NCBI GenBank assembly: GCA_910822395.1
Contig: OU365335.1
Location: forward strand, 1,178,001 to 1,242,000
Source: Pseudoclavibacter triregionum
GTDB taxonomy: Bacteria; Actinomycetota; Actinomycetes; Actinomycetales; Microbacteriaceae
Reading direction: 5' to 3'
Length of the DNA stretch: 64,000 nt
Under the pieces are notes generated by a model, which had not been told where the DNA came from, did not search any database, and saw only the letters and a list, made by a program, of their open reading frames with translations. Of the stretch, positions 1 through 64,000 are shown in pieces. A program made the position numbers and the translations under genes. Every line of letters begins with the position of its first letter. Position 1 is the first letter of the stretch.

Positions 1-1194
1 GTCACGACCGGCGCGAAGACCTACCTCGTCACCGACAAGGGCCTCGCCCAGGTCGACGCGGCCGCCTACGGCTCGACCCCGGCCGCGAAGGTCTCCGACT
101 CGCTCGTCGCGGACCTCCCGCAGCTGCCGGCCATCTCGGGCGCGCACCTCATCCAGGCGCTCGGCTCGAACCAGGTCGCGCTCGTCGAGAACGGCGCCCG
201 GACGATGTACCCGAGCGCCCAGGCCGCGCAGGACGCCGCCAAGGCGAAGGGCCTCTCGACCGCCATCTCGGTGACGACGGCCGACCTCGTGGGCTCGATC
301 CCGGTCGCCCCGGAGTCGACCCCGACGCCGACCGCGACGCCGACGACGGCCGCGCCGACGATGGACGCCCCGACGACGACGGCCCCGGCCGCGACGACGC
401 CGGCGACCACGGCTCCGGCCACGACGGCTCCCGACACGACGGCTCCTGTCTCCACGGCCCCGGCGACCACGGCTCCCGCCACCACGGCCCCGGCCGAGAC
501 CGCGACGCCTACGGCCACGCCGACCGCCGAGCCGATCCAGCCGCTCTCGAACGGCCAGATCATCGCCGACGCGAACCGCACCGGCATCTGGCTCGTGAAC
601 GGCGACCGCCTCCTCCAGATCGCCACCCCGGCGGTCGCGGCGGGCCTCGGCCTCGACGTCTCCGCGCCGACGACGGCGAATCAGGCGACGCTCGCGTCGT
701 ACGTGGGTCGCTTCGACGCCCTCTACACGCCGTCCGTCACCTGCGGCGGGGCCGCCTACCTCGGCCTCGGCGGCGAGCTCGTGCCGTACGCCTCGGAGGA
801 GCTCCGCGCGGCCTACGGCCTCCAGGCCCCGGCGCTCGACCCGACGGTCTGCGCGACGCTGCAGGTCTCCGCGACCCGCACGATCGACACGGCCGAGGTC
901 GTCGGCCCGAACGGCGAGCGCTACACGGCCGCGGCCGGCGTGCTCACCCCCGTGACGGCGACCGCCGAGCCCACGGCCACGGCGAGCGCCACGGCCGAGG
1001 CCACGGCGACCGCGACGGCCGAGCCGACCGCGGCGGAGTCGGCCGAGCCGACCGCCACGGCCACGGAGTCGGCGACGCCGACGGTGACGGCCACCGCCTC
1101 GGCCAGCCCGAGCGCGACCCCGGCCGCGAAGCCGGTCGAGCTTCCCGCCTCGATCATCTCGATCATGCCGAAGGCCAAGGCTCTCCACGCCTAG
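1..1194 (+). CDS. C-terminal part of a Thr/Ala/Pro-rich secreted or cell-surface protein
   Basis: The reading frame is open from the first base of the window, so the N-terminus lies outside. The visible 397 codons alternate globular segments with mucin-like linkers rich in Thr, Ala and Pro: TTAP-type repeats at about residues 105-175 and ATAEPTA-type repeats at about residues 318-375. The globular parts contain similar phrases such as LVTDKG, LVENGA and WLVNGD, which suggests repeated modules, and the central one has two cysteines (CGG and VCATL) that could form a disulfide. The composition is typical of an exported actinobacterial wall protein. I see no LPXTG sorting signal or C-terminal membrane anchor. 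The enzymatic or binding role is unknown. Confidence 0.75.
   Translation, partial: VTTGAKTYLVTDKGLAQVDAAAYGSTPAAKVSDSLVADLPQLPAISGAHLIQALGSNQVALVENGARTMYPSAQAAQDAAKAKGLSTAISVTTADLVGSIPVAPESTPTPTATPTTAAPTMDAPTTTAPAATTPATTAPATTAPDTTAPVSTAPATTAPATTAPAETATPTATPTAEPIQPLSNGQIIADANRTGIWLVNGDRLLQIATPAVAAGLGLDVSAPTTANQATLASYVGRFDALYTPSVTCGGAAYLGLGGELVPYASEELRAAYGLQAPALDPTVCATLQVSATRTIDTAEVVGPNGERYTAAAGVLTPVTATAEPTATASATAEATATATAEPTAAESAEPTATATESATPTVTATASASPSATPAAKPVELPASIISIMPKAKALHA
340..522 (+). repeat. Low-complexity linker repeats encoding TTAP/ATTAP units
   Basis: Short imperfect direct repeats of the type ccgaccacggct/ccgacgacggcc run through this stretch and encode Thr-Thr-Ala-Pro units. They form the flexible linker of the surface protein and are a likely site of length variation. 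Confidence 0.7.
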
Positions 1195-1348
1195 GAGGAG
1201 CGCGCGCGCCCCTCGCGTGACCGGGTGGGCGCCGGCCGGGTCCGACCGGCTCCCGTGCCAGCCCCCTCGCGCGTCCCCCCCCTCGGCGTGGTGGAATGGC
1301 GCCGAAGGGCGGCGCTGCCCGCCCGAGTCGTCGATCGAAGGGGGCGCC

Positions 1349-1866
1349 ATGACACCTCGCCGCAGTTGGCCGGCTCGCGGGAGACCGCGCGTGGGCCGTC
1401 GTCGCGTCGCCGCGCCGCTCGCCGCCGCCGCGGCGGTCGTCCTGCCCTCTCCGGCTGCGCCGACGGCGCTCCGCCTGACCGCACCGGCGAGCTCGCCTCC
1501 CAGCTCGAGGAGCGCGCCGGCGGCGGCACCTCGGTCTCGCCGCCGCTCGCCGAGGTCGCGGGCGCCCCGGGCGGCTCCGCGCTCGTCATCGTCTGCCCCT
1601 ATGCGACGCAGGAGGCCGTCGACGAAGCGGTTCGCGCCGTGAGCCCCGAGGCGCGGCCGCCGCGCCTCGCGACCGACTCCGACGGTGAGGCGCACTGGCT
1701 GTGGGTCGCCGCAGGCGGCGACGCGACGGCTTGGCGTGTCGAGCGGACGACCGACGCCTGCGGTGCCGGGGGCCATCCGACCGTCACCTACGCCGCCGGC
1801 TCGACGCTCGAGCTCGCGGCCTCGGACGGCCGCTGGACGATCGCGGCGCCGACGCCGGCCGGATAG
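1349..1866 (+). pseudogene. Small lipoprotein gene with an apparent frameshift in the lipobox region
   Basis: An ATG at 1349, behind the ribosome site GAAGGGGG, opens a signal-peptide-like frame: Arg-rich n-region, then APLAAAAAVVL. The lipobox and mature part (LSGCADGAP, then about 130 residues ending APTPAG) are in a different frame, which stays open to the TAG at 1864-1866. Adding one base near 1441-1446 would restore a perfect LALSGC lipobox, so one base appears lost just before the Cys. This is either a real frameshift, making the gene broken, or a sequencing error in a GC-rich run. The mature part has several Cys and no recognised domain. A continuous frame from an upstream start at 1225 exists but lacks a signal peptide and is less likely. 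Confidence 0.6.
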
Positions 1867-1880
1867 CGGCGCCCGCGACC

Positions 1881-1917
1881 ACGGCGCCGCTCCTCTACGC
1901 TTGAGGAGCGGCGCCGT
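1881..1917 (+). terminator. Stem-loop terminator after the lipoprotein gene
   Basis: A perfect 15-bp inverted repeat (ACGGCGCCGCTCCTC and its complement) encloses a 7-nt loop, TACGCTT. There is no long T-run, as is common in actinobacteria. It separates the lipoprotein from the DUF2142 gene. Confidence 0.75.
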
Positions 1918-1950
1918 CGGCGCCTCGGAGCGGAAGGATGCGCAGCGCAG

Positions 1951-3606
1951 ATGGCCAAGGCGAGCGACTCGGCGGACGGCTCCACGACGGCCGAGGTCGC
2001 GCCCGGCGGGGCATCCGCCGCACCACGACGCTCCGGCCGCGCCCGCGCCGCCTCCGCCGCCTCCCGCCGCCGCTGGCCCTTCCTCGTCGTCTTCCTCCTC
2101 GCGTGGGCCGTCGGCTTCGCGAACGCCGCCACCTGGGCCCTCATCACGCCCATCGGCGCCTCGCCCGACGAGCCCGCCCACATCATCAAGGCCGCCGGCG
2201 TCGCGCGGGGCCAGCTCTTCGGCGAGGACGTCGACGGCACCCAGACCCGCACCTTCGTCGTGCCCGCGGCCTTCGACGACGCCGCGATCGTCGCCCAGTG
2301 CAACCTCAAGAAGGTCGACATCTCCGCCGACTGCGGCGAGTTCCCCGAGCGCGACGGCGAGGCCCAGCTCGTCACCACCCGCAGCACCGCGGGCCTCTAC
2401 AACCCCGTCTACTACGCGATGATCGGCTGGCCGAGCGTGCTCAGCCCGAACGCCGACGGCATCGTCCAGATGCGCCTCGTGAGCGCGGCCATCGTGAGCC
2501 TCTTCGCGGCCCTCGCGATCTCGATGCTCGCGCTCCTGCCGCGCTCGCGATTCGCCGTCGCGACGACCGCGATCGCCTTCACGCCCATGCTCTGGTTCCT
2601 CGGCGGATCCGTGAACCCGAACGCGCTCGAGGTCACCGGCACGGCCGCCTTCCTCGCCTCGCTCCTCGTCGTGCTGCGCGTGCGGCCCCGCGGACCCCTC
2701 GGATGGGCCGCCCTCGCGACCGTCGTCGTCTCCGGCGCCCTCGTGCCGCACGTGCGCACGACCGGCTTCGTGTGGATCGGCGTCGCCCTCGTCGCGGCCG
2801 TCCTCCTCGTCGGCTGGAAGCAGACGCTCCGCCGCGTCCTCCGCTGGCGCGTCCTCACGGCGGCCATTCTCGTCGTCGCGGCGATCGGCGGCGCGCTGCT
2901 CATCACGATGCGCACGGGCACGCTCGGCCAGAACGGCACCTACCCGGGCGTCGGGACGAGCTTCACCAAGGGCTTCCGCATCATGCTCGAGCAGACCTTC
3001 TTCTACCTCGAGCAGGCCGTCGGCCTCTTCGCCTGGGGCGACACCCACGCGCCGGAGTTCACCTTCGCGATCTACGGCGGCGGCATCCTCCTCATCGTCG
3101 CGCTCGCCCTCCTGCTGCGCCCGCGCTCGAAGGAGGCGCTCGCGACCTGGTTCGCGCTCCTCGTGCTCGTGCTCCTGCCGCCGATCATGCAGGGCATCTC
3201 GGTGAAGACGTCCGGCTTCATCTGGCAGGGCCGCTACAACCTCGCGCTCATCGCGATCCTCATGATCGTCGCGGGGCTCGCGGCGGGGAAGGGCCTCGCG
3301 CGCCTGCTCGAGCCGCGCCTCGCGCGCCGCGCCCGGCTCGCGCTCATCGGGCTCGCGGCCGCCGGCGCCATCGCGGCGGAGGCGCTCGCGTACCGGCGCC
3401 AGTCGGTGGGCCTCTACGGCGAGACGATGGAGATGCTCTTCGCGCCGCGCTGGACGACGGCAGGCCTGCCCGGATGGGCGGTCATCGCGATCATCGCGGC
3501 GGCGTGCATCGTCTACGCGGTCGCCCTCGCGCTCATCGCGGAGCGGGGCGCCCGCGGGCGGCGCATCGTCCACGAGGTGCGTGACGCGGTGGAGGCAGGG
3601 GCGTAG
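1951..3606 (+). CDS. DUF2142 family polytopic membrane protein
   Basis: This 551-aa protein has a basic Ala/Arg-rich cytoplasmic N-terminus, a first membrane segment at about residues 43-65, and then the DUF2142 signature SPDEPAH in the first extracytoplasmic loop at about residue 70. Around nine further hydrophobic segments follow. DUF2142 proteins resemble GT-C-type glycosyltransferases and are found with polysaccharide genes; no reaction has been assigned. The neighbouring DUF2304, GT2 and polymerase-like genes support a role in making or modifying an envelope glycan. The start is the first ATG in frame, preceded by GGAAGG at a rather long distance. Confidence 0.85.
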   Translation: MAKASDSADGSTTAEVAPGGASAAPRRSGRARAASAASRRRWPFLVVFLLAWAVGFANAATWALITPIGASPDEPAHIIKAAGVARGQLFGEDVDGTQTRTFVVPAAFDDAAIVAQCNLKKVDISADCGEFPERDGEAQLVTTRSTAGLYNPVYYAMIGWPSVLSPNADGIVQMRLVSAAIVSLFAALAISMLALLPRSRFAVATTAIAFTPMLWFLGGSVNPNALEVTGTAAFLASLLVVLRVRPRGPLGWAALATVVVSGALVPHVRTTGFVWIGVALVAAVLLVGWKQTLRRVLRWRVLTAAILVVAAIGGALLITMRTGTLGQNGTYPGVGTSFTKGFRIMLEQTFFYLEQAVGLFAWGDTHAPEFTFAIYGGGILLIVALALLLRPRSKEALATWFALLVLVLLPPIMQGISVKTSGFIWQGRYNLALIAILMIVAGLAAGKGLARLLEPRLARRARLALIGLAAAGAIAAEALAYRRQSVGLYGETMEMLFAPRWTTAGLPGWAVIAIIAAACIVYAVALALIAERGARGRRIVHEVRDAVEAGA

Positions 3607-3616
3607 GTCCTGTCCT

Positions 3617-3757
3617 CCGATGGTTTCGAGACGCTCGCCGCGCTCGCTCCTCAACCATCTCGGTGCAGGTTCGCTGCGCTCGCTCCTCGACCATCTCGGT
3701 GCGCTGAAGGTGGCTGAGGAGGGCCGGAGGCCCGTCTCGAAGCCACCGACCCCCGGA
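3617..3757. repeat. Composite intergenic repeat (REP-like) with direct and inverted modules
   Basis: Two copies of GCGCTCGCTCCTC[A/G]ACCATCTCGGTGC start at 3640 and 3676, 36 bp apart. The first is preceded by TGGTTTCGAGACGCTCGCC. A third module at about 3710-3750 begins GGTGGCTGAGGAGGGCC and ends GGCCCGTCTCGAAGCCACC, so its ends are inverted copies of each other. The recurring words GAGGAG and TCTCGA match the intergenic palindromes I know from Microbacteriaceae genomes. It lies between convergent genes and may also act as a terminator. Confidence 0.65.
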
Positions 3758-3762
3758 GGTCG

Positions 3763-4143
3763 CTAGAGCTGGCGGCGGCCGCGCTCGAGCTCGCCGAGGC
3801 GCGACTCGAGGGCGCGGATGCGCTCGTCCTGCATCGCCGTCTCCTCCGCGAGCCGGCGCACGCGCGCCTCGAGGCTCGTGATCTCCGAGGAAAACTGCAC
3901 GCAGACGAGGAAGAGGATGATCGTCGTCACGAAGAAGACGAGGTTCATCGGGTCGGCGATGCCCATGGGCTTCGCGATCGCGTCGACGATGCCCGGCCAG
4001 ATCGACATGAGGACGCCGACGATCGCCGCGAGCAGCCACCACACCGCGTGGCGCTCGCGGAAGGAGCGCTTGCGGAGCATGGCGAGGACGAGGAACGCCG
4101 CGAGCAGCGAGCTCGCGAGCGCGAAGATCTGCATGGTCGTCAT
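3763..4143 (-). CDS. DUF2304 family small membrane protein
   Basis: This 126-aa protein has three hydrophobic segments (about residues 4-20, 30-50 and 62-80). A charged, coiled-coil-like C-terminus follows, rich in Glu, Arg and Leu with an ITSLEARVRRL heptad pattern. That is the usual DUF2304 architecture. Its ATG overlaps the stop of the upstream GT2 gene as ATGA, so the two are translationally coupled; an ATG 12 nt further upstream (4155) is also in frame. DUF2304 proteins usually sit beside GT2 lipid-phosphate sugar transferases and probably act as membrane partners in glycan export or lipid-linked sugar synthesis. This pairing fits that pattern. Confidence 0.85.
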   Translation of the reverse strand: MTTMQIFALASSLLAAFLVLAMLRKRSFRERHAVWWLLAAIVGVLMSIWPGIVDAIAKPMGIADPMNLVFFVTTIILFLVCVQFSSEITSLEARVRRLAEETAMQDERIRALESRLGELERGRRQL

Positions 4144-4883
4144 CGTTCGGTCCATTCGTCCTCGAGGGGGCGGTCGGCCTTCGGCCGCGCGAGCGCGACG
4201 AGCAGGGCGGCGACGGCCCGGATGAGGTAGATGCCCGCCTTGACGGGGTTGTGCGAGGGGACGCCGCCGGCGCGCGGGCGCATGGCGACGGGCAGCTGGG
4301 TGATCGTGAGCCCGGCCTTCGCGGCCATGACGAGCGACTCGATCGTGTCGCCGAGGTACTCGGCCGGGTAGTGCTCGGCGAAGTAGTCGATGGCGCGGGG
4401 GCCGGCGCCGCGGAAGCCCGAGGTCGTGTCGGTGAGCTTCGTGCGCGCGACGCGCGAGATGCCCCACGCGAGCACGCCCATGGCCCACTTGCGCGGGCCC
4501 TTCACCGTGTAGTCCCCCTCGCCCGCGAAGCGCGCGCCGATCGCGACGTCGTGCGTCTGGAGCGCCTCGACGATCGCGGGCACGCCGATCGGGTCGTGCT
4601 GGCCGTCCGAGTCGACCTGGACGACGTAGCTGAAGCCGTTGCGCTGCGCGAACTTGAAGCCCGTGCGCATCGCGCCGCCGACGCCGAGGTTGAAGGGGAG
4701 GTCGAGCACCGTGGCGCCGGCCGCCTCCGCGACCTCCTTCGTGCGGTCGTGCGAGCCGTCGTTCACGACGATGACGGACGCGCCGGGGACCTTCTCGAAG
4801 ACCTCCTGGATGATCGCGCCGATGACCGCCTCCTCGTTGAAGGCGGGCATGACGATGAGCGTGGAGTCCAGCGGTCCGGGCAC
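4140..4883 (-). CDS. GT2 glycosyltransferase of the polyprenyl-phosphate sugar transferase type
   Basis: This 247-aa protein has a GT-A fold. It opens with LIVMPAFNEE, followed by VVNDGSHDRT (nucleotide site) and QVDSDGQHDP (metal-binding DxD-like motif at about residue 93), and ends in a hydrophobic helix near residues 215-232. This resembles DPM1/polyprenyl-phosphate mannosyl- or glucosyltransferases, which load a sugar onto a lipid carrier at the inner membrane face. The GTG start at 4883 is chosen because a TAGGAT -10 box ends 7 nt before it, consistent with a leaderless message. It is coupled to the DUF2304 gene through a four-base overlap. The sugar and acceptor are not determined. Confidence 0.87.
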   Translation of the reverse strand: MPGPLDSTLIVMPAFNEEAVIGAIIQEVFEKVPGASVIVVNDGSHDRTKEVAEAAGATVLDLPFNLGVGGAMRTGFKFAQRNGFSYVVQVDSDGQHDPIGVPAIVEALQTHDVAIGARFAGEGDYTVKGPRKWAMGVLAWGISRVARTKLTDTTSGFRGAGPRAIDYFAEHYPAEYLGDTIESLVMAAKAGLTITQLPVAMRPRAGGVPSHNPVKAGIYLIRAVAALLVALARPKADRPLEDEWTER

Positions 4884-4890
4884 GCGCTCG

Positions 4891-4896
4891 ATCCTA
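4891..4896 (-). promoter_or_regulatory. -10 box of a leaderless promoter for the GT2 gene
   Basis: TAGGAT read leftward ends 7 nt before the GTG at 4883. Its first three bases are also the stop codon of the upstream polymerase gene. Confidence 0.5.
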
Positions 4897-6420
4897 GCGG
4901 CGCTCGGACGGCGCCCCGGCTCCCGCGCCGGGCTCGGCCGGATGCGGCGCGGCCCGCCGATCGGCCTGCGGCGCAGCCTCCCCCGGGACGACGCCCGGCA
5001 GCGCGATGGGGCCGGTCCGGGCGGGAATCGTGCGGCGGGGGAGCGCGGGGAGGTCCTGCACGCGGAGCTTCGAGTAGATCGCGAGGTAGCAGAGGAGCAC
5101 CCAGTTGCCCTCGACGAGCAGGCGCGACTCGGTGAGCGACTGGAGCACGAGCGCGACCATGAGGAGGAAGGCGAGGACGGCCGTGTGGGGGATGGGCCGC
5201 GAGCCCGAGGCGTCCGTCTGCGGGCGGTCGATCGCGAGCCACCACGAGCGGATCGTCGTCGAGAGCACGAGCCCGCCGAGCAGCGCCGCCCCGATGACGC
5301 CCGTCTGCATCCACGCGTCGAGGTAGGCGTTGTGGGCCTGGAGGTAGCGGAGGCCGTCGAGGATGACGAGGTCCTTGTACGGGGAGACCCACGGCGCCCA
5401 GTAGCTGATCCAGCCGACGCCGAGGATCGGCTGCTGCGAGCCGATGCCGACGACCGCCCGCCACACGTCGCCCCGGCCGGACATGTCGCCGGAGCGGTTG
5501 ATGAGGCCGAAGATCTCGTCGCGCCAGGTCACGAGGACGAACGCCCCGATGCAGCCGAGCGCGAAGACGACGACGTACATGATCCAGCGGCCCTTCGTGG
5601 AGAGCCGGCGGGCGAGCCAGACGAGCGCGATCGCGAGGGCGATGACCGGGAGCGCCACGATCGGCGTCGCCGAGCGGGAGAGGAAGAGCGTGCCGAAGCA
5701 GACGAGGCACCAGATCCACGCGCGCCAGCGGCCGAGCCGGCCCGCGGCGAGCTGGACGCCCGTGACGATGAGCGCGAGGAGCGCGACGAAGCCGAGGAGG
5801 TTGCGGTTGCCGAGGATGCCCTGGATCGCGGCGCCGTCGAAGAGGTGCCCCTGGCTCCAGTACACGGCCGGGTGCGCCGTCTCGGGGGTGGCGCCCGCGA
5901 TGCCCGTGAAGAGCTCGAGCTGGCCCGGAAGGTACAGGTAGAGCGGCAGGATGCCGTGCGGCATGAAGAGCGCGACGAGGAGCTCGAAGACGAGCGACAT
6001 CCCGACGATGATGCGCAGCGCCCGGCCGAGCGCGTCGAGGAACTGGAGCTTCGTGCAGTTCACGGCGAGCGAGAGCGCGACCGTCGCGCCGATGAGCTGG
6101 ATGAGGCAGGCGAGGAGCGTCTCGGGCCGGTACCAGGACCAGATCGTCGAGAGGAGGCACCAGAGGAGGAAGAGGACGAGCGGCGCCGGCAGGTGCGTGA
6201 GGCGCGGCAGCGGGCGCTTGCGGACGAGCAGGACGACCGCGACGGCGGCGATGCCGACGACGATCGCGCCGAAGCCCCACCAGCTCAGGAGGTTGCGCCA
6301 GAAGTCGCCCGCGAAGGCGGTGAAGAGCGCGAAGGTCGCGAAGGTGCTCAGGCCCGGCCGGAACGGCGACCCCGAGCGGAAGCCCGCGAGCGGGGCGGGT
6401 GCGGGCGCGGCAGTCGTCAT
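4894..6420 (-). CDS. O-antigen ligase/polymerase-like membrane protein
   Basis: This 508-aa polytopic protein has about eleven hydrophobic segments and one large extracytoplasmic loop at about residues 320-390, holding LINRSGDMSGRGDVW and GVGWISYW. Those are the hallmarks of the Wzy/WaaL (O-antigen ligase) superfamily: the loop has an R-x-x-x-W-type segment and a downstream YLQAHNAYLD motif whose His is typically needed for transfer of a lipid-linked glycan. The Pro/Ala-rich C-tail is probably disordered. I chose ATG 6420; a GTG at 6438 in frame is possible. It likely polymerises or attaches a surface polysaccharide together with the flanking GT2, DUF2304 and DUF2142 proteins. Confidence 0.82.
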   Translation of the reverse strand: MTTAAPAPAPLAGFRSGSPFRPGLSTFATFALFTAFAGDFWRNLLSWWGFGAIVVGIAAVAVVLLVRKRPLPRLTHLPAPLVLFLLWCLLSTIWSWYRPETLLACLIQLIGATVALSLAVNCTKLQFLDALGRALRIIVGMSLVFELLVALFMPHGILPLYLYLPGQLELFTGIAGATPETAHPAVYWSQGHLFDGAAIQGILGNRNLLGFVALLALIVTGVQLAAGRLGRWRAWIWCLVCFGTLFLSRSATPIVALPVIALAIALVWLARRLSTKGRWIMYVVVFALGCIGAFVLVTWRDEIFGLINRSGDMSGRGDVWRAVVGIGSQQPILGVGWISYWAPWVSPYKDLVILDGLRYLQAHNAYLDAWMQTGVIGAALLGGLVLSTTIRSWWLAIDRPQTDASGSRPIPHTAVLAFLLMVALVLQSLTESRLLVEGNWVLLCYLAIYSKLRVQDLPALPRRTIPARTGPIALPGVVPGEAAPQADRRAAPHPAEPGAGAGAPSERR

Positions 6421-6451
6421 GCGCCTATCTTCCCGCACCCGGACCCCCGAC

Positions 6452-7642
6452 CTAGACGAAGGCCGCCTGCCCCGTGATCGCGCGGCCCACGATGAGCGTG
6501 TTCATCTCGCGCGTGCCCTCGTAGGAGTAGATCGCCTCGGCGTCGGCGAAGAAGCGGCCGACGCCGTAGTCGGCGACGATGCCGTTGCCGCCGCACACCT
6601 CGCGGGCGAGCGCCACGGTCTCGCGCATCCGGCTCGTCGCGAACGCCTTCGCGAGCGCCGAGTGCTCGTCGCGCTGCTCGCCGGCGTCGAGCATCTCGGA
6701 GACGCGCGTGCACATGGCGATGGACGCCGTGATGTTGCCGAGGCACGTCACGAGGTGGTCCTGGATCATCTGGTGCTTCGCGATCGGCTTGCCGAACTGC
6801 ACGCGCTCGGTCGCGTACTTCAGCGCCGCCTCGTAGGCGCCGACGGCGATGCCCGTCGCGAGCCAGGCGACCTCGGCGCGCGTCTGGCGCAGCACGGCGG
6901 CGGTGTCGCGGAAGGAGTTCGCGTTCGCGAGCCTGTTCGTGTCCGGAACGCGGACGCCCTCGAGGCGGATGTCCGCGTTCTGCACGATGCGCAGCGCGAC
7001 CTTTCGCTCGATCTTCGTCGTCGTGAAGCCGGGGGAGTCGTTCGGGACGATGAAGCCCTTCACCTGGCCGTCGGCGACGTCCTTCGCCCAGATGACGGTG
7101 AGGTCGCCCCAGGTCGCGTTGCCGATCCAGCGCTTCTCGCCGTCTATGATCCACTCGTCGCCCTCGCGGCGGGCGGTCGTCGTGAGGCCCTGCGCGGAGT
7201 CGGAGCCGGAGAGCGGCTCGGTGAGGCCGAAGGAGCCGACGAGCTCGCCCGAGGCGAGCTTCGGGAGCCATTCGGCGCGCTGCTCGGGAGAGCCGCAGAT
7301 GCCGATGGCGCCGAGGGCGAGGCCGTTCTGCACGCCGACGTAGGTCGCGACGCTCGCGTCGACGCGGGCGAGCTCGAGGGCCGTCCAGCCGCGGAAGACG
7401 GCCGAGTTCTCGAAGGGGCGCGTCTCCTCGAAGCCGAGGCCCACGGCGCCCGCCTCGGCGAGGCCCTTCACGATCGCGCGGGGGAACTCCGCCTTCTCCC
7501 AGCACTCGTCGACGACCGGGCGCACCTCGCGGTCGAGGTAGTCGCGGAGCCCCGCGATGAGGCCGCGCTCCCGCTCGGAGAGCTTCGGCTCGAAGCCGTA
7601 GAAGTCGCTCGGCAGCTGGGCGAATGCGATCTGGTCGGACAT
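6452..7642 (-). CDS. Acyl-CoA dehydrogenase, glutaryl-CoA-dehydrogenase-like
   Basis: This 396-aa FAD flavoprotein has the full acyl-CoA dehydrogenase layout: an N-terminal helical domain, the central FAD/substrate motif GLTEPLSGSDSA (about residues 137-148), WIGNATWGDL, and a C-terminal helical domain. The expected catalytic Glu is in SYEGTREMNTLIVGRAITG near the end. The YEGT...GRAITG ending is typical of the glutaryl-CoA dehydrogenase subgroup, which oxidises and decarboxylates glutaryl-CoA, feeding electrons to ETF. Substrate is inferred from family resemblance only. It has a good ribosome site (AAGGAG) and is transcribed divergently from manA. Confidence 0.88.
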   Translation of the reverse strand: MSDQIAFAQLPSDFYGFEPKLSERERGLIAGLRDYLDREVRPVVDECWEKAEFPRAIVKGLAEAGAVGLGFEETRPFENSAVFRGWTALELARVDASVATYVGVQNGLALGAIGICGSPEQRAEWLPKLASGELVGSFGLTEPLSGSDSAQGLTTTARREGDEWIIDGEKRWIGNATWGDLTVIWAKDVADGQVKGFIVPNDSPGFTTTKIERKVALRIVQNADIRLEGVRVPDTNRLANANSFRDTAAVLRQTRAEVAWLATGIAVGAYEAALKYATERVQFGKPIAKHQMIQDHLVTCLGNITASIAMCTRVSEMLDAGEQRDEHSALAKAFATSRMRETVALAREVCGGNGIVADYGVGRFFADAEAIYSYEGTREMNTLIVGRAITGQAAFV

Positions 7643-7838
7643 CGTGCTCCTTCGCTCGATTCCCGCGCGCGCGGCGCGGCATGACGGATGGCGGCGCCGA
7701 GGCGCGCCCGTGCCGCGATCGTAGGAGCGCGGCCTGGGCGGGCGCGGGCCCTTTGGAGGCGGCGCACGAAGACGGCCCGCGGGGAGGGCCGGAGCTTGTA
7801 GCCCAGCGCGCCGCCGATCGCCCGTGGATCGGGGCGGC

Positions 7839-7844
7839 TACGCT
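7839..7844 (+). promoter_or_regulatory. -10 box of a leaderless promoter for manA
   Basis: TACGCT ends 8 nt before the ATG of manA, with no purine-rich ribosome site between. No clear -35 is visible. Confidence 0.45.
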
Positions 7845-7852
7845 CCCGACTG

Positions 7853-9172
7853 ATGTTCATCGAGCTGCGGAACGTGCCGCGCGACTACGCGTGGGGAGCG
7901 CCGGGCGCCATCACCGGGCTCCTCGGCGTCGATGGCGCGTGCGCGCCGACGGCCGAGGGCCGCCCCGAGGCGGAGCTCTGGCTCGGCGGGCATCCGGGGG
8001 CGCCGGCGCGCGTCCTCACCGAGAACGGTCGCCCGCCCGCGCGGCTCATCCGCCTCGACCAGTGGATCGCCGACCATCCCGAGCGCGCCCTCGGCCGCCA
8101 CGCCGCGGGCCTGCGCGAGGGCTCGGGCCCCGCGCTCCCCTTCCTCGTGAAGGTGCTCGCCGCGGCCGAGCCGCTCTCGCTCCAGACGCATCCCGACCTC
8201 GCCGCCGCGCAGGCCGGCTTCGCGCGCGAGGACGCTGCGGGCATCCCCGTCGACGCGCCGCACCGCAACTACCGCGACCGCCTCCACAAGCCGGAGCTCC
8301 TCCTCGCCCTCAGCGAGCGCTTCTCGGCGCTCGCGGGCTTCCGCCCCATCGCCGACTCGGCCGCCGCCGTCCGCACGCTCGCCGCCGCCCCCTTCTCGCG
8401 GGAGCACGACGAGGACGGCAACCTCGTCGGCCCCGGCTTCGGGCCCAAGCAGGCCTCCCTCCTCGTCGCCTTCGCGGAGGAGATCGAGACGCGGCCGCTC
8501 GCGGGCATCGTCCGCCGCCTCCTCGAGGGCGAGCCCGGGCCCGAGGGCGCGACGGCCGCCGCGCTCGTCGAGGCCGTCGAGGCCGCGGCCCGCGCGCTCG
8601 GGCCGGACGCCTCGCCCGACGCGCGCACGGCCCTCGAGCTCGCGGAGCGCTACCCCGGCGACCCGGGCGTCGCCATCGCGCTCCTCATGCACCGCGTCGA
8701 GCTCCGCGCCGGCGAGGCGATCTTCCTCGTCGCCGGCACGCTCCACGCGTACCTCCGCGGCGTCGGCATCGAGGTCATGGCGGCGAGCGACAACGTGCTC
8801 CGCGGCGGGCTCACCGGCAAGCACATCGACGTGCCGGAGCTGCTCGCGACGCTCGAGGCGCGGCCCGTCCCGGAGCCGCGCGCGCTGCCCCGCGAGCTCG
8901 CGCCGGGCCTCGTCGAGTTCGCGCCCGGCGTCGCCGACTTCCGGGTCCTCGTCGCCGAATCGCAGGATGGCGAGGCCCTCGACGCCGCGATCGCGCTCGA
9001 CGGCCCCGCCGTCGCGCTCGCCCTCGAGGGGGAGTGGGAGCTCGCCGGGGCGGCGTCCTCGACGGCGATCGAGGCCGGCCGCGCCATGCTCGCCACGCCC
9101 GAGGAGCTCGAGCTGCGACTCGCGGGCCGTGGCCGGATCGTGATCGCGACGACCGACGCCGAGGGGCGCTAG
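7853..9172 (+). CDS. manA: Mannose-6-phosphate isomerase, class I
   Basis: This 439-aa cupin metalloenzyme interconverts mannose-6-phosphate and fructose-6-phosphate. Zinc-site motifs are visible: SLQTHPDL (Gln and His, about residues 105-112), HKPELLLAL (Glu, about residue 147) and AGTLHAYLRG (His, about residue 302). The N-terminal NVPRDYAWG is diagnostic of type I enzymes. In mycobacteria manA lies close to manB and whiB2, as here, supplying GDP-mannose for mannolipids and wall glycans. A TACGCT -10 box 8 nt before the ATG suggests a leaderless mRNA. A short insertion at residues 165-190 is compatible with the family. Confidence 0.93.
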   Translation: MFIELRNVPRDYAWGAPGAITGLLGVDGACAPTAEGRPEAELWLGGHPGAPARVLTENGRPPARLIRLDQWIADHPERALGRHAAGLREGSGPALPFLVKVLAAAEPLSLQTHPDLAAAQAGFAREDAAGIPVDAPHRNYRDRLHKPELLLALSERFSALAGFRPIADSAAAVRTLAAAPFSREHDEDGNLVGPGFGPKQASLLVAFAEEIETRPLAGIVRRLLEGEPGPEGATAAALVEAVEAAARALGPDASPDARTALELAERYPGDPGVAIALLMHRVELRAGEAIFLVAGTLHAYLRGVGIEVMAASDNVLRGGLTGKHIDVPELLATLEARPVPEPRALPRELAPGLVEFAPGVADFRVLVAESQDGEALDAAIALDGPAVALALEGEWELAGAASSTAIEAGRAMLATPEELELRLAGRGRIVIATTDAEGR

Positions 9173-9235
9173 GGCGCCTCCGCGGCCTGGCCCGGAATCA
9201 TCCGCGACACGCCGCCGGCGCTTCGGCCGCGCCTC

Positions 9236-9267
9236 CGCGGAAACCCTCGACCTCGGGCTTAGGGTTT
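9236..9267 (+). promoter_or_regulatory. Inverted repeat upstream of the whiB2 promoter, related to one upstream of whiB1
   Basis: CGCGGAAACCCT, 13 bases, then AGGGTTT: the arms AAACCCT/AGGGTTT are perfect inverted copies. The 12-mer CGCGGAAACCCT recurs at 48251-48262 upstream of whiB1, also followed by AGGGT. It ends 12 bp before the -35 box, a usual position for an activator or repressor site. Confidence 0.5.
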
Positions 9268-9279
9268 GCCGTCCCGGGC

Positions 9280-9309
9280 TTGACGCAGTGCGAATTACAC
9301 GGTTGTAAT
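9280..9309 (+). promoter_or_regulatory. whiB2 promoter with a palindrome across the -10 box
   Basis: TTGACG (9280-9285), 18 bp, then TGTAAT (9304-9309) form a good housekeeping-type promoter. The -10 is the right arm of ATTACA-CGGT-TGTAAT (9294-9309), an inverted repeat that could be an operator. The leader would be about 47 nt. Confidence 0.65.
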
Positions 9310-9362
9310 GAAGGCACATCGCGAGGGCATTTCGCTCCGCATGAGCGTCGGGAGAGCGTGAT

Positions 9363-9683
9363 ATGGCTGACCTGGGACTGACCCCCCGAGTTCCAGAAGA
9401 CTGGTTCGTAGACCCTGTGCAGCTGGGCGTGCCCGGAGTCCGCCGCGCCGCGCAGGACGAGGATCACGTCCTCGCCTGGCAGGCCGACGCCCTCTGCGCG
9501 CAGGTCGACCCGGAGGCGTTCTTCCCCGAGAAGGGCGGCTCGACCCGCGACGCGAAGCGCATCTGCTCCTCCTGCGAGGTCCGCGCCGAGTGCCTCGAGT
9601 GGGCCCTCGAGAACGACGAGCGCTTCGGCATCTGGGGCGGCCTCTCCGAGCGCGAGCGCCGCAAGCTCCGCCGCGGCGCCTAG
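9363..9683 (+). CDS. whiB2: WhiB-family iron-sulfur regulator, WhiB2/WhmD-like
   Basis: This 106-aa protein has the four Fe-S cysteines C45, C68, C71 and C77 (C-x2-C-x5-C), the turn GIWGG at residues 89-93 and the basic tail ERRKLRR. WhiB2 (WhmD in mycobacteria, WhiB in Streptomyces) binds a [4Fe-4S] cluster, partners with sigma factors or WhiA, and controls septation and cell-division genes. Assignment to WhiB2 rather than another paralogue rests on the manA-whiB2 neighbourhood and the acidic N-terminal extension before C45. The ATG at 9363 follows GGGAGAGCGTGAT. Confidence 0.9.
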   Translation: MADLGLTPRVPEDWFVDPVQLGVPGVRRAAQDEDHVLAWQADALCAQVDPEAFFPEKGGSTRDAKRICSSCEVRAECLEWALENDERFGIWGGLSERERRKLRRGA

Positions 9684-9765
9684 GGCCGCGGCCCTCCCCG
9701 AGACGGCTCCCTCGCCCATCTTCCCGAGCCCCGCGCGCCTCGGCGACCCGACCGCCGCCCGCGCC

Positions 9766-9771
9766 TAGCAT
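9766..9771 (+). promoter_or_regulatory. -10 box of a leaderless promoter for the large glycosyltransferase gene
   Basis: TAGCAT ends 7 nt before the ATG at 9779 and no ribosome site is present. This decides the start against the longer open frame from 9590, which overlaps whiB2. Confidence 0.5.
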
Positions 9772-9778
9772 CGGCCCG

Positions 9779-12742
9779 ATGCGACCAGCCGTCACCGTCA
9801 TCCTCGTGGCCCGGAACGGGGCCCACGTCCTCGAGCGCACGATCAGCGCCCTCGAGGGCCAGACGCGCGCGCCCGATCGCATCGCGATGGTGAACATCGA
9901 CTCCCGCGACGCGACGCGCGAGATCATGCGCGACGCGGAGCCCGACCTCCTCCTCTCCCTCCCCGAGGACACGAGCTTCGGCGAGGCCGTCCGCGAGGCG
10001 GCCGCCGAGCTCGACGGCATCGACGAGGGCGACGCCGCCCTCCTCGACGACGGATGGCTGTGGCTGCTCGGCGCCGACAACTCGCCCGAGCACGACGCGC
10101 TCGAGGAGCTCCTCGCGACCGTCGAGCGGAACCCCTCCCTCGAGGTGACCGGCCCCAAGCAGGTGCGCCGAGACGACCCGGCCGTCATCGTCGAGTACGG
10201 CCAGTCGATGACCCGCGGCGGCCGCAGCGTCGTCCTCCACCAGGGCGAGCTCGACCAGGGCCAGTTCGAGCGCCTCTCCGACGTCCTCGCCGTGGGCGCC
10301 GGCGGCATGCTCGTGCGCCGCTCGACCTGGCGCGCCCTCGGCGGCTTCGACCCGGGGCTGCCCGTCGTCGACGACGCCCTCGACTTCTGCGAGCGCGTCT
10401 GGCTCTCCGGCGGCCGCGTGCTCCTCACCCCCTCCGCCCGCGTCGAGCGCGACGGCGACCCGGCCACGCTCCTCTCGCCCTCCGGCGAGCGGATGCCCGC
10501 GTCCCAGCGCATCCGCGAGCGCCGCAAGGCCGAGCTCCACCGGCGCCTCAGCTCCTCGAGCGGCCTCGGCTTCCTCCTCCACTGGCTCGGCCTCCTCCCG
10601 AGCGCGATCGCGCGCGGGCTGTCGAGCCTCCTGCGGAAGGTGCCCGGCCGCATCCTCCCCGAGCTCGGGGCCGCGCTCGCCGTCATGTTCGGCCGCACGG
10701 GCGCCGCCGCCTCGCGCCGCCGCTTCGCCGCGACCCGCACCGAGCCGCTCGCCGTCATCGACCGGCTCCGCATCTCCGCGGCCGACGAGCGCCGGCACCG
10801 CGAGCTCCGCGCCGAGCAGCTGCGCGCCCGCGTCCACGGCGCCCGCCGCGAGGTCCGCTTCCTCGAGACCGGCGGCGGCTGGGTCGTGCTCGCGGGGCTG
10901 CTCGCGTCCGCCCTCCTCTTCCTCCCCCTCCTCAATGCCGGCGCGCTCCGCGGCGGCGCGCTCCTGCCGCTCTCCACGATCGGCGAGCTCTGGTCGAACA
11001 CCGGCTACGGCGTGCGCGACGAGGGGCTCGGGGCGCTCGGACCGGCCGATCCCTTCGCGCTCGTGCTCGCCCTGCTCGGCACGCTCACCTTCTGGCAGCC
11101 GAGCCTCTCGATCGTCGCCCTCTGGGTGCTCGCGATGCCGATCGCGGCGCTCGGCGGATGGCTCCTCGCCGCGCGCCTCACCGTGCGGCCCTGGCTGCGC
11201 GCCATCGCGGGCTTCGGCTGGATGCTCGCGCCGCCGCTGCTCGTCGCCCTCGCCGACGGCCGCCTCCCGGCCGTGCTCGTCCACCTCGCGCTGCCCTTCC
11301 TCGTGCTCGCCGGCATCCAGGCCGTCGAGACGTGGCGCGGCGTCGCGACGATGTCGCTGCTCGGCGCGCTCGTCGCGGCCTGCAGCCCCTCGCTCATCCC
11401 GGCGCTCCTCGTGCTCTGGCTCCTCGCGATCGCCCTCGGCGGCCGCACCCGGATGCGCCTGCTCGCCGCGCCCGTGCCGGCGCTCGCGCTCTTCCTCCCG
11501 CTCGTCGTCGCGCAGCTCAACCGGGGACGGCCCCTGGGCCTCCTCGCCGACCCGGGCCTCGCGGCGCCGTACGCGCCCGTCACCGGCCCGGCCGTCCTCC
11601 TCGGCTTCCCCGAGCAGGGCTTCGGCGGATGGTCGGCGTTCCTCGGCGCCGCCGGCAGCGCCTTCGAGGCGCCCGTCGCGCTCGCGATGCTCGCCGCGCC
11701 CGTCGCCCTCTGCGCCCTCCTCGGCCTCGTCGGCCCCCGCTACCGCACGGCCGCGGTGGGGCTCGTCCTCGCCGCGCTCGGCGCCGCCACCGCGATCCTC
11801 GCCGGCGGCATCGCCCCCGCGACGATCGCCTCGACGCCCGTCCTGATCTGGATCGGTGCCGGCCAGTCGCTCATGGCCCTCGGCCTCGGCGGCGCCGCGC
11901 TCGCCGGCCTCGCCGTCGCCCGCCGCGGCGCCATGCCCCTGCTGGCGCTCCTCGCGCTCGTCGGTCTCGCCGGCATGGCCTGGATGCCCGCGACCGCGGC
12001 CTCGAACGGCCGCGCCCTCGTCGCCGAGGGCGCCGAGCGCACCGTCCCCGCGATCGTCGAGGCGCAGGGCAACGTCGAGCCGCTCGTCGGCACGCTCATC
12101 CTCACGCCCATGGGGCCCGACGAGCTCCGCATGGTGCTCGACCGCGGCACGGGCCAGACCCTCGACGCCCAGTCGACGCTCCGGACGACCGCGTCCGAGC
12201 TCTCGCCCGAGCAGCGCCGCCTCGCCGAGGTCGTCGTGAACCTCGTCTCCGACCACGCGACGGCCCCGACGGCCGAGCTCCACGCGCTCGGCGTCAGCTA
12301 CGTGCTCCTCGCGCCGCCGGAGGCCGACGCGACCGGCCTCGCCTCGCGGCTCTCGACGAGCCTCGACGCGAACGGCGCGCTCGCCTCGGCCGGCGGCTCC
12401 GGCTACGGATCGCTCTGGCAGGTCGTCAACGCGACGGTGAAGCCGGCCGACCCGGTCGTGGCCGAGCGCCTCGACCAGGGCGGGCTCGGCACCTGGGCCG
12501 GCCGCGGCATCCTCGCCGCGCAGCTGCTCGTGCTCCTCGCCGCCGTGCTCCTCGCGCTCCCGACGGGGACGCTCGAGGCCGACGCCGCGCTCGCCGAGCG
12601 CCCCGCCCGCCGCCGCTGGGGCTCGCTCGACGGCGAGGGCCTCCCGGCCGCGCGCCCGATCGACTTCGGCGACGTCGCGGGGGAGCGCCTCGACCCCTTC
12701 GCGGCCCAGGCCGACGACGCCGATGAGGTGATGGCGCCGTGA
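9779..12742 (+). CDS. Large GT2 glycosyltransferase fused to a polytopic membrane region
   Basis: This 987-aa protein starts with a GT-A domain (VTVILVARNGAHVLERT, then MLVRRSTWRALGGFD and a VVDDALDFCERV acidic motif; residues 1 to about 290). An amphipathic linker and about twelve membrane segments follow (about residues 365-770), then an extracytoplasmic segment and a last membrane helix near 905-925. Actinobacterial proteins of this shape sit beside whiB2 and the DUF5719 gene and are thought to build an envelope polymer. The donor and product are unknown. The stop overlaps the next start as GTGA, so it is coupled to the DUF5719-like gene. Confidence 0.8.
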   Translation: MRPAVTVILVARNGAHVLERTISALEGQTRAPDRIAMVNIDSRDATREIMRDAEPDLLLSLPEDTSFGEAVREAAAELDGIDEGDAALLDDGWLWLLGADNSPEHDALEELLATVERNPSLEVTGPKQVRRDDPAVIVEYGQSMTRGGRSVVLHQGELDQGQFERLSDVLAVGAGGMLVRRSTWRALGGFDPGLPVVDDALDFCERVWLSGGRVLLTPSARVERDGDPATLLSPSGERMPASQRIRERRKAELHRRLSSSSGLGFLLHWLGLLPSAIARGLSSLLRKVPGRILPELGAALAVMFGRTGAAASRRRFAATRTEPLAVIDRLRISAADERRHRELRAEQLRARVHGARREVRFLETGGGWVVLAGLLASALLFLPLLNAGALRGGALLPLSTIGELWSNTGYGVRDEGLGALGPADPFALVLALLGTLTFWQPSLSIVALWVLAMPIAALGGWLLAARLTVRPWLRAIAGFGWMLAPPLLVALADGRLPAVLVHLALPFLVLAGIQAVETWRGVATMSLLGALVAACSPSLIPALLVLWLLAIALGGRTRMRLLAAPVPALALFLPLVVAQLNRGRPLGLLADPGLAAPYAPVTGPAVLLGFPEQGFGGWSAFLGAAGSAFEAPVALAMLAAPVALCALLGLVGPRYRTAAVGLVLAALGAATAILAGGIAPATIASTPVLIWIGAGQSLMALGLGGAALAGLAVARRGAMPLLALLALVGLAGMAWMPATAASNGRALVAEGAERTVPAIVEAQGNVEPLVGTLILTPMGPDELRMVLDRGTGQTLDAQSTLRTTASELSPEQRRLAEVVVNLVSDHATAPTAELHALGVSYVLLAPPEADATGLASRLSTSLDANGALASAGGSGYGSLWQVVNATVKPADPVVAERLDQGGLGTWAGRGILAAQLLVLLAAVLLALPTGTLEADAALAERPARRRWGSLDGEGLPAARPIDFGDVAGERLDPFAAQADDADEVMAP

Positions 12743-14427
12743 GCCGCGACCGCGACATGAGCCAGGACGGCGAGATGGGCCAGGACAGCGAGATGGGCCA
12801 GGACGGCGAGATGGGCCAGGACGGCGACGTGAGCCAGGACGCTCAGATGGACCGGGACCCCGAGCTCCTCGAGCCCCGCGCCTCCGACGCCGAGCTCGAG
12901 GCGCGCCAGGAGGCGCTCCTCCGCGCCCGCATGGGCGAGCTCGACGAGGCGACGGGCCGCGGCCGCGGCGAGCTCGAGCGGCCCTCCCGCACCCTCCAGG
13001 CCCGGATGCCCGCCGAGGTGCAGGCCACGCGATCCGCCCGCTCGGTCGGCGCGCGCCTGCTCACCGGCGCCATCGGCCTCGCGACGATCGCGGGCCTCGG
13101 CTGGTGGGCCGGCACCGGCTATCTCCCGACCCTCGCCGCGCCCGCGCCCTCCGTCGCGATCGAGCCCGTGCCCGGCACGCAGGAGCGAGTGTGCCCCGGC
13201 CCGCTCGCCGCGATCGGCCAGGCCGGTGCGACGACGACCCCGAGCCTCATCGGCGCGACGAGCCTCCAGGGCGGCGGCGACACCGGGCAGGCGCAGGCCA
13301 TCGGCATCCACGCCATGCCGAGCACGGCGACGGGCCCGCTGCCCGGCCCCGCCCTCTACACCGCCCCCGGCATGGCCGGGAGCGCCCCGAGCCTCCTCTC
13401 CGCCGCCGAGTCGGTGACGACGACGGGCACCGCCGCGGGCTTCTCGGCCGCCGCGTGCCAGACCCCGAGCGCGGAGCAGTGGATCGTCGCCGACGGCGGC
13501 TCCGGCGCGACCGGCTCCGTGCTCTCCATCGCGAACCCGACCGAGCGCACCGCGACCGTCCGCCTCGAGCTCTACACGGAGACGGGCCGCGTCATCCCGG
13601 CCGGCCAGGGCGAGCTCGAGATCCCCGCCCGCACCCAGCACGCCGTGAGCCTCGCGGGCCTCGCGCCCGGCGCGGGCCGCCTCGTCGTGCGCGTCGCGGC
13701 CTCGAGCGGCCTCGTCGCCGCGACGGTCCACGAGTCGGTCGTCGAGGGCACGAGCGGCCGCGGCGCCGAGATCGTCGGCGCGACCGAGGCGCCCTCCTCG
13801 CGGCTCGTCATCCCCGGCGTCCCCGTCGGCGCGGTCGGCACGAGCTCCGACACCGACACCTCGACGGGGGTCGCCCTCGTGCGGCTCCTCTCGACCTCGG
13901 CCGAGCCGGCGACGGCGACGATCCGGGTGCTCGGCGCCGACGGCGCGGAGGTGCACCGCCAGACCGCGACGATCCAGCCCGGCGTCGTCACCGACGTCTC
14001 GCTCGGCGGCATCCAGACGCCCGTCGGCACGATCGAGGTGACCTCGGACTCGCCGCTGCTCGCCTCGGCCCGCGCCGGCGCCTTCGGGGCGAACGGCGCG
14101 CGCGACTTCGCCTGGTACCGCGCGGCGCCGCAGCTGACCGGCCCGCAGATCGCGGCCGTGCCCGCGGGACCGTCGCCGCGCCTCGACGTCGCGAACCCGG
14201 GCGCGGACGCCATCGACCTCACGATCACGCGCGAGGGCGGCATCGTCCAGGCCTCGACGATCGCGCCGGGACAGACGCTCCGCCTCGACGCCACCGAGGG
14301 CGTCTACCGCCTCGAGGCGACCGGGCCGTACGTCGCCGCCGTGAGCTACGCGGGGCCAGGGCAGCTCGCCTCCTTCGCCGTGACGAGCGCGGCGCCCCTC
14401 GCGGAGCCGATCACGGTCGTCCGCTAG
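12739..14427 (+). CDS. DUF5719-like envelope protein with an N-terminal repeat tail
   Basis: This 562-aa protein starts at a GTG overlapping the previous stop. Residues 1-41 are a cytoplasmic tail of six-residue repeats of the form [DE]M[SG]QD[GS]. A membrane anchor follows at about residues 108-130, then an extracytoplasmic part with two to three beta-sandwich-like repeats: VLSIANPTERTATVRLELYT, RLVIPGVPVG, VALVRLLSTS, SPRLDVANPG. This matches the DUF5719 proteins found downstream of the same glycosyltransferase in many actinobacteria; the role is unknown. The first repeat contains a Cys pair (C154 and C240 region). The coupling points to joint work at the cell surface. Confidence 0.78.
   Translation: MSRDRDMSQDGEMGQDSEMGQDGEMGQDGDVSQDAQMDRDPELLEPRASDAELEARQEALLRARMGELDEATGRGRGELERPSRTLQARMPAEVQATRSARSVGARLLTGAIGLATIAGLGWWAGTGYLPTLAAPAPSVAIEPVPGTQERVCPGPLAAIGQAGATTTPSLIGATSLQGGGDTGQAQAIGIHAMPSTATGPLPGPALYTAPGMAGSAPSLLSAAESVTTTGTAAGFSAAACQTPSAEQWIVADGGSGATGSVLSIANPTERTATVRLELYTETGRVIPAGQGELEIPARTQHAVSLAGLAPGAGRLVVRVAASSGLVAATVHESVVEGTSGRGAEIVGATEAPSSRLVIPGVPVGAVGTSSDTDTSTGVALVRLLSTSAEPATATIRVLGADGAEVHRQTATIQPGVVTDVSLGGIQTPVGTIEVTSDSPLLASARAGAFGANGARDFAWYRAAPQLTGPQIAAVPAGPSPRLDVANPGADAIDLTITREGGIVQASTIAPGQTLRLDATEGVYRLEATGPYVAAVSYAGPGQLASFAVTSAAPLAEPITVVR
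12754..12861 (+). repeat. Six 18-bp tandem repeats in the DUF5719-like gene
   Basis: Six consecutive 18-bp units of the form GAGATGGGCCAGGACGGC begin at 12754, 12772, 12790, 12808, 12826 and 12844. Copies 3 and 4 are identical and the outer ones are diverged. Because the unit is a multiple of three, copy changes would lengthen or shorten the tail without breaking the frame. Confidence 0.9.
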
Positions 14428-14463
14428 CGGGGCCTTGCAGGCGCCCGCCGGCCGAGCCGCGCG

Positions 14464-14928
14464 CTAGTCGAAGTCGCCGTAGCGGTCCGGCGCGACGTCC
14501 CACGGGTCGCGGCCGAAGAGGTCGGCGATCGCGTCGAGCACGAGCCGCTCGACGGCCGCGCGCAGGTGCACGGGATCGTCGCAGTGGAAGTCCTCGAGGC
14601 GCTCGACGGGCACCCGGTAGAGGATGATCCGGGAGCCGCCCTCGATGCGCCAGCGGTCGATGCCGTCGCCGAGCACGTTCTCCGGCGGCATCGCGCCGAC
14701 CTCGACGCTCACGCCCTCCATGAGCTCCGGCGCCGTGGCGCGGACGTAGGCGACCGTGTCCTGGACGGCGAGCTCGAAGTCGAGCGCTCGGCCCGAGAGG
14801 CGCGGCAGGTAGGGGCCCGCGAGGCTCGAGCGCAGGCGGCGGCCATGGCGGGCGCGGTGGAGGCCGCGCGCGCGGGGCGGCCAGTCGGCCGGCGGCACGG
14901 CGTCGGCGGAGCGGGATCGGGACGTCAT
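14464..14928 (-). CDS. Zincin-like metallopeptidase family protein with a degenerate active site
   Basis: This 154-aa protein corresponds in position and pattern to Rv3259 of M. tuberculosis and to the minimal zincin family (PF06262-like): a short helix, a three-strand region with RIILYRVPVERL, then a long helix where HExxH is expected. Here that helix reads VERLVLDAIADLFGRDP, so the HExxH residues are absent and it is probably not a peptidase. The start at 14928 is supported by a TACCCT -10 box 7 nt upstream; longer frames from 15024 overlap the divergent gene. The function of the actinobacterial branch is unknown. Confidence 0.75.
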   Translation of the reverse strand: MTSRSRSADAVPPADWPPRARGLHRARHGRRLRSSLAGPYLPRLSGRALDFELAVQDTVAYVRATAPELMEGVSVEVGAMPPENVLGDGIDRWRIEGGSRIILYRVPVERLEDFHCDDPVHLRAAVERLVLDAIADLFGRDPWDVAPDRYGDFD

Positions 14929-14935
14929 CGCCTCC

Positions 14936-14956
14936 AGGGTACGCGGCGCGTATCCT
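14936..14956. promoter_or_regulatory. Divergent back-to-back -10 boxes
   Basis: Read leftward, TACCCT (14936-14941) lies 7 nt before the zincin ATG at 14928. Read rightward, TATCCT (14951-14956) lies 9 nt before the DUF3499 ATG at 14966. Both promoters share a 37-bp intergenic region and must compete for polymerase. Confidence 0.5.
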
Positions 14957-14965
14957 GGCGGCACG

Positions 14966-15178
14966 ATGACGAACCGACCGTGCTGCCGCGTGACGTGCTC
15001 GCGGCCCGCCGTCGCGACGCTCACCTTCGACTACGAGGATCGCCTCGCGGTGGTCGGGCCGCTCGCGATGGTGGCCGACCCGCACGCCTACGACCTCTGC
15101 CGCATCCACGCGGAGCGGCTCACGGCGCCCGACGGGTGGACGATCATGCGTCCGGTACCGTTGGGGCATGACGCCTGA
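14966..15178 (+). CDS. DUF3499 family protein
   Basis: This 70-aa protein has the family pattern seen in Rv3258c: CCRVTCSRPAVATLTF at the N-terminus, YEDRLAVVGPLA in the middle, and DLCRIHAERLTAPDGW near the end. Three N-terminal Cys (C6, C7, C11) plus C45 and H48 could bind zinc, which is my inference. It sits immediately before manB, as in mycobacteria, and its last 11 bp overlap the manB start, so the two are co-translated. The function is unknown. Confidence 0.88.
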   Translation: MTNRPCCRVTCSRPAVATLTFDYEDRLAVVGPLAMVADPHAYDLCRIHAERLTAPDGWTIMRPVPLGHDA

Positions 15179-16616
15179 GCCGCTGATCCCCGCCGTCGAC
15201 GCCGCCCAGCGAGGGGCCCTCGAGGCCGTCGTGAAGAGCTACGACGTCCGCGGGCTCGTGGGCTCCGAGCTCACCGAGCCGCTCGTCACGGCTCTCGGCG
15301 CCGCCTTCGTCGACGAGCTCGAGCTCGAGGGCAAGCCCGTCGTCATCGGCCACGACATGCGCGAGTCGAGCCCCGGCTTCGCGGAGGCCTTCGCCCGCGG
15401 CGCCCGCCAGCGCGGCGCCGACGTCGTCCACATCGGCCTCTGCTCGACCGACGAGACCTACTTCGCGTCCGGCTCCCGCGACGCGGCCTCCGCGATGTTC
15501 ACGGCGAGCCACAACCCGGCCGCCTACAACGGCATCAAGCTCTCCCGCCCCGGCGCCCGCGCCCTGAGCCTGCAGACCGGCCTCGGCGCGATCCGCGACC
15601 GCGCGGCCGCGTACCTCGCCGAGGGCATCCCGGCGGCGGATCGGGTCGGCTCGGAGGCGCGCGAGGACGTGCTCGCCGAGTACGCCGCCTACCTGCGCAC
15701 CCTCGTCGACCTCTCCGGATCGCGCCCGCTCAAGGTCGTCGTCGACGCCGCGAACGGCATGGGCGGGCTCACCGTGCCGGCCGTGCTCGGCACCGCCGCG
15801 GGCCTGCCGGAGCTGCCGCTCGAGATCGTCCCGCTCTACTTCGAGCTCGACGGCACCTTCCCGAACCACGAGGCGAACCCGCTCGACCCGAAGAACCTCA
15901 CCCACCTGCAGCAGGCCGTCCTCGACCACGGCGCCGACCTCGGACTCGCCTTCGACGGCGACGCCGACCGCTGCTTCGTCATCGACGAGCGCGGCGAGGC
16001 CGTCTCTCCGAGCGCCGTCACCGCGATCGTCACGATCCGCGAGGTCGACCGGGCCCGTGCCGCCGGCGAGCAGGACGTCACGGTCATCCACAACCTCATC
16101 ACCTCGCGCGTCGTGCCCGAGACGATCGAGAAGGTCGGCGCGACCGCCGTGCGCGCGAAGGTCGGCCACTCGCTCATCAAGGCCGAGATGGCGCGCACGA
16201 ACGCCGTCTTCGGCGGCGAGCACTCGGCGCACTACTACTTCCGCGACTTCTGGGGCGCCGACAACGGCATGCTCGCGGCGATGCACGTGCTCGCCGAGGC
16301 GGGCGCGACCGAGAAGCCGATGTCCTCGCTCGCCTCGGAGCACACCCCCTACGCGGCCTCCGGGGAGATCAACTCGACGGTCGACGACGTGCCGGCCGCC
16401 TACACGCGGATCGTCGATGCCTTCCAGGATCGGGCCGACTTCGACGAGCTCGACGGCCTCACGGTGCAGGGCCTCACGGGCCGCGACGAGCCGTTCTGGT
16501 GGTTCTCGGTGCGCCCCAGCAACACCGAGCCCCTCCTGCGTCTCAACGTCGAGGCGGACGACGAGGCGACGATGGCCGCCATCCGCGACGAGGTGCTTGC
16601 GCTCATCAACCGGTAG
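15168..16616 (+). CDS. manB: Phosphomannomutase/phosphoglucomutase
   Basis: This 482-aa member of the alpha-D-phosphohexomutase family has the phosphoserine loop FTASHNPAAYNGIK (Ser114), the Mg-binding loop FDGDADRCF (about residue 264), the sugar-binding GGEHSAHYYF (about residues 346-355) and the phosphate loop RPSNTEPLLRLN near the end. It converts mannose-6-phosphate to mannose-1-phosphate, and probably the glucose pair too, following ManA. A TACCGT sequence 6 nt before the ATG suggests an additional internal leaderless promoter besides read-through from the DUF3499 gene. Confidence 0.93.
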   Translation: MTPEPLIPAVDAAQRGALEAVVKSYDVRGLVGSELTEPLVTALGAAFVDELELEGKPVVIGHDMRESSPGFAEAFARGARQRGADVVHIGLCSTDETYFASGSRDAASAMFTASHNPAAYNGIKLSRPGARALSLQTGLGAIRDRAAAYLAEGIPAADRVGSEAREDVLAEYAAYLRTLVDLSGSRPLKVVVDAANGMGGLTVPAVLGTAAGLPELPLEIVPLYFELDGTFPNHEANPLDPKNLTHLQQAVLDHGADLGLAFDGDADRCFVIDERGEAVSPSAVTAIVTIREVDRARAAGEQDVTVIHNLITSRVVPETIEKVGATAVRAKVGHSLIKAEMARTNAVFGGEHSAHYYFRDFWGADNGMLAAMHVLAEAGATEKPMSSLASEHTPYAASGEINSTVDDVPAAYTRIVDAFQDRADFDELDGLTVQGLTGRDEPFWWFSVRPSNTEPLLRLNVEADDEATMAAIRDEVLALINR

Positions 16617-16661
16617 CGCGCCTCGGCAGGCGGGCCGTGCGGCGGCAGCCCGAGCGGCGGC

Positions 16662-17561
16662 CTAGCCGCGCTCGGGGAAGCCGTGCGGCAGCCGATCGAG
16701 CGCCGGCGCGAGGCGCTGCCGCCGGGCGGCGCGACCGCGCAGGCCCTCGAGTTCGCGGCGCGTGCGCATGGCGGCGACGCCGCGGAGGAAGGTGTCCGCA
16801 TCGACGTACGGGCGCGGGTGCACGTAGGGGAGCGCCTCGCGGCCGATCGACTCAGCCATCCGCCGCCGCGACTCCGGGTCGAGCTTCGGAGCCTGGTCGA
16901 GGTAGTCGAGGATGCGCCGGCCCGTGCGATCCGGCAGCTTCGCGACATCGGCGACGCGCGACCAGGCCTGCAGCTGGGGCGGCAGCGGCACGGCGCGCTC
17001 GGGCGCCTTCCCGACGCGCTCGTGCTGGCAGTACGTGCCCGCGGCCATGTCGCCGAGGCGCTTCGCGCGCGGATTGAGCAGGCCCACGATCGCGGCGACG
17101 CCGCCGAAGGTCATGAAGAGCTCGAAGACGCCGAGCAGGCCCCGCACGAGCGCGTGCCGGAAGCCCGCCGCGCCGCCGTCGTCGCGGACGATCCGCAGGC
17201 CCATCGCCCAGCGGCCGAGGCTGCGGCCCTTCGTGAGCGTCTCGATCGCGATGGGGACGCCGACGAGCACGGCGACCATCGTGCCGAGGAACATCGCCGT
17301 CGCCATCGCCTGGTCGGGGGCGGCGCCGGCCTTGTCGAGCGCGTCGAGCGTCGTGCCGACGGCGGTGAGGCCGCCGAGCAGCATGAGGTAGAGCACGGCG
17401 ATGTCGATGATCGAGGAGACGGCGCGGAGCGGGAAGCCCGCGGGGCGCACGTCGAGCGCGACGCCCTCGCCGACGACGATGCGCTCGTCGTCGCTCGCGA
17501 GGAGGCGCCGACGGCGGGCCTCATCTCCTGCCCTGGTCCGATCCGGGATCACGGCGGTCAT
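16662..17561 (-). CDS. RDD family membrane protein
   Basis: This 299-aa protein has an N-terminal cytoplasmic stretch, then the RDD domain (about residues 37-180). It shows AVSSIIDIAVLYLML, a Lys/Gly-rich RSLGRWAMGLRIVRDDG loop and LLNPRAKRLGDMAAGTYC. A soluble basic C-terminal tail of about 110 residues follows, longer than the minimal RDD proteins. The start is ATG 17561, because the longer frame overlaps the divergent SpoIIM-like gene. The RDD-SpoIIM-DUF58-MoxR arrangement resembles Rv3695-Rv3692 of M. tuberculosis. Its cargo or role is unknown. Confidence 0.85.
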   Translation of the reverse strand: MTAVIPDRTRAGDEARRRRLLASDDERIVVGEGVALDVRPAGFPLRAVSSIIDIAVLYLMLLGGLTAVGTTLDALDKAGAAPDQAMATAMFLGTMVAVLVGVPIAIETLTKGRSLGRWAMGLRIVRDDGGAAGFRHALVRGLLGVFELFMTFGGVAAIVGLLNPRAKRLGDMAAGTYCQHERVGKAPERAVPLPPQLQAWSRVADVAKLPDRTGRRILDYLDQAPKLDPESRRRMAESIGREALPYVHPRPYVDADTFLRGVAAMRTRRELEGLRGRAARRQRLAPALDRLPHGFPERG

Positions 17562-17577
17562 GGGATCATTCAACCCT

Positions 17578-18573
17578 ATGGACCTCGATGCGATCTCCCG
17601 CGCGAAGCGACCCGGATGGGACCGGCTCGAGCAGCTCGGCCGCAAGGTCGACCTCAGCGGCCGGGAGTCCGACGAGCTCATCGCGCGCTACCAGGCCGGC
17701 GCCGCCGACCTCTCGGCGCTGCGCACGGCATACGGGCAGACGAAGGAGGCGGATCGCCTCTCCGTCGGCCTCTCCCGCGCGCGGCTCCGCTTCACGGGGG
17801 AGGGCATCGGCCTCCTCGCCGCCGTCGGACGCTTCTTCTCGCGCCAGCTGCCCGCGGCCCTCTACCGGGTGCGCTGGTGGACGCTCGGCGCCTTCCTCTT
17901 CACCGTCCTCGCGGCCGTCCTCACCTACTTCTGGATCAGCGGCGACGAGCGCGTGCTCGCGCAGCTCGGCAGCGAGTCGGCGCTCGAGCAGTACGCGAAC
18001 AAGGACTTCATCGACTACTACTCCGAGTACGCCTCCTCGAGCTTCGCGGCGAAGGTCTTCACGAACAACGCGTGGATCGCGGCCCAGTGCATCCTGCTCG
18101 GCATCACGGGCGTCGCCGTGCCGTTCGTCCTCCTCCAGAACGCGACCGGCCTCGGGATGTCGGCGGCCGTGCTCGGCCACTTCGGGCGCCTCGACGTGTT
18201 CTTCCTCTGGATCGCCCCGCACGGGCTCCTCGAGCTCACGATGGTCTTCGTCGCCGCGGCCGCGGGCATGAAGCTCTTCTGGTCGTGGGTCTCGCCCGGC
18301 GCGCGCCGCCGCATCGACTCGCTCGCCGACGAGGGCCGCAGGCTCATCATCGTCTCGATCGGGACGACGATCTTCCTCTTCATCTCGGGCCTCATCGAGG
18401 GCTACGTGACGCGGCAGCCGTGGCCGTGGCCGGTGAAGATCGGCATCGGCGTCGTCGCCTTCGCGCTCTACTGGGCCTACGTGCTCGTCGTGGGGCGCCG
18501 GGCCGCGCGCGAGGGCGAGACGGGCGACCTCGACGAGTTCGAGTCGGGCGCGAAGACCGTCACGGCCGACTAG
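17578..18573 (+). CDS. Stage II sporulation protein M-like (DUF95) membrane protein
   Basis: This 331-aa protein begins with a helical, charged cytoplasmic domain (residues 1-95; RYQAGAADLSALRTAY is typical). Five to six membrane segments follow, including WWTLGAFLFTVLAAVLTYFW and the conserved FTNNAWIAAQCILLGITG and HGLLELTMVFVAAAAGMKL. In non-sporulating actinobacteria these proteins form an uncharacterised set with RDD and MoxR/DUF58 genes and have no role in spores. Only 16 bp separate its ATG from that of the divergent RDD gene. Confidence 0.88.
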   Translation: MDLDAISRAKRPGWDRLEQLGRKVDLSGRESDELIARYQAGAADLSALRTAYGQTKEADRLSVGLSRARLRFTGEGIGLLAAVGRFFSRQLPAALYRVRWWTLGAFLFTVLAAVLTYFWISGDERVLAQLGSESALEQYANKDFIDYYSEYASSSFAAKVFTNNAWIAAQCILLGITGVAVPFVLLQNATGLGMSAAVLGHFGRLDVFFLWIAPHGLLELTMVFVAAAAGMKLFWSWVSPGARRRIDSLADEGRRLIIVSIGTTIFLFISGLIEGYVTRQPWPWPVKIGIGVVAFALYWAYVLVVGRRAAREGETGDLDEFESGAKTVTAD

Positions 18574-18588
18574 GGCGGATGCCGTCCG

Positions 18589-19896
18589 CTAGAGCCGTCC
18601 GGCCTTCTTGAGCTCGAGGTAGCGGTCGGCGAGGCGCGGCGGGAGCTCCTGCGGCGGCCCGTCGACGACCTCGGCCCCGAGCTGGGCGAGGGCGAGCCGC
18701 ACGCGCTCCTGGTCGAGGAGCGCCCGCTCGGCGGCCGCGGCGCGGTAGGTCGAGATGACGTCCGTGCGGGCGCGCACCGAGGCGGCGACGTCCGGGTCGA
18801 TGGCGTTCGCGACGACGACGAGGTGCTTGCGGGCGAGCTGCGGCACGGCCTCGAGGAGCTCCTCGGCCTGGCCGGCCGAGTCGATCGCGGTGAGCAGCAC
18901 GACGAGGGCGCGCCGGTTCGTCATGCCCGCGACGAGCGCGGGGACGGCCGCCCAGTCGGTCTCGAGGAGCTCCGGCTCGACGTCCGCCATTGCCTCGACG
19001 ATGCGCGGCAGCAGCTGGGCGCCCGAGGCCGCCTGCACGCGCGCGCGCACGAGCCGGTCGAGCGCGAGCACCTCGACCCGGTCGCCGGCCCGCGAGGCGA
19101 GCGCGGCGAGGAGGAGCGAGGCTTCGATCGAGGTGTCGAGGCGGGTCTCGTCGGCGACGCGCACGGCGGCCGCGCGGCCGGAGTCGATGACCACGATGAC
19201 GCGGCGGTCGCGCTCGGGGCGCCAGGTGCGCACGACGAGGTCCTGCCGGCGGGCGGTCGCGCGCCAGTCGATCGAGCGGATGTCGTCGCCGCGCACGTAG
19301 TCGCGGAGCGAGTCGAACTCGGTGCCCTGGCCGCGCACCATGAGGCTCGTGCGGCCGTCGAGCTCGCGGAGGCGCGCGAGGCGCGAGGGGAGGTGGCGGC
19401 GCGATTCGAAGGGCGGCAGCACGCGCAGCTCGCCCGGGGCGTCGAGCACGACCTGGCGCCCCGCGAGCCCGAGCGGGCCGAGGGAGCGGACGGCGACGAA
19501 GCGGGCGCGCCGGGTGCCGCGGCGCGTGGGCCGCAGCGTCGAGTCGATGACGCGTCGCTCGCCGGGCGGCAGGGTGACCTTCGCGCGCATGCGCGGGGCG
19601 CCGGCGCTCGGCTCCCAGGCGTCGCGCACGATGCCGCGGAGCGTGCGGCGGCCGAGCTGCTCGATCGAGAGGAGCGAGGCCGCCTCCTGGCCGAGGCGGA
19701 TCGTCTCGACCGGCCCGCGCTCGACGAGGAGCGTCCGCGGGGAGGCCGCGAGCGCCGCGTCGAGGCAGGCCAGCAGCAGGCATCCGGCCAGCCATCCGAG
19801 CAGGATCCAGCCGGCCGTCGCGGCGTCGCGCCCGAAGGCGACGACCGGCGCGAGGCCGAGCAGGAGGAGGGCGACGAGGCGCCCGGTGATGGTCAT
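18589..19896 (-). CDS. DUF58 domain protein (VWA-like)
   Basis: This 435-aa protein has two N-terminal membrane segments (residues 5-20 and 27-47), a beta-rich middle, then the DUF58 core DSLRDYVRGDDIRSIDWRATAR (about residues 197-218) and a VWA-like fold starting RVIVVIDSGRAA. It is the usual partner of MoxR AAA ATPases, together implicated in metal insertion or in maturing envelope complexes. It lies 18 nt after the MoxR gene and is the last gene of this operon. It converges with the SpoIIM-like gene. No strong ribosome site is seen. Confidence 0.88.
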   Translation of the reverse strand: MTITGRLVALLLLGLAPVVAFGRDAATAGWILLGWLAGCLLLACLDAALAASPRTLLVERGPVETIRLGQEAASLLSIEQLGRRTLRGIVRDAWEPSAGAPRMRAKVTLPPGERRVIDSTLRPTRRGTRRARFVAVRSLGPLGLAGRQVVLDAPGELRVLPPFESRRHLPSRLARLRELDGRTSLMVRGQGTEFDSLRDYVRGDDIRSIDWRATARRQDLVVRTWRPERDRRVIVVIDSGRAAAVRVADETRLDTSIEASLLLAALASRAGDRVEVLALDRLVRARVQAASGAQLLPRIVEAMADVEPELLETDWAAVPALVAGMTNRRALVVLLTAIDSAGQAEELLEAVPQLARKHLVVVANAIDPDVAASVRARTDVISTYRAAAAERALLDQERVRLALAQLGAEVVDGPPQELPPRLADRYLELKKAGRL

Positions 19897-19914
19897 CGAG
19901 GGAGGGCTCCGGGC

Positions 19915-20868
19915 CTAGATCGGGACGCGGACCTGCTGGAGGACCGACTGGATGATGGCGTCCGCCGTGACGCCCTCGAGCTCCGCCTCCGGGCGCAGCT
20001 GGATGCGGTGGCGGAGCACGGGCAGGGCGACCTGCTGGACGTGGTCGGGGGTGACGGCCGAGGAGCCGACGAGCCACGCCCACGCCTTCGCGGCGCGGAG
20101 GTGCGCGGTCGCGCCTCGGGGCGAGACTCCCATCTTCGTGGAGGGCGACTGGCGCGTGGCGCGCGCGAGGTCGACGAGGTAGGCGAGGACGTCCGGGCTC
20201 GCGCCGACGGCGTCGACCGCGCGGCGGGCGGCGTCGATCTCGCCCGCGGCGAGGATGGGCCGGACGTCGGCCGTCGAGAGGTCGCGCGGCGAGAAGCCCG
20301 CGGCGTGGCGGCGGAGCACTTCGATCTCGGCCTCGCGCGGCGGCACGTCGAGCACGAGCTTCATGAGGAAGCGGTCGAGCTGCGCCTCGGGGAGCGTGTA
20401 CGTGCCCTCGTACTCGATCGGGTTCATCGTCGCGGCGACCATGAAGGGGTCGGGCAGCTCGCGTGTCACGCCGTCGGCCGAGACCTGGCGCTCCTCCATG
20501 GCCTCGAGGAGGGACGACTGCGTCTTCGGGGGCGTGCGGTTGATCTCGTCCGCGAGGAGGAGGTTCGTGAAGACGGGGCCCTCGCGGAACTCGAACTCGC
20601 CCTCCTTCGCGTCGTAGACGAGGGAGCCGGTCACGTCGCCCGGCATGAGGTCGGGGGTGAACTGGATGCGCTTCGAGTCGAGCGCGAGCGCCTGCGAGAG
20701 GGTGCGCACGAGGAGGGTCTTCGCGACGCCGGGGACGCCCTCGAGGAGGACGTGGCCGCGGGCGAGGAGGGCCGTGATGAGGCCGTCGATCGCGCCGGTC
20801 TGGCCGACGACGGCCTTGCCGACCTCGGCCCGGACCTGGCCGAGCTTCATGCGGAGTTCATCGGACAT
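19915..20868 (-). CDS. MoxR-family AAA+ ATPase
   Basis: This 317-aa ATPase has Walker A GVPGVAKT (about residues 36-43), Walker B with sensor region LLADEINRTPPKTQSSLLEAM (split in the usual way), the arginine-finger region EGTYTLPEAQLDRF and a C-terminal lid. MoxR proteins are chaperone-like and act with DUF58/VWA partners, here encoded directly downstream. The ATG at 20868 is favoured over 20880 because GGAG lies 6 nt before it. That start overlaps the last 11 bp of the DUF4350 gene, so translation is coupled. Confidence 0.92.
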   Translation of the reverse strand: MSDELRMKLGQVRAEVGKAVVGQTGAIDGLITALLARGHVLLEGVPGVAKTLLVRTLSQALALDSKRIQFTPDLMPGDVTGSLVYDAKEGEFEFREGPVFTNLLLADEINRTPPKTQSSLLEAMEERQVSADGVTRELPDPFMVAATMNPIEYEGTYTLPEAQLDRFLMKLVLDVPPREAEIEVLRRHAAGFSPRDLSTADVRPILAAGEIDAARRAVDAVGASPDVLAYLVDLARATRQSPSTKMGVSPRGATAHLRAAKAWAWLVGSSAVTPDHVQQVALPVLRHRIQLRPEAELEGVTADAIIQSVLQQVRVPI

Positions 20869-22348
20869 GCGGGGCTCCATCTTCGGGGCTGGGCGGGGTC
20901 TGGGCTGGGGAGGACTGGGCGGGGGAGGTCTGGGCGTCGGCGCCGGATCCGGCGCTCGCGGCGGGCGCGGCGCCCGGGCGCGTGGCCTCGAGGGCGAGCT
21001 CGAGCCGCAGAAGGTCGTCGCTGAGGCCCACGAGGTCGTCGGCCGTGCGCGGGTTCGCCTCGAGGAGGAGGTAGCGCACGCGCTCGCGCGGCTGGCCGAC
21101 GGCGGCCGCGATCGCGTCGGCGAGCTCGGGTGCGGGCATCGTGCGCGGGAGCGCGAGGATGCGCGCCGCGCGCGAGAGGAGGCCGATGCGGAGGCTGTCG
21201 GCGGCGCGGAGGGTCGAGCCGGAGGCCGCGTAGAGGCGGGCGCGGCCCTCGAGCGTCTCGCTGCCGCGCACGACGACGGGCAGTCGCTCGGCGACGATCG
21301 GGCCGAGGCGGCGGCCGCGCCAGAGGCCGAGCGCGATGATCGAGGCCGAGAGGAGGAGCATGGCGGGCGTAAGCCACGCCGGCACGAGATCCTCCACGTC
21401 GACGCCGGCCTCGCCCTGCTGCGACCAGGGGGAGTCGCTCGAGGAGGTGCGGTACCAGACGAGGTTCGGCTCGTCGCCGAGCAGGCCCATGGCGAGGGCG
21501 GCGTTCGCGTCGTCGGCGACGAGGCCGTTCGAGAGGAGGTCCGGCCAGCCGACGACGGCGAGCTCCTGGCCCTCGCCGATGGGGCCGCCGGCGACGACGT
21601 AGCCCTCGTCGACCGGGTAGCACTCCCAGCCCGTCCCGGCGGCGGCGTCGGCGAGCTCGACGACCGAGCCGCCGAGGCCCGTGATGACGGGGGCGTCCAC
21701 CGTGAGCGCGGCCTCGCACACGGTCCCGACCGGGACGTGCTCGGGGGTCGGCTCGTCGTCGAAGGTCGTGATCGCCGTCGAAGTCGGGGTCGGCGTGGAG
21801 GTCGGCGGCGGGTACGCGTAGCCGGCTGGCTCCACGACGTCGAAGCCCTCGTAGGCGGCGCTGTACCAGACCGCGCCGACGAAGACGAGCTTCGCGAAGC
21901 CGAGCGCGCGCAGGCGCTCCGCCTGCTCCGGCTGGAGGTACCCGGAGGGGTCGTGGATGACGAGCGTCGTCGAGGCCGGATCGCCCGAGGCGGCGAGCGC
22001 CTCGACCTCGGGGAGCGAGGCGGCGAGGGAGGTCGCGACCCCGTGGCCCCGGAGCACTTCGAGGACCGCCTTCGCGCCCTTCGGCGAGGCCGAGCTCGGG
22101 TCGAGCGGCTCGGCCGAGTCGACCGTCATGAGGCCGCGGACGATCGGGAGCCCGAGCCCCAGCACGAGCAGGAGCGGGATGACCCAGACCCAGATGGCGC
22201 CGTCGCGGAGGCGCTCGCGGAAGGTCGGGGTGAGGCTCGGCGTCGGCGTGCGCGGGGGAGCCTGCTCGTCGCGCCGGGCGTCGTCCGTGCGCGCTGCGGC
22301 GGCCTGGGCGGCGGTCTGCGGGGAGGTCGAGGCGGGGGTCGTCGTCAT
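20858..22348 (-). CDS. DUF4350 domain membrane protein
   Basis: This 496-aa protein has a Pro/Thr/Ala-rich cytoplasmic N-terminus, a membrane segment at about residues 53-70, and a DUF4350 (GATase-like) extracytoplasmic domain (about 85-300, with TLVIHDPSGYL and GGPIGEGQELAVVGWPDLLSN in two strands of the fold). It is interrupted by a Thr/Pro linker of the YPPPTSTPTPTS type. A second membrane helix is near 325-345, followed by a helical cytoplasmic domain and a Ser/Ala/Pro tail. It is the usual partner of MoxR-DUF58-DUF4129. The start overlaps the DUF4129 stop as ATGA. Confidence 0.82.
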   Translation of the reverse strand: MTTTPASTSPQTAAQAAAARTDDARRDEQAPPRTPTPSLTPTFRERLRDGAIWVWVIPLLLVLGLGLPIVRGLMTVDSAEPLDPSSASPKGAKAVLEVLRGHGVATSLAASLPEVEALAASGDPASTTLVIHDPSGYLQPEQAERLRALGFAKLVFVGAVWYSAAYEGFDVVEPAGYAYPPPTSTPTPTSTAITTFDDEPTPEHVPVGTVCEAALTVDAPVITGLGGSVVELADAAAGTGWECYPVDEGYVVAGGPIGEGQELAVVGWPDLLSNGLVADDANAALAMGLLGDEPNLVWYRTSSSDSPWSQQGEAGVDVEDLVPAWLTPAMLLLSASIIALGLWRGRRLGPIVAERLPVVVRGSETLEGRARLYAASGSTLRAADSLRIGLLSRAARILALPRTMPAPELADAIAAAVGQPRERVRYLLLEANPRTADDLVGLSDDLLRLELALEATRPGAAPAASAGSGADAQTSPAQSSPAQTPPSPEDGAPHVR

Positions 22349-23109
22349 CGCGGCCCCCTCCGCGCGGAGGCGAGCTCGGCGAGGCTCGCGCGCCGCTCCG
22401 GCCGCGCCGACGCGAGGCCGCGGTCGAGCTCGCGGATGGCGCGCCACGAGGCCTCGTCGACGGGCAGCTCGAGGTAGCGGGCCCGGTCGAAGTCGTCCGC
22501 GGCCCGGGCGAGCTCGGCCGCGCGGCTCGGGAACGCGGCGCCGGCGAGGCGACCGGCGTCCTGCGCGGTCGAGCCCGGGCGGAGCACGAGGATCGTCCGA
22601 TCGGCGAGACCCCGGGCGAGGGCGCGGAACTGCTCGGCGACCGCGAGCGGCCAGTCGCCGCGGGCGGCGGCGGCCTCGGCTGCCGCGCGGAGCTCGGCGA
22701 GCGTGCGCGAGTCGTCCTCGAAGAGGGCGCCGGGCCCGGCCGCCTCGACCTCCGAGCGGGAGATCTGGCCGACGTTGCGGAGGATGAGCCAGAGGACGCC
22801 GCCGACGAGCAGCGCCCCGAGGACGAGCGCGAGCCAGCTCATGACCGTCCCCGAGCCGCCTCCGTCGGTGCGGAAGAGGCTCATGATCCAGTCCTCGATG
22901 CGTAGGGCGAGCTCGTCCCACCACTGCGGCCGCGCCGCCTCGTAGTCGGGCTTCGCGAGCTCCTGGAGCACCCACTCGCGCGCCTCGTCCTGGCCGGGGT
23001 CGAGCGGCGGGGCGTCCTCGAGGGGGCGGAGCGCGGCGGCGAGGGCGGCGTCGACGCCGGCGCGGATGCCGAGGCCGAGGCCGAGGGCGATCGAGCTCAT
23101 CGGGCTCAT
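22345..23109 (-). CDS. DUF4129 domain membrane protein
   Basis: This 254-aa protein has a short N-terminal hydrophobic part and a membrane helix at about residues 97-118 (VMSWLALVLGALLVGGVLWLIL is its core). The cytoplasmic C-terminal DUF4129 helical domain holds RGDWPLAVAEQFRALARGLADR, LRPGSTAQDAGR and DDFDRARYLELPVDEASWRAI. These are family features resembling transglutaminase-associated C-termini. ATG 23109 overlaps the preceding stop; a second ATG at 23100 is possible. It is the second gene of the five-gene operon and a probable scaffold for the MoxR complex. Confidence 0.85.
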   Translation of the reverse strand: MSPMSSIALGLGLGIRAGVDAALAAALRPLEDAPPLDPGQDEAREWVLQELAKPDYEAARPQWWDELALRIEDWIMSLFRTDGGGSGTVMSWLALVLGALLVGGVLWLILRNVGQISRSEVEAAGPGALFEDDSRTLAELRAAAEAAAARGDWPLAVAEQFRALARGLADRTILVLRPGSTAQDAGRLAGAAFPSRAAELARAADDFDRARYLELPVDEASWRAIRELDRGLASARPERRASLAELASARRGPR

Positions 23110-24296
23110 CGGGCGCCTCCCGCGAGGGGCGCGGGGGCCCAGGCGGGCGCGGCGACGGCGTCCGCCTGGGCCCCGCGCTCGGCCCGCTCGTCGCGCGCGA
23201 AGGGGTCCCACTCCGGCTCCGCGCCGCTCGCGCGCTGCTCGAGGAATCGCGAGAGGCGGAGGTTGAGGCCCTCGGCCCTCATCCGCAGATCGAGGTAGAT
23301 GATCGGCAGCGTGCCGCCGGTGATGACGAGGAGGATCGCCTGGACGAGGAGCGAGGCGACGAAGACCGAGCCGAGCAGCGAGAGCGCGATCCCCGTCATG
23401 AGCCCCTCCTGCCCGCTCGCCGCGACGCCGAGCGGCGCGACGATGGCCAGCGCGAAGAGGACGACCATCTGGAGCCCGCCGCTCACCGTGCCGGATGCCG
23501 TGGACGAGGCCGTCCGCACCGCGAGGATCGCCCCGAGCGCCCGCCAGAACGAGCCGCGCGTGAGCCGCCAGCTGCGCGCCATGGCGGCAGCCGGGCCGAG
23601 CCCCTCGAGCACGATCGCCGTCGGCGCGACGCAGAGCTTCACGCCGAGGAAGGCGACGGCCGCCGCGAGCGCCAGTCCGAGCAGGAGGCCGAGCAGGATG
23701 CCGGCGATGCCGAAGCCGCCGCCGAGCAGCGCCCCCGGCAGGACGGCGACGAGCACGACGACGCCGACGCCGAGCGCGAGGGCCGTCGAGGCGAGCAGCG
23801 AGTAGGCGACGAGGGGGAGCGCGCGGCGCAGCGCCACGCGCCAGGTCTCGGCGACGCCGACCCGTTCGCCGAGCGCCCCGCGGGCGACGACGTGGGCGAG
23901 CACGCCCTGCATGACCGCGTCGCCGAGCGAGGCGACGACGACGGCGGCGAGGCTCGAGACGACGGTGAGGAGGAAGCCGCCCGCGCGGATCGCCTCGGCG
24001 TCCTCGGGCGCGGCCGCGGCCGAGCGGGCGCTCGCGAGGGCGAGGGAGGCGATCGGCAGGAGCATCGCGACGAGGCTCGTCACGGCGAGCACGAGGAGGG
24101 CCGAGCCGATCGAGGTGCCGGGGCTCGTGCGGAAGAGGCGGAAGGCGGCGCCGAGGATCTCCGAGAAGCCCATCGGCCGCAGCGGCACGAGGCCCTGGTC
24201 GACGGGCGGCGTCCAGGCCGCGCCGCCGAGCTCCCGCTCGTCCTCCGTCGGCTCGCGCTGCCAGGCGGCGACGTCGACGGGAGGCGCCATGCTCAT
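23106..24296 (-). CDS. Polytopic membrane protein, first gene of the MoxR operon
   Basis: This 396-aa protein has a hydrophilic N-terminus, about six long Ala/Leu/Val-rich membrane segments (the first at about residues 65-87) and a charged C-terminus. The loop LGVKLCVAPTAIVLEGLGPAAAMARSW and the ending TLPIIYLDLRMRAEGLNL resemble the membrane domain found in glycerophosphoryl diester phosphodiesterases. No catalytic residues of those enzymes are present. The ribosome site GGAGGAGGAG precedes ATG 24296. It leads the operon through an ATGA overlap into DUF4129. Role unknown. Confidence 0.72.
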   Translation of the reverse strand: MSMAPPVDVAAWQREPTEDERELGGAAWTPPVDQGLVPLRPMGFSEILGAAFRLFRTSPGTSIGSALLVLAVTSLVAMLLPIASLALASARSAAAAPEDAEAIRAGGFLLTVVSSLAAVVVASLGDAVMQGVLAHVVARGALGERVGVAETWRVALRRALPLVAYSLLASTALALGVGVVVLVAVLPGALLGGGFGIAGILLGLLLGLALAAAVAFLGVKLCVAPTAIVLEGLGPAAAMARSWRLTRGSFWRALGAILAVRTASSTASGTVSGGLQMVVLFALAIVAPLGVAASGQEGLMTGIALSLLGSVFVASLLVQAILLVITGGTLPIIYLDLRMRAEGLNLRLSRFLEQRASGAEPEWDPFARDERAERGAQADAVAAPAWAPAPLAGGAR

Positions 24297-24393
24297 CGCT
24301 CCTCCTCCCGTCGCCTGGCCATCGTGGCATATCGGGCGGCCTCGGTCAGCCGGATCCGACACGGTTCAGACTCCGGGATGACCGGGAATTCCC

Positions 24394-24399
24394 TATAAG
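24394..24399 (+). promoter_or_regulatory. Possible -10 box for mtrA
   Basis: TATAAG lies about 77 bp before the mtrA start in the 179-bp region shared with the divergent MoxR operon. I see no convincing -35 box. Confidence 0.35.
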
Positions 24400-24475
24400 C
24401 TGTCTCGGAGGCGCGGGCGGCCCGCCGACGGCTGAGGACCCCTGCCCGGCCCGCTGGACGTGAGGAGGGACGGAC

Positions 24476-25159
24476 ATGGCGGAGAAGATCCTCGTCGTCG
24501 ACGACGACACGGCGCTCGCGGAGATGATCGGCATCGTCCTGCACGCCGAGGGCTTCGACGTGGAGTTCGTCTCGGACGGCATGGCCGCCCTCCCGGAGTT
24601 CCGCCGCGTGAAGCCGGACATCGTGCTCCTCGACGTCATGCTCCCCGGCCTCGACGGCATCCAGATCTGCCACCTCCTCCGCGCCGAGTCGGGCACGCCC
24701 GTCATCATGCTCACGGCGAAGACCGACACGACCGACGTCGTCCGCGGCCTCGAGGTCGGCGCCGACGACTACATCGTGAAGCCCTTCAACCCGAAGGAGC
24801 TCGTCGCCCGCATCCGCACGCGCCTGCGCGCCTCGAAGCCGGAGACGCAGGACGTCATCCGCGTCGGCGACCTCACGATGAACGTCGCCGCCCACGAGGT
24901 GCTCCGCGGCCAGGAGCAGATCAACCTCACGCCGCTCGAGTTCGACCTCCTCCTCACGCTCGCCTCGAAGCCGCAGAAGGTCTTCACGCGCGAGGAGCTC
25001 CTCGAGCAGGTCTGGGGCTACCAGTACAAGGCCGACACGCGCCTCGTGAACGTCCACGTCCAGCGCCTGCGCGCCAAGGTCGAGCACGACCCGGACAGCC
25101 CGAAGATCGTCATGACGGTCCGGGGCGTCGGCTACCGCGCGGGCCACACGCCCGCCTGA
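24476..25159 (+). CDS. mtrA: MtrA, OmpR-family response regulator
   Basis: This 227-aa protein has a receiver domain with acidic pair D9/D10, phosphoacceptor D53 in LLDVMLPG and the conserved Lys of YIVKPF. A winged-helix DNA-binding domain follows (residues 130-225, with LTPLEFDLLLTLASKPQKVFTR in its first half and RLRAKVEHDP in the recognition region). MtrA is the essential actinobacterial regulator of cell-wall hydrolase, cell division and osmotic genes, phosphorylated by MtrB encoded next. A strong ribosome site, GAGGAGGGA, precedes the ATG. Confidence 0.96.
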   Translation: MAEKILVVDDDTALAEMIGIVLHAEGFDVEFVSDGMAALPEFRRVKPDIVLLDVMLPGLDGIQICHLLRAESGTPVIMLTAKTDTTDVVRGLEVGADDYIVKPFNPKELVARIRTRLRASKPETQDVIRVGDLTMNVAAHEVLRGQEQINLTPLEFDLLLTLASKPQKVFTREELLEQVWGYQYKADTRLVNVHVQRLRAKVEHDPDSPKIVMTVRGVGYRAGHTPA

Positions 25160-25160
25160 C

Positions 25161-27314
25161 GTGCCGTACCGCCCCGCCGTCTCCGAGGCCCTCGCGCGGT
25201 TCCGCGGCGACGGGGCACCGAGCGACACCGACGTCGAGCTCCCGGGCTCCTGGCTCACCTTCCGCGGGATGTGGGCGAACGTCCTCTTCCTCTGGCGCAC
25301 CTCGCTCCCGTTCCGCACGATCGCCCTCTCGGTCGCCCTCGCGAGCGTGACGGTCCTCTCCGTCGGGCTCGTCATGTCGAACTCGATCGCGAACGACCTC
25401 TTCACCTCGCGCGTCGCCCAGGTGCTCTCGGAGTCCGACCGCGCCGCCTCGCAGGCGCAGCAGACCTTCAACTCGGGCGTGGAGACGGATCTCGTCGCGC
25501 TCACGACCCTCCGCGAGCAGGCCCTCGACATCGCGACGGCCGCGACCCCGAACTCGACCGGCTACGCGTTCTACCGCACCGACGCGGGCGACGACCGGAT
25601 CGTGCTCCAGGACATCGCCTCCGAGTCGGTCGACGTCTCGCTCATCACGCCGGAGCTTCGCCAGGCCGTCGCGAACGGGGACGGCGTCCAGCAGTACCAG
25701 TCGGTCGAGCTCGCGCTCTCCGACGGCTCGACGGCCCCCGGCCTCATTGTGGGCTCCGAGATCGAGGTGCCGAGCGCGGGCCCGTACGAGCTCTACTTCG
25801 TCTACTCGCTCGAGGAGTCGCAGCGCACCCTCGACTTCGTGCAGCGCACCCTCCTCGGCGCGATGCTCGTGCTCGTCCTCCTCATCGCCGTCATCGTCGG
25901 CCTCGTCATGCGCTCGGTCGTGCAGCGGATCCGCACGGCCGCGCAGGTGAGCCGCAAGCTCGCCGGCGGCCAGCTCGACGAGCGCATCCCCGAGACGGGC
26001 GAGGACGACATCGCGACGCTCGCCCGCTCCTTCAACGACATGGCCGACTCGCTCCACGAGCAGATCAACCGGCTCGCGACGCTCTCGCAGGTGCAGCAGC
26101 GCTTCGTCTCCGACGTCTCGCACGAGCTGCGCACCCCGCTCACGACGATCCGGCTCGCGGGCGGCGTGCTCTACGACAAGCGGGACGACTTCGACCCGCT
26201 CACCGGCCGCTCGGTCGAGCTCCTCCACGACCAGATCCAGCGCTTCGACCTCCTCCTCTCGGACCTCCTCGAGATCTCCCGCTACGACGCGGGCGCCGTG
26301 GAGCTCCTGAGGGCGCCGAACAACCTCGTCGCCGTCGCCGAGGACGTCATCGACTCGCTCACCCAGATCGCCCTCGACCACGGCACGAAGCTCGTGCTCC
26401 GCGCGCCCGGCGGCTACGGGGAGTCGGAGTTCGACGCCCGGCGCGTCACGCGCGTCGTGCGGAACCTCGTCGGCAACGCGATCGAGCACGGCGAGCGCAA
26501 GCCCATCGTCGTCTCCGTCGACTCGAACGAGACGGCCGTCGCGATCTCCGTGCGCGACTACGGCGTCGGCATGACCTCTGAGCAGCGCGCCCGCGTCTTC
26601 GACCGCTTCTGGCGCGCCGACCCGTCCCGGAAGCGCACCATGGGCGGGACGGGCCTGGGCCTCGCGATCTCGATGGAGGACGCCGTCCTCCACGAGGGCC
26701 AGATCGACGTCTGGTCGGAGCCCGGCAAGGGCGCGAGCTTCCGCCTCACCCTCCCGCGCACGGTCGGCGTGCCGATCGAGTACTCGCCCCTGCCGCTCGA
26801 GCCCGAGGACGCCGGCGCCGAGACGCTCGCCGACGACGCCGTCGAGGACGCGCTCGTCGAGCCCTTCACCGACGAGGACGTCGACACGCAGCCGATCGTC
26901 CTCCCCGACCTCGTCGCCGGCTCCGGCGAGGAGACCGCGGCGGGGGAGCCGGTCGTCTCGACGGCCGCCATCTCCGTCGTCGACATCGCCGAGGCGCAGG
27001 CGCAGGCGGAGGCCGCGGCGCACGCGGCGGCCGATCGCACGGGATCGCACCGGGCCGAGCGGCCGGGGGCGGAGGACGGCCGCGCGCGTTCCGCGGACGG
27101 CCCCGCCGCGGCGTCCCCCGTCGAGCCGGACGAGCCCGAGGACCGCCCCGCGGCGGACGATCCCGCGCCCGGCTCCCTGCAGGCCGCCGCCGATCGCGCG
27201 ATCGCCGCGCACCGGGCCCGCCTCGCGGCGGAGGCAGGCCCCGCATCCGCCGGCGCCTCCGCGGCCGAGCCCTCCGCGGACGAGCCGTCGGCGTCGAAGG
27301 AGGACGTCCGATGA
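25161..27314 (+). CDS. mtrB: MtrB, sensor histidine kinase
   Basis: This 717-aa kinase has a cytoplasmic start, a membrane helix at about residues 51-72, an extracytoplasmic sensor region, and a second helix at about 230-250. HAMP follows, then HisKA with SDVSHELRTPL (His321) and HATPase with N (NLVGNAIEHGE), G1 (DYGVGM) and G2 (GTGLGLAI) boxes. Beyond about residue 535 lies an unusually long, acidic, Ala/Pro-rich tail of about 180 residues with no domain, longer than typical MtrB. The GTG start is one base after the mtrA stop and has no ribosome site, so translation is coupled. It phosphorylates MtrA; LpqB modulates it. Confidence 0.95.
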   Translation: MPYRPAVSEALARFRGDGAPSDTDVELPGSWLTFRGMWANVLFLWRTSLPFRTIALSVALASVTVLSVGLVMSNSIANDLFTSRVAQVLSESDRAASQAQQTFNSGVETDLVALTTLREQALDIATAATPNSTGYAFYRTDAGDDRIVLQDIASESVDVSLITPELRQAVANGDGVQQYQSVELALSDGSTAPGLIVGSEIEVPSAGPYELYFVYSLEESQRTLDFVQRTLLGAMLVLVLLIAVIVGLVMRSVVQRIRTAAQVSRKLAGGQLDERIPETGEDDIATLARSFNDMADSLHEQINRLATLSQVQQRFVSDVSHELRTPLTTIRLAGGVLYDKRDDFDPLTGRSVELLHDQIQRFDLLLSDLLEISRYDAGAVELLRAPNNLVAVAEDVIDSLTQIALDHGTKLVLRAPGGYGESEFDARRVTRVVRNLVGNAIEHGERKPIVVSVDSNETAVAISVRDYGVGMTSEQRARVFDRFWRADPSRKRTMGGTGLGLAISMEDAVLHEGQIDVWSEPGKGASFRLTLPRTVGVPIEYSPLPLEPEDAGAETLADDAVEDALVEPFTDEDVDTQPIVLPDLVAGSGEETAAGEPVVSTAAISVVDIAEAQAQAEAAAHAAADRTGSHRAERPGAEDGRARSADGPAAASPVEPDEPEDRPAADDPAPGSLQAAADRAIAAHRARLAAEAGPASAGASAAEPSADEPSASKEDVR

Positions 27315-29050
27315 CCGCCGCCGCCCGCCCGCTCCGCGGCCCCCGCGCCCTCCGAGGTCTGCTCGCGCTGCTCCTCGCCGGCCTCCTCGCCGTGCTCGCC
27401 GGCTGCGCGCGCATCCCCGTCGAGGGCCCAGTGCGCGAGGGCGACACGGCCGTCTCCGCAGAGGAGCAGGTCACCCTCTACTACCCGGGCTCGCCCGTCG
27501 CCGGCATGAGCGCGGAGGACATCGTCCGCGGCTTCATCCGCGCCGGCACCGGCACCGCCGACAACTACAAGGTCGCGCGCGAGTTCCTCACGCCGGCCGC
27601 CTCGATCTCGTGGGACTCCACCGCGACGACCCTCGTCGTCGAGTCCGATCCGGTCGTCTCGCCCGAGAAGGACGGCGTCATCAAAGTCGAGATGAACGTC
27701 GTGGCGCAGGTCGACGGCGACGGCCGCTACACCGAGAACGCGGTCCCGACGAAGTCGGTCGTCGAGTACGTCGTCGAGCAGGTCGACGGCCAGTGGCGCG
27801 TCGCCTCGGCTCCCGGCGGCATCATCCTGCTCGAGCAGGACTTCACGAACATCTTCTCGCCGTTCTCGGTCTCGTTCCTCGACGCCTCGGAGACGTTCCT
27901 CGTGCCCGAGGTGCGCTGGTTCCCCTCGCACGCGACGGCCCCGACCCGGATCGTCCAGGCGCTGCTGCGCGGCCCCTCCGCCTGGCTCGCGGAGGGCGGC
28001 GTGAAGACGGCCTTCCCCGCCGGCACGCAGCTGCTCGGACCGATCATGCCCGAGCTGGGCCAGGCGGACGCGAACTTCTCCTCGGCCATCTCGAGCGCCT
28101 CCGGCGACGCGTACTCGCTCATGAAGCTCCAGCTCGTCGAGTCGCTCGCCCCGTTCCAGACGATCGACTCCGTCGCGATGCTCGTGAACGGCGCGAAGAT
28201 CGACGTCGACGTGCCCCCGGCCGAGTCGGTCGTCGCCCACTCGCAGGTGAACTCGCTGCCCCTCGTCGTCCGCGACGGCACGCTCGGCTACCTCTCGGGC
28301 GACGTCGTCACGCCGCTGCCGAGCGCGGACGGGCTGCAGACGATGCTCCCGACCCTCCACGCGACGGCGGGCGCCGTGTCGTCGCGCGTCGGCGTCGCCG
28401 CCTTCCTCACGCCGGAGGGCGTCGTCGCGGCCTCCTTCTCGGGCGGCGAGCCGGTCATGATCGACACGCGCCCCGACCTCATGCCGCCCACGATCGGCCC
28501 GTGGGGCTTCGTGTGGTCGCTCCAGAACGCGGCGCCGGGTCGCGCGGCCCCGACCGCGATCCACATCGGCGACCCCGTCTTCGGCACGGGCACCGAGCTG
28601 CCGCTGCCCGACCTCGGCGGCGCGACGATCCGCCGCATCGCGCTCTCGCGTTCGGGCGTCGAGCTCGCCATCGGCATGGAGCTCGGCGGCAAGGCGTACG
28701 TCGCGGTCATGGCGGTCCTGCGCGACACGACGACGGGCCGGCCGATGAGCCTCGGCGCCCCGCAGCTGCTGCCCGTCGACGCGACGACGGCCGTGGACAT
28801 CTCCTGGGTCGACGCGACGACGGTCGCGCTCCTCGCGAGCGACGCGGAGGGCTCGACGGAGGTCTTCGTGCACCAGCTCGGCGGCACGACGACGCGCTAC
28901 GGCGGCGTCGAGAACGGCGTCTCGATCGAGGGCAGCAACACGCGCCAGGGCCTGCGCGTCTGCGACCGCGAGGGCAACGTCTACGTGCCCCGCGCGACGC
29001 AGTGGCAGGCCTCGGGGGCGAAGGTGCAGTTCCTCGTCTCGCAGAGCTAG
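27311..29050 (+). CDS. lpqB: LpqB, lipoprotein of the MtrAB system
   Basis: This 579-aa secreted lipoprotein has signal peptide LLALLLAGLLAVLAGC with lipobox Cys at about residue 32. An N-terminal domain follows, then a GerMN-like domain (about 200-310) and a C-terminal beta-propeller-like region. LpqB binds the extracellular part of MtrB and promotes its activity. Its ATG overlaps the mtrB stop (ATGA), preserving the mtrA-mtrB-lpqB operon order found across actinobacteria. Confidence 0.94.
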   Translation: MTAAARPLRGPRALRGLLALLLAGLLAVLAGCARIPVEGPVREGDTAVSAEEQVTLYYPGSPVAGMSAEDIVRGFIRAGTGTADNYKVAREFLTPAASISWDSTATTLVVESDPVVSPEKDGVIKVEMNVVAQVDGDGRYTENAVPTKSVVEYVVEQVDGQWRVASAPGGIILLEQDFTNIFSPFSVSFLDASETFLVPEVRWFPSHATAPTRIVQALLRGPSAWLAEGGVKTAFPAGTQLLGPIMPELGQADANFSSAISSASGDAYSLMKLQLVESLAPFQTIDSVAMLVNGAKIDVDVPPAESVVAHSQVNSLPLVVRDGTLGYLSGDVVTPLPSADGLQTMLPTLHATAGAVSSRVGVAAFLTPEGVVAASFSGGEPVMIDTRPDLMPPTIGPWGFVWSLQNAAPGRAAPTAIHIGDPVFGTGTELPLPDLGGATIRRIALSRSGVELAIGMELGGKAYVAVMAVLRDTTTGRPMSLGAPQLLPVDATTAVDISWVDATTVALLASDAEGSTEVFVHQLGGTTTRYGGVENGVSIEGSNTRQGLRVCDREGNVYVPRATQWQASGAKVQFLVSQS

Positions 29051-29165
29051 GCGCCCGGCGCTCCGGCGAGCCGCTCGGCCCCGGCCGGGCTGTGGAGGGC
29101 GGATCGTCCACCGTATCCTCGTCGCCGGATGGCGTGGGCGGCGGCGGCCCGGCAGGCTCCGCGGC

Positions 29166-29936
29166 ATGACCCTCCTCGACCGCGCGCGCGGGGCGGCCGG
29201 ACCGCTCGCGGACGCCGCCGCCGTGCTCGCGCCCGTCGCGTGCGCGGCGTGCGGGCGCCCCGGGCGATCGTGCTGCCGCGCCTGCCTCGGCGAGCTGCGC
29301 CTGAGCATCGATCCGCGCCTCGAGCCGCTGCCCGGCGCCGGCCCGCCCGTGCCGCTGGCGACCGCGGTCGAGTACGGCGGGCCGGCGGCCGCGCTCCTCG
29401 CGGCGCTCAAGGAGCGGGGCCGCCTCGACGCGCGGCGGCCGCTCGCGGGGCTCCTCGCCGCGGCCGTCCGGCTCGCGCTCGAGGAGGCTGCGGCCGACGA
29501 GGCCCGGCCGGGGCGGATGCCGGGGCGGGTCGTCATCGTGCCGGCGCCGTCCTCGCCCGCGGCCGTCCGCCGACGCGGCATGCGGCACCTCGACGAGCTG
29601 CTCGCGCTCGCCTGCGGCGCGAGGCCGTCGCCCTCGCTGCTCGTGCACGCCCGCGAGGTGCGGGACCAGGCCGGCCTCGGGGCCGAGGCGCGGCGGGCGA
29701 ACCTCCGCGGCGCCCTCCGCGGGAGCCCGGAGCTTCGTGGCCGGCGGGCGCTCCTCGTCGACGACGTCGCGACGAGCGGCGCGACCCTCGCGGAGGCCGC
29801 GCGGGCCGTGCGGGCAGCGGGCGGGATCCCCGTCGCCGCGGCCGCGATCGCGCGGGCGAGCCTGCGGCGGCGCACGGTCGGCGGACCCGGTGACGGCGAG
29901 CTGAACTCAGGGAATCGAAATGGTGGCCCGCGGTAG
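29166..29936 (+). CDS. comF: ComF family protein (phosphoribosyltransferase-like)
   Basis: This 256-aa protein has an N-terminal zinc-finger-like Cys cluster (CAACGRPGRSCCRAC, about residues 24-38) and a type I phosphoribosyltransferase domain with the PRPP motif LLVDDVATSGATL (about residues 195-207). ComF proteins take part in DNA uptake in naturally competent bacteria; in most actinobacteria the role is unproven. The position between lpqB and hpf is the mycobacterial order. A TATCCT box at 29114 probably gives the transcript, and the ATG lacks a strong ribosome site. Confidence 0.85.
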   Translation: MTLLDRARGAAGPLADAAAVLAPVACAACGRPGRSCCRACLGELRLSIDPRLEPLPGAGPPVPLATAVEYGGPAAALLAALKERGRLDARRPLAGLLAAAVRLALEEAAADEARPGRMPGRVVIVPAPSSPAAVRRRGMRHLDELLALACGARPSPSLLVHAREVRDQAGLGAEARRANLRGALRGSPELRGRRALLVDDVATSGATLAEAARAVRAAGGIPVAAAAIARASLRRRTVGGPGDGELNSGNRNGGPR

Positions 29937-29939
29937 AAT
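29911..29939 (+). promoter_or_regulatory. hpf promoter
   Basis: CTGAAC (29911-29916), 17 bp, then TAGAAT (29934-29939) lie inside the 3' end of comF, about 60 bp before the hpf start. Confidence 0.5.
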
Positions 29940-29998
29940 GCGGGCACAACAAGATCCGTCGACATCGACGTCGCCGGATGCGTCACAAGGAGGGTGTC

Positions 29999-30667
29999 AT
30001 GGACATCACGATCACCGGTCGCAACACCGAGATCCCCGACCGCTTCCGCTCCTACGCCGAGGAGAAGACCCAGGCGAAGGTCGAGCAGTACGCCGAGAAG
30101 GCGCAGGCCGTCGAGATCAAGCTCACGCGCCGGACCGATCGCCAGGGCAACATCCTCGATCGCGGCAAGGTGGAGATGACGCTCATCGGCCCCGGCCCGA
30201 TCATCCGCGCGGAGGCCGAGGCCGGCGACAAGTACGCCGCCTTCGACCTCGCGATCGACAAGCTCGTCGAGCGGATGCGCCGGGCCAAGGACAAGCGGAA
30301 GGTCCACCGCGGCCTCCACCGCCCGACGGCCCTCTACGAGGCCTCGGCCGCGGGCTTCCAGGGTGCGGCCGTCGAGCCCGCCTCGCCGGAGGCCATCACC
30401 GGCTCGATCAAGGTCATCCCGGAGGCCGAGGAGGCCGAGGCCGCGCCCGAGGCCGACGGCGGCGCCGCCGACTACACGCCGGTCGTCATCCGCGAGAAGG
30501 TCTTCCCGCCGAAGACCCTCACGCCCGCCGAGGCCGTCGACCACATGGAGCTGCTCGGCCACGACTTCTTCCTCTTCGTCGAGTCGGGCACGAACCGCCC
30601 GGCCGTCGTCTACCGCCGCAAGGGCTGGGATTACGGCGTCATCGCCCTCGAGGGGGGCGCCGAGTAG
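29999..30667 (+). CDS. hpf: Long-form ribosome hibernation promoting factor
   Basis: This 222-aa protein has the ribosome-binding beta-alpha-beta fold (residues 1-100; MDITITGRNTEIPDRFRSY is its start) and the C-terminal dimerisation domain (about residues 162-217, with PPKTLTPAEAVDHMELLGHDFF in sequence and ending YRRKGWDYGVI). An acidic Ala/Glu linker joins them. The long form drives 100S ribosome dimers in stationary phase or stress. The ATG at 29999 follows AAGGAGGG. A strong hairpin terminator follows the gene. Confidence 0.94.
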   Translation: MDITITGRNTEIPDRFRSYAEEKTQAKVEQYAEKAQAVEIKLTRRTDRQGNILDRGKVEMTLIGPGPIIRAEAEAGDKYAAFDLAIDKLVERMRRAKDKRKVHRGLHRPTALYEASAAGFQGAAVEPASPEAITGSIKVIPEAEEAEAAPEADGGAADYTPVVIREKVFPPKTLTPAEAVDHMELLGHDFFLFVESGTNRPAVVYRRKGWDYGVIALEGGAE

Positions 30668-30702
30668 CCGGCATCCGCAGCGCCGTCCCCGTGACGGCAT
30701 GC

Positions 30703-30735
30703 CCGAAGGGCCCCGCGATCCGCGGGGCCCTTCGG
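30703..30735 (+). terminator. Hairpin terminator after hpf
   Basis: A perfect 15-bp inverted repeat, CCGAAGGGCCCCGCG and its complement, has a 3-nt loop, ATC. It has no T-run. Confidence 0.8.
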
Positions 30736-30889
30736 CCGTCTGGGGAGGGGCGCGGGCGGGCCCGTGCTCACCGAGCCGTCGCCTCTCACCGAGCGATGCC
30801 CTGCGCCGCGTAGGATGCCGTGATGCGCCCGCCGTGCGGGCCGACGACGAGCGCCCTCGAGGCGCCCCGAACGACGCAGGAGCGAAGCC

Positions 30890-33892
<3,003 letters not shown>

Positions 33893-33911
33893 CAGGCCGG
33901 ACGGCTCGCGC

Positions 33912-33951
33912 GGAGGCGGGCTCGGAGCGCGGAGGCTCCGGGCCCGCCTCC
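33912..33951 (+). terminator. Hairpin terminator after secA
   Basis: Arms GGAGGCGGGC (33912-33921) and GCCCGCCTCC (33942-33951) pair, and inner arms CGGAGC/GCTCCG extend the stem past one mismatch. There is no T-run. Confidence 0.75.
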
Positions 33952-34089
33952 GGCGTTCGGCAGAGCGACCCGGCTGGGACGGGCGGCGGGTCGGCGCGCC
34001 GGGCCCGCCCGGCGCGCCCGGGGCGTCGGGCTCGGCGACGGGCCGGGCCTCCTGCGGGCGCGCGCAGGGGCCTTCGGGAGAATGGCGGC

Positions 34090-34761
34090 ATGACCGCACC
34101 TCGACGCGCCCGGCTCGGCCTCGCGTCCGCGCTCGCCGCCGCGTCGCTGCCGCTGCTCGCCGGCTGCGCGGGGCAGAGCCTCACGATGATGGGCGACCCC
34201 GGGGCGACGCCGTGGGAGATCACGACGCCGGGGCCCATGGACCAGGGCCCGAGCGGCGACGTGACCGCCGTGATGGGCGCCGAGGTGCCCTCGCTCTGCG
34301 GCTCGCCCGCGGGCCGCCTCGAGGACGGCGTCCTCCCGCCGCTCCACGCCTCGAGCGTCGCGACGCTCTCGCCGCAGGGCACCGCCGCCCCGGTGGTCGT
34401 CGCCGACGACATCCGCATCGCCGAGCGGGGGAAGCGCCACGACCCCTTCATCGTCTTCGGGGAGGAGGGGAACGTCGTCATCGGCGCCGCCGCCGTCATG
34501 CAGTGCACCTGGGCTGGCCGGGTCGACGCCGACCGCGTCGTCGTGTGGGGCGACGACCTCTCGCCGCTCGGGGTGATTGAGCTGCGCCCCCTCGACGCCC
34601 GCGGCGCGCCCTCGGTGCTGAGCATGCGGATCGCCCGCGAGGTCGTGCGCGTGACGTGGGAGGTGCGCCGGGCGGACGGCTCGCTCGCCGCCACGCTCGA
34701 GGGCTCGTTCCGCTGGGACGGCGCGCGGTTCCAGGCGGAGGGCGTGGGGGAGACGGGCTAG
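34090..34761 (+). CDS. Small secreted lipoprotein of unknown function
   Basis: This 223-aa protein has signal peptide LGLASALAAASLPLLAGC with the lipobox LAGC at residues 22-25, a Thr/Pro-containing linker, and a beta-rich domain of about 160 residues with a Cys pair (C70 and about C138) that could form a disulfide. I recognise no family. The start at 34090 is the ATG that opens the signal peptide; the open frame runs much further upstream through secA but without coding character. It is the last gene before the rrn operon. Confidence 0.72.
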   Translation: MTAPRRARLGLASALAAASLPLLAGCAGQSLTMMGDPGATPWEITTPGPMDQGPSGDVTAVMGAEVPSLCGSPAGRLEDGVLPPLHASSVATLSPQGTAAPVVVADDIRIAERGKRHDPFIVFGEEGNVVIGAAAVMQCTWAGRVDADRVVVWGDDLSPLGVIELRPLDARGAPSVLSMRIAREVVRVTWEVRRADGSLAATLEGSFRWDGARFQAEGVGETG

Positions 34762-34871
34762 CGCGGCGCTCGCGGACGACCGCCCCGAGGCCTCCCTGAG
34801 GCGCGATCCTCGCGCGAATGCCCCTCTGACCTGCGGAGACGCGCCCGGGCCGTCGCGCGCGGCGGCTCGAG

Positions 34872-34901
34872 TTGACGCTCTCTGATCGCCGTGTATATAG
34901 T
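34872..34901 (+). promoter_or_regulatory. Principal rrn operon promoter
   Basis: TTGACG (34872-34877), 18 bp, then TATAGT (34896-34901) lie about 460 bp before the 16S gene. They are close to the actinobacterial housekeeping consensus and start an AT-richer region. Transcription should begin near 34908. Confidence 0.75.
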
Positions 34902-34907
34902 TATCGA

Positions 34908-35360
34908 GTTGCCGCGCAGGGGGCGAGTCGCCAGCCGGCCGGACAACGAACCGCTCAGCTTCACGCTCGCGCCGGTCGCGATGCAGAGCGCAGCAGGCCA
35001 CTCTCGCAGATCGGAAGATCAGCGCCTCGGCGCGGTCATGATCGGCACGGGAACCACGGCGACACGCCGATTTGGAACTCGGAAGAGAGCCTGGCAAGAT
35101 AGAGAAGTTGCTCTCGGGAGAACGCCTCGCGGCGGGAAACGAGAAGCATCCGATCCTTGAGAACTCAACAGCGTGCACAATGTCAAATGCCAAATAACCT
35201 CGTTGTGCTTTCGATTCATCGGAGCACACGATTCCTTTTGGATTAGACAGATTGTCAGACAATCTGATTTAGTCAGATCAAACTCGCTCGCCGGCCATAT
35301 TCCTGGTCGTGCGCGGCGCACGTTTTGGCAGCCGGTTCGCCGGCTCGCCTGACACACCTT
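34908..35360 (+). other. rrn leader with antitermination-like motif and processing stems
   Basis: This is non-coding leader RNA. It contains CCTTGAGAACTCAACAGCGTGC (centred at 35163), a motif that precedes 16S in many actinobacteria and recurs in the 16S-23S spacer. It also holds a near-perfect palindrome CAGATTGTC/GACAATCTG (35248-35266), likely part of a processing structure. Small open frames here are chance. Confidence 0.6.
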
Positions 35361-40343
<4,983 letters not shown>

Positions 40344-40442
40344 AACAACAACATGGGTCCATGTTGCTCGCGTCCACTTTGTGGTTCTCGATGTACGGTC
40401 GAGAGCCGAACGCCAAGCGTTCGCACGATTCACATCCATAGT

Positions 40443-40561
40443 GTTTCGGCGGCCATAGCGAGAGGGAAACGCCCGGTCACATTCCGAACCCGGAAGCTAA
40501 GACTCTCAGCGCCGATGGTACTGCAGGGGGGACCCTGTGGGAGAGTAGGTCACCGCCGGAC
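40443..40561 (+). rRNA. rrf: 5S ribosomal RNA
   Basis: About 119 nt. It starts near GTTTCGGCGGCCATAGCG and ends CACCGCCGGAC, with CGGCGG (40447-40452) pairing with CCGCCG (40553-40558). CCCGGTCACATTCCGAACCCGG and GGGAGAGTAGGTCACC are standard 5S elements. Confidence 0.95.
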
Positions 40562-40568
40562 TTCTTTT

Positions 40569-40610
40569 CGAAGAGCCCGCCCATTGATTTGGGCGGGCTC
40601 TTCGGCTTTT
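40569..40610 (+). terminator. rrn operon intrinsic terminator
   Basis: CGAAGAGCCCGCCCA and its perfect complement form a 15-bp stem with a TTGATT loop. GGCTTTTT follows. It is one of the few terminators in the window with a real T-run. Confidence 0.92.
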
Positions 40611-40713
40611 TCAGGGCCGTTCCGGCGCGTGCAGCGTGCCGACCGGCCGGATTCGCCGCCTGCGGCGACGACCACGGCCTCGCCGCCGAGCGGACCGCGG
40701 CTGTGCTGTGGCC

Positions 40714-41289
40714 TCAGAGGATGTGGATGGCCGTCGCGCGCCAGCGACGCTCGCGCCACTCGAGCCGGATGGCCGCCGCCCGCACCCGCGCCCCGAGCTC
40801 GAGGACGACCGAGGCCTCCGCGATCCCCTCGCGGGGCTGCTGCACCCGGGTCGAGCGCACCTGCACGGTCGGCCGCTTCATCGGCGCCTTCCTGATCTGC
40901 CGTGCGCGCGAGTAGTGCTGGCTGCGCGTGAGCACGTGCCGGTAGACGTCCTCATCGAGCCAGCGCGCGATCTGGTCGAGATGCCGGACGCCGTGGATGA
41001 CCTCGACCACGCAGTGCGCGAGGTTCACGACGAGCGGCGTCGGGTCCGGGAGGCCGCACGCCTCGTCCCACGCGGGCGCGGCGGGCCTCATCCGGTCGAC
41101 CACCGCAGGGCGGGCCGCGCGGTACCTCGCGTCCGCGGCTCGCGGCGGCGTCGAGCCCTCGCGCGCGGCGGTCGCCGCCTCGACCGGTGTCGCGGCCGGT
41201 GCCGTCGCGTCGGTGATGACGGCCGCCGCCGACGCCTGCGGCGTCTGGTCGATGACGGCCATGGACATGCTGAGTCGCTGCTTGGACAC
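40714..41289 (-). CDS. Rv3235 family protein
   Basis: This 191-aa protein (from GTG 41289) has an Ala/Pro-rich variable N-terminus. The conserved C-terminal part follows the Rv3235 pattern: LAHCVVEVIHGVRHLDQIARWLDEDVY in two helices, then a strand region ending RRWRATAIHIL. Function is unknown. GTG 41289 is preferred because GGAG lies 9 nt upstream; ATG 41268 and 41262 are alternatives. It is placed after the rrn operon and converges on its terminator. In M. tuberculosis the homologue lies close to secA1, matching the conserved order. Confidence 0.82.
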   Translation of the reverse strand: MSKQRLSMSMAVIDQTPQASAAAVITDATAPAATPVEAATAAREGSTPPRAADARYRAARPAVVDRMRPAAPAWDEACGLPDPTPLVVNLAHCVVEVIHGVRHLDQIARWLDEDVYRHVLTRSQHYSRARQIRKAPMKRPTVQVRSTRVQQPREGIAEASVVLELGARVRAAAIRLEWRERRWRATAIHIL

Positions 41290-41388
41290 GGCGAAGTGCT
41301 CCAGGTCTCGTGGGCGCCTCCCCCCGGCGCCCGATGGGCCACACCGTAGCGTGGCTTCGGTGAACGGCGGGAGACGCGAGGCGCACGC

Positions 41389-41398
41389 TGTGGATAAC
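41389..41398 (+). promoter_or_regulatory. DnaA-box-like sequence TGTGGATAAC
   Basis: TGTGGATAA is the exact complement of the consensus DnaA box TTATCCACA. It lies 27 bp before the -10 box of the next gene, in the divergent region with the Rv3235-type gene. An identical 12-mer, CTGTGGATAACT, recurs at 42446. Confidence 0.45.
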
Positions 41399-41424
41399 TC
41401 CCGTCGTCCTCCTCGGGCCGCGGC

Positions 41425-41430
41425 TACGGT
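41425..41430 (+). promoter_or_regulatory. -10 box of a leaderless promoter
   Basis: TACGGT ends 6 nt before the GTG start at 41437 and no ribosome site is present. Confidence 0.5.
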
Positions 41431-41436
41431 GACCCT

Positions 41437-42036
41437 GTGCGCTGGGATGACATGTTCGACGACCTCGCCGCGCAGCTCGAGCAGGGCCTCGCCGAGGACG
41501 CCGAGCGGGCCCGCGCCGAGGAGGAGCGGGCGCGGCTCGGCCGGCTCGCCGCCCGGGATCGTCTCCGCGCGCTCATCGAGGCGGAGGGTCGCGCGCCGGT
41601 GCGCCTCGAGCTCGCCGACGGCACGCTCGCCGACCTCTCGCTCGGCGAGCTCGGCAAGGACTGGGTGTCGGGGGAGCTCCTCGCCGAATCCGGCCGCCGC
41701 CGGGAGGTCATCCTGCCCTTCGCCGGCATCGCGAGCCTCGTCCTCGATCGCGCCGCACTCAGCCGCAGCCTCGTCGAGCTCCCTGATCCGGGGCCGGCCT
41801 CGCTCGCCCTCCGGCTCGGCCTCGTCTATCCGCTCCGCGAGCTCGCGCGCCGACGCCGGCTCGTCGAGCTCGCGACGACGACGGCCCGCCACGTCGGCAC
41901 GATCGACCGCGTGGGCCGGGATCACCTCGACCTCGCCGTCCATGACGCCGATGCGCCGCGTCGCGAGCGGAGCGTCGCGGCGTACCGGATCATCCCGCTC
42001 GAGGAGCTCCGGCTCGTCCTCGTGGCTCCCGCCTAG
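41437..42036 (+). CDS. Conserved actinobacterial protein of unknown function
   Basis: This 199-aa protein starts with a charged, Glu/Arg-rich helix that looks coiled-coil (residues 1-48). A beta-rich domain follows (VRLELADGTLADLSLGELGKDW and ILPFAGIASLVLD), then a segment LATTTARHVGTIDRVGRDHLDLAVHD resembling a second small barrel. The two VRLELADGT/GTIDRVGRDHLDL parts could be related folds. No known family is recognised. The GTG start is supported by a TACGGT -10 box 6 nt upstream. It converges with the small HTH gene. Confidence 0.72.
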   Translation: MRWDDMFDDLAAQLEQGLAEDAERARAEEERARLGRLAARDRLRALIEAEGRAPVRLELADGTLADLSLGELGKDWVSGELLAESGRRREVILPFAGIASLVLDRAALSRSLVELPDPGPASLALRLGLVYPLRELARRRRLVELATTTARHVGTIDRVGRDHLDLAVHDADAPRRERSVAAYRIIPLEELRLVLVAPA

Positions 42037-42100
42037 GAGGGAACCGCGGCGCGCGGCAGGTCCGGCCGCCCGGCTCGGACGCGCGGAACCGTCGCGCCGG

Positions 42101-42406
42101 CTAGCGCCATCCCGGTCCCGTCTCGTCGCCGAAGCTCAGGATGCGCCCGCCGCCGATCTCGGCGAGGTCGGTGAAGTCGCTCTGCGCGAAGGCCGCTTCG
42201 CGCGCCTGGCGCTCGTAGCCGTCCTGGATGAAGGCCTGCAGCGCATCCTGGTCGACCCGCCACGGGCCGCGCTCGCCGAGCCGGATGGCGTGGAGCTCGC
42301 CGCGCTCGACGAGGCCGGTGGCCTCCTCGAGGGTGCAGTCGAGGAGCTCGGCGACATCCGCGAGCGGCAGGAAGCGGCGTCCGCTCGGACGGCTCGGGTC
42401 GGTCAT
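42101..42406 (-). CDS. Small helix-turn-helix (excisionase/MerR-like) DNA-binding protein
   Basis: This 101-aa protein has a domain at residues 10-60 reading FLPLADVAELLDCTLEEATGLVERGE then LHAIRLGERGPWRVDQDALQAFI. This is the winged-helix pattern of the excisionase-type HTH_17 family used by small regulators. The C-terminus is a variable acidic tail. It is transcribed divergently from the SAF/CpaE-like pair across a 126-bp region that carries a DnaA-box-like site, so it may regulate that pair; this is inference. Confidence 0.75.
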   Translation of the reverse strand: MTDPSRPSGRRFLPLADVAELLDCTLEEATGLVERGELHAIRLGERGPWRVDQDALQAFIQDGYERQAREAAFAQSDFTDLAEIGGGRILSFGDETGPGWR

Positions 42407-42446
42407 GGCTCCAGTATCGCCGGGTCGCGACCGCCGAGACAGGGCC

Positions 42447-42455
42447 TGTGGATAA
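42447..42455 (+). promoter_or_regulatory. DnaA-box-like sequence TGTGGATAA, second copy
   Basis: A perfect match in the same orientation as the one at 41389, about 78 bp before the SAF-domain gene and inside the divergent region with the HTH gene. Confidence 0.45.
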
Positions 42456-42532
42456 CTTTCGGCGCCCGTCCCCGGTCTCCTGCACCATGGACCCCGGCGC
42501 CGCGGGGGAGCGGCGCGGAAGGGGGACCCGCC

Positions 42533-43183
42533 ATGTCCGAGCCGCTCGCAGCATCGTCGATCGCGGGGCCGCATCGGAGGCGACGGCTGCCCGGCCTCGA
42601 TCCGCGCGCGATCCTCGGCATCGTCCTCGTCCTGTGCTCCGTGGCCGGCGTCCTCGCCGTGCTCTGGCTCGGCGGCCGGGCGACGAGCGTCTACCGCGCG
42701 ACGGTCGACCTTCCGGTCGGCGAGCCCATCGACCCGGCGTCGCTCGAGCTCGTCGAAGTCGAGCTCGGCGCGGCCGCCGACGCCTATCTCCTGGCCGGCG
42801 GCCTGCCGGCGGACGGCGCCGTCGCGACGCGGCCCATCTCCGCGGGAGAGCTCGTGCCGCTCGCGGCCCTCGGCGCCTCCGACACCGACCACGCGACCGT
42901 GCTCGTCCCCGTCGAGGGCAGCCTGCCGCAGTCGGCGACGCCGGGCGCGGCCGTCGAGCTCTGGGCGAGCGCGCCGGCGCGCGGCGGCGGGCACGAGGCG
43001 CCGGTCGTCCTCGTCGACGAGGCGCGCGTGCTCCGGATCGACGCCGAGGAGGGCGTCATCGCCGGCCTCGGCGGCTCGCAGATCGAGCTGCGGGTGCCGC
43101 GCTCGGACGTCGCCGCCGTCCTCGGCGCCGTCGGCTCCGGCGCGATGCTCTCGATCGTCCCCGTCTACGCGGGCCTCGGCTGA
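42533..43183 (+). CDS. SAF-domain membrane protein, CpaB/RcpC-like
   Basis: This 216-aa protein has a basic N-terminus, one membrane helix (residues 26-48: LGIVLVLCSVAGVLAVLWLG is its core) and an SAF domain (about residues 55-105 with VDLPVGEPIDPASLELVEVEL and ISAGELVPLAAL). A second domain resembles the RcpC end of CpaB pilus-assembly proteins. The ribosome site is GAAGGGGG. Its stop overlaps the next start as TGATG. CpaB-type proteins help secretin and pilus assembly in Tad systems, but no secretin or pilin is present here, so the role is open. Confidence 0.8.
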   Translation: MSEPLAASSIAGPHRRRRLPGLDPRAILGIVLVLCSVAGVLAVLWLGGRATSVYRATVDLPVGEPIDPASLELVEVELGAAADAYLLAGGLPADGAVATRPISAGELVPLAALGASDTDHATVLVPVEGSLPQSATPGAAVELWASAPARGGGHEAPVVLVDEARVLRIDAEEGVIAGLGGSQIELRVPRSDVAAVLGAVGSGAMLSIVPVYAGLG

Positions 43184-44838
43184 TGGCCGGGATCGTCCTC
43201 GCCGTCGACTTCGAGATCGAGGCGCGCCTCCTGCCCGGCATCGTCGAGTCGGGCCACGAGGTGCTCGACCGCGTAGCGGGCGCGGAGGGCGTCATCGACG
43301 CGATCGAGCGGCTGCGCCCGGATCTCGTCGTCCTCAGCGCCTCGCCCGACACCCTGAGCCGCGCCAGCCTCTCGGCGTGCGAGCGGGCGGGATGCCGCAT
43401 CGTCGCGGTCGCGGCGAGCGAGCTCGACGTCCGCACCGCCCGCGCGCTCGGGCTCCTCGAGACCGTCGACGCGCAGGCGAGCTGGCCGGAGATCGAGGCC
43501 GCGCTCCGCGGCGAGCGCTCCGCCTCGGCGCCGTGGACGGTCGAGCCGAGCGGCGACGGCGGCGCCGAGAGCGGTTCGGTCCGACGGAGGACGGGAGGCG
43601 ACGACGGCCTCGAGTACCGCGACGCCGCGACTGCTTCCGGGTCCGCCGAGGGCGCGGCGCGGTCGAGCCGAGGCGAGCGACGTCGGGATCGACGCCGCGC
43701 CGAGGGCGCCGGCGGACGACGCTTCGGCTTCGGCTCGTCTCGGAGCAAGGCGGCCTCGAGCGGCGAGCCCGCGGGGCTCGGGAGCGCAGCCCTCGGCGAC
43801 GCCGCTGCGATGCCCGGCCCCGGCTTCGCCGCCGAACCCCCGGCGACGCCCCAGCTCGGCCGCATCGTCCCCGTCTGGGGCCCGCACGGCTCGCCCGGCG
43901 CGACGACGATCGCCATCGGCCTCGCGGCGGAGGCGGCGGCGCGCGGCCTGCGGGTCATCCTCATCGATGCGGACACCTACGGCGGCGCGATCGGTCCCAT
44001 GCTCGGTCTCGGCGACGAGGCGCCCGGCTTCGCGGCCGCGTGCCGCCTCGCGGGCGCCGACTCGCTCACCCCGGCCGAGCTCGACCGGGTCGCCGCGCAT
44101 GCAGGCGCCGACGGATCGAGGTTCCGCGTGCTCACGGGCATCCCGAACCCCGCCCGCTGGCCCGAGCTCTCCCGCGAGCGCGTGCTCGCGACGCTCCGCC
44201 GCTGCCGCGAGCTCGCCGACCTCGTCGTCGTCGACGTGGGCTTCGCGCTCGAGGCCGACGACGAGATCGCGAGCGACGCCCTCGGCCCGCGCCGGAACGC
44301 CGCCGCGCTCGCGACGCTCGAGCTCGCCGACCGGATCGTCGCCGTCTCCGGCGCCGACGCCCTCTCGCTCCAGCGCTTCCTCCGCGCCCGCCTCGAGCTC
44401 CTCGAGCTCGCCGGCGCCGCGCCCGTCGACGTCGTCGTGAACCGGGTCCGCTCCGCCGCGGTCGGCATGGGCGCGGCCGGGCAGGTGCGCGCCGTGCTCG
44501 CGCGCTTCGGCGGGATCGACGATCCGGTGCTCGTGCCGCACGACCAGTCGGCCGCCGATCGGGCCCACGCGAGCGCGCTGCCGCTCGGGCAGGCCTCGCC
44601 CCGCTCCGCCGCGGCGAAGGCGATCGCGGAGCTCGCCGATCGCCACTGCCCGCGACGATCCGCGCGACGGCTCGCGGGGGAGCGGCGGAAGGCCGAGCGC
44701 CGCCGCGATCGCGAGCGTGCGGCGGGAGGCCCGGGCGCGGCCGCCGGATCGCCGATCACGACGGCGCCCGTCGAGCGGCCCGCGGCCGACGGCCGATGGC
44801 CCTGGCGGCCGGGATCCCCGAGTCCCGCCGCGGGATGA
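43183..44838 (+). CDS. CpaE/TadZ-like ParA-type ATPase
   Basis: This 551-aa protein has an N-terminal receiver-like pseudo-domain (residues 1-115), a disordered Arg/Ser/Gly-rich linker (about 120-225) and a MinD/ParA-type domain. The deviant P-loop GPHGSPGATTIAI (about 242-254) lacks the usual lysine in GKT. LIDADTYGGAIG, LVVVDVGFALE (Walker B) and VVNRVR follow. The tail is basic and disordered. CpaE/TadZ proteins place the Tad pilus apparatus; partner genes such as tadA and flp are not adjacent. The deviant P-loop matches other actinobacterial members I know. Coupled to the SAF gene. Confidence 0.82.
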   Translation: MAGIVLAVDFEIEARLLPGIVESGHEVLDRVAGAEGVIDAIERLRPDLVVLSASPDTLSRASLSACERAGCRIVAVAASELDVRTARALGLLETVDAQASWPEIEAALRGERSASAPWTVEPSGDGGAESGSVRRRTGGDDGLEYRDAATASGSAEGAARSSRGERRRDRRRAEGAGGRRFGFGSSRSKAASSGEPAGLGSAALGDAAAMPGPGFAAEPPATPQLGRIVPVWGPHGSPGATTIAIGLAAEAAARGLRVILIDADTYGGAIGPMLGLGDEAPGFAAACRLAGADSLTPAELDRVAAHAGADGSRFRVLTGIPNPARWPELSRERVLATLRRCRELADLVVVDVGFALEADDEIASDALGPRRNAAALATLELADRIVAVSGADALSLQRFLRARLELLELAGAAPVDVVVNRVRSAAVGMGAAGQVRAVLARFGGIDDPVLVPHDQSAADRAHASALPLGQASPRSAAAKAIAELADRHCPRRSARRLAGERRKAERRRDRERAAGGPGAAAGSPITTAPVERPAADGRWPWRPGSPSPAAG

Positions 44839-44939
44839 TCCGGGCGCCCGCTGCCTCGGACGCCCCCGCCCCGCGGCGCCAGCTCCGCCCCGCCGCCCAC
44901 GCCGACACCCGCCCCGCCGCCCGCGCCCCGAGGATTCCC

Positions 44940-46397
44940 GGCTCTTCGGACATTCGGTGGGGGTCATGGGGTGAGTCCGCCGGCGGCGAGGAGCATGCGG
45001 AGCCGGTAGTTGTGCCTGTTGCGGTAGCCGCGGGCGAGGCGGCGGTGGAGCTCGATGATCCCGTTCACGGCCTCGGTGCCACCGTTCGATGACCGCCTCG
45101 TCGTGAAGTACGCCAGGAACGCGTCGCGCCAGCGGCGGAGGGTGCGGCCCAGTCGTGCGATCTCGGGGATCGGGCAGGTGTGGAACGTGTCGACGACTTG
45201 CTCAGCGATCCGCCGCCCCGCGGCCAGATCGCCCTGGTGGTAGGCGGAGCGGAGTTGCTGCGCGCACTGCCAAGCGACGAACACTTCGTCGTGCGCGGGG
45301 TCGGCTTCCATCGCCGCGGTCAGCCTCACCCGCTGCTTCTCGGTGAGGTTCTCGGCCCCGGCGCGCAGGATGGTCTGCACCCCGTAGAGCGGGTCGCCCT
45401 TGCGTCCGCGGTGCCCGAGGGTGTCCTGCTGAACGCGACGGCGGACCTCGTCGACCGCGGCGGTGCCGAGCTTCACAACGTGGAACGCGTCGAGGACGGC
45501 GACGGCGTCGTCGAGCTTGTCGTCGATCGCGGTCTTGTATCCGGCGAACGGATCCAACGCGGCGACCTTCACCTGCTTCCGGAACGCGTCGCCGCGCTCA
45601 CCGAGCCAGGTCGCGTACGCCTTCCCGGATCGACCGGGCACCAGATCCAGCAGCCTGGCCCGCGTCTTCCCTTGGCTGTCGCGGGTGAGGTCGACCATCC
45701 CGGTCAGCTCCTTCGGCCCCCGTCGACGCGGGTCGACGTGATGCCAGACGTGCTCGTCGACGCCGAGGCTGGTGACATTCTCGAACCGGGACTCGTCCGC
45801 CGCGAGCTTGACCAGTTCGGGTTCGACGGCCCGCCACACCGTCTTCCACGACGTCCCGAGCTGCCGGGCGAGTCCTTGGATGGTGGCGTGCTCGCGACGC
45901 AGCTGCCCGATCGCCCACGCGACGGCGCGCTTCGTGATCGACCCGCGCGGCGCGACCAGCGACGGGACCTGTTCCACGAACGTCTTCCGCGGACAGCCGG
46001 ACTCGCCGCACCGCCACATCCGCTGCCGCCACACCACCCTCACCCGCGTCACACCCGGCACGTCATGCAGCACCCGAAGGCGCCGACCACGGCTCGTCAC
46101 GAGCACGCCGCACCCCGGGCAGCCCGTCGGGGACGCCGGAGTCGAAACGGTCACCACAAGAAGTCCGTCGCGACGCTCGACGTGCTCGACATGGACACCG
46201 TCGAGGCCGAGAAGCAGGTCGCAGCGGGCACACGGACAGTCGGCGGGGCGCGCGTCAGCGCACCCCGAAGTAGGGTGAAGCACGTCGAGGTCCTCGGTCG
46301 GAATCAGAGAGTTAGCGCTTCTGATCCTCGGGGACCTCGACCCCTACCGCCGAATCACCGCCCGGCCACCCTCACCCCACCGGATGTCCGAAGAGCC
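44940..46397 (-). mobile_element. Intact ISL3-family insertion sequence
   Basis: The element is 1458 bp. Terminal inverted repeats GGCTCTTCGGACAT[T/C]CGGTGGGG match at 22 of 23 bases (44940-44962 and 46375-46397). It is flanked by perfect 8-bp direct repeats, GGATTCCC, at 44932-44939 and 46398-46405, the target duplication length expected for ISL3. It contains one full transposase gene. The clean duplication and intact ORF indicate a recent insertion. Confidence 0.95.
44964..46283 (-). CDS. ISL3-family transposase
   Basis: This 439-aa DDE transposase has an N-terminal zinc-finger-like region (CPCARC and CPGC, plus CGESGCPRK near residue 93), a helix-turn-helix region (TIQGLARQLGTSWKTVWRAVE in two helices) and the DDE catalytic core. 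The Asp residues lie in SLGVDEHVWHH (about 174) and VAALDPFAGYK (about 243); the Glu is in NGGTEAVNGIIE (about 402). Start GTG 46283. There is no frameshift or internal stop, so it is probably active. Confidence 0.95.
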   Translation of the reverse strand: MLHPTSGCADARPADCPCARCDLLLGLDGVHVEHVERRDGLLVVTVSTPASPTGCPGCGVLVTSRGRRLRVLHDVPGVTRVRVVWRQRMWRCGESGCPRKTFVEQVPSLVAPRGSITKRAVAWAIGQLRREHATIQGLARQLGTSWKTVWRAVEPELVKLAADESRFENVTSLGVDEHVWHHVDPRRRGPKELTGMVDLTRDSQGKTRARLLDLVPGRSGKAYATWLGERGDAFRKQVKVAALDPFAGYKTAIDDKLDDAVAVLDAFHVVKLGTAAVDEVRRRVQQDTLGHRGRKGDPLYGVQTILRAGAENLTEKQRVRLTAAMEADPAHDEVFVAWQCAQQLRSAYHQGDLAAGRRIAEQVVDTFHTCPIPEIARLGRTLRRWRDAFLAYFTTRRSSNGGTEAVNGIIELHRRLARGYRNRHNYRLRMLLAAGGLTP

Positions 46398-46421
46398 GGA
46401 TTCCCCGAGCCTCCTTCGCTC

Positions 46422-46427
46422 TAGTCT
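46422..46427 (+). promoter_or_regulatory. -10 box of a leaderless pdtaS promoter, next to the IS end
   Basis: TAGTCT ends 6 nt before the pdtaS ATG. The expected -35 position (about 46399-46404) lies within the target duplication, so everything upstream of it is now insertion-sequence DNA. Confidence 0.5.
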
Positions 46428-46433
46428 GGGGCG

Positions 46434-47960
46434 ATGACGAGCCTCACCTCGATCGTGCGGCGACGATCGCGCCTCGACGACGTCGACCTCGCCTGGCTGA
46501 CGCACCTCTCCGCCGACTGGCAGCTCCTCGCCGACCTCGACTGCGCCGATCTCGTGCTCTGGGTGCGCACGAGCGAGGGCAGCTTCGTCGCCGTCGCCCA
46601 GTCGCGGCCCTCGAGCGCGCCGACCCTCTTCTACCGCGACCTCATCGGCCAGGAGGTCCGCGAGCAGTGGGCGGGCGAGATGCAGCGGGCCTACGAGGAG
46701 GGCCAGACGATCCGCTCGAGCGAGCCGGACTGGTTCGACGAGATCCCGACGCAGCTCACGGTCACCCCCGTCTTCCGGCGCATCTCGCCGCACACCGCCG
46801 ACCTCGTCCCCTCGCCGATCGCGATGATCACGCGCCACACGAACCTCGCTGGCGGCCGCCCCCGCACCCGCCAGGAGACGACCTTCCGCGCCTGCGCCGA
46901 CGACCTCTTCGAGATGATCGTCGCGGGCGACTTCCCCGACCCCGAGGCCCCGCCCGTCGAGCGCCGCGGCATGCCCCGCGCCTCGGACGGGCTCGTCCGG
47001 CTCGACCCGGAGGGCGTCGTCACCTTCGCCTCCGCGAACGCGCTCTCCGCCCTCAACAAGCTCGGCTTCGGCGGCGAGCTCGAGGGCGAGTCGCTCGTCG
47101 AGGTCGTCTCGACGCTCGTGCAGGACCGCGTCACCGTCGACGAGGCCACTCCGCTCGTCGTCACCGGACGCGCCCCGTGGACGACCGACATCGAGGTGCG
47201 CGACATCATCGTCACGATGCGCGCCATCCCGCTGCGCGAGGCCGGCCGCCGCACGGGCGCGATCGTGCTCTGCCGCGACACCTCGGACGTGCGCCACCAG
47301 GAGCAGGAGCTCATCACGAAGGACGCGACGATCCGCGAGATCCACCACCGTGTGAAGAACAACCTGCAGACGGTCGCCGCGCTCCTGCGCATCCAGGCCC
47401 GCCGCAGCCGCAGCGACGAGGCGCGCGAGTCGCTCACGCAGGCGATGCGCCGCGTCTCGTCGATCGCCGTCGTCCACGACACGCTCGCGGGCGGCTTCCG
47501 CCAGACCGTCGACTTCGACGAGGTCTTCACGCGCGTGCTCAAGCTCATCGCCGAAGTCTCGGCCTCGCACAACACGCGCGTGCGTCCACGCGTGGAGGGT
47601 GCGTTCGGATCCCTGCCGAGCGAGTACGCGACGCCGCTTGCGCTCGCCCTCACCGAGCTCGTCACGAACGCCGTCGAGCACGGCCTCGAGGGCCGCGAGG
47701 GCGAGGTCGTCATCGACGTCGACCGCGGCCCCGACGGCCTCAAGGTGCTCGTGCGGGACACCGGCGTCGGCTTCGAGGTGGGCCGGATCGGCCAGGGCCT
47801 CGGCACGCAGATCGTCCGCACGCTCGTCGAGGGCGAGCTCGGCGGCACGATCGACTGGACCTCGCGGCCGGGGGAGGGGACGACCGTCGCCGTCGAGGTG
47901 CCGAGCCGCTGGAATCGCTCGGCCGAAGCCGCGGAGATCGAGGGCGCGATCTACGACTGA
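46434..47960 (+). CDS. pdtaS: PdtaS-like sensor histidine kinase
   Basis: This 508-aa soluble kinase has an N-terminal GAF-like domain (residues 1-150), a PAS domain (about 180-290) and an HWE/HisKA_2 module with EIHHRVKNNLQTVAALLRIQ in sequence (His304/305 region). A HATPase follows with ALTELVTNAVEHG and DTGVGFE. PdtaS with PdtaR forms a two-component system using an ANTAR antitermination output, responding to nutrients and to metal or nitric oxide signals in mycobacteria. No pdtaR is seen next to it. The neighbour is whiB1, matching Rv3220c-Rv3219. Confidence 0.9.
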   Translation: MTSLTSIVRRRSRLDDVDLAWLTHLSADWQLLADLDCADLVLWVRTSEGSFVAVAQSRPSSAPTLFYRDLIGQEVREQWAGEMQRAYEEGQTIRSSEPDWFDEIPTQLTVTPVFRRISPHTADLVPSPIAMITRHTNLAGGRPRTRQETTFRACADDLFEMIVAGDFPDPEAPPVERRGMPRASDGLVRLDPEGVVTFASANALSALNKLGFGGELEGESLVEVVSTLVQDRVTVDEATPLVVTGRAPWTTDIEVRDIIVTMRAIPLREAGRRTGAIVLCRDTSDVRHQEQELITKDATIREIHHRVKNNLQTVAALLRIQARRSRSDEARESLTQAMRRVSSIAVVHDTLAGGFRQTVDFDEVFTRVLKLIAEVSASHNTRVRPRVEGAFGSLPSEYATPLALALTELVTNAVEHGLEGREGEVVIDVDRGPDGLKVLVRDTGVGFEVGRIGQGLGTQIVRTLVEGELGGTIDWTSRPGEGTTVAVEVPSRWNRSAEAAEIEGAIYD

Positions 47961-47965
47961 GGCCG

Positions 47966-48214
47966 CTAGGAGGCGCGGCGGGCGCGGGCGGCGCGGCGCT
48001 TGAGCGCGCGGCGCTCGTCCTCGGAGAGGCCGCCCCAGACGCCCGAGTCCTGGCTCGTGTCGAGCGCGTACTGCAGGCAGGTCTCGGTCACCCGGCACGA
48101 CGCGCACACGGCCTTGGCCTGCTCGATCTGCTCGACGGCCGGGCCGGTGTTCCCCACGGGGAAGAAGAGCTCCGGGTCGGCGTTGAGGCAAGCGGCACGG
48201 TCACGCCAGTCCAT
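47966..48214 (-). CDS. whiB1: WhiB1-type iron-sulfur regulator
   Basis: This 82-aa protein has C9, C37, C40 and C46 in the WhiB pattern, GVWGG at residues 58-62 and a basic C-terminus (RRALKRRAARARR) that contacts DNA. WhiB1 is essential in mycobacteria, binds sigma-A region 4 and has an NO-reactive [4Fe-4S] cluster. The short length and the pdtaS neighbourhood support WhiB1. The ribosome site AAGGAG lies 9 nt before the ATG. It converges with pdtaS with 5 bp between stops. Confidence 0.92.
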   Translation of the reverse strand: MDWRDRAACLNADPELFFPVGNTGPAVEQIEQAKAVCASCRVTETCLQYALDTSQDSGVWGGLSEDERRALKRRAARARRAS

Positions 48215-48250
48215 CGAATGTGCTCCTTCTCGCGCGGTTCTCCCGCGCTG

Positions 48251-48271
48251 CGCGGAAACCCTGCTCAGGGT
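48251..48271 (-). promoter_or_regulatory. whiB1-upstream inverted repeat sharing a 12-mer with whiB2
   Basis: CGCGGAAACCCT, 4 bases, AGGGT, in the 37-57 bp before the whiB1 start. It holds ACCCT/AGGGT arms and is identical over 12 bases to the element at 9236 upstream of whiB2. Confidence 0.45.
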
Positions 48272-48390
48272 CTAGAGTTCTCGGCGATCTCCCAGGTGGG
48301 GAGGGCTGGCGCATCTAGATTCGGATGCGTATGCGCTCTCGTCGCAGATTCTCTCTACTTGAAGCAAAATAGTGCCACAGGCGCGGACGC

Positions 48391-48900
48391 ATGACAAGGG
48401 TTTTCGGGAGGATCGCGGTGCGCGAACAGCATGAGGACGCGCACGCGCGCGAGGACGTCGAGCGGACGGCTCCGGCCGCTCCGGCGGGAGGCCGTCCCGC
48501 CCCCTCGCTCCTCGCCCTCGCGGCCATCCTCTCGGTCGAGGCCGTCGGCGTGCTCGCGCTCGCCGTCCTCCTCGCCGTCGACATCGCGACGCAGGCGGCC
48601 TACTCGATGCTCTCCTCGATCGCGCTCCTCGTCACGGTGGCCGTCGCGGGGCTCCTCCTCGTCGTGCTCGCCCGTGCGACCTGCCGCCGCCGCCCGTGGA
48701 TCCGCGGCGCGGCGATCACCTGGCAGGTGCTCCAGATCGCGGCCTCGTGGGCGGTCATCGAGGGCGACATGCAGCCCTGGATCGGCTGGGTCGGGATCGT
48801 CCTCGGCCTCGCCGCCATCGCGTGCGCGGTGCTCCCGGCGACCCAGGCCTCGCTCCTGCCCCGCGAGGGCGCCGGCGGCGTCGATCGACGGCCCGGCTAG
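48391..48900 (+). CDS. Small polytopic membrane protein of unknown function
   Basis: This 169-aa protein has a charged N-terminus (residues 1-38), then four hydrophobic segments: about 39-62, 70-92, 103-121 and 125-147. The pattern WQVLQIAASWAVIEGDMQPWIGW between segments 3 and 4 is similar to small actinobacterial membrane proteins of no known role. The first in-frame ATG (48391) lacks a clear ribosome site. It converges with the peroxiredoxin gene, sharing four bases at the stops. Confidence 0.75.
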   Translation: MTRVFGRIAVREQHEDAHAREDVERTAPAAPAGGRPAPSLLALAAILSVEAVGVLALAVLLAVDIATQAAYSMLSSIALLVTVAVAGLLLVVLARATCRRRPWIRGAAITWQVLQIAASWAVIEGDMQPWIGWVGIVLGLAAIACAVLPATQASLLPREGAGGVDRRPG

Positions 48901-49376
48901 GCGCCGATCCCGAGGATGCCGAGCAGGCGCCCGACGTGCCCCGTCGCGCGGACGTTGTAGAGGGCGTGCTCGATGCGGCCGTCCTCGCCGATGACGAAGG
49001 TCGAGCGGATCGGCCCGACCGCGACGCGCCCGTACTTGTTGCGCTCGCCGTAGGCGCCGTAGGCGGTCTGCACGGCGTGGTCCTCGTCGGAGAGGAGGCG
49101 GAAGCCGAGGCGCTCGGCGTCGTCGAACTGCCGGTTCTTCGACGGGGCGTCGCTCGAGAGGCCGAGCAGCTCGATGCCGGCGTCGAGGATGGCCTTCCGC
49201 GCGTCGCGGAAGTCGCAGGCCTCCGTCGTGCAGCCCGGCGTCATGGCCTCCGGGTAGGTGTAGAGGACGACGCGGCGGCCGCGCAGCGACTCGAGCGTCA
49301 CGGTCTTCCCGTGCTGGTCGGGGAGGGAGAAGGCGGGCGCCTCCTGGCCGGGCTCGAGGCGGATGGGGGTGGTCAC
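48897..49376 (-). CDS. bcp: Thioredoxin-dependent peroxiredoxin (Bcp/PrxQ type)
   Basis: This 159-aa peroxiredoxin reduces hydroperoxides with thioredoxin as reductant. The peroxidatic Cys is C49 in YPEAMTPGCTTEAC and the resolving Cys is C54, five residues later, as in the PrxQ class. The catalytic Thr (T46) and a downstream Arg (about R123 in GPIRSTFVI) are present. Length is normal. It has its own divergent promoter region shared with the tRNA-Lys gene. Confidence 0.92.
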   Translation of the reverse strand: MTTPIRLEPGQEAPAFSLPDQHGKTVTLESLRGRRVVLYTYPEAMTPGCTTEACDFRDARKAILDAGIELLGLSSDAPSKNRQFDDAERLGFRLLSDEDHAVQTAYGAYGERNKYGRVAVGPIRSTFVIGEDGRIEHALYNVRATGHVGRLLGILGIGA

Positions 49377-49484
49377 GGGGCTCCTCTCCGCGCGGCGGGC
49401 GCCGCGTCGCAGGCCATTGTGCCGGGTCGCGGCGCGGCGGATGACGTGGCGTCGGCCTCGCCCCCGCGCGGCGACGCGCCGGGC

Positions 49485-49514
49485 TTGCGGTCCCGCTTCG
49501 CCCGGTGATAGTCT
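49485..49514 (+). promoter_or_regulatory. tRNA-Lys promoter
   Basis: TTGCGG (49485-49490), 18 bp, then TAGTCT (49509-49514), about 35 bp before the tRNA. Confidence 0.5.
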
Positions 49515-49548
49515 TCATCGGTCGCACGGGCTCCACCCCGTCCGATAC

Positions 49549-49621
<73 letters not shown>

Positions 49622-49625
49622 CTGC

Positions 49626-49659
49626 AGGCCCCGATCGATCTCGCCATCGACCGGGGCCT
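49626..49659 (+). terminator. Hairpin terminator after tRNA-Lys
   Basis: AGGCCCCGATCGAT and ATCGACCGGGGCCT pair over 14 bp with one mismatch and a 6-nt loop. TCTTC follows. It lies between the tRNA and the convergent glycosyltransferase stop and may serve both. Confidence 0.8.
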
Positions 49660-49662
49660 TCT

Positions 49663-50892
49663 TCATGCCCGGAGACCGGTTCCACGCGCGGCGGGCGCCG
49701 CGCCGAAGCGGTCACCCTGACCACGACCGGCATGAGCGCCGTCGCGCGGGCCGTGGCCGGAGCGCGCCCGCTCCGCGTCGTCGGCTGTCTCGGCGCTGGG
49801 CTCCGCGCGACGCGGGGACTCCGCGAGCGCCGACCCCAGCAGGGCGAGATACCCCTCGACGGCGCGTCCGAGTCCGAAGCGCTCCGCCCGGGCGCGGACG
49901 CGCCGCCGATCGAGGCGAGCCGCCGCGAGGGCCGCCTCGGCGAGGTCGGCGACCGAGATGGAGTCCGCGGCGACGCCGCCCTCCCGGCCCGCGACGTCCG
50001 GCAGCGCGCCGATGGGCGTCACCGCCACGGGGGTGCCGCAGGCCATGGCCTCGAGGGCGACGAGCCCGAAGGGCTCGGGCCAGATCGAGGACACGAGGTG
50101 GACGTCGGCCTCCCGCACCCGCTCGGCGAGCTCCGCGTGCCGGAGGTGCCCGAGCCAGGTGATGTCCGGCCCGAGGCGGGGCGCGATGTCCGCCTCGAAG
50201 TGCGTCGGGTCGGAGATCGGGCCGATGATCTCGAGCCGGAGCCCGGCGAGCCGCGCGGCGTCGATGGCGAGGGGAAGCCCCTTCTCCGGCGTGATGCGGC
50301 CGGTCCAGGTCGCGAGCCGCGGCGCCCCCTCGCGCTCGTCGAGCCTCGGAGCCCACTCATCGAGCTCGATGCCGTTCGGGACGACCGGCACCTCGGCGGG
50401 CGCGAGGAGCTCGCGCCATGCACGCGCCGTGACGGTCGAGACGCTCGCCCAGCGGTGCCATGGCGGCGGCGACCAGCCCGGCCGCTCGATGACCGCCGTC
50501 ACCCGCTCGAGCGTCGCGGGCGTGTGGAGGAGCGTGAGCATCGGGAGATCCGCGGCCTCGGCGTACGGCACGGCGCTCAGCGAGTTGTTGAGGATGACCT
50601 CGCAGCCCGCCTCGCGCAGCCGGCGCAGCCCTCGCCGCGTGGCGGCCTCGACCTCGAGCTGCTGCGCCTCGGCCTGATCGCCGAGGAGCCTCGGCGCGCG
50701 CCACGCGAAGTCGGCGCGCAGGATCTCCTCGATGGCGACGCCCTCGACCTGCGATCCCGCCTTCGCGGCGAGGATCACCTCGTGGCCGCGCGCGGCGAGC
50801 GCCGCGGCGACCTGGCCGGTGTGGGCCTCGAGCCCGCCGCCGTAGGGCTCCGCGATGGGGAGGTGCGCGTGGGCGAGGAGGCCGATCTTCAC
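49663..50892 (-). CDS. GT4-family glycosyltransferase
   Basis: This 409-aa GT-B enzyme has a glycine-rich N-terminal loop (HLPIAEPYGGGLEAHTGQVAAAL, residues about 11-33), a central GRITPEKGLPLAIDAARLAG donor-site start and the retaining-type E-x7-E motif EPFGLVALEAMACGTP (about residues 290-305). The last 50 residues are disordered and charged. It transfers a nucleotide sugar to an unknown acceptor. Start GTG 50892 is supported by a TACACT -10 box 6 nt upstream. It is divergent from the next GT2 and belongs to the 49.7-57.2 kb glycan cluster. Confidence 0.85.
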   Translation of the reverse strand: MKIGLLAHAHLPIAEPYGGGLEAHTGQVAAALAARGHEVILAAKAGSQVEGVAIEEILRADFAWRAPRLLGDQAEAQQLEVEAATRRGLRRLREAGCEVILNNSLSAVPYAEAADLPMLTLLHTPATLERVTAVIERPGWSPPPWHRWASVSTVTARAWRELLAPAEVPVVPNGIELDEWAPRLDEREGAPRLATWTGRITPEKGLPLAIDAARLAGLRLEIIGPISDPTHFEADIAPRLGPDITWLGHLRHAELAERVREADVHLVSSIWPEPFGLVALEAMACGTPVAVTPIGALPDVAGREGGVAADSISVADLAEAALAAARLDRRRVRARAERFGLGRAVEGYLALLGSALAESPRRAEPSAETADDAERARSGHGPRDGAHAGRGQGDRFGAAPAARGTGLRA

Positions 50893-50898
50893 GGCCCA

Positions 50899-50904
50899 AG
50901 TGTA
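50899..50904 (-). promoter_or_regulatory. -10 box of a leaderless promoter for the GT4 gene
   Basis: TACACT read leftward ends 6 nt before the GTG at 50892. It shares a 65-bp divergent region with the GT2 promoter. Confidence 0.5.
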
Positions 50905-50945
50905 CGGAATCCGAGCTTCACCAGGAATTTTCAGAGGTTGCGATC

Positions 50946-50951
50946 TAGTCT
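50946..50951 (+). promoter_or_regulatory. -10 box of a leaderless promoter for the GT2 gene
   Basis: TAGTCT ends 6 nt before the ATG at 50958, with no ribosome site. Confidence 0.5.
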
Positions 50952-50957
50952 CGAAGC

Positions 50958-51779
50958 ATGGGATGGAGCGTGTGCGCGATCACGGCATGCCGCGACGAGC
51001 ACCTGCTCGCCCAGATCGCCGGGGTCGAGGCGTCCGTCCCCCCGCCGCTCGAGCACGTCGTCGTCTTCATGGGCCAGGAGGACCGGCCGTGGGCGGAGCG
51101 GCCCCGACTCGTCCGGGACGTGCTCCTGCCCGGTCCCGTCGACCTCGCGCGCGCCCGCAATCGCGCCGTCGCCGAGGCGCGCGGCGAGGTGGCCGTGCTC
51201 CTCGACGTCGACTGCATCCCGGCGCCCGAGACGGTCGCCTCGCTCGCGGAGGAGGCCGCCGAGACGGGCGCGGTCGTCATGGCCGAGCCGCGCTACCTCG
51301 CCCCCGACTGGGATCGGGCCTCCGACCCCGCCCTCCACGCCATCCCGCACCCGGCCCGCGCCGAGCTCGGCGTCGGCGAGAGCGAGCGGGTCGAGATGTT
51401 CTGGTCGCTCGGCTTCGCGGTGCGGAAGGACGTCTTCGACCGGATCGGCGGCTTCGACGAGGGCTACCGCGGCTACGGCGCCGAGGACACCGACTTCGCC
51501 TTCGCCGCGCGCGAGGCGGACGTCCCGATCCGCTTCAGCGCGGCGCCCGTCTTCCATCAGGCGCACGCCGTCGTGAAGCCTCCGCTCCAGCACGCGGCGG
51601 CGCTCGTGCGGAACGCGAACCGCTTCGCGGAGCGCTGGGGACGGCTGCCGATGGAGGGGTGGCTCGCGGGCCTCGAGCGGCTCGGGCTCGTCGCCGTCGA
51701 GGGCGAGCGGGCGACGCTCCTTCGCGAGCCGAGCGAGGCGGAGATCGCCGCGCGGACGCTCCCGCTCGCGCGGTTCTAG
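50958..51779 (+). CDS. GT2/GT7-type glycosyltransferase
   Basis: This 273-aa GT-A protein has VDLARARNRAVAEARGEVAVLLDVDCIP with the metal-binding DxD (VDC region, about residue 86). FAVRKDVFDRIGGFDEGYRGYGAEDTDF (about residues 154-181) matches the galactosyltransferase C-terminal (GT7C) pattern. There is no membrane segment. It probably adds a hexose in the cytoplasm. It converges with the MurG-like gene, their stops overlapping at CTAG. It is the only rightward gene in the cluster. Confidence 0.85.
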   Translation: MGWSVCAITACRDEHLLAQIAGVEASVPPPLEHVVVFMGQEDRPWAERPRLVRDVLLPGPVDLARARNRAVAEARGEVAVLLDVDCIPAPETVASLAEEAAETGAVVMAEPRYLAPDWDRASDPALHAIPHPARAELGVGESERVEMFWSLGFAVRKDVFDRIGGFDEGYRGYGAEDTDFAFAAREADVPIRFSAAPVFHQAHAVVKPPLQHAAALVRNANRFAERWGRLPMEGWLAGLERLGLVAVEGERATLLREPSEAEIAARTLPLARF

Positions 51780-52852
51780 CCGGCAACGTCCGCCCCGACG
51801 GCGAACTCCACGGCTTCCCGGAAGCGCTCGCCGTACTCCCGCTCCGAGACGAGGAGGCCCCGGGCGAGGGCATCCGGGTCGGCGGCCTCGGCGCGCTCGA
51901 GCAGCTCCGGCCAGGATGCGGCGGCCCAGCTCGGGGCCGTGGGCGTGCCGAACGTCGCCGCGAGGCGCTCGGCGAAGGCCGCCTGCTCGCGATGCGGCCT
52001 CGGCTCGGGCACGAGGACGAGGGGACGCCCGGCGGCGGCCACGTCGGCCACGGTGTTCGCCCCGGCCCCCGCGACGATCGCGGCCGCCCGCGCGAGGAAC
52101 GGCGCCGCGGGCCGGTCGCCGAGGAGGACGACCTCGTTCGGAAGCGCGGCGAGCTCGGCGGCCGCACCGTGCACCGCGCCGAGGACGGCCCACCGCCGCC
52201 CGGGGGTCGCGGCGGCCGCGCGGGCGAGCTCGGCCGCCGGGACGCCGTCGCCGCCTCGGCCCGAGAGCACGACGACGGCGCCCTCGGCGGCGTCGAGGTG
52301 CGCGGGGTCGAGCGCCGATTCGTGCGCGGGATCGGGGGCCGCCGGGGCGGGCATCCCCAGCCACGAGCACCGGCCGGCCCGCTCGCGGGCGAACGCCGGG
52401 TCCTCGACGGACTCCGGATAGTAGGCGAGCAGCCGGTCGGCGAGGTCGTAGGCGAGCTCGTGCGCGCGATCGCGGCGGTCGCCCGGCATCCGGCGCACGG
52501 CGACGCGGTAGCCGGAGAGCGCCGCGAAGGCGGCGGCCTCGACGCTCACGTCGACGACGACGAGCTCGGGATCGTGGGCCTCGAGTGCGGCGTGGAAGGC
52601 GGCCATGCGGCGGCGGACGGCCGGAGTGCGCGGCGTCCAGTGGAACGGCGAGCCCTCGGGCTCCCGGTGCGGGTCGAGGTCGTCGGGCGGCAGCTCGACG
52701 CCGCCCGGGAGGCGGCCGGCGCCGGTGCCCACGACGACGAGCTCCGCGAGGTCGAGCCGCGCGAGCCGCTCGGCGTGGCGGAGATGGCCGGAGCCGTGGT
52801 GGTGGGCGTAGTAGAGGAGGCGACGGCGCGGGGGCGCCGCGGACACGGTCAT
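51776..52852 (-). CDS. GT28/MurG-like glycosyltransferase
   Basis: This 358-aa GT-B protein starts LLYYAHHHGSGHLRHAERLA (residues 11-30), the glycine/histidine loop seen in MurG and MGD-type transferases that use UDP-sugars. The C-terminal half has VVLSGRGGDG, the donor-site IVAGAGANTVADVAAAGRPLVLVPEPRPHREQ read in two pieces, and a helical end. Sugar and acceptor are unknown. The ATG overlaps the preceding stop (ATGA); it is the last gene of the five-gene leftward operon. Confidence 0.82.
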   Translation of the reverse strand: MTVSAAPPRRRLLYYAHHHGSGHLRHAERLARLDLAELVVVGTGAGRLPGGVELPPDDLDPHREPEGSPFHWTPRTPAVRRRMAAFHAALEAHDPELVVVDVSVEAAAFAALSGYRVAVRRMPGDRRDRAHELAYDLADRLLAYYPESVEDPAFARERAGRCSWLGMPAPAAPDPAHESALDPAHLDAAEGAVVVLSGRGGDGVPAAELARAAAATPGRRWAVLGAVHGAAAELAALPNEVVLLGDRPAAPFLARAAAIVAGAGANTVADVAAAGRPLVLVPEPRPHREQAAFAERLAATFGTPTAPSWAAASWPELLERAEAADPDALARGLLVSEREYGERFREAVEFAVGADVAG

Positions 52853-53628
52853 CCGGCCTCCTCCTCGAGCCGGCCGAGGAGCGTGCCGAGCCCGCCCGCG
52901 GCGCGTCCCGGCCAGCGTCCCGACGTGTGCACGATCGGTCCGCTCGTGCCGGCCAGCGGCGTGCCGAGCTCGGCGAGGCGGTCCGTGAGCGCCTGATCCT
53001 CGCCGACGGGCACGTCCGGCATGCCGCCGGCGCGGTCGAGCGCCGAGAGGCGGACGGCGAGGTTCGCGCCGTAGACGTGGTCGTGGCCGCCGTCCGAGCG
53101 CATGCCGGCGGCGATGATCGCCTCGTAGGCGCGTCGGGCGGCGGGGGAGGGCGTCCAGTCGGCGAGCTCGACGAGGGCGCGGGCGCCGGCGGCGCCGGGG
53201 CCGAGCGCGGCGATGCGCTCGAGGTGGCCGGTCATCCAGTCGGCCGGCACGACGGAGTCGGCGTCCGTCGAGAAGAGCCAGGCGCGATCGGGGTCGATCG
53301 GGCCGCCAGCGAGGGCGGCGAGCTCGGCGCGGGCTGCCCGGATGCCCGTCGCCCGGGCGCCGCCCACCGTCTCCGAGTCCTCGTCCTCGACGACGATCCC
53401 TGCGAGGCGTCCCGACTCGACGGGGCCCTCCTCGGCCTCGAGGATCCCGCGCGCGGCCGCGGCCGTCCCGTCGGCGCAGCGGTGCGCGACGAGCGCGATG
53501 ACGATCCGCTCGAGCGCGCCCTCCGACAGCGCCCGGCGTGCGGCGTCGAGCACGGAGTCGAGGCAGGTCGAGACCCGTCCCTCCTCGTCGCGGGCGGGGA
53601 TGACGGCGATCGCGGAGGGCGCGCTCAT
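52849..53628 (-). CDS. GT2 glycosyltransferase
   Basis: This 259-aa GT-A protein opens IAVIPARDEEGRVSTCLDSVL. It has the DxD region LFSTDADSVVPADWM (about residues 118-132), then YGANLAVRLSALDRAGGMPDVPVGEDQALTDRL in two parts, carrying the acidic catalytic-base-like GED at about 215. There are no membrane helices. It overlaps the acyl-CoA-dehydrogenase-like gene by four bases. In similar clusters elsewhere this gene accompanies the PIG-L and methyltransferase genes; the product is not known to me. Confidence 0.83.
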   Translation of the reverse strand: MSAPSAIAVIPARDEEGRVSTCLDSVLDAARRALSEGALERIVIALVAHRCADGTAAAARGILEAEEGPVESGRLAGIVVEDEDSETVGGARATGIRAARAELAALAGGPIDPDRAWLFSTDADSVVPADWMTGHLERIAALGPGAAGARALVELADWTPSPAARRAYEAIIAAGMRSDGGHDHVYGANLAVRLSALDRAGGMPDVPVGEDQALTDRLAELGTPLAGTSGPIVHTSGRWPGRAAGGLGTLLGRLEEEAG

Positions 53629-54737
53629 GCGCCGGGCCCGTCGAGGAGCCGGCGGCCGAGGCCGGCGAGGGCGAGGTCGTGGGGATGCTGGGCGAGGTAG
53701 AGCTCGAGATCGGCGACGGCCTGGATGAGGGCGTCCTCGTGCGCGAGCGCGCTCGCGCCGGCGAGCGGGCGGGCGAGCTCGAGCGCGCGGCGCCCGGAGA
53801 GGGCCACGCCGGCGCGGCACAGCGCGGCGAGCTCGGCGGCGGCCCCCGCCTCGGCGTCGGCGGCGGCGAGCCGGTCGAGCATGGCGCCGGTCCGGCGGCA
53901 GAGGGCCGCGGAGCTCGCGGCCTCGACGCGGATGCCGCCGAGCCGCGCGAGCTGGAGCTCGCCAGGCTCGCGACCGGCCGCCGCCTGCCCGCGGAGCCGA
54001 TCCGCGAGGACGTCCATGAGCCGCGCGATCCCGCCGGCCCAGCACGCGGCGACCCCCGCGCCGCCGGGGAGGAAACCCCAGCGTCCGAGGTACGCCCCCG
54101 GCCCGCCGATCCGCCGCCCCGCCACGACGACGCCGTCGCCCTCGAGGTCGAGCGAGCGCGAGCGGGCCATCGCCTCCGTGCGCCAGGAGCCCTCGTCGCC
54201 GCGGAGCGCGGAGACGTCGAGGTCGAGGAGGAGCTGCGCGTCGTCATCCGGCCGCTCGCCCGGCACGGTCGTGAGCGCGCGGTCGAGCAGGCCCGCGCCG
54301 GAGGCGAAGCGGAGCGTGCCGTCGATCCGCCAGGCGCCCTCGCCCTCCGGCTCGGCGCGCCAGCCGCTGCCGCGGGACTTCGAGGCCCAGACGCCGTAGA
54401 GGGCGCCCGGCTCGGGCTCGGCGCCGAGCTCCCGCAGCACGCGGAGCGCGTCGAGGTGCCCCTCGGACAGGCGCGCGAGCGCTGCGTCGACGCGGCCGAG
54501 CCGGAGGCAGCGATCGACGAGGGCGCTCCAGCTCGCCACGTCCTCGGCGCTCGTCGCGCCGACGAGGGCGAGCACGGCGTCGCGGATGGCCTCGTCCGAG
54601 GCGCCGCGGGCGCGGCCGGCCTCGAGGAGCGCGGCGTCGACGCCGTCGGCGGCGCCGAGCGGGGCGGGCGGCTCGAGCCATGCGGCAGGCACGGCAGGCG
54701 CAGCGTCGCGGCCGCGCGCGAGGTCATCCGGGATCAT
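53625..54737 (-). CDS. Acyl-CoA-dehydrogenase-like protein inside the glycan operon
   Basis: This 370-aa protein follows the acyl-CoA dehydrogenase outline: an N-terminal helical part (residues 1-95), a beta-domain with GVWASKSRGSGW and WRIDGTLRFASGAGLLDRAL (about residues 125-160), and a C-terminal helical bundle (about 225-370). I cannot identify the usual catalytic Glu or a C-terminal YxGT-type motif, so it may be a diverged flavoenzyme or a pseudoenzyme. It lies between the methyltransferase and GT2 genes with four-base overlaps on both sides, which argues for a biosynthetic role, for example oxidising an acyl or sugar-linked chain. Confidence 0.72.
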   Translation of the reverse strand: MIPDDLARGRDAAPAVPAAWLEPPAPLGAADGVDAALLEAGRARGASDEAIRDAVLALVGATSAEDVASWSALVDRCLRLGRVDAALARLSEGHLDALRVLRELGAEPEPGALYGVWASKSRGSGWRAEPEGEGAWRIDGTLRFASGAGLLDRALTTVPGERPDDDAQLLLDLDVSALRGDEGSWRTEAMARSRSLDLEGDGVVVAGRRIGGPGAYLGRWGFLPGGAGVAACWAGGIARLMDVLADRLRGQAAAGREPGELQLARLGGIRVEAASSAALCRRTGAMLDRLAAADAEAGAAAELAALCRAGVALSGRRALELARPLAGASALAHEDALIQAVADLELYLAQHPHDLALAGLGRRLLDGPGA

Positions 54738-55330
54738 GTCCGCCTCCACACCCGCATCGAGAAGTCCTCGTCGTCGAGCGACGCGAGGAGGCGCCAGCCG
54801 GCTGCGGGGGCCGATCCGGTGCCGAGGGCGGCGTCGAGCTCCTCGCGGAGCGCGGCGCCGGAGATCGCGAGGTCCTCGCCGTCGCCGGTCCAGTGGACGG
54901 CGAGGAGGTCGCCGCCGGGCGCAAGGGCCGCCCCGACCGCCTCGAGGGTCGCGGCGCGGGCATCCTCGGGCAGGTAGTAGAGGACCTCCGCGAGCACGCA
55001 GAGCTCGCAGCCGCGCGCCGCGTCCGGCACGGCCGGCAGGGCGGCGACCTCCGCCTCGAGGCCGCGCTCGCGCATGCGCTCGACGGCGACCGCCGAGGCG
55101 TCGCTCGCGACGACGGCATCGGCCCGCTCGGCGAGCGCGCGGGTGAGGGCGCCGGTGCCGGCCGCCGCATCCCACGCGAGCCGGTAGCGGGCGCGGGGGA
55201 GGAGGGCGAGCGCGATCGCCTCCTTCCGCCGCTCGTACCAGGAGGTCTCGACGTCGAAGGGGTCGGGGTCGTCCCGGTAGCGGGCGTCGAAGTCGGGAGC
55301 CTCGCCGGAGCGCGGCGGCGCCGCGGTCAC
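54734..55330 (-). CDS. Class I SAM-dependent methyltransferase (NodS-like)
   Basis: This 198-aa protein has a Rossmann methyltransferase core: motif I AWDAAAGTGALTRALAERA (about residues 50-68), acidic VVASDASAVAVERM, and the post-motif LCVLAEVLYYLPEDARA (about residues 107-123). NodS-like enzymes of this group N-methylate an amino sugar after deacetylation, which fits the PIG-L deacetylase encoded just upstream. That substrate is inference. GTG 55330 overlaps the fusion-gene stop (GTGA). Confidence 0.82.
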   Translation of the reverse strand: MTAAPPRSGEAPDFDARYRDDPDPFDVETSWYERRKEAIALALLPRARYRLAWDAAAGTGALTRALAERADAVVASDASAVAVERMRERGLEAEVAALPAVPDAARGCELCVLAEVLYYLPEDARAATLEAVGAALAPGGDLLAVHWTGDGEDLAISGAALREELDAALGTGSAPAAGWRLLASLDDEDFSMRVWRRT

Positions 55331-57180
55331 GGCCGGGTCCCGTCGCCGAACGCGAGGCGCTGACGGTCGTGGGCGCGCAGCGCCCGCTCGGGCACGACGG
55401 GCGGCCAGGCGGGGTCGAGCGGCTCGAGCTGGGAGGCGTACTCGGCGAGGGCGGCCGCGCGCGCCGCGTCGGCCTCGGGCGGCGTCGCGACGGCGACGAT
55501 CTCGGCGCCGAGGACGGGCATCTCGTCGGGTCGGAGCCAGGTCATCGCCCACACGGGGTACTCGATGCAGGGGATGCCGAGCGTCGCGGCCGCCCGAGCC
55601 GCCGCGCGCCCCGCCGCCGCGTGGTCGGGGTGGGGATCGCGTCGCCACGGCGCGACGATCGCCTCGGCACGGATCCGGCTCGCCGCGCGCGCGAGCTCGG
55701 CCGCGAGGTCACCGGCCGGCGCCTCCGCAAGCTGCCCGTCCGGGTGCCGCGAGCTCTCCAGCGTCTCGACGCCGAGCGCGGCGAGCGCGCGACGCCACTC
55801 GTCGATCCGGCGCCGTCCCATCTCGGCTGGGTCGATCGAGGGATGGGGCGCGCAGGCCTCGCCCTCGGTGAGGACGACGGCCCCGAGGCGCGCTCCGCGA
55901 GCCGCGGCGGTCGCGAGCATCCGCCCCGCGCCGATGGCCTCGTCGTCGGGGTGCGCGCTCACGCAGAGCGCCGAGCCGACCCCCTCCAGGGGATCGCGGA
56001 CTTCGCGCTCGCCCGAGCGAGCCCGGTCCCAGGCGAGCGGCGCCGCCGAGGGCGGGGACGAGGTGGGAGCGTCCTCGAGCGCGCGTGCCCAGACCGCCGC
56101 CATCTCCTCGGCGATCCGCTCCCGCTCCGCGAGCCGGGCGTCGACGTCGACGGGAGGCGGCGGGCCGAGCTCGGCCGCCCGCCGGATCGCCGCGCGGAGC
56201 GACTCGGCGTCCAGCCTCGACTCCTCATGCCCGTAGGAGAGGACGTCCCCCTGATCGGCGTACGCCCCGCAGCTCGGCGCGATGACGCGCGTGCCGAGGT
56301 CGGCGCAGGCCTCGAGCCAGCCCGAGTGGGTGCCGAAGCGGTAGGGGAGGACGGAGGCGTCGAGCGAGGAGAGGTAGGCCCAGAGGTCCTCGTCCGAGAA
56401 GTAGTCGTGGACCTCCAGCCGGATGCGCCCCGCCTCGGCCTCGCGCTCGAGGAAGCCCGCGAGCTCCGCGTCGTAGCGCGCGCCGCCCGGCTCGAGCAGA
56501 TCGCGGTGGCCGTCGACGCGCACCTCACCGCCCGGCAGCTCGAGGACGGCGGGGATGAGCGTCTCGAGCACGGGCAGCGGGGCCATGTTCGCGCGGAGGC
56601 TCTTCACGTGAAGGCCGACGACGAAGCGGCCGTCGTCGCGACGGCGTCCGCCCGGCGCGGCGACGCGACGCATCGTGGCCTCGTCGACGACGTGCGGGTG
56701 GGGGAGGACGACCGCGCGGCGGCCCCAGCGGCGCTCGATCTCCCGCGCCGCCGTCGGCGTGAGCGTGACGACGACGGCGGCCGCGGGGACGAGCACCCCG
56801 AGCTGGGCATCGTGGAGGGAGCGGTCCTCGTGGTGCGGATTGCGGAGGTCGTGCACCGTCATGACGAGCGGCCGGCCGGCCGCTCGGAGCGCCTCGACGA
56901 GCTCGCGGAGCTGCTCGGGCGTGCGCGCGTCGAAACCGAAGTGGATCTGGAAGATGTCGAACTCGCCCGCGTGCGCGCGGACCCACTCCGCCTCGAGCAT
57001 CTTCGGCGGCCACCACTTCGCGCCGGCCGGCCGGCGGGGATCGTCGGGGTCGGGATCGGAGAGCAGGCGGACTCGAGTCCGCGCCCCGTCGGCCGGCAGC
57101 AGGTGGCGCACGTAGACGTGCCCCGAGGGAACGGAGGCGATGCGCAGGAGCGCGCCCTCGCGGGCGTCGGCGTCGGCCAT
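55327..57180 (-). CDS. Glycosyltransferase fused to a PIG-L family deacetylase
   Basis: This 617-aa protein has two domains. Residues 1 to about 370 are GT-B-like, with FDIFQIHFGFDA, VMTVHDLRNPHHEDRSLHD, VGLHVKSLRANMAPL and the donor-side ASVLPYRFGTHSGWLEACADLGT. Residues about 400-617 are a PIG-L deacetylase: zinc-site SAHPDDEAIGAG (H410, D412, D413) and HPDH (517-520) are both intact. PIG-L enzymes remove acetyl groups from GlcNAc-containing lipids or MshB-type substrates. The fusion suggests transfer of a GlcNAc-type sugar followed by de-N-acetylation. ATG 57180 follows GGAGAGGA and is the first gene of the operon. Confidence 0.85.
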   Translation of the reverse strand: MADADAREGALLRIASVPSGHVYVRHLLPADGARTRVRLLSDPDPDDPRRPAGAKWWPPKMLEAEWVRAHAGEFDIFQIHFGFDARTPEQLRELVEALRAAGRPLVMTVHDLRNPHHEDRSLHDAQLGVLVPAAAVVVTLTPTAAREIERRWGRRAVVLPHPHVVDEATMRRVAAPGGRRRDDGRFVVGLHVKSLRANMAPLPVLETLIPAVLELPGGEVRVDGHRDLLEPGGARYDAELAGFLEREAEAGRIRLEVHDYFSDEDLWAYLSSLDASVLPYRFGTHSGWLEACADLGTRVIAPSCGAYADQGDVLSYGHEESRLDAESLRAAIRRAAELGPPPPVDVDARLAERERIAEEMAAVWARALEDAPTSSPPSAAPLAWDRARSGEREVRDPLEGVGSALCVSAHPDDEAIGAGRMLATAAARGARLGAVVLTEGEACAPHPSIDPAEMGRRRIDEWRRALAALGVETLESSRHPDGQLAEAPAGDLAAELARAASRIRAEAIVAPWRRDPHPDHAAAGRAAARAAATLGIPCIEYPVWAMTWLRPDEMPVLGAEIVAVATPPEADAARAAALAEYASQLEPLDPAWPPVVPERALRAHDRQRLAFGDGTRP

Positions 57181-57350
57181 GGTCGTCCTCTCCGGGGAGT
57201 CGGCGGCGAGTCGGCGGCCGCGCGCCGTCAGGAGCACCGTAAGTCCTGATGAGCACCGGAACGCTGAGTGCTCGCCCAGCCCTCTCGCCTAGCGTCGTCC
57301 GCGCCGCCCCGGATGCCCCCGGACCCGCGGCGCGAGCGAGGAGGCCGACC

Positions 57351-58298
57351 ATGGCGGAGCAGAGCCAGCACAGCGAGCAGAGCGACCGGACGAGCGGCGC
57401 GCCCGCGCAGACCGACGCCAAGCAGCCGGGCACCCAGCCCGACCGCGCCGAGTACGCGGCCATCCCCAGCCAGCAGCAGGAGTGGCCCGGCACCGTCGCC
57501 GAGCTCGACCCGGCGCCCGACCACGGCGAGCGCAGCTGGACCGGCCGCGATCGCCTCCCGGGCGTGCGCGCCCTCGTCACGGGCGCCGACTCCGGTATCG
57601 GCCGCGCCATCGCCGTCGCCTTCGCGAAGGAGGGCGCCGACCTCGTCATCGCCCATCTCGAGGAGGAGGCCGACGACGCCGCCGAGACGCAGCGCCTCGT
57701 CGAGGCCGAAGGCCGCCGATGCGAGCTCGTCCCTGGCGACCTGCGCACCGTCGAGGCGAACGAGGCCCTCGCCGACCGCGCCCTCGAGTCGCTCGGCGGC
57801 CTCGACGTGCTCGTCTGCAACGCGGCGTACCAGATGACCCATCCGAGCCTCGAGGAGTTCCCTGCCGAGCAGATCGAGCGCACCTTCGCGACGAACGTCT
57901 TCTCGCCCTTCTGGCTCGTGCGCCGCCTCGCGAAGGAGCTCGAGGGCGGGGGCCGGATCATCGTGACGACCTCGGTGCAGGCCTACAGCCCCTCCGAGCC
58001 GCTGCTCGACTACGCCGCGACGAAGGCCGCGCTGAACAACCTCGTCGTGAACCTCGCCGCGGAGCTCGGGCCGCGCGGCATCCGCGTGAACGCCGTCGCC
58101 CCCGGACCCATCTGGACGCCGCTCATCCCCGCGACGATGCCGCCCGAGAAGGTGGACGGCTTCGGCTCGGACACCCCGCTCGGCCGCGCGGGCGCCCCGA
58201 TCGAGGTCGCCGCGGCGTACGTGTTCCTCGCCTCGGACGAGGCGAGCTACGTCTCCGGAACTGTGCTCGGCGTGACGGGCGGCAAGCCCGTCTTCTAG
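57351..58298 (+). CDS. Short-chain dehydrogenase/reductase, stress-protein type
   Basis: This 315-aa SDR has a Gln/Ser-rich N-terminal extension (residues 1-65), the cofactor loop TGADSGIGRAIA (about residues 76-87), NAAYQ, catalytic Ser in TTSVQAYSP and YAATK (Tyr and Lys, about residues 222-226). The extension and SDR core resemble the GspA39/YhdF group of general stress oxidoreductases. The substrate is unknown. The ATG at 57351 follows GAGGAGG; an earlier ATG at 57249 has no ribosome site. A TAGCGT box at 57290 is a possible promoter. Confidence 0.87.
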   Translation: MAEQSQHSEQSDRTSGAPAQTDAKQPGTQPDRAEYAAIPSQQQEWPGTVAELDPAPDHGERSWTGRDRLPGVRALVTGADSGIGRAIAVAFAKEGADLVIAHLEEEADDAAETQRLVEAEGRRCELVPGDLRTVEANEALADRALESLGGLDVLVCNAAYQMTHPSLEEFPAEQIERTFATNVFSPFWLVRRLAKELEGGGRIIVTTSVQAYSPSEPLLDYAATKAALNNLVVNLAAELGPRGIRVNAVAPGPIWTPLIPATMPPEKVDGFGSDTPLGRAGAPIEVAAAYVFLASDEASYVSGTVLGVTGGKPVF

Positions 58299-58368
58299 CG
58301 GCTCCCGGCCGGCGGCGCGAGCGGCGGGCGGCTCTGGTCGCCCGTCTCTCCGCGCGCGTCGGCGTGAC

Positions 58369-58374
58369 TACGAT
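58369..58374 (+). promoter_or_regulatory. -10 box of a leaderless promoter for the AGCS symporter gene
   Basis: TACGAT ends 8 nt before ATG 58383 but only 2 nt before ATG 58377. This favours 58383 as the true start. Confidence 0.45.
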
Positions 58375-58382
58375 CGATGGCC

Positions 58383-59936
58383 ATGGACACCCTGGAAGCC
58401 ATCCTCGAAGCCGTCGACGCCTTCGTGTGGGGCCCCGCGCTCCTCATCCCGCTCCTGCTCGTCACGGGCCTCGTGCTCTCGATCCGCCTTCGCGCCATCC
58501 AGCTCCGCACCCTCGGGCCGGCGCTGCGCCTCGGGCTGCTCGACCGCTCGGACGACGGCGGCGGCGGCGACATCTCGCAGTACCAGGCCCTCACGACGGC
58601 GCTCGCGGCGACCGTCGGCGTCGGCAACATCGTCGGCGTCGCGACCGCGATCTCCGTCGGCGGCCCGGGCGCGCTCTTCTGGATGTGGGTGACCGGCCTC
58701 GTCGGCATGGCCTCGAAGTACTCGGAGGCCTTCCTCGGCGTCCGCTTCCGCACGACGGACGCCCGCGGCGAGAAGTCGGGCGGCCCGCAGTACTACCTCG
58801 AGCGCGGCATCGGCGGCGGCTTCGGCCGCGTCCTCGGCCTCTGGTTCACCGTCTTCGCCGTGCTCGCGAGCTTCGGCATCGGCAACATGACCCAGGGCAA
58901 CGCGGTCTCGGCGCAGCTCCACGACACCTTCGGCGTCGACACGGCCGTCACGGGCATCGTCCTCACCGTCCTCACAGGCCTCGTGCTCATCGGCGGCATC
59001 ACCTGGATCGGCAAGGTCACGGCGGGCTTCGTGCCGCTCATGATCCTCCTCTACATCGTGGTCGGCACGTGGGTGCTCATCGTGAACGCCGGCAACCTGC
59101 CCGGCGCCATCGCGGCCGTCTTCACCCAGGCATTCACGGGCACCGCGGCCCAGGGCGGCTTCCTCGGCTCGGTGTTCCTCACCGCGCTCCAGATGGGCGT
59201 CGCGCGCGGCATCTTCTCGAACGAGTCCGGCATGGGCTCGGCCGCCATCGCCGCGGCCGCCGCGAAGACGACGCACCCCGTGCGCCAGGGCCTCGTCTCG
59301 ATGACGCAGACCTTCATCGACACGCTCATCGTCGTGAGCTTCACCGGCCTCATCATCATCTCCACGGGCGTGTGGGACCAGGGCAAGTCCGCCGCCGCGA
59401 CGATGACCTCGGACGCCTTCGCCTCCGCCCTCCCGGGCGAGCTGGGCTCCTGGATCGTCGCCATCTCGATCGTGTTCTTCGCGTTCTCGACGATCCTCGG
59501 CTGGGCGTACTACGGCGAGCGGTGCTCGGAGCGGCTCTTCGGCATCCGCGGCGTCGTCGTCTACCGCGTCCTGTTCACGCTCGTCGTCTTCGTCGGCGCG
59601 ACGACGCCGCTCACGCTCGTGTGGACCTTCGCCGACATCATGAACGGCCTCATGGCGCTGCCGAACCTCATCGGCCTGCTCGTGCTCTCAGGCCTCATCG
59701 CGCGCGAGACGAAGCACTACCTCGACCACGACCCCAAGCTGCGCGCGACGAGCGCCGAGGTGGACGCCTTCATGGAGGGCCACGAGCGGCACGACGCGGA
59801 CGAGCGCGCCGCCGAGGCCGAGGCCGCGCGGCTCGCGCAGGCGGGCGGCGCCGGATTCCAGACCGGCGCAGCATGGCAGCCCGGCGGCGCCGCGCGGCAG
59901 CAGGGCGTCGACTCGTCCTCCAGCCCGCGCGCGTAG
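58383..59936 (+). CDS. Sodium:alanine/glycine symporter (AGCS family)
   Basis: This 517-aa transporter has ten to eleven membrane segments and the AGCS signatures TTALAATVGVGNIVGVATAI (about residues 74-93), GPGALFWMWVTGLVGMASKY and GIFSNESGMGSAAIAAAAAKT (about residues 280-300). It imports alanine or glycine with Na+. A cytoplasmic Ala/Glu-rich tail of about 75 residues follows the last helix, longer than usual. Start ATG 58383 is preferred from promoter spacing. Confidence 0.92.
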   Translation: MDTLEAILEAVDAFVWGPALLIPLLLVTGLVLSIRLRAIQLRTLGPALRLGLLDRSDDGGGGDISQYQALTTALAATVGVGNIVGVATAISVGGPGALFWMWVTGLVGMASKYSEAFLGVRFRTTDARGEKSGGPQYYLERGIGGGFGRVLGLWFTVFAVLASFGIGNMTQGNAVSAQLHDTFGVDTAVTGIVLTVLTGLVLIGGITWIGKVTAGFVPLMILLYIVVGTWVLIVNAGNLPGAIAAVFTQAFTGTAAQGGFLGSVFLTALQMGVARGIFSNESGMGSAAIAAAAAKTTHPVRQGLVSMTQTFIDTLIVVSFTGLIIISTGVWDQGKSAAATMTSDAFASALPGELGSWIVAISIVFFAFSTILGWAYYGERCSERLFGIRGVVVYRVLFTLVVFVGATTPLTLVWTFADIMNGLMALPNLIGLLVLSGLIARETKHYLDHDPKLRATSAEVDAFMEGHERHDADERAAEAEAARLAQAGGAGFQTGAAWQPGGAARQQGVDSSSSPRA

Positions 59937-59939
59937 CCT
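59934..59939 (+). promoter_or_regulatory. -10 box of a leaderless promoter for the small membrane protein
   Basis: TAGCCT overlaps the AGCS stop codon and ends 6 nt before ATG 59946. Confidence 0.5.
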
Positions 59940-59945
59940 GCGGCC

Positions 59946-60269
59946 ATGGAACTCGAGCTCCGCGACGCGAAGTCCGTCGCCACCGCGCCCATCGCCGCCC
60001 TCGGCCTCGTCGGCGGCTACCTCACGGCCCGCGAGACGGGCATCCGGCCCCTCGGCGGGATCGTCCTCGGCGCCGCCGGCCTCTACGCCGGCCGCACCTG
60101 GCTCGCAAAGCGCGGGCCGGGCGTCGCGGGCATCCTCGCCGCCGTGTACCTCCTCGGCTTCGGCCTCTCGCACCCGCTCGCGAAGAAGATCGGCGCGTGG
60201 CCCTCGGTGCTCGCCGTCGCGGGCGCCTCGGCCGCCGCGAGCCACTTCCTCGTCGACGCCGAGGAGTAG
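59946..60269 (+). CDS. Small membrane protein of unknown function
   Basis: This 107-aa protein has three hydrophobic segments: about residues 13-26, 35-50 and 60-76, plus a fourth weaker one at 85-100. The C-terminus is acidic. I know no family. It follows the AGCS gene by 9 bp and has a probable leaderless promoter. A hairpin terminator follows. Confidence 0.78.
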   Translation: MELELRDAKSVATAPIAALGLVGGYLTARETGIRPLGGIVLGAAGLYAGRTWLAKRGPGVAGILAAVYLLGFGLSHPLAKKIGAWPSVLAVAGASAAASHFLVDAEE

Positions 60270-60308
60270 CCGCGCGCGGACGTCGAGCCGCAGCCGACGC
60301 GATCGCGT

Positions 60309-60333
60309 GCCCGGGGGGAGCCTTCCCCCGGGC
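60309..60333 (+). terminator. Hairpin terminator after the small membrane protein
   Basis: GCCCGGGGG and CCCCCGGGC form a perfect 9-bp stem around a 7-nt loop. There is no T-run. Confidence 0.65.
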
Positions 60334-60478
60334 CCGCGGCGCGTCCGGACAAGCGCCTCGCGCCCACGGCCAAGCGCCGCCCGGGAAGCCTCCGTAGCGT
60401 GGAGCCGAGCCGAGGGCCCGGATGCCATCCTCCCGCCGGCCCCACCCCGCACCGCCCCGATCAAAGGAGATCCGGCAC

Positions 60479-61894
60479 ATGACGAAGTTCGATTCCTACG
60501 AGGCGCTCCTCGCCGCCGTCGTCGCGACCGAGGGCGGCCGCGATGTCATCAACCCGTCCACGGGCGAGGTCGTCGGCAAGGCGCCCGTCGCGACGATGGA
60601 CGACCTCGACTCCGCCATCGAGCGCGCGACCGCGGCGCAGAAGGCCTGGGGCGCGAAGACGCAGGAGGAGCGCGGCGCGATCCTCGAGCAGGTCGCCCAG
60701 GCGATCGACGACGCGGCCGAGCCGCTCGCGCAGCTCCTCTCGCGCGAGCAGGGCAAGCCGCTCAACGGCCCGAACGCCCGCTTCGAGGTCGGCGCCTGCT
60801 CGGCCTGGCTCCGCGCCAACGCCGCCACCCACCTCGAGCCGGAGATCGTCGTCGACGACGAGACCGGCCACGCCGAGCTCCGCTACGAGCCCATCGGCGT
60901 CATCGGCGCGATCTCGCCGTGGAACTGGCCCATGATGATCGCGATGTGGCAGTTCGGCCCCTCGCTGAAGATGGGCAACGCGGTCGTCGCGAAGCCCGCC
61001 TCCTCGACCACGCTCTCGGTGCTCGCGCTCGCCGCGGTCATGAACGAGGTGCTCCCGCAGGACCTCCTCATCGTCGTCCCCGGCGACAGCAAGGTCGGCG
61101 CCGCGCTCACGAAGCACGAGGGCATCGGCAAGGTCATGTTCACGGGCTCGACCGAGGTCGGCCGCACGATCATGGCCGACTCGGCCTCGGGCCTCAAGCG
61201 CCTCACGCTCGAGCTCGGCGGCAACGACGCCGGCATCGTCCTCCCGGACGCCGACCCGAAGGCGATCGCGGAGGGCCTGTTCTGGGGCGCCTTCCTCAAC
61301 ACCGGCCAGACCTGCGCCGCGCTCAAGCGCCTCTACGTGCACGACTCGATCTACGACCAGGTCTGCGACGAGCTCGTCGCCTTCGCGAAGCAGATGCCTA
61401 TGGGCGACGGCCTCGACGAGCAGAACGTCCTCGGCCCGCTCCAGAACAAGGGCCAGTACGAGGTCGTCGAGCGCCTCGTCGAGGAGGCGAAGAAGTCGGG
61501 CGCCCGCGTCCTCATCGGCGGCGAGCCGGACAAGGACCAGAAGGGCTACTTCTACCCGACGACCCTCGTCGCGGACATCGACAACGACAACCCGCTCGTC
61601 ACCGAGGAGCAGTTCGGGCCGGCGCTGCCGATCATCCGCTACTCGACGGTCGAGGAGGCCATCGAGATGGCGAACGACTCCGAGGTCGGCCTCGGCTCCT
61701 CGGTGTGGTCGTCGAACCGCGAGGAGGCCCTCAAGGTCGCCTCGAAGCTCATCGCCGGATCGACGTGGATCAACAAGCACGGCGCCATCGACCCGCGTGT
61801 CCCCTTCGGCGGCGTGAAGCAGTCGGGCTTCGGCCTCGAGTTCGGCGTCGAGGGCCTCAAGCACTGCGCCCTCCCGAAGGTCATCTCCTACTAG
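60479..61894 (+). CDS. NAD(P)-dependent aldehyde dehydrogenase
   Basis: This 471-aa enzyme oxidises an aldehyde to the acid. Motifs are SPWNWP (N149), ELGGNDAGIVL (general base E245), NTGQTCAALKRLYV (catalytic C279) and EEQFGPALPI (about residues 382-391). The closest resemblance is to the benzaldehyde/succinate-semialdehyde/betaine-aldehyde types; the substrate is not fixed. AAAGGAGA precedes ATG 60479, and a TAGCGT -10 box lies at 60395. It is followed by a terminator and then by a TetR gene that may control it. Confidence 0.92.
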   Translation: MTKFDSYEALLAAVVATEGGRDVINPSTGEVVGKAPVATMDDLDSAIERATAAQKAWGAKTQEERGAILEQVAQAIDDAAEPLAQLLSREQGKPLNGPNARFEVGACSAWLRANAATHLEPEIVVDDETGHAELRYEPIGVIGAISPWNWPMMIAMWQFGPSLKMGNAVVAKPASSTTLSVLALAAVMNEVLPQDLLIVVPGDSKVGAALTKHEGIGKVMFTGSTEVGRTIMADSASGLKRLTLELGGNDAGIVLPDADPKAIAEGLFWGAFLNTGQTCAALKRLYVHDSIYDQVCDELVAFAKQMPMGDGLDEQNVLGPLQNKGQYEVVERLVEEAKKSGARVLIGGEPDKDQKGYFYPTTLVADIDNDNPLVTEEQFGPALPIIRYSTVEEAIEMANDSEVGLGSSVWSSNREEALKVASKLIAGSTWINKHGAIDPRVPFGGVKQSGFGLEFGVEGLKHCALPKVISY

Positions 61895-61910
61895 CGGCGC
61901 ATCGCGCGAC

Positions 61911-61945
61911 GCGGGGCGGCTCCGGATCATCCGGGGCCGCCCCGC
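61911..61945 (+). terminator. Hairpin terminator after the aldehyde dehydrogenase gene
   Basis: Outer arms GCGGGGCGGC/GCCGCCCCGC and inner arms CCGGA/TCCGG with a TCA loop form a long GC-rich hairpin with one bulge. Confidence 0.75.
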
Positions 61946-62078
61946 TCGGCGTTTCCGGCCGTCGGCTGGCGAAAGGGGCGGGCGAGCATCGTTCATGGCC
62001 GACCGTCCGGATGTGGGAGGATTGCCGCAGCGCCGACCGACTGCGGGCGGCCGAGGTCCTGCCCCTAAGGAGTCCGTC

Positions 62079-62831
62079 ATGGCACGCATTCCCGTCGCCG
62101 AACGCAGGGACGCGCTCATCGCCGCCACGATCCGCGTCATGGAGCGAGAGGGCATCGGCGAGACGACGACGCGGAAGATCGCGGCCGAGGCCGGGATGCC
62201 GCTCGCCTCGCTCCACTACGCCTTCTCCTCCCGCGGCGAGCTCATCGCCGCCGCGACCCGCACGCTCGCAGAGGAGGTCTCGCTCGAGATGCTCGCCCGC
62301 ATCGACGTGCACGACGAGCTCGAGGCCTCGATCGTCCGCACGATGACCGGCTACGCCGACTACCTCCGCGAGAACCCGGGCCGCATCAACGCCTTCCTCG
62401 ACGCCCAGGTCGCGGGCCTGCGCATCCCCGAGCTCAACGACGTCGCCCGCAACCGCGTCGAGCGCGGCTACGAGATGGGCTCGTACTTCCTCCTCCGCGC
62501 GGCCGCGGTCGCCGGCGCCGAGTACACGCAGCCCGTGCGGGAGCTCGCCGCCTGCCTCCTCCAGGGCATCGACGGCTTCTGCATCCACTGGCTCGCGACC
62601 CGCGACGACGCGATCCTCGACCGCAGCATCCAGCTCCTCGCCCGCGCCATCGCGAACGCCTCCCGCCCGCTCGCCGACAGCGAGCGGCAGGCGGCCCTCG
62701 AGTCGTTCAAGGCCACGTTCGAGGGCCTCGCCCCGCGCTCCGTCATCGAGGGCGAGGCGACGGTCGTCGAGGCCGCGACGGGCGCCATCCAGATCCCGCC
62801 CGCCGAGCCCGCAGGGGAGACGACCCGATGA
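62079..62831 (+). CDS. TetR-family transcriptional regulator
   Basis: This 250-aa protein has an N-terminal HTH (RRDALIAATIRVMEREGIGETTTRKIAAEAGMPLASLHYAFSSR spans about residues 8-51, given here in family order) and a helical ligand-binding C-terminal domain. The HTH matches the QacR/PfmaR-like TetR group. AAGGAG precedes ATG 62079. Its stop overlaps the next start as ATGA, so it is in one transcript with the FAD-oxidase gene and probably regulates it; it could also act on the aldehyde dehydrogenase gene. Confidence 0.9.
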   Translation: MARIPVAERRDALIAATIRVMEREGIGETTTRKIAAEAGMPLASLHYAFSSRGELIAAATRTLAEEVSLEMLARIDVHDELEASIVRTMTGYADYLRENPGRINAFLDAQVAGLRIPELNDVARNRVERGYEMGSYFLLRAAAVAGAEYTQPVRELAACLLQGIDGFCIHWLATRDDAILDRSIQLLARAIANASRPLADSERQAALESFKATFEGLAPRSVIEGEATVVEAATGAIQIPPAEPAGETTR

Positions 62832-64000
62832 GCGCCCGCCCCTGGACGAACTGGAGCCGCACGGCCCGGGCCACGCCGGCCCGCACCGAGCGCCCGACGG
62901 CCGCCGACGAGGTGGCCGCCCTCGTCGCAGGGGCCCGCGAGCGCGGCGAGCGCCTGCGCCCCGTCGGCAGCCGCTTCTCGGCGAGCGGCCTCGCGGTCGC
63001 GCCCGAGGTCGCGGTCGACATGACGGCCATGCGCGGCATGCTCCGCGTCGACCCCGAGCGCGGCACGGCGACCTTCCTGCCCGGCACGACCCTCGGCGAG
63101 GCGATGGCCGCGCTCGAGGACGTCGGCCTCGCCTTCGCGAACCCGACCCGCAACATCGACGTCACCCTCGGCGGCGTCGTCGCGACCGGGGGCCACGGCT
63201 GGGGCCGCGGCTACGGCACGATCTCCTCGCAGCTCGAGGAGGTCGAGCTCGTCACGGGCGAGGGCCGCCGCATGCGCGTCTCGGCCCGGCGCAACGCCGA
63301 GCTCTGGCCGGCCGTCCGCATCGGCCTCGGCGCGCTCGGCATCATGACCGAGGTCACCTTCCGCGTCATCCCGGCCTACAGCGCGCGCGTCTCCGAGCGC
63401 ATGGAGTCATTCCGCGGCTTCCTCGACGACTACGCCGAGACGATGGCGTCCGCCGACCACGTCTCCGCGACCTGGCGCCCGCACACCGGACGCGTCGCCG
63501 TGCAGCGCGGCGTCCGCGAGCCGCACCAGGCGTCCGGGGCGATCCGCCCGGGCGTCGTGGCGTCCTCGGGCCAGGACTTCTGGTCGTCGGTGCGCATCGG
63601 CATCGCGAAGGCGGCGCCGGCGGTCGTCCCGACGCTCAACCGCATCTCGAACGTCCTCCACTCGCCGCTCAAGCGCAAGGGCAGCCCGGCCGCGGCGCTC
63701 GCCGCCCGCCCCGCCGTGCCGACCGCGACGCTCGAGTACGCGCTGCCGATCGACCGCGTGCCCGCCGTCATGCGCGAGCTCGACGAGATCATCGCCCGCC
63801 GCCGCCTCTCGGTGCCGAGCGAGGTGCTCCTCACGACGACCGCCCCGGATGACGCGTACCTCGCGACGAGCTACGGCCGCGAGGTCGGCAACATCGCGGT
63901 GCGGATGCCCTCGGCCATGGACCCGCGGTCGTACTTCGCCGCCGCCGAGGAGCTCTTCATCGACCACGGCGGGCTCCCGCACTGGGCGAGCGCGCACACG
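62828..64000 (+). CDS. FAD-linked oxidase, sugar-lactone oxidase (ALO/GULO)-like, partial
   Basis: 391 codons are visible before the window ends, so the C-terminus is missing. The N-terminal PCMH-type FAD domain has RLRPVGSRFSASGL, FLPGTTLGEAMAALEDVGLAF and TLGGVVATGGHGWGRGYGTISSQ read in pieces (about residues 109-131). The middle is consistent with D-arabinono-1,4-lactone oxidase/L-gulonolactone oxidase-type enzymes. These oxidise a sugar lactone or alditol with O2. The substrate is inferred from the family. It is coupled to tetR by an ATGA overlap. Confidence 0.85.
   Translation, partial: MSARPWTNWSRTARATPARTERPTAADEVAALVAGARERGERLRPVGSRFSASGLAVAPEVAVDMTAMRGMLRVDPERGTATFLPGTTLGEAMAALEDVGLAFANPTRNIDVTLGGVVATGGHGWGRGYGTISSQLEEVELVTGEGRRMRVSARRNAELWPAVRIGLGALGIMTEVTFRVIPAYSARVSERMESFRGFLDDYAETMASADHVSATWRPHTGRVAVQRGVREPHQASGAIRPGVVASSGQDFWSSVRIGIAKAAPAVVPTLNRISNVLHSPLKRKGSPAAALAARPAVPTATLEYALPIDRVPAVMRELDEIIARRRLSVPSEVLLTTTAPDDAYLATSYGREVGNIAVRMPSAMDPRSYFAAAEELFIDHGGLPHWASAHT

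Follow-up and report, generated by a model that had tools for sequence, protein, structure and literature searches.

On balance, the product of the seven-gene cluster described here appears to be an N-methylated amino-sugar glycoside, whose synthesis probably takes place mainly under stress, be it oxidative, by desiccation or in stationary phase. By sequence comparison the cluster is a merger of two parts, a core consisting of a glycosyltransferase (GT2a), a PIG-L deacetylase domain, a NodS-like methyltransferase and a flavoprotein of the acyl-CoA dehydrogenase (ACAD) fold, and a second module of glycosyltransferases. The clustering, the gene fusions, the replacement of the deacetylase in some relatives and the stress-gene neighbours are seen in the genomes compared.

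Layout of the cluster and its two modules

The window, which is the whole stretch of 64,000 nucleotides that was analysed, contains the following features:

49663..50892, minus strand: GT4 glycosyltransferase, second module (Glycos_transf_1, E 6e-20; collinear in relatives)
50958..51779, plus strand: glycosyltransferase GT2b, second module (Pfam GT2, E 1.4e-9; collinear with GTn, GT4 and GT28 in relatives)
51776..52852, minus strand: GT28-like glycosyltransferase, second module (Glyco_tran_28_C, E 1.1e-5)
52849..53628, minus strand: core glycosyltransferase GT2a with a GT-A fold, proposed to transfer an amino-sugar unit (Pfam GT2, E 8e-6)
53625..54737, minus strand: ACAD-fold flavoprotein, proposed oxidase or monooxygenase (predicted model; Acyl-CoA_dh_1, E 0.027, below cut-off)
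54734..55330, minus strand: NodS-like SAM methyltransferase, proposed N-methyltransferase (Methyltransf_25, E 3.5e-9; NodS, E 1.7e-5)
55327..57180, minus strand: GTn/PIG-L fusion with a glycosyltransferase-like N-terminus and a PIG-L deacetylase C-terminus (Pfam PIG-L, E 8e-27)

Five leftward genes joined by four-base overlaps, with a GT2 and a GT4 gene at the flanks, had been described from the sequence alone, and this layout was confirmed (overlaps at 55327-55330, 54734-54737, 53625-53628 and 52849-52852). GT2b converges with the GT28-like gene, again with a four-base overlap, and is divergent from the GT4 gene with 65 bases between them. When profiles of the cluster genes were run against the whole window, nothing exceeded 18 bits outside the cluster except an ACAD match of 25 bits at 6536-7195, where the Pfam ACAD N-domain scores 80 bits. 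This nearly empty scan, together with the renewed grouping of the genes in many other genomes, argues for clustering beyond chance.

The sequence-only reading treated the genes as one set. They are indeed conserved together, but fall into two parts that are merged here, the widespread core and the second module. In 11 of 12 loci from the family of the window organism, GTn, GT4, GT28-like and GT2b stand apart as a collinear block of their own. Among 149 genomes, 24 have both GT28 and ACAD where 10.6 would be expected (odds ratio 9.7, p 6e-8, uncorrected for phylogeny and with the organism's own genome counted). Either module is also found alone, with GT28 absent from 21 of 45 ACAD genomes and ACAD absent from 11 of 35 GT28 genomes. 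GTn, the first 395 or so residues of the fusion, has no Pfam match and is a separate gene in relatives; its profile matched no solved structure, and P0004 used as a single sequence found no solved relative by sequence, results that are silent on fold. The GT28-like family profile matched CalG4 (E 7e-8), EspG2 and MurG among solved structures. One genome, G665, was considered as a bearer of a window-like fusion (match 9-521) and was ruled out, its locus holding the second module only and no PIG-L match.

The company of the second module bears on the possibility that an envelope polymer or glycolipid (teichoic-type, capsule or exopolysaccharide) is made or modified, a lipid-linked repeat being decorated by deacetylation and methylation. 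Of 20 stand-alone loci of this module, 11 contain a polysaccharide gene of the WcbI type (one member tested, PF18588, E 1e-63), and such loci have additional glycosyltransferases. The predicted model of GT2a, a 259-residue GT-A domain, is similar to heparosan and chondroitin polymerases and to TarS/TarP, glf is found in two Deinococcus loci, one with the core and one with the ACAD alone, and an ABC-transporter ATPase family, albeit a common one, occurs in 19 of 118 loci (80 of these being the best 80 of 541). However, none of the seven window proteins belongs by Pfam to a flippase, polymerase or ligase family, and NCBIfam scores against teichoic or exopolysaccharide enzymes are far under the cut-offs. 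A teichoic or exopolysaccharide pathway was rejected because its only NCBIfam matches were below cut-off, and the wider envelope explanation is possible but doubtful.

Conservation of the core

The conserved co-occurrence of PIG-L, NodS-like methyltransferase, ACAD-like and GT2 genes, for which a search had been suggested from the sequence, was found by genome comparison in very different bacteria. All four genes are together in 35 of 40 neighbourhoods of the order set (40 of 44 matches read; G005, G077, G099 and G133 left out). Two of the exceptions, L038 and L039, combine the complete second module with the ACAD, methyltransferase and GT2a genes but show neither a PIG-L nor a CE4 match within 18 kb; elsewhere in the two genomes there are 5 and 6 PIG-L matches. 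L060 and L063 give PIG-L scores of only 19 and 26 bits, with a PIG-L-like gene adjoining GT2a by eye, and L062 lies at a contig end. From 541 confirmed named actinobacterial loci the best 80 were taken, and the core is complete in 71 of these; of the other loci in this selection, L102, L108, L120, L128, L129 and L132 have no GT2a match, L106 has neither a PIG-L nor a GT2a match, and only the ACAD was found in L136 and in L148, the latter lying at the end of a contig. The order and named sets have at least four genomes in common.

In the phylum set 12 of 14 loci are complete, with permuted gene order, the exceptions being L221 (no methyltransferase or GT2a match) and L226 (no GT2a match). Plasmid regions from Pseudomonadota, Deinococcota and Actinomycetota, 27 hand-picked from 30 and 48 records, are complete in 20 cases. 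The remainder comprise L189 (PIG-L at 30 bits, 4 kb away on the opposite strand), L195 (no PIG-L match), L258 (CE4 instead), L269 (no GT2a match) and L260, L261 and L263 (ACAD only). The genes of L238, L097, L099 and L124 were located by six-frame search. In the tally of 64 out of 396, the weakest matches (E 1e-10 to 1e-13) probably include ordinary ACADs. In plasmids of Novosphingobium and Sphingobium, a single block directly behind a catalase gene carries, GTn apart, every one of the seven gene types.

Proposed deacetylation, methylation and oxidation

The PIG-L domain of the fusion (residues 405-530, following GTn at about 1-395) scores 94.7 bits in Pfam against a family cut-off of 28.2. 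Its HPDD motif at 410 and HPDH motif at 517, which we take to be the zinc-site motifs of PIG-L (CE14) de-N-acetylases, are both intact. A single open frame encodes both PIG-L and methyltransferase in 100 of 118 loci from actinobacteria (27 of 38 in the order set and 73 of 80 in the named set, the best 80 of 541). In the Rubrobacter-type loci a CE4/NodB-type deacetylase (PF01522, E 6e-23), unrelated to PIG-L, takes the place of PIG-L in all 24 loci read, one further family match (G339) having been left out; the CE4 and ACAD profiles for this set were built from 4 of the same 24 loci. A Pyr_redox_2 reductase is in the cluster of 22 of these 24 loci, as detected with a profile built from 3 of them, and the window cluster has none. 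The natural fusions and the presence of CE4 in the place of PIG-L support de-N-acetylation followed by N-methylation, as the sequence-only reading proposed, and on comparative grounds both are well supported as probable pathway steps. The Pfam NodS domain of the window methyltransferase scores 25.2 bits, barely over its cut-off of 24; N-methylation by this protein rests on that weak similarity, and it may be an O-methyltransferase instead.

The same logic of GT2, de-N-acetylase and NodS-type methyltransferase is found in the Nod factor core (NodC, NodB and NodS), whose NodB-type CE4 deacetylase is also present in the Rubrobacter-type relatives, whereas the window cluster has PIG-L. The window set further differs in its 259-residue GT2a and its additional flavoprotein. 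Nod factor synthesis was rejected because the NodA N-acyltransferase is absent among the seven proteins and the methyltransferase scores 27.8 bits against a NodS equivalog cut-off of 300.

A PIG-L domain in an actinobacterial host also brings to mind a variant of mycothiol synthesis, where MshB and Mca belong to the same family, though with other partners. The chance of this is practically negligible: the window domain reaches 25.2 bits against MshB (cut-off 224.35) and 20.2 against Mca (cut-off 277.15), the other PIG-L gene of the genome is Mca (348 bits), and the core is also found in Pseudomonadota and Deinococcota. The assignment to mycothiol or teichoic acid synthesis that had been named as grounds for abandoning the idea of a new pathway was not found, the scores of the window proteins being far below the family cut-offs.

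The predicted structure of the ACAD-like protein (pLDDT 85.6, pTM 0.85) has the ACAD fold. DszC/TdsC monooxygenases are its nearest solved relatives both by profile (TdsC, E 1.8e-12) and by Foldseek (E 3e-11), where they take all of ranks 1-15, at about 16-21% identity. VIA-align gave equal Z for ACADs and TdsC and did not separate the groups. For the oxidation step suggested from the sequence, a dehydrogenase is no better a reading than a two-component flavin monooxygenase, which Foldseek and profiles favour and VIA-align ties. Judged from the model, the protein looks as much like the one as the other. In the alignment with DszC, the invariant His of the ExH motif falls on a His and the Ser of CSG/ASG on a Ser, presumably residues of the DszC active site. 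The setting among glycan genes differs from the desulphurisation of DszC/TdsC.

Were the protein a true acyl-CoA or acyl-ACP dehydrogenase, the product would be an N-acylated amino-sugar lipid. This is unlikely given the Foldseek ranking, the lack of an acyltransferase among the seven window proteins and the added NAD(P)H reductase-type gene of the Rubrobacter-type loci. Moreover, none of 85 matched ACAD-like sequences has Glu after the Tyr of the conserved C-terminal motif, presumably the position of the catalytic base in MCAD-type ACADs (one further sequence had no motif match, and the comparison is by motif). A His two residues past the Gln of the same motif is found in 79 of the 85 sequences and is replaced by Pro in the window protein, so its activity may differ.

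Oxygenases acting on sugars are nearer to the preferred reading of an amino-sugar glycoside. The ACAD-like profile matches KijD3 (E 3e-9), and Foldseek finds both KijD3 (E 3e-9) and the nitrososynthase of Micromonospora carbonacea (E 1.2e-9). These enzymes and DnmZ are flavoenzymes with the same fold that act on amino-sugars; they tailor antibiotic sugars, whereas oxidation by the window enzyme is only proposed. PMC5481743 describes them as glycoside-modifying N-oxygenases.

Proposed pathway and genomic setting

We infer the reactions, their order, the acceptor, the product and its role as follows. GT2a would attach a unit of the N-acetylhexosamine type to an acceptor, after which the PIG-L domain would take the acetyl group off this unit and the NodS-like enzyme would methylate the freed amine. 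The ACAD-fold flavoenzyme would then oxidise the amino-sugar, perhaps by an O2-dependent N- or C-oxygenation similar to that of the sugar N-oxygenases KijD3 and DnmZ. In the window organism GTn, GT4, GT28-like and GT2b might extend or cap the glycoside, and the GTn-PIG-L fusion would link the two modules. The arrangement otsA-core-otsB in two Comamonas plasmids prompts the guess that trehalose or trehalose phosphate might be the acceptor; no ots genes were found in 120 order and named loci, the named being the best 80 of 541.

The stress-gene setting is an addition to the first reading. Catalase, Dps, Ku, ferritin-like or trehalose genes are near 58 of 182 ACAD loci and 0 of 20 control loci of the second module, and a like-for-like comparison gives 8 of 40 against 0 of 20 (p 0.03), the eight queries having been picked after the neighbours had been looked at. 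None of them matched in any of the 24 Rubrobacter-type loci.

These frequent neighbours, like the core glycosyltransferases and the wide spread over Actinomycetota genera, suit biosynthesis better than a resistance or detoxification set that would modify amino-sugar compounds from outside, antibiotics for example. The latter is quite improbable, although the ACAD gene is plasmid-borne, with mobilizable or conjugative status predicted for 21 of 30 records, efflux genes lie beside some copies (RND in L196 and L269, MFS in L197) and xenobiotics are often substrates of DszC-type enzymes, according to PMC5481743.

Extending the preferred reading, it can be proposed tentatively that a stress metabolite is shared by at least three phyla. 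It could be a small N-methylamino-sugar glycoside, oxidised at the nitrogen or the ring by an ACAD-fold oxygenase, in a survival programme with catalase, Dps, Ku and trehalose. Trehalose or its phosphate might be the acceptor in some lineages, two deacetylase folds might serve one step, and the window form might be elaborated by the merger with the second module. If this is true, a compact four-gene pathway would yield one compound common to Actinomycetota, Pseudomonadota and Deinococcus, and the survival of desiccation and oxidative stress would have a further chemical layer besides trehalose and catalase. The enzyme set, including the natural fusions and the independent deacetylase replacement, would also be useful for assigning chemistry.

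Public records label the core genes as unrelated generics ("acyl-CoA dehydrogenase", "PIG-L family deacetylase", "SAM-dependent methyltransferase" and "glycosyltransferase"). Literature searches gave no report recognised as dealing with the cluster or its product, a weak absence since several of the searches returned no paper of any kind. Genes for Zn-alcohol dehydrogenase and ABC ATPase, which may merely be common families, also recur as neighbours.

A conserved four-gene core

The cluster is real and widely conserved, fits none of the pathways tested, and is made up of known kinds of enzymes in a new combination. All seven genes lie where the sequence-only reading had placed them, and the four overlaps of 4 bases that it described are real. 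Pfam and NCBIfam assign the products to PIG-L, NodS/Methyltransf_25, two GT2 (GT2a and GT2b), GT28-like and GT4 families. The PIG-L domain carries both the HPDD and HPDH motifs, and the motifs DAAAGTG, DAD and EPFGLVALE are present in the methyltransferase, GT2a and GT4 proteins respectively. The acyl-CoA-dehydrogenase-like (ACAD) protein scored under the Pfam cut-off and had no NCBIfam match at E 0.01, and residues 1 to ~395 of the PIG-L fusion, the GT-like domain GTn, matched neither collection. A 983-amino-acid open frame (window 51776-54727, reverse strand), which lies in the GT28 frame and runs back across GT2a and ACAD, is a by-product of high GC and not a gene. The host genome is a single contig of 2.36 Mb, rated 90% complete.

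Of 149 genomes sampled from the order, the host's own among them, 45 have relatives of the ACAD protein, spread over 26 of 65 genera; a search with the ACAD family profile likewise gave 45 of 149. The sequence-only reading had proposed conserved co-occurrence across genomes as a check, and this is what was found: ACAD, PIG-L, methyltransferase and GT2a stand together in 35 of the 40 neighbourhoods read out of 44 non-self genomes of the order, and in 71 of 80 loci from named genomes (the best 80 of 541 confirmed), including Arthrobacter, Nocardioides, Cryobacterium, Cellulomonas, Oerskovia, Knoellia and Janibacter. They are also together in 12 of 14 additional phylum loci; gene order is permuted in several of these, thus the core set stays together while its order changes.

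All four genes were found in 20 of 27 hand-picked plasmid regions, from Acinetobacter, Comamonas, Pandoraea, Legionella, Paracoccus, Sphingomonas, Novosphingobium, Sphingobium, Komagataeibacter, Jiella, Roseivivax, Methylobacterium aquaticum, Deinococcus, Kitasatospora and Embleya. Acinetobacter, which carries the core on plasmid records (L191, L194, L197), accounts for 19 of the 30 plasmid records matched by the ACAD gene, some of them chromosome-sized. In a Gloeothece plasmid region (L263, 7102-9724) that lacks the core, a remote ACAD relative adjoins genes for an NADPH-dependent FMN reductase and a methyltransferase.

Evidence on the reactions

That two unrelated deacetylase folds fill one role speaks most strongly for a de-N-acetylation step. 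PIG-L had no match in any of the 24 Rubrobacter-type loci read (23 from one family, one from another), and all 24 have a CE4 polysaccharide deacetylase within the operon, in the order CE4-ACAD-methyltransferase-reductase-GT2a. Public annotation shows this order on a Rubrobacter indicoceani plasmid, which is probably one of the 24. The reductase, a Pyr_redox_2 flavoprotein between methyltransferase and GT2a in 22 of 24, is a candidate electron supplier to the ACAD-fold enzyme. It is absent in two loci and GT2a in three, all short stretches close to contig ends. Pfam values for one such locus (L234) were E 6e-23 (PF01522), 2e-58 (Pyr_redox_2) and 5e-18 (NodS).

Of 118 actinobacterial loci, 100 have PIG-L and methyltransferase fused in a single open frame (27/38 in the order, 73/80 among the best 80 of 541 named loci). 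Most simply, the methyltransferase would act on the amine freed by the deacetylase, as NodS does in Nod factor synthesis.

A separable second module

GTn, GT4, GT28-like and GT2b form a collinear block of their own, with no ACAD match nearby, in 11 of 12 same-family loci chosen by GTn match, including a same-genus genome. Among 20 loci picked from the order the block is collinear in 9 and rearranged, with GT4 reversed, in 7; a WcbI-type gene is found in 11 (one member checked by Pfam). The block is conserved in its own right, and we know of no name for it.

GT28 is found in 35 and ACAD in 45 of the 149 order genomes, and both in 24 versus 10.6 expected (odds ratio 9.7, p 6e-8, kinship ignored). 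The modules adjoin in 7 of 40 order loci and in named loci L125, L127 and L139, plus two that repeat order genomes. Novosphingobium and Sphingobium have the block catalase-GT4-GT2a-GT28-ACAD-PIG-L-methyltransferase-GT2b, without GTn. Because the modules are separable elsewhere, the GTn::PIG-L fusion unites one domain from each; among 150 genomes sampled from the family, its full-length match was its own genome only.

Neighbouring genes

Eight stress proteins (OtsA, OtsB, KatE, Dps, Ku, Mn catalase, PA2169-type and ferritin-like) were used as queries. Within the stretch retrieved around each locus, at least one matched in 8/40 order, 34/80 named (best 80 of 541), 3/14 phylum and 13/24 plasmid loci, and none in the 24 Rubrobacter-type loci, giving 58 of 182 overall, with some genomes counted twice. 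None matched in 20 stand-alone second-module loci serving as control. The like-for-like contrast between order loci of about equal length is 8/40 versus 0/20 (p 0.03). The named loci (best 80 of 541) give 34/80 versus 0/20 (p 8e-5). These counts are descriptive since the queries were chosen after the neighbours had been seen and stretch lengths are unequal. Two Comamonas plasmids (L190, L196) have otsA-ACAD-PIG-L-methyltransferase-GT2-otsB, with every gene on the same strand and neighbours overlapping slightly or separated by short gaps. Within 10 kb of the core lie otsA and otsB in Acinetobacter towneri and A. soli, and otsB in Legionella lytica; no ots genes were found across the 120 order and named loci.

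Two RNA features were located in the window:

49549-49622, strand opposite to the cluster's GT4 end: tRNA-Lys (CTT), just past the GT4 end
40445-40561: end of the 23S gene and 5S gene, matched in a search from 40000 on

The tRNA-Lys at the cluster edge could mark an insertion site, and beyond it is a thiol peroxidase gene, whose product scores 143.6 bits against a cut-off of 140. The 23S and 5S matches locate an rRNA operon, and within 34000-40561 the GC content dips to 0.54-0.56 at 36001-40000.
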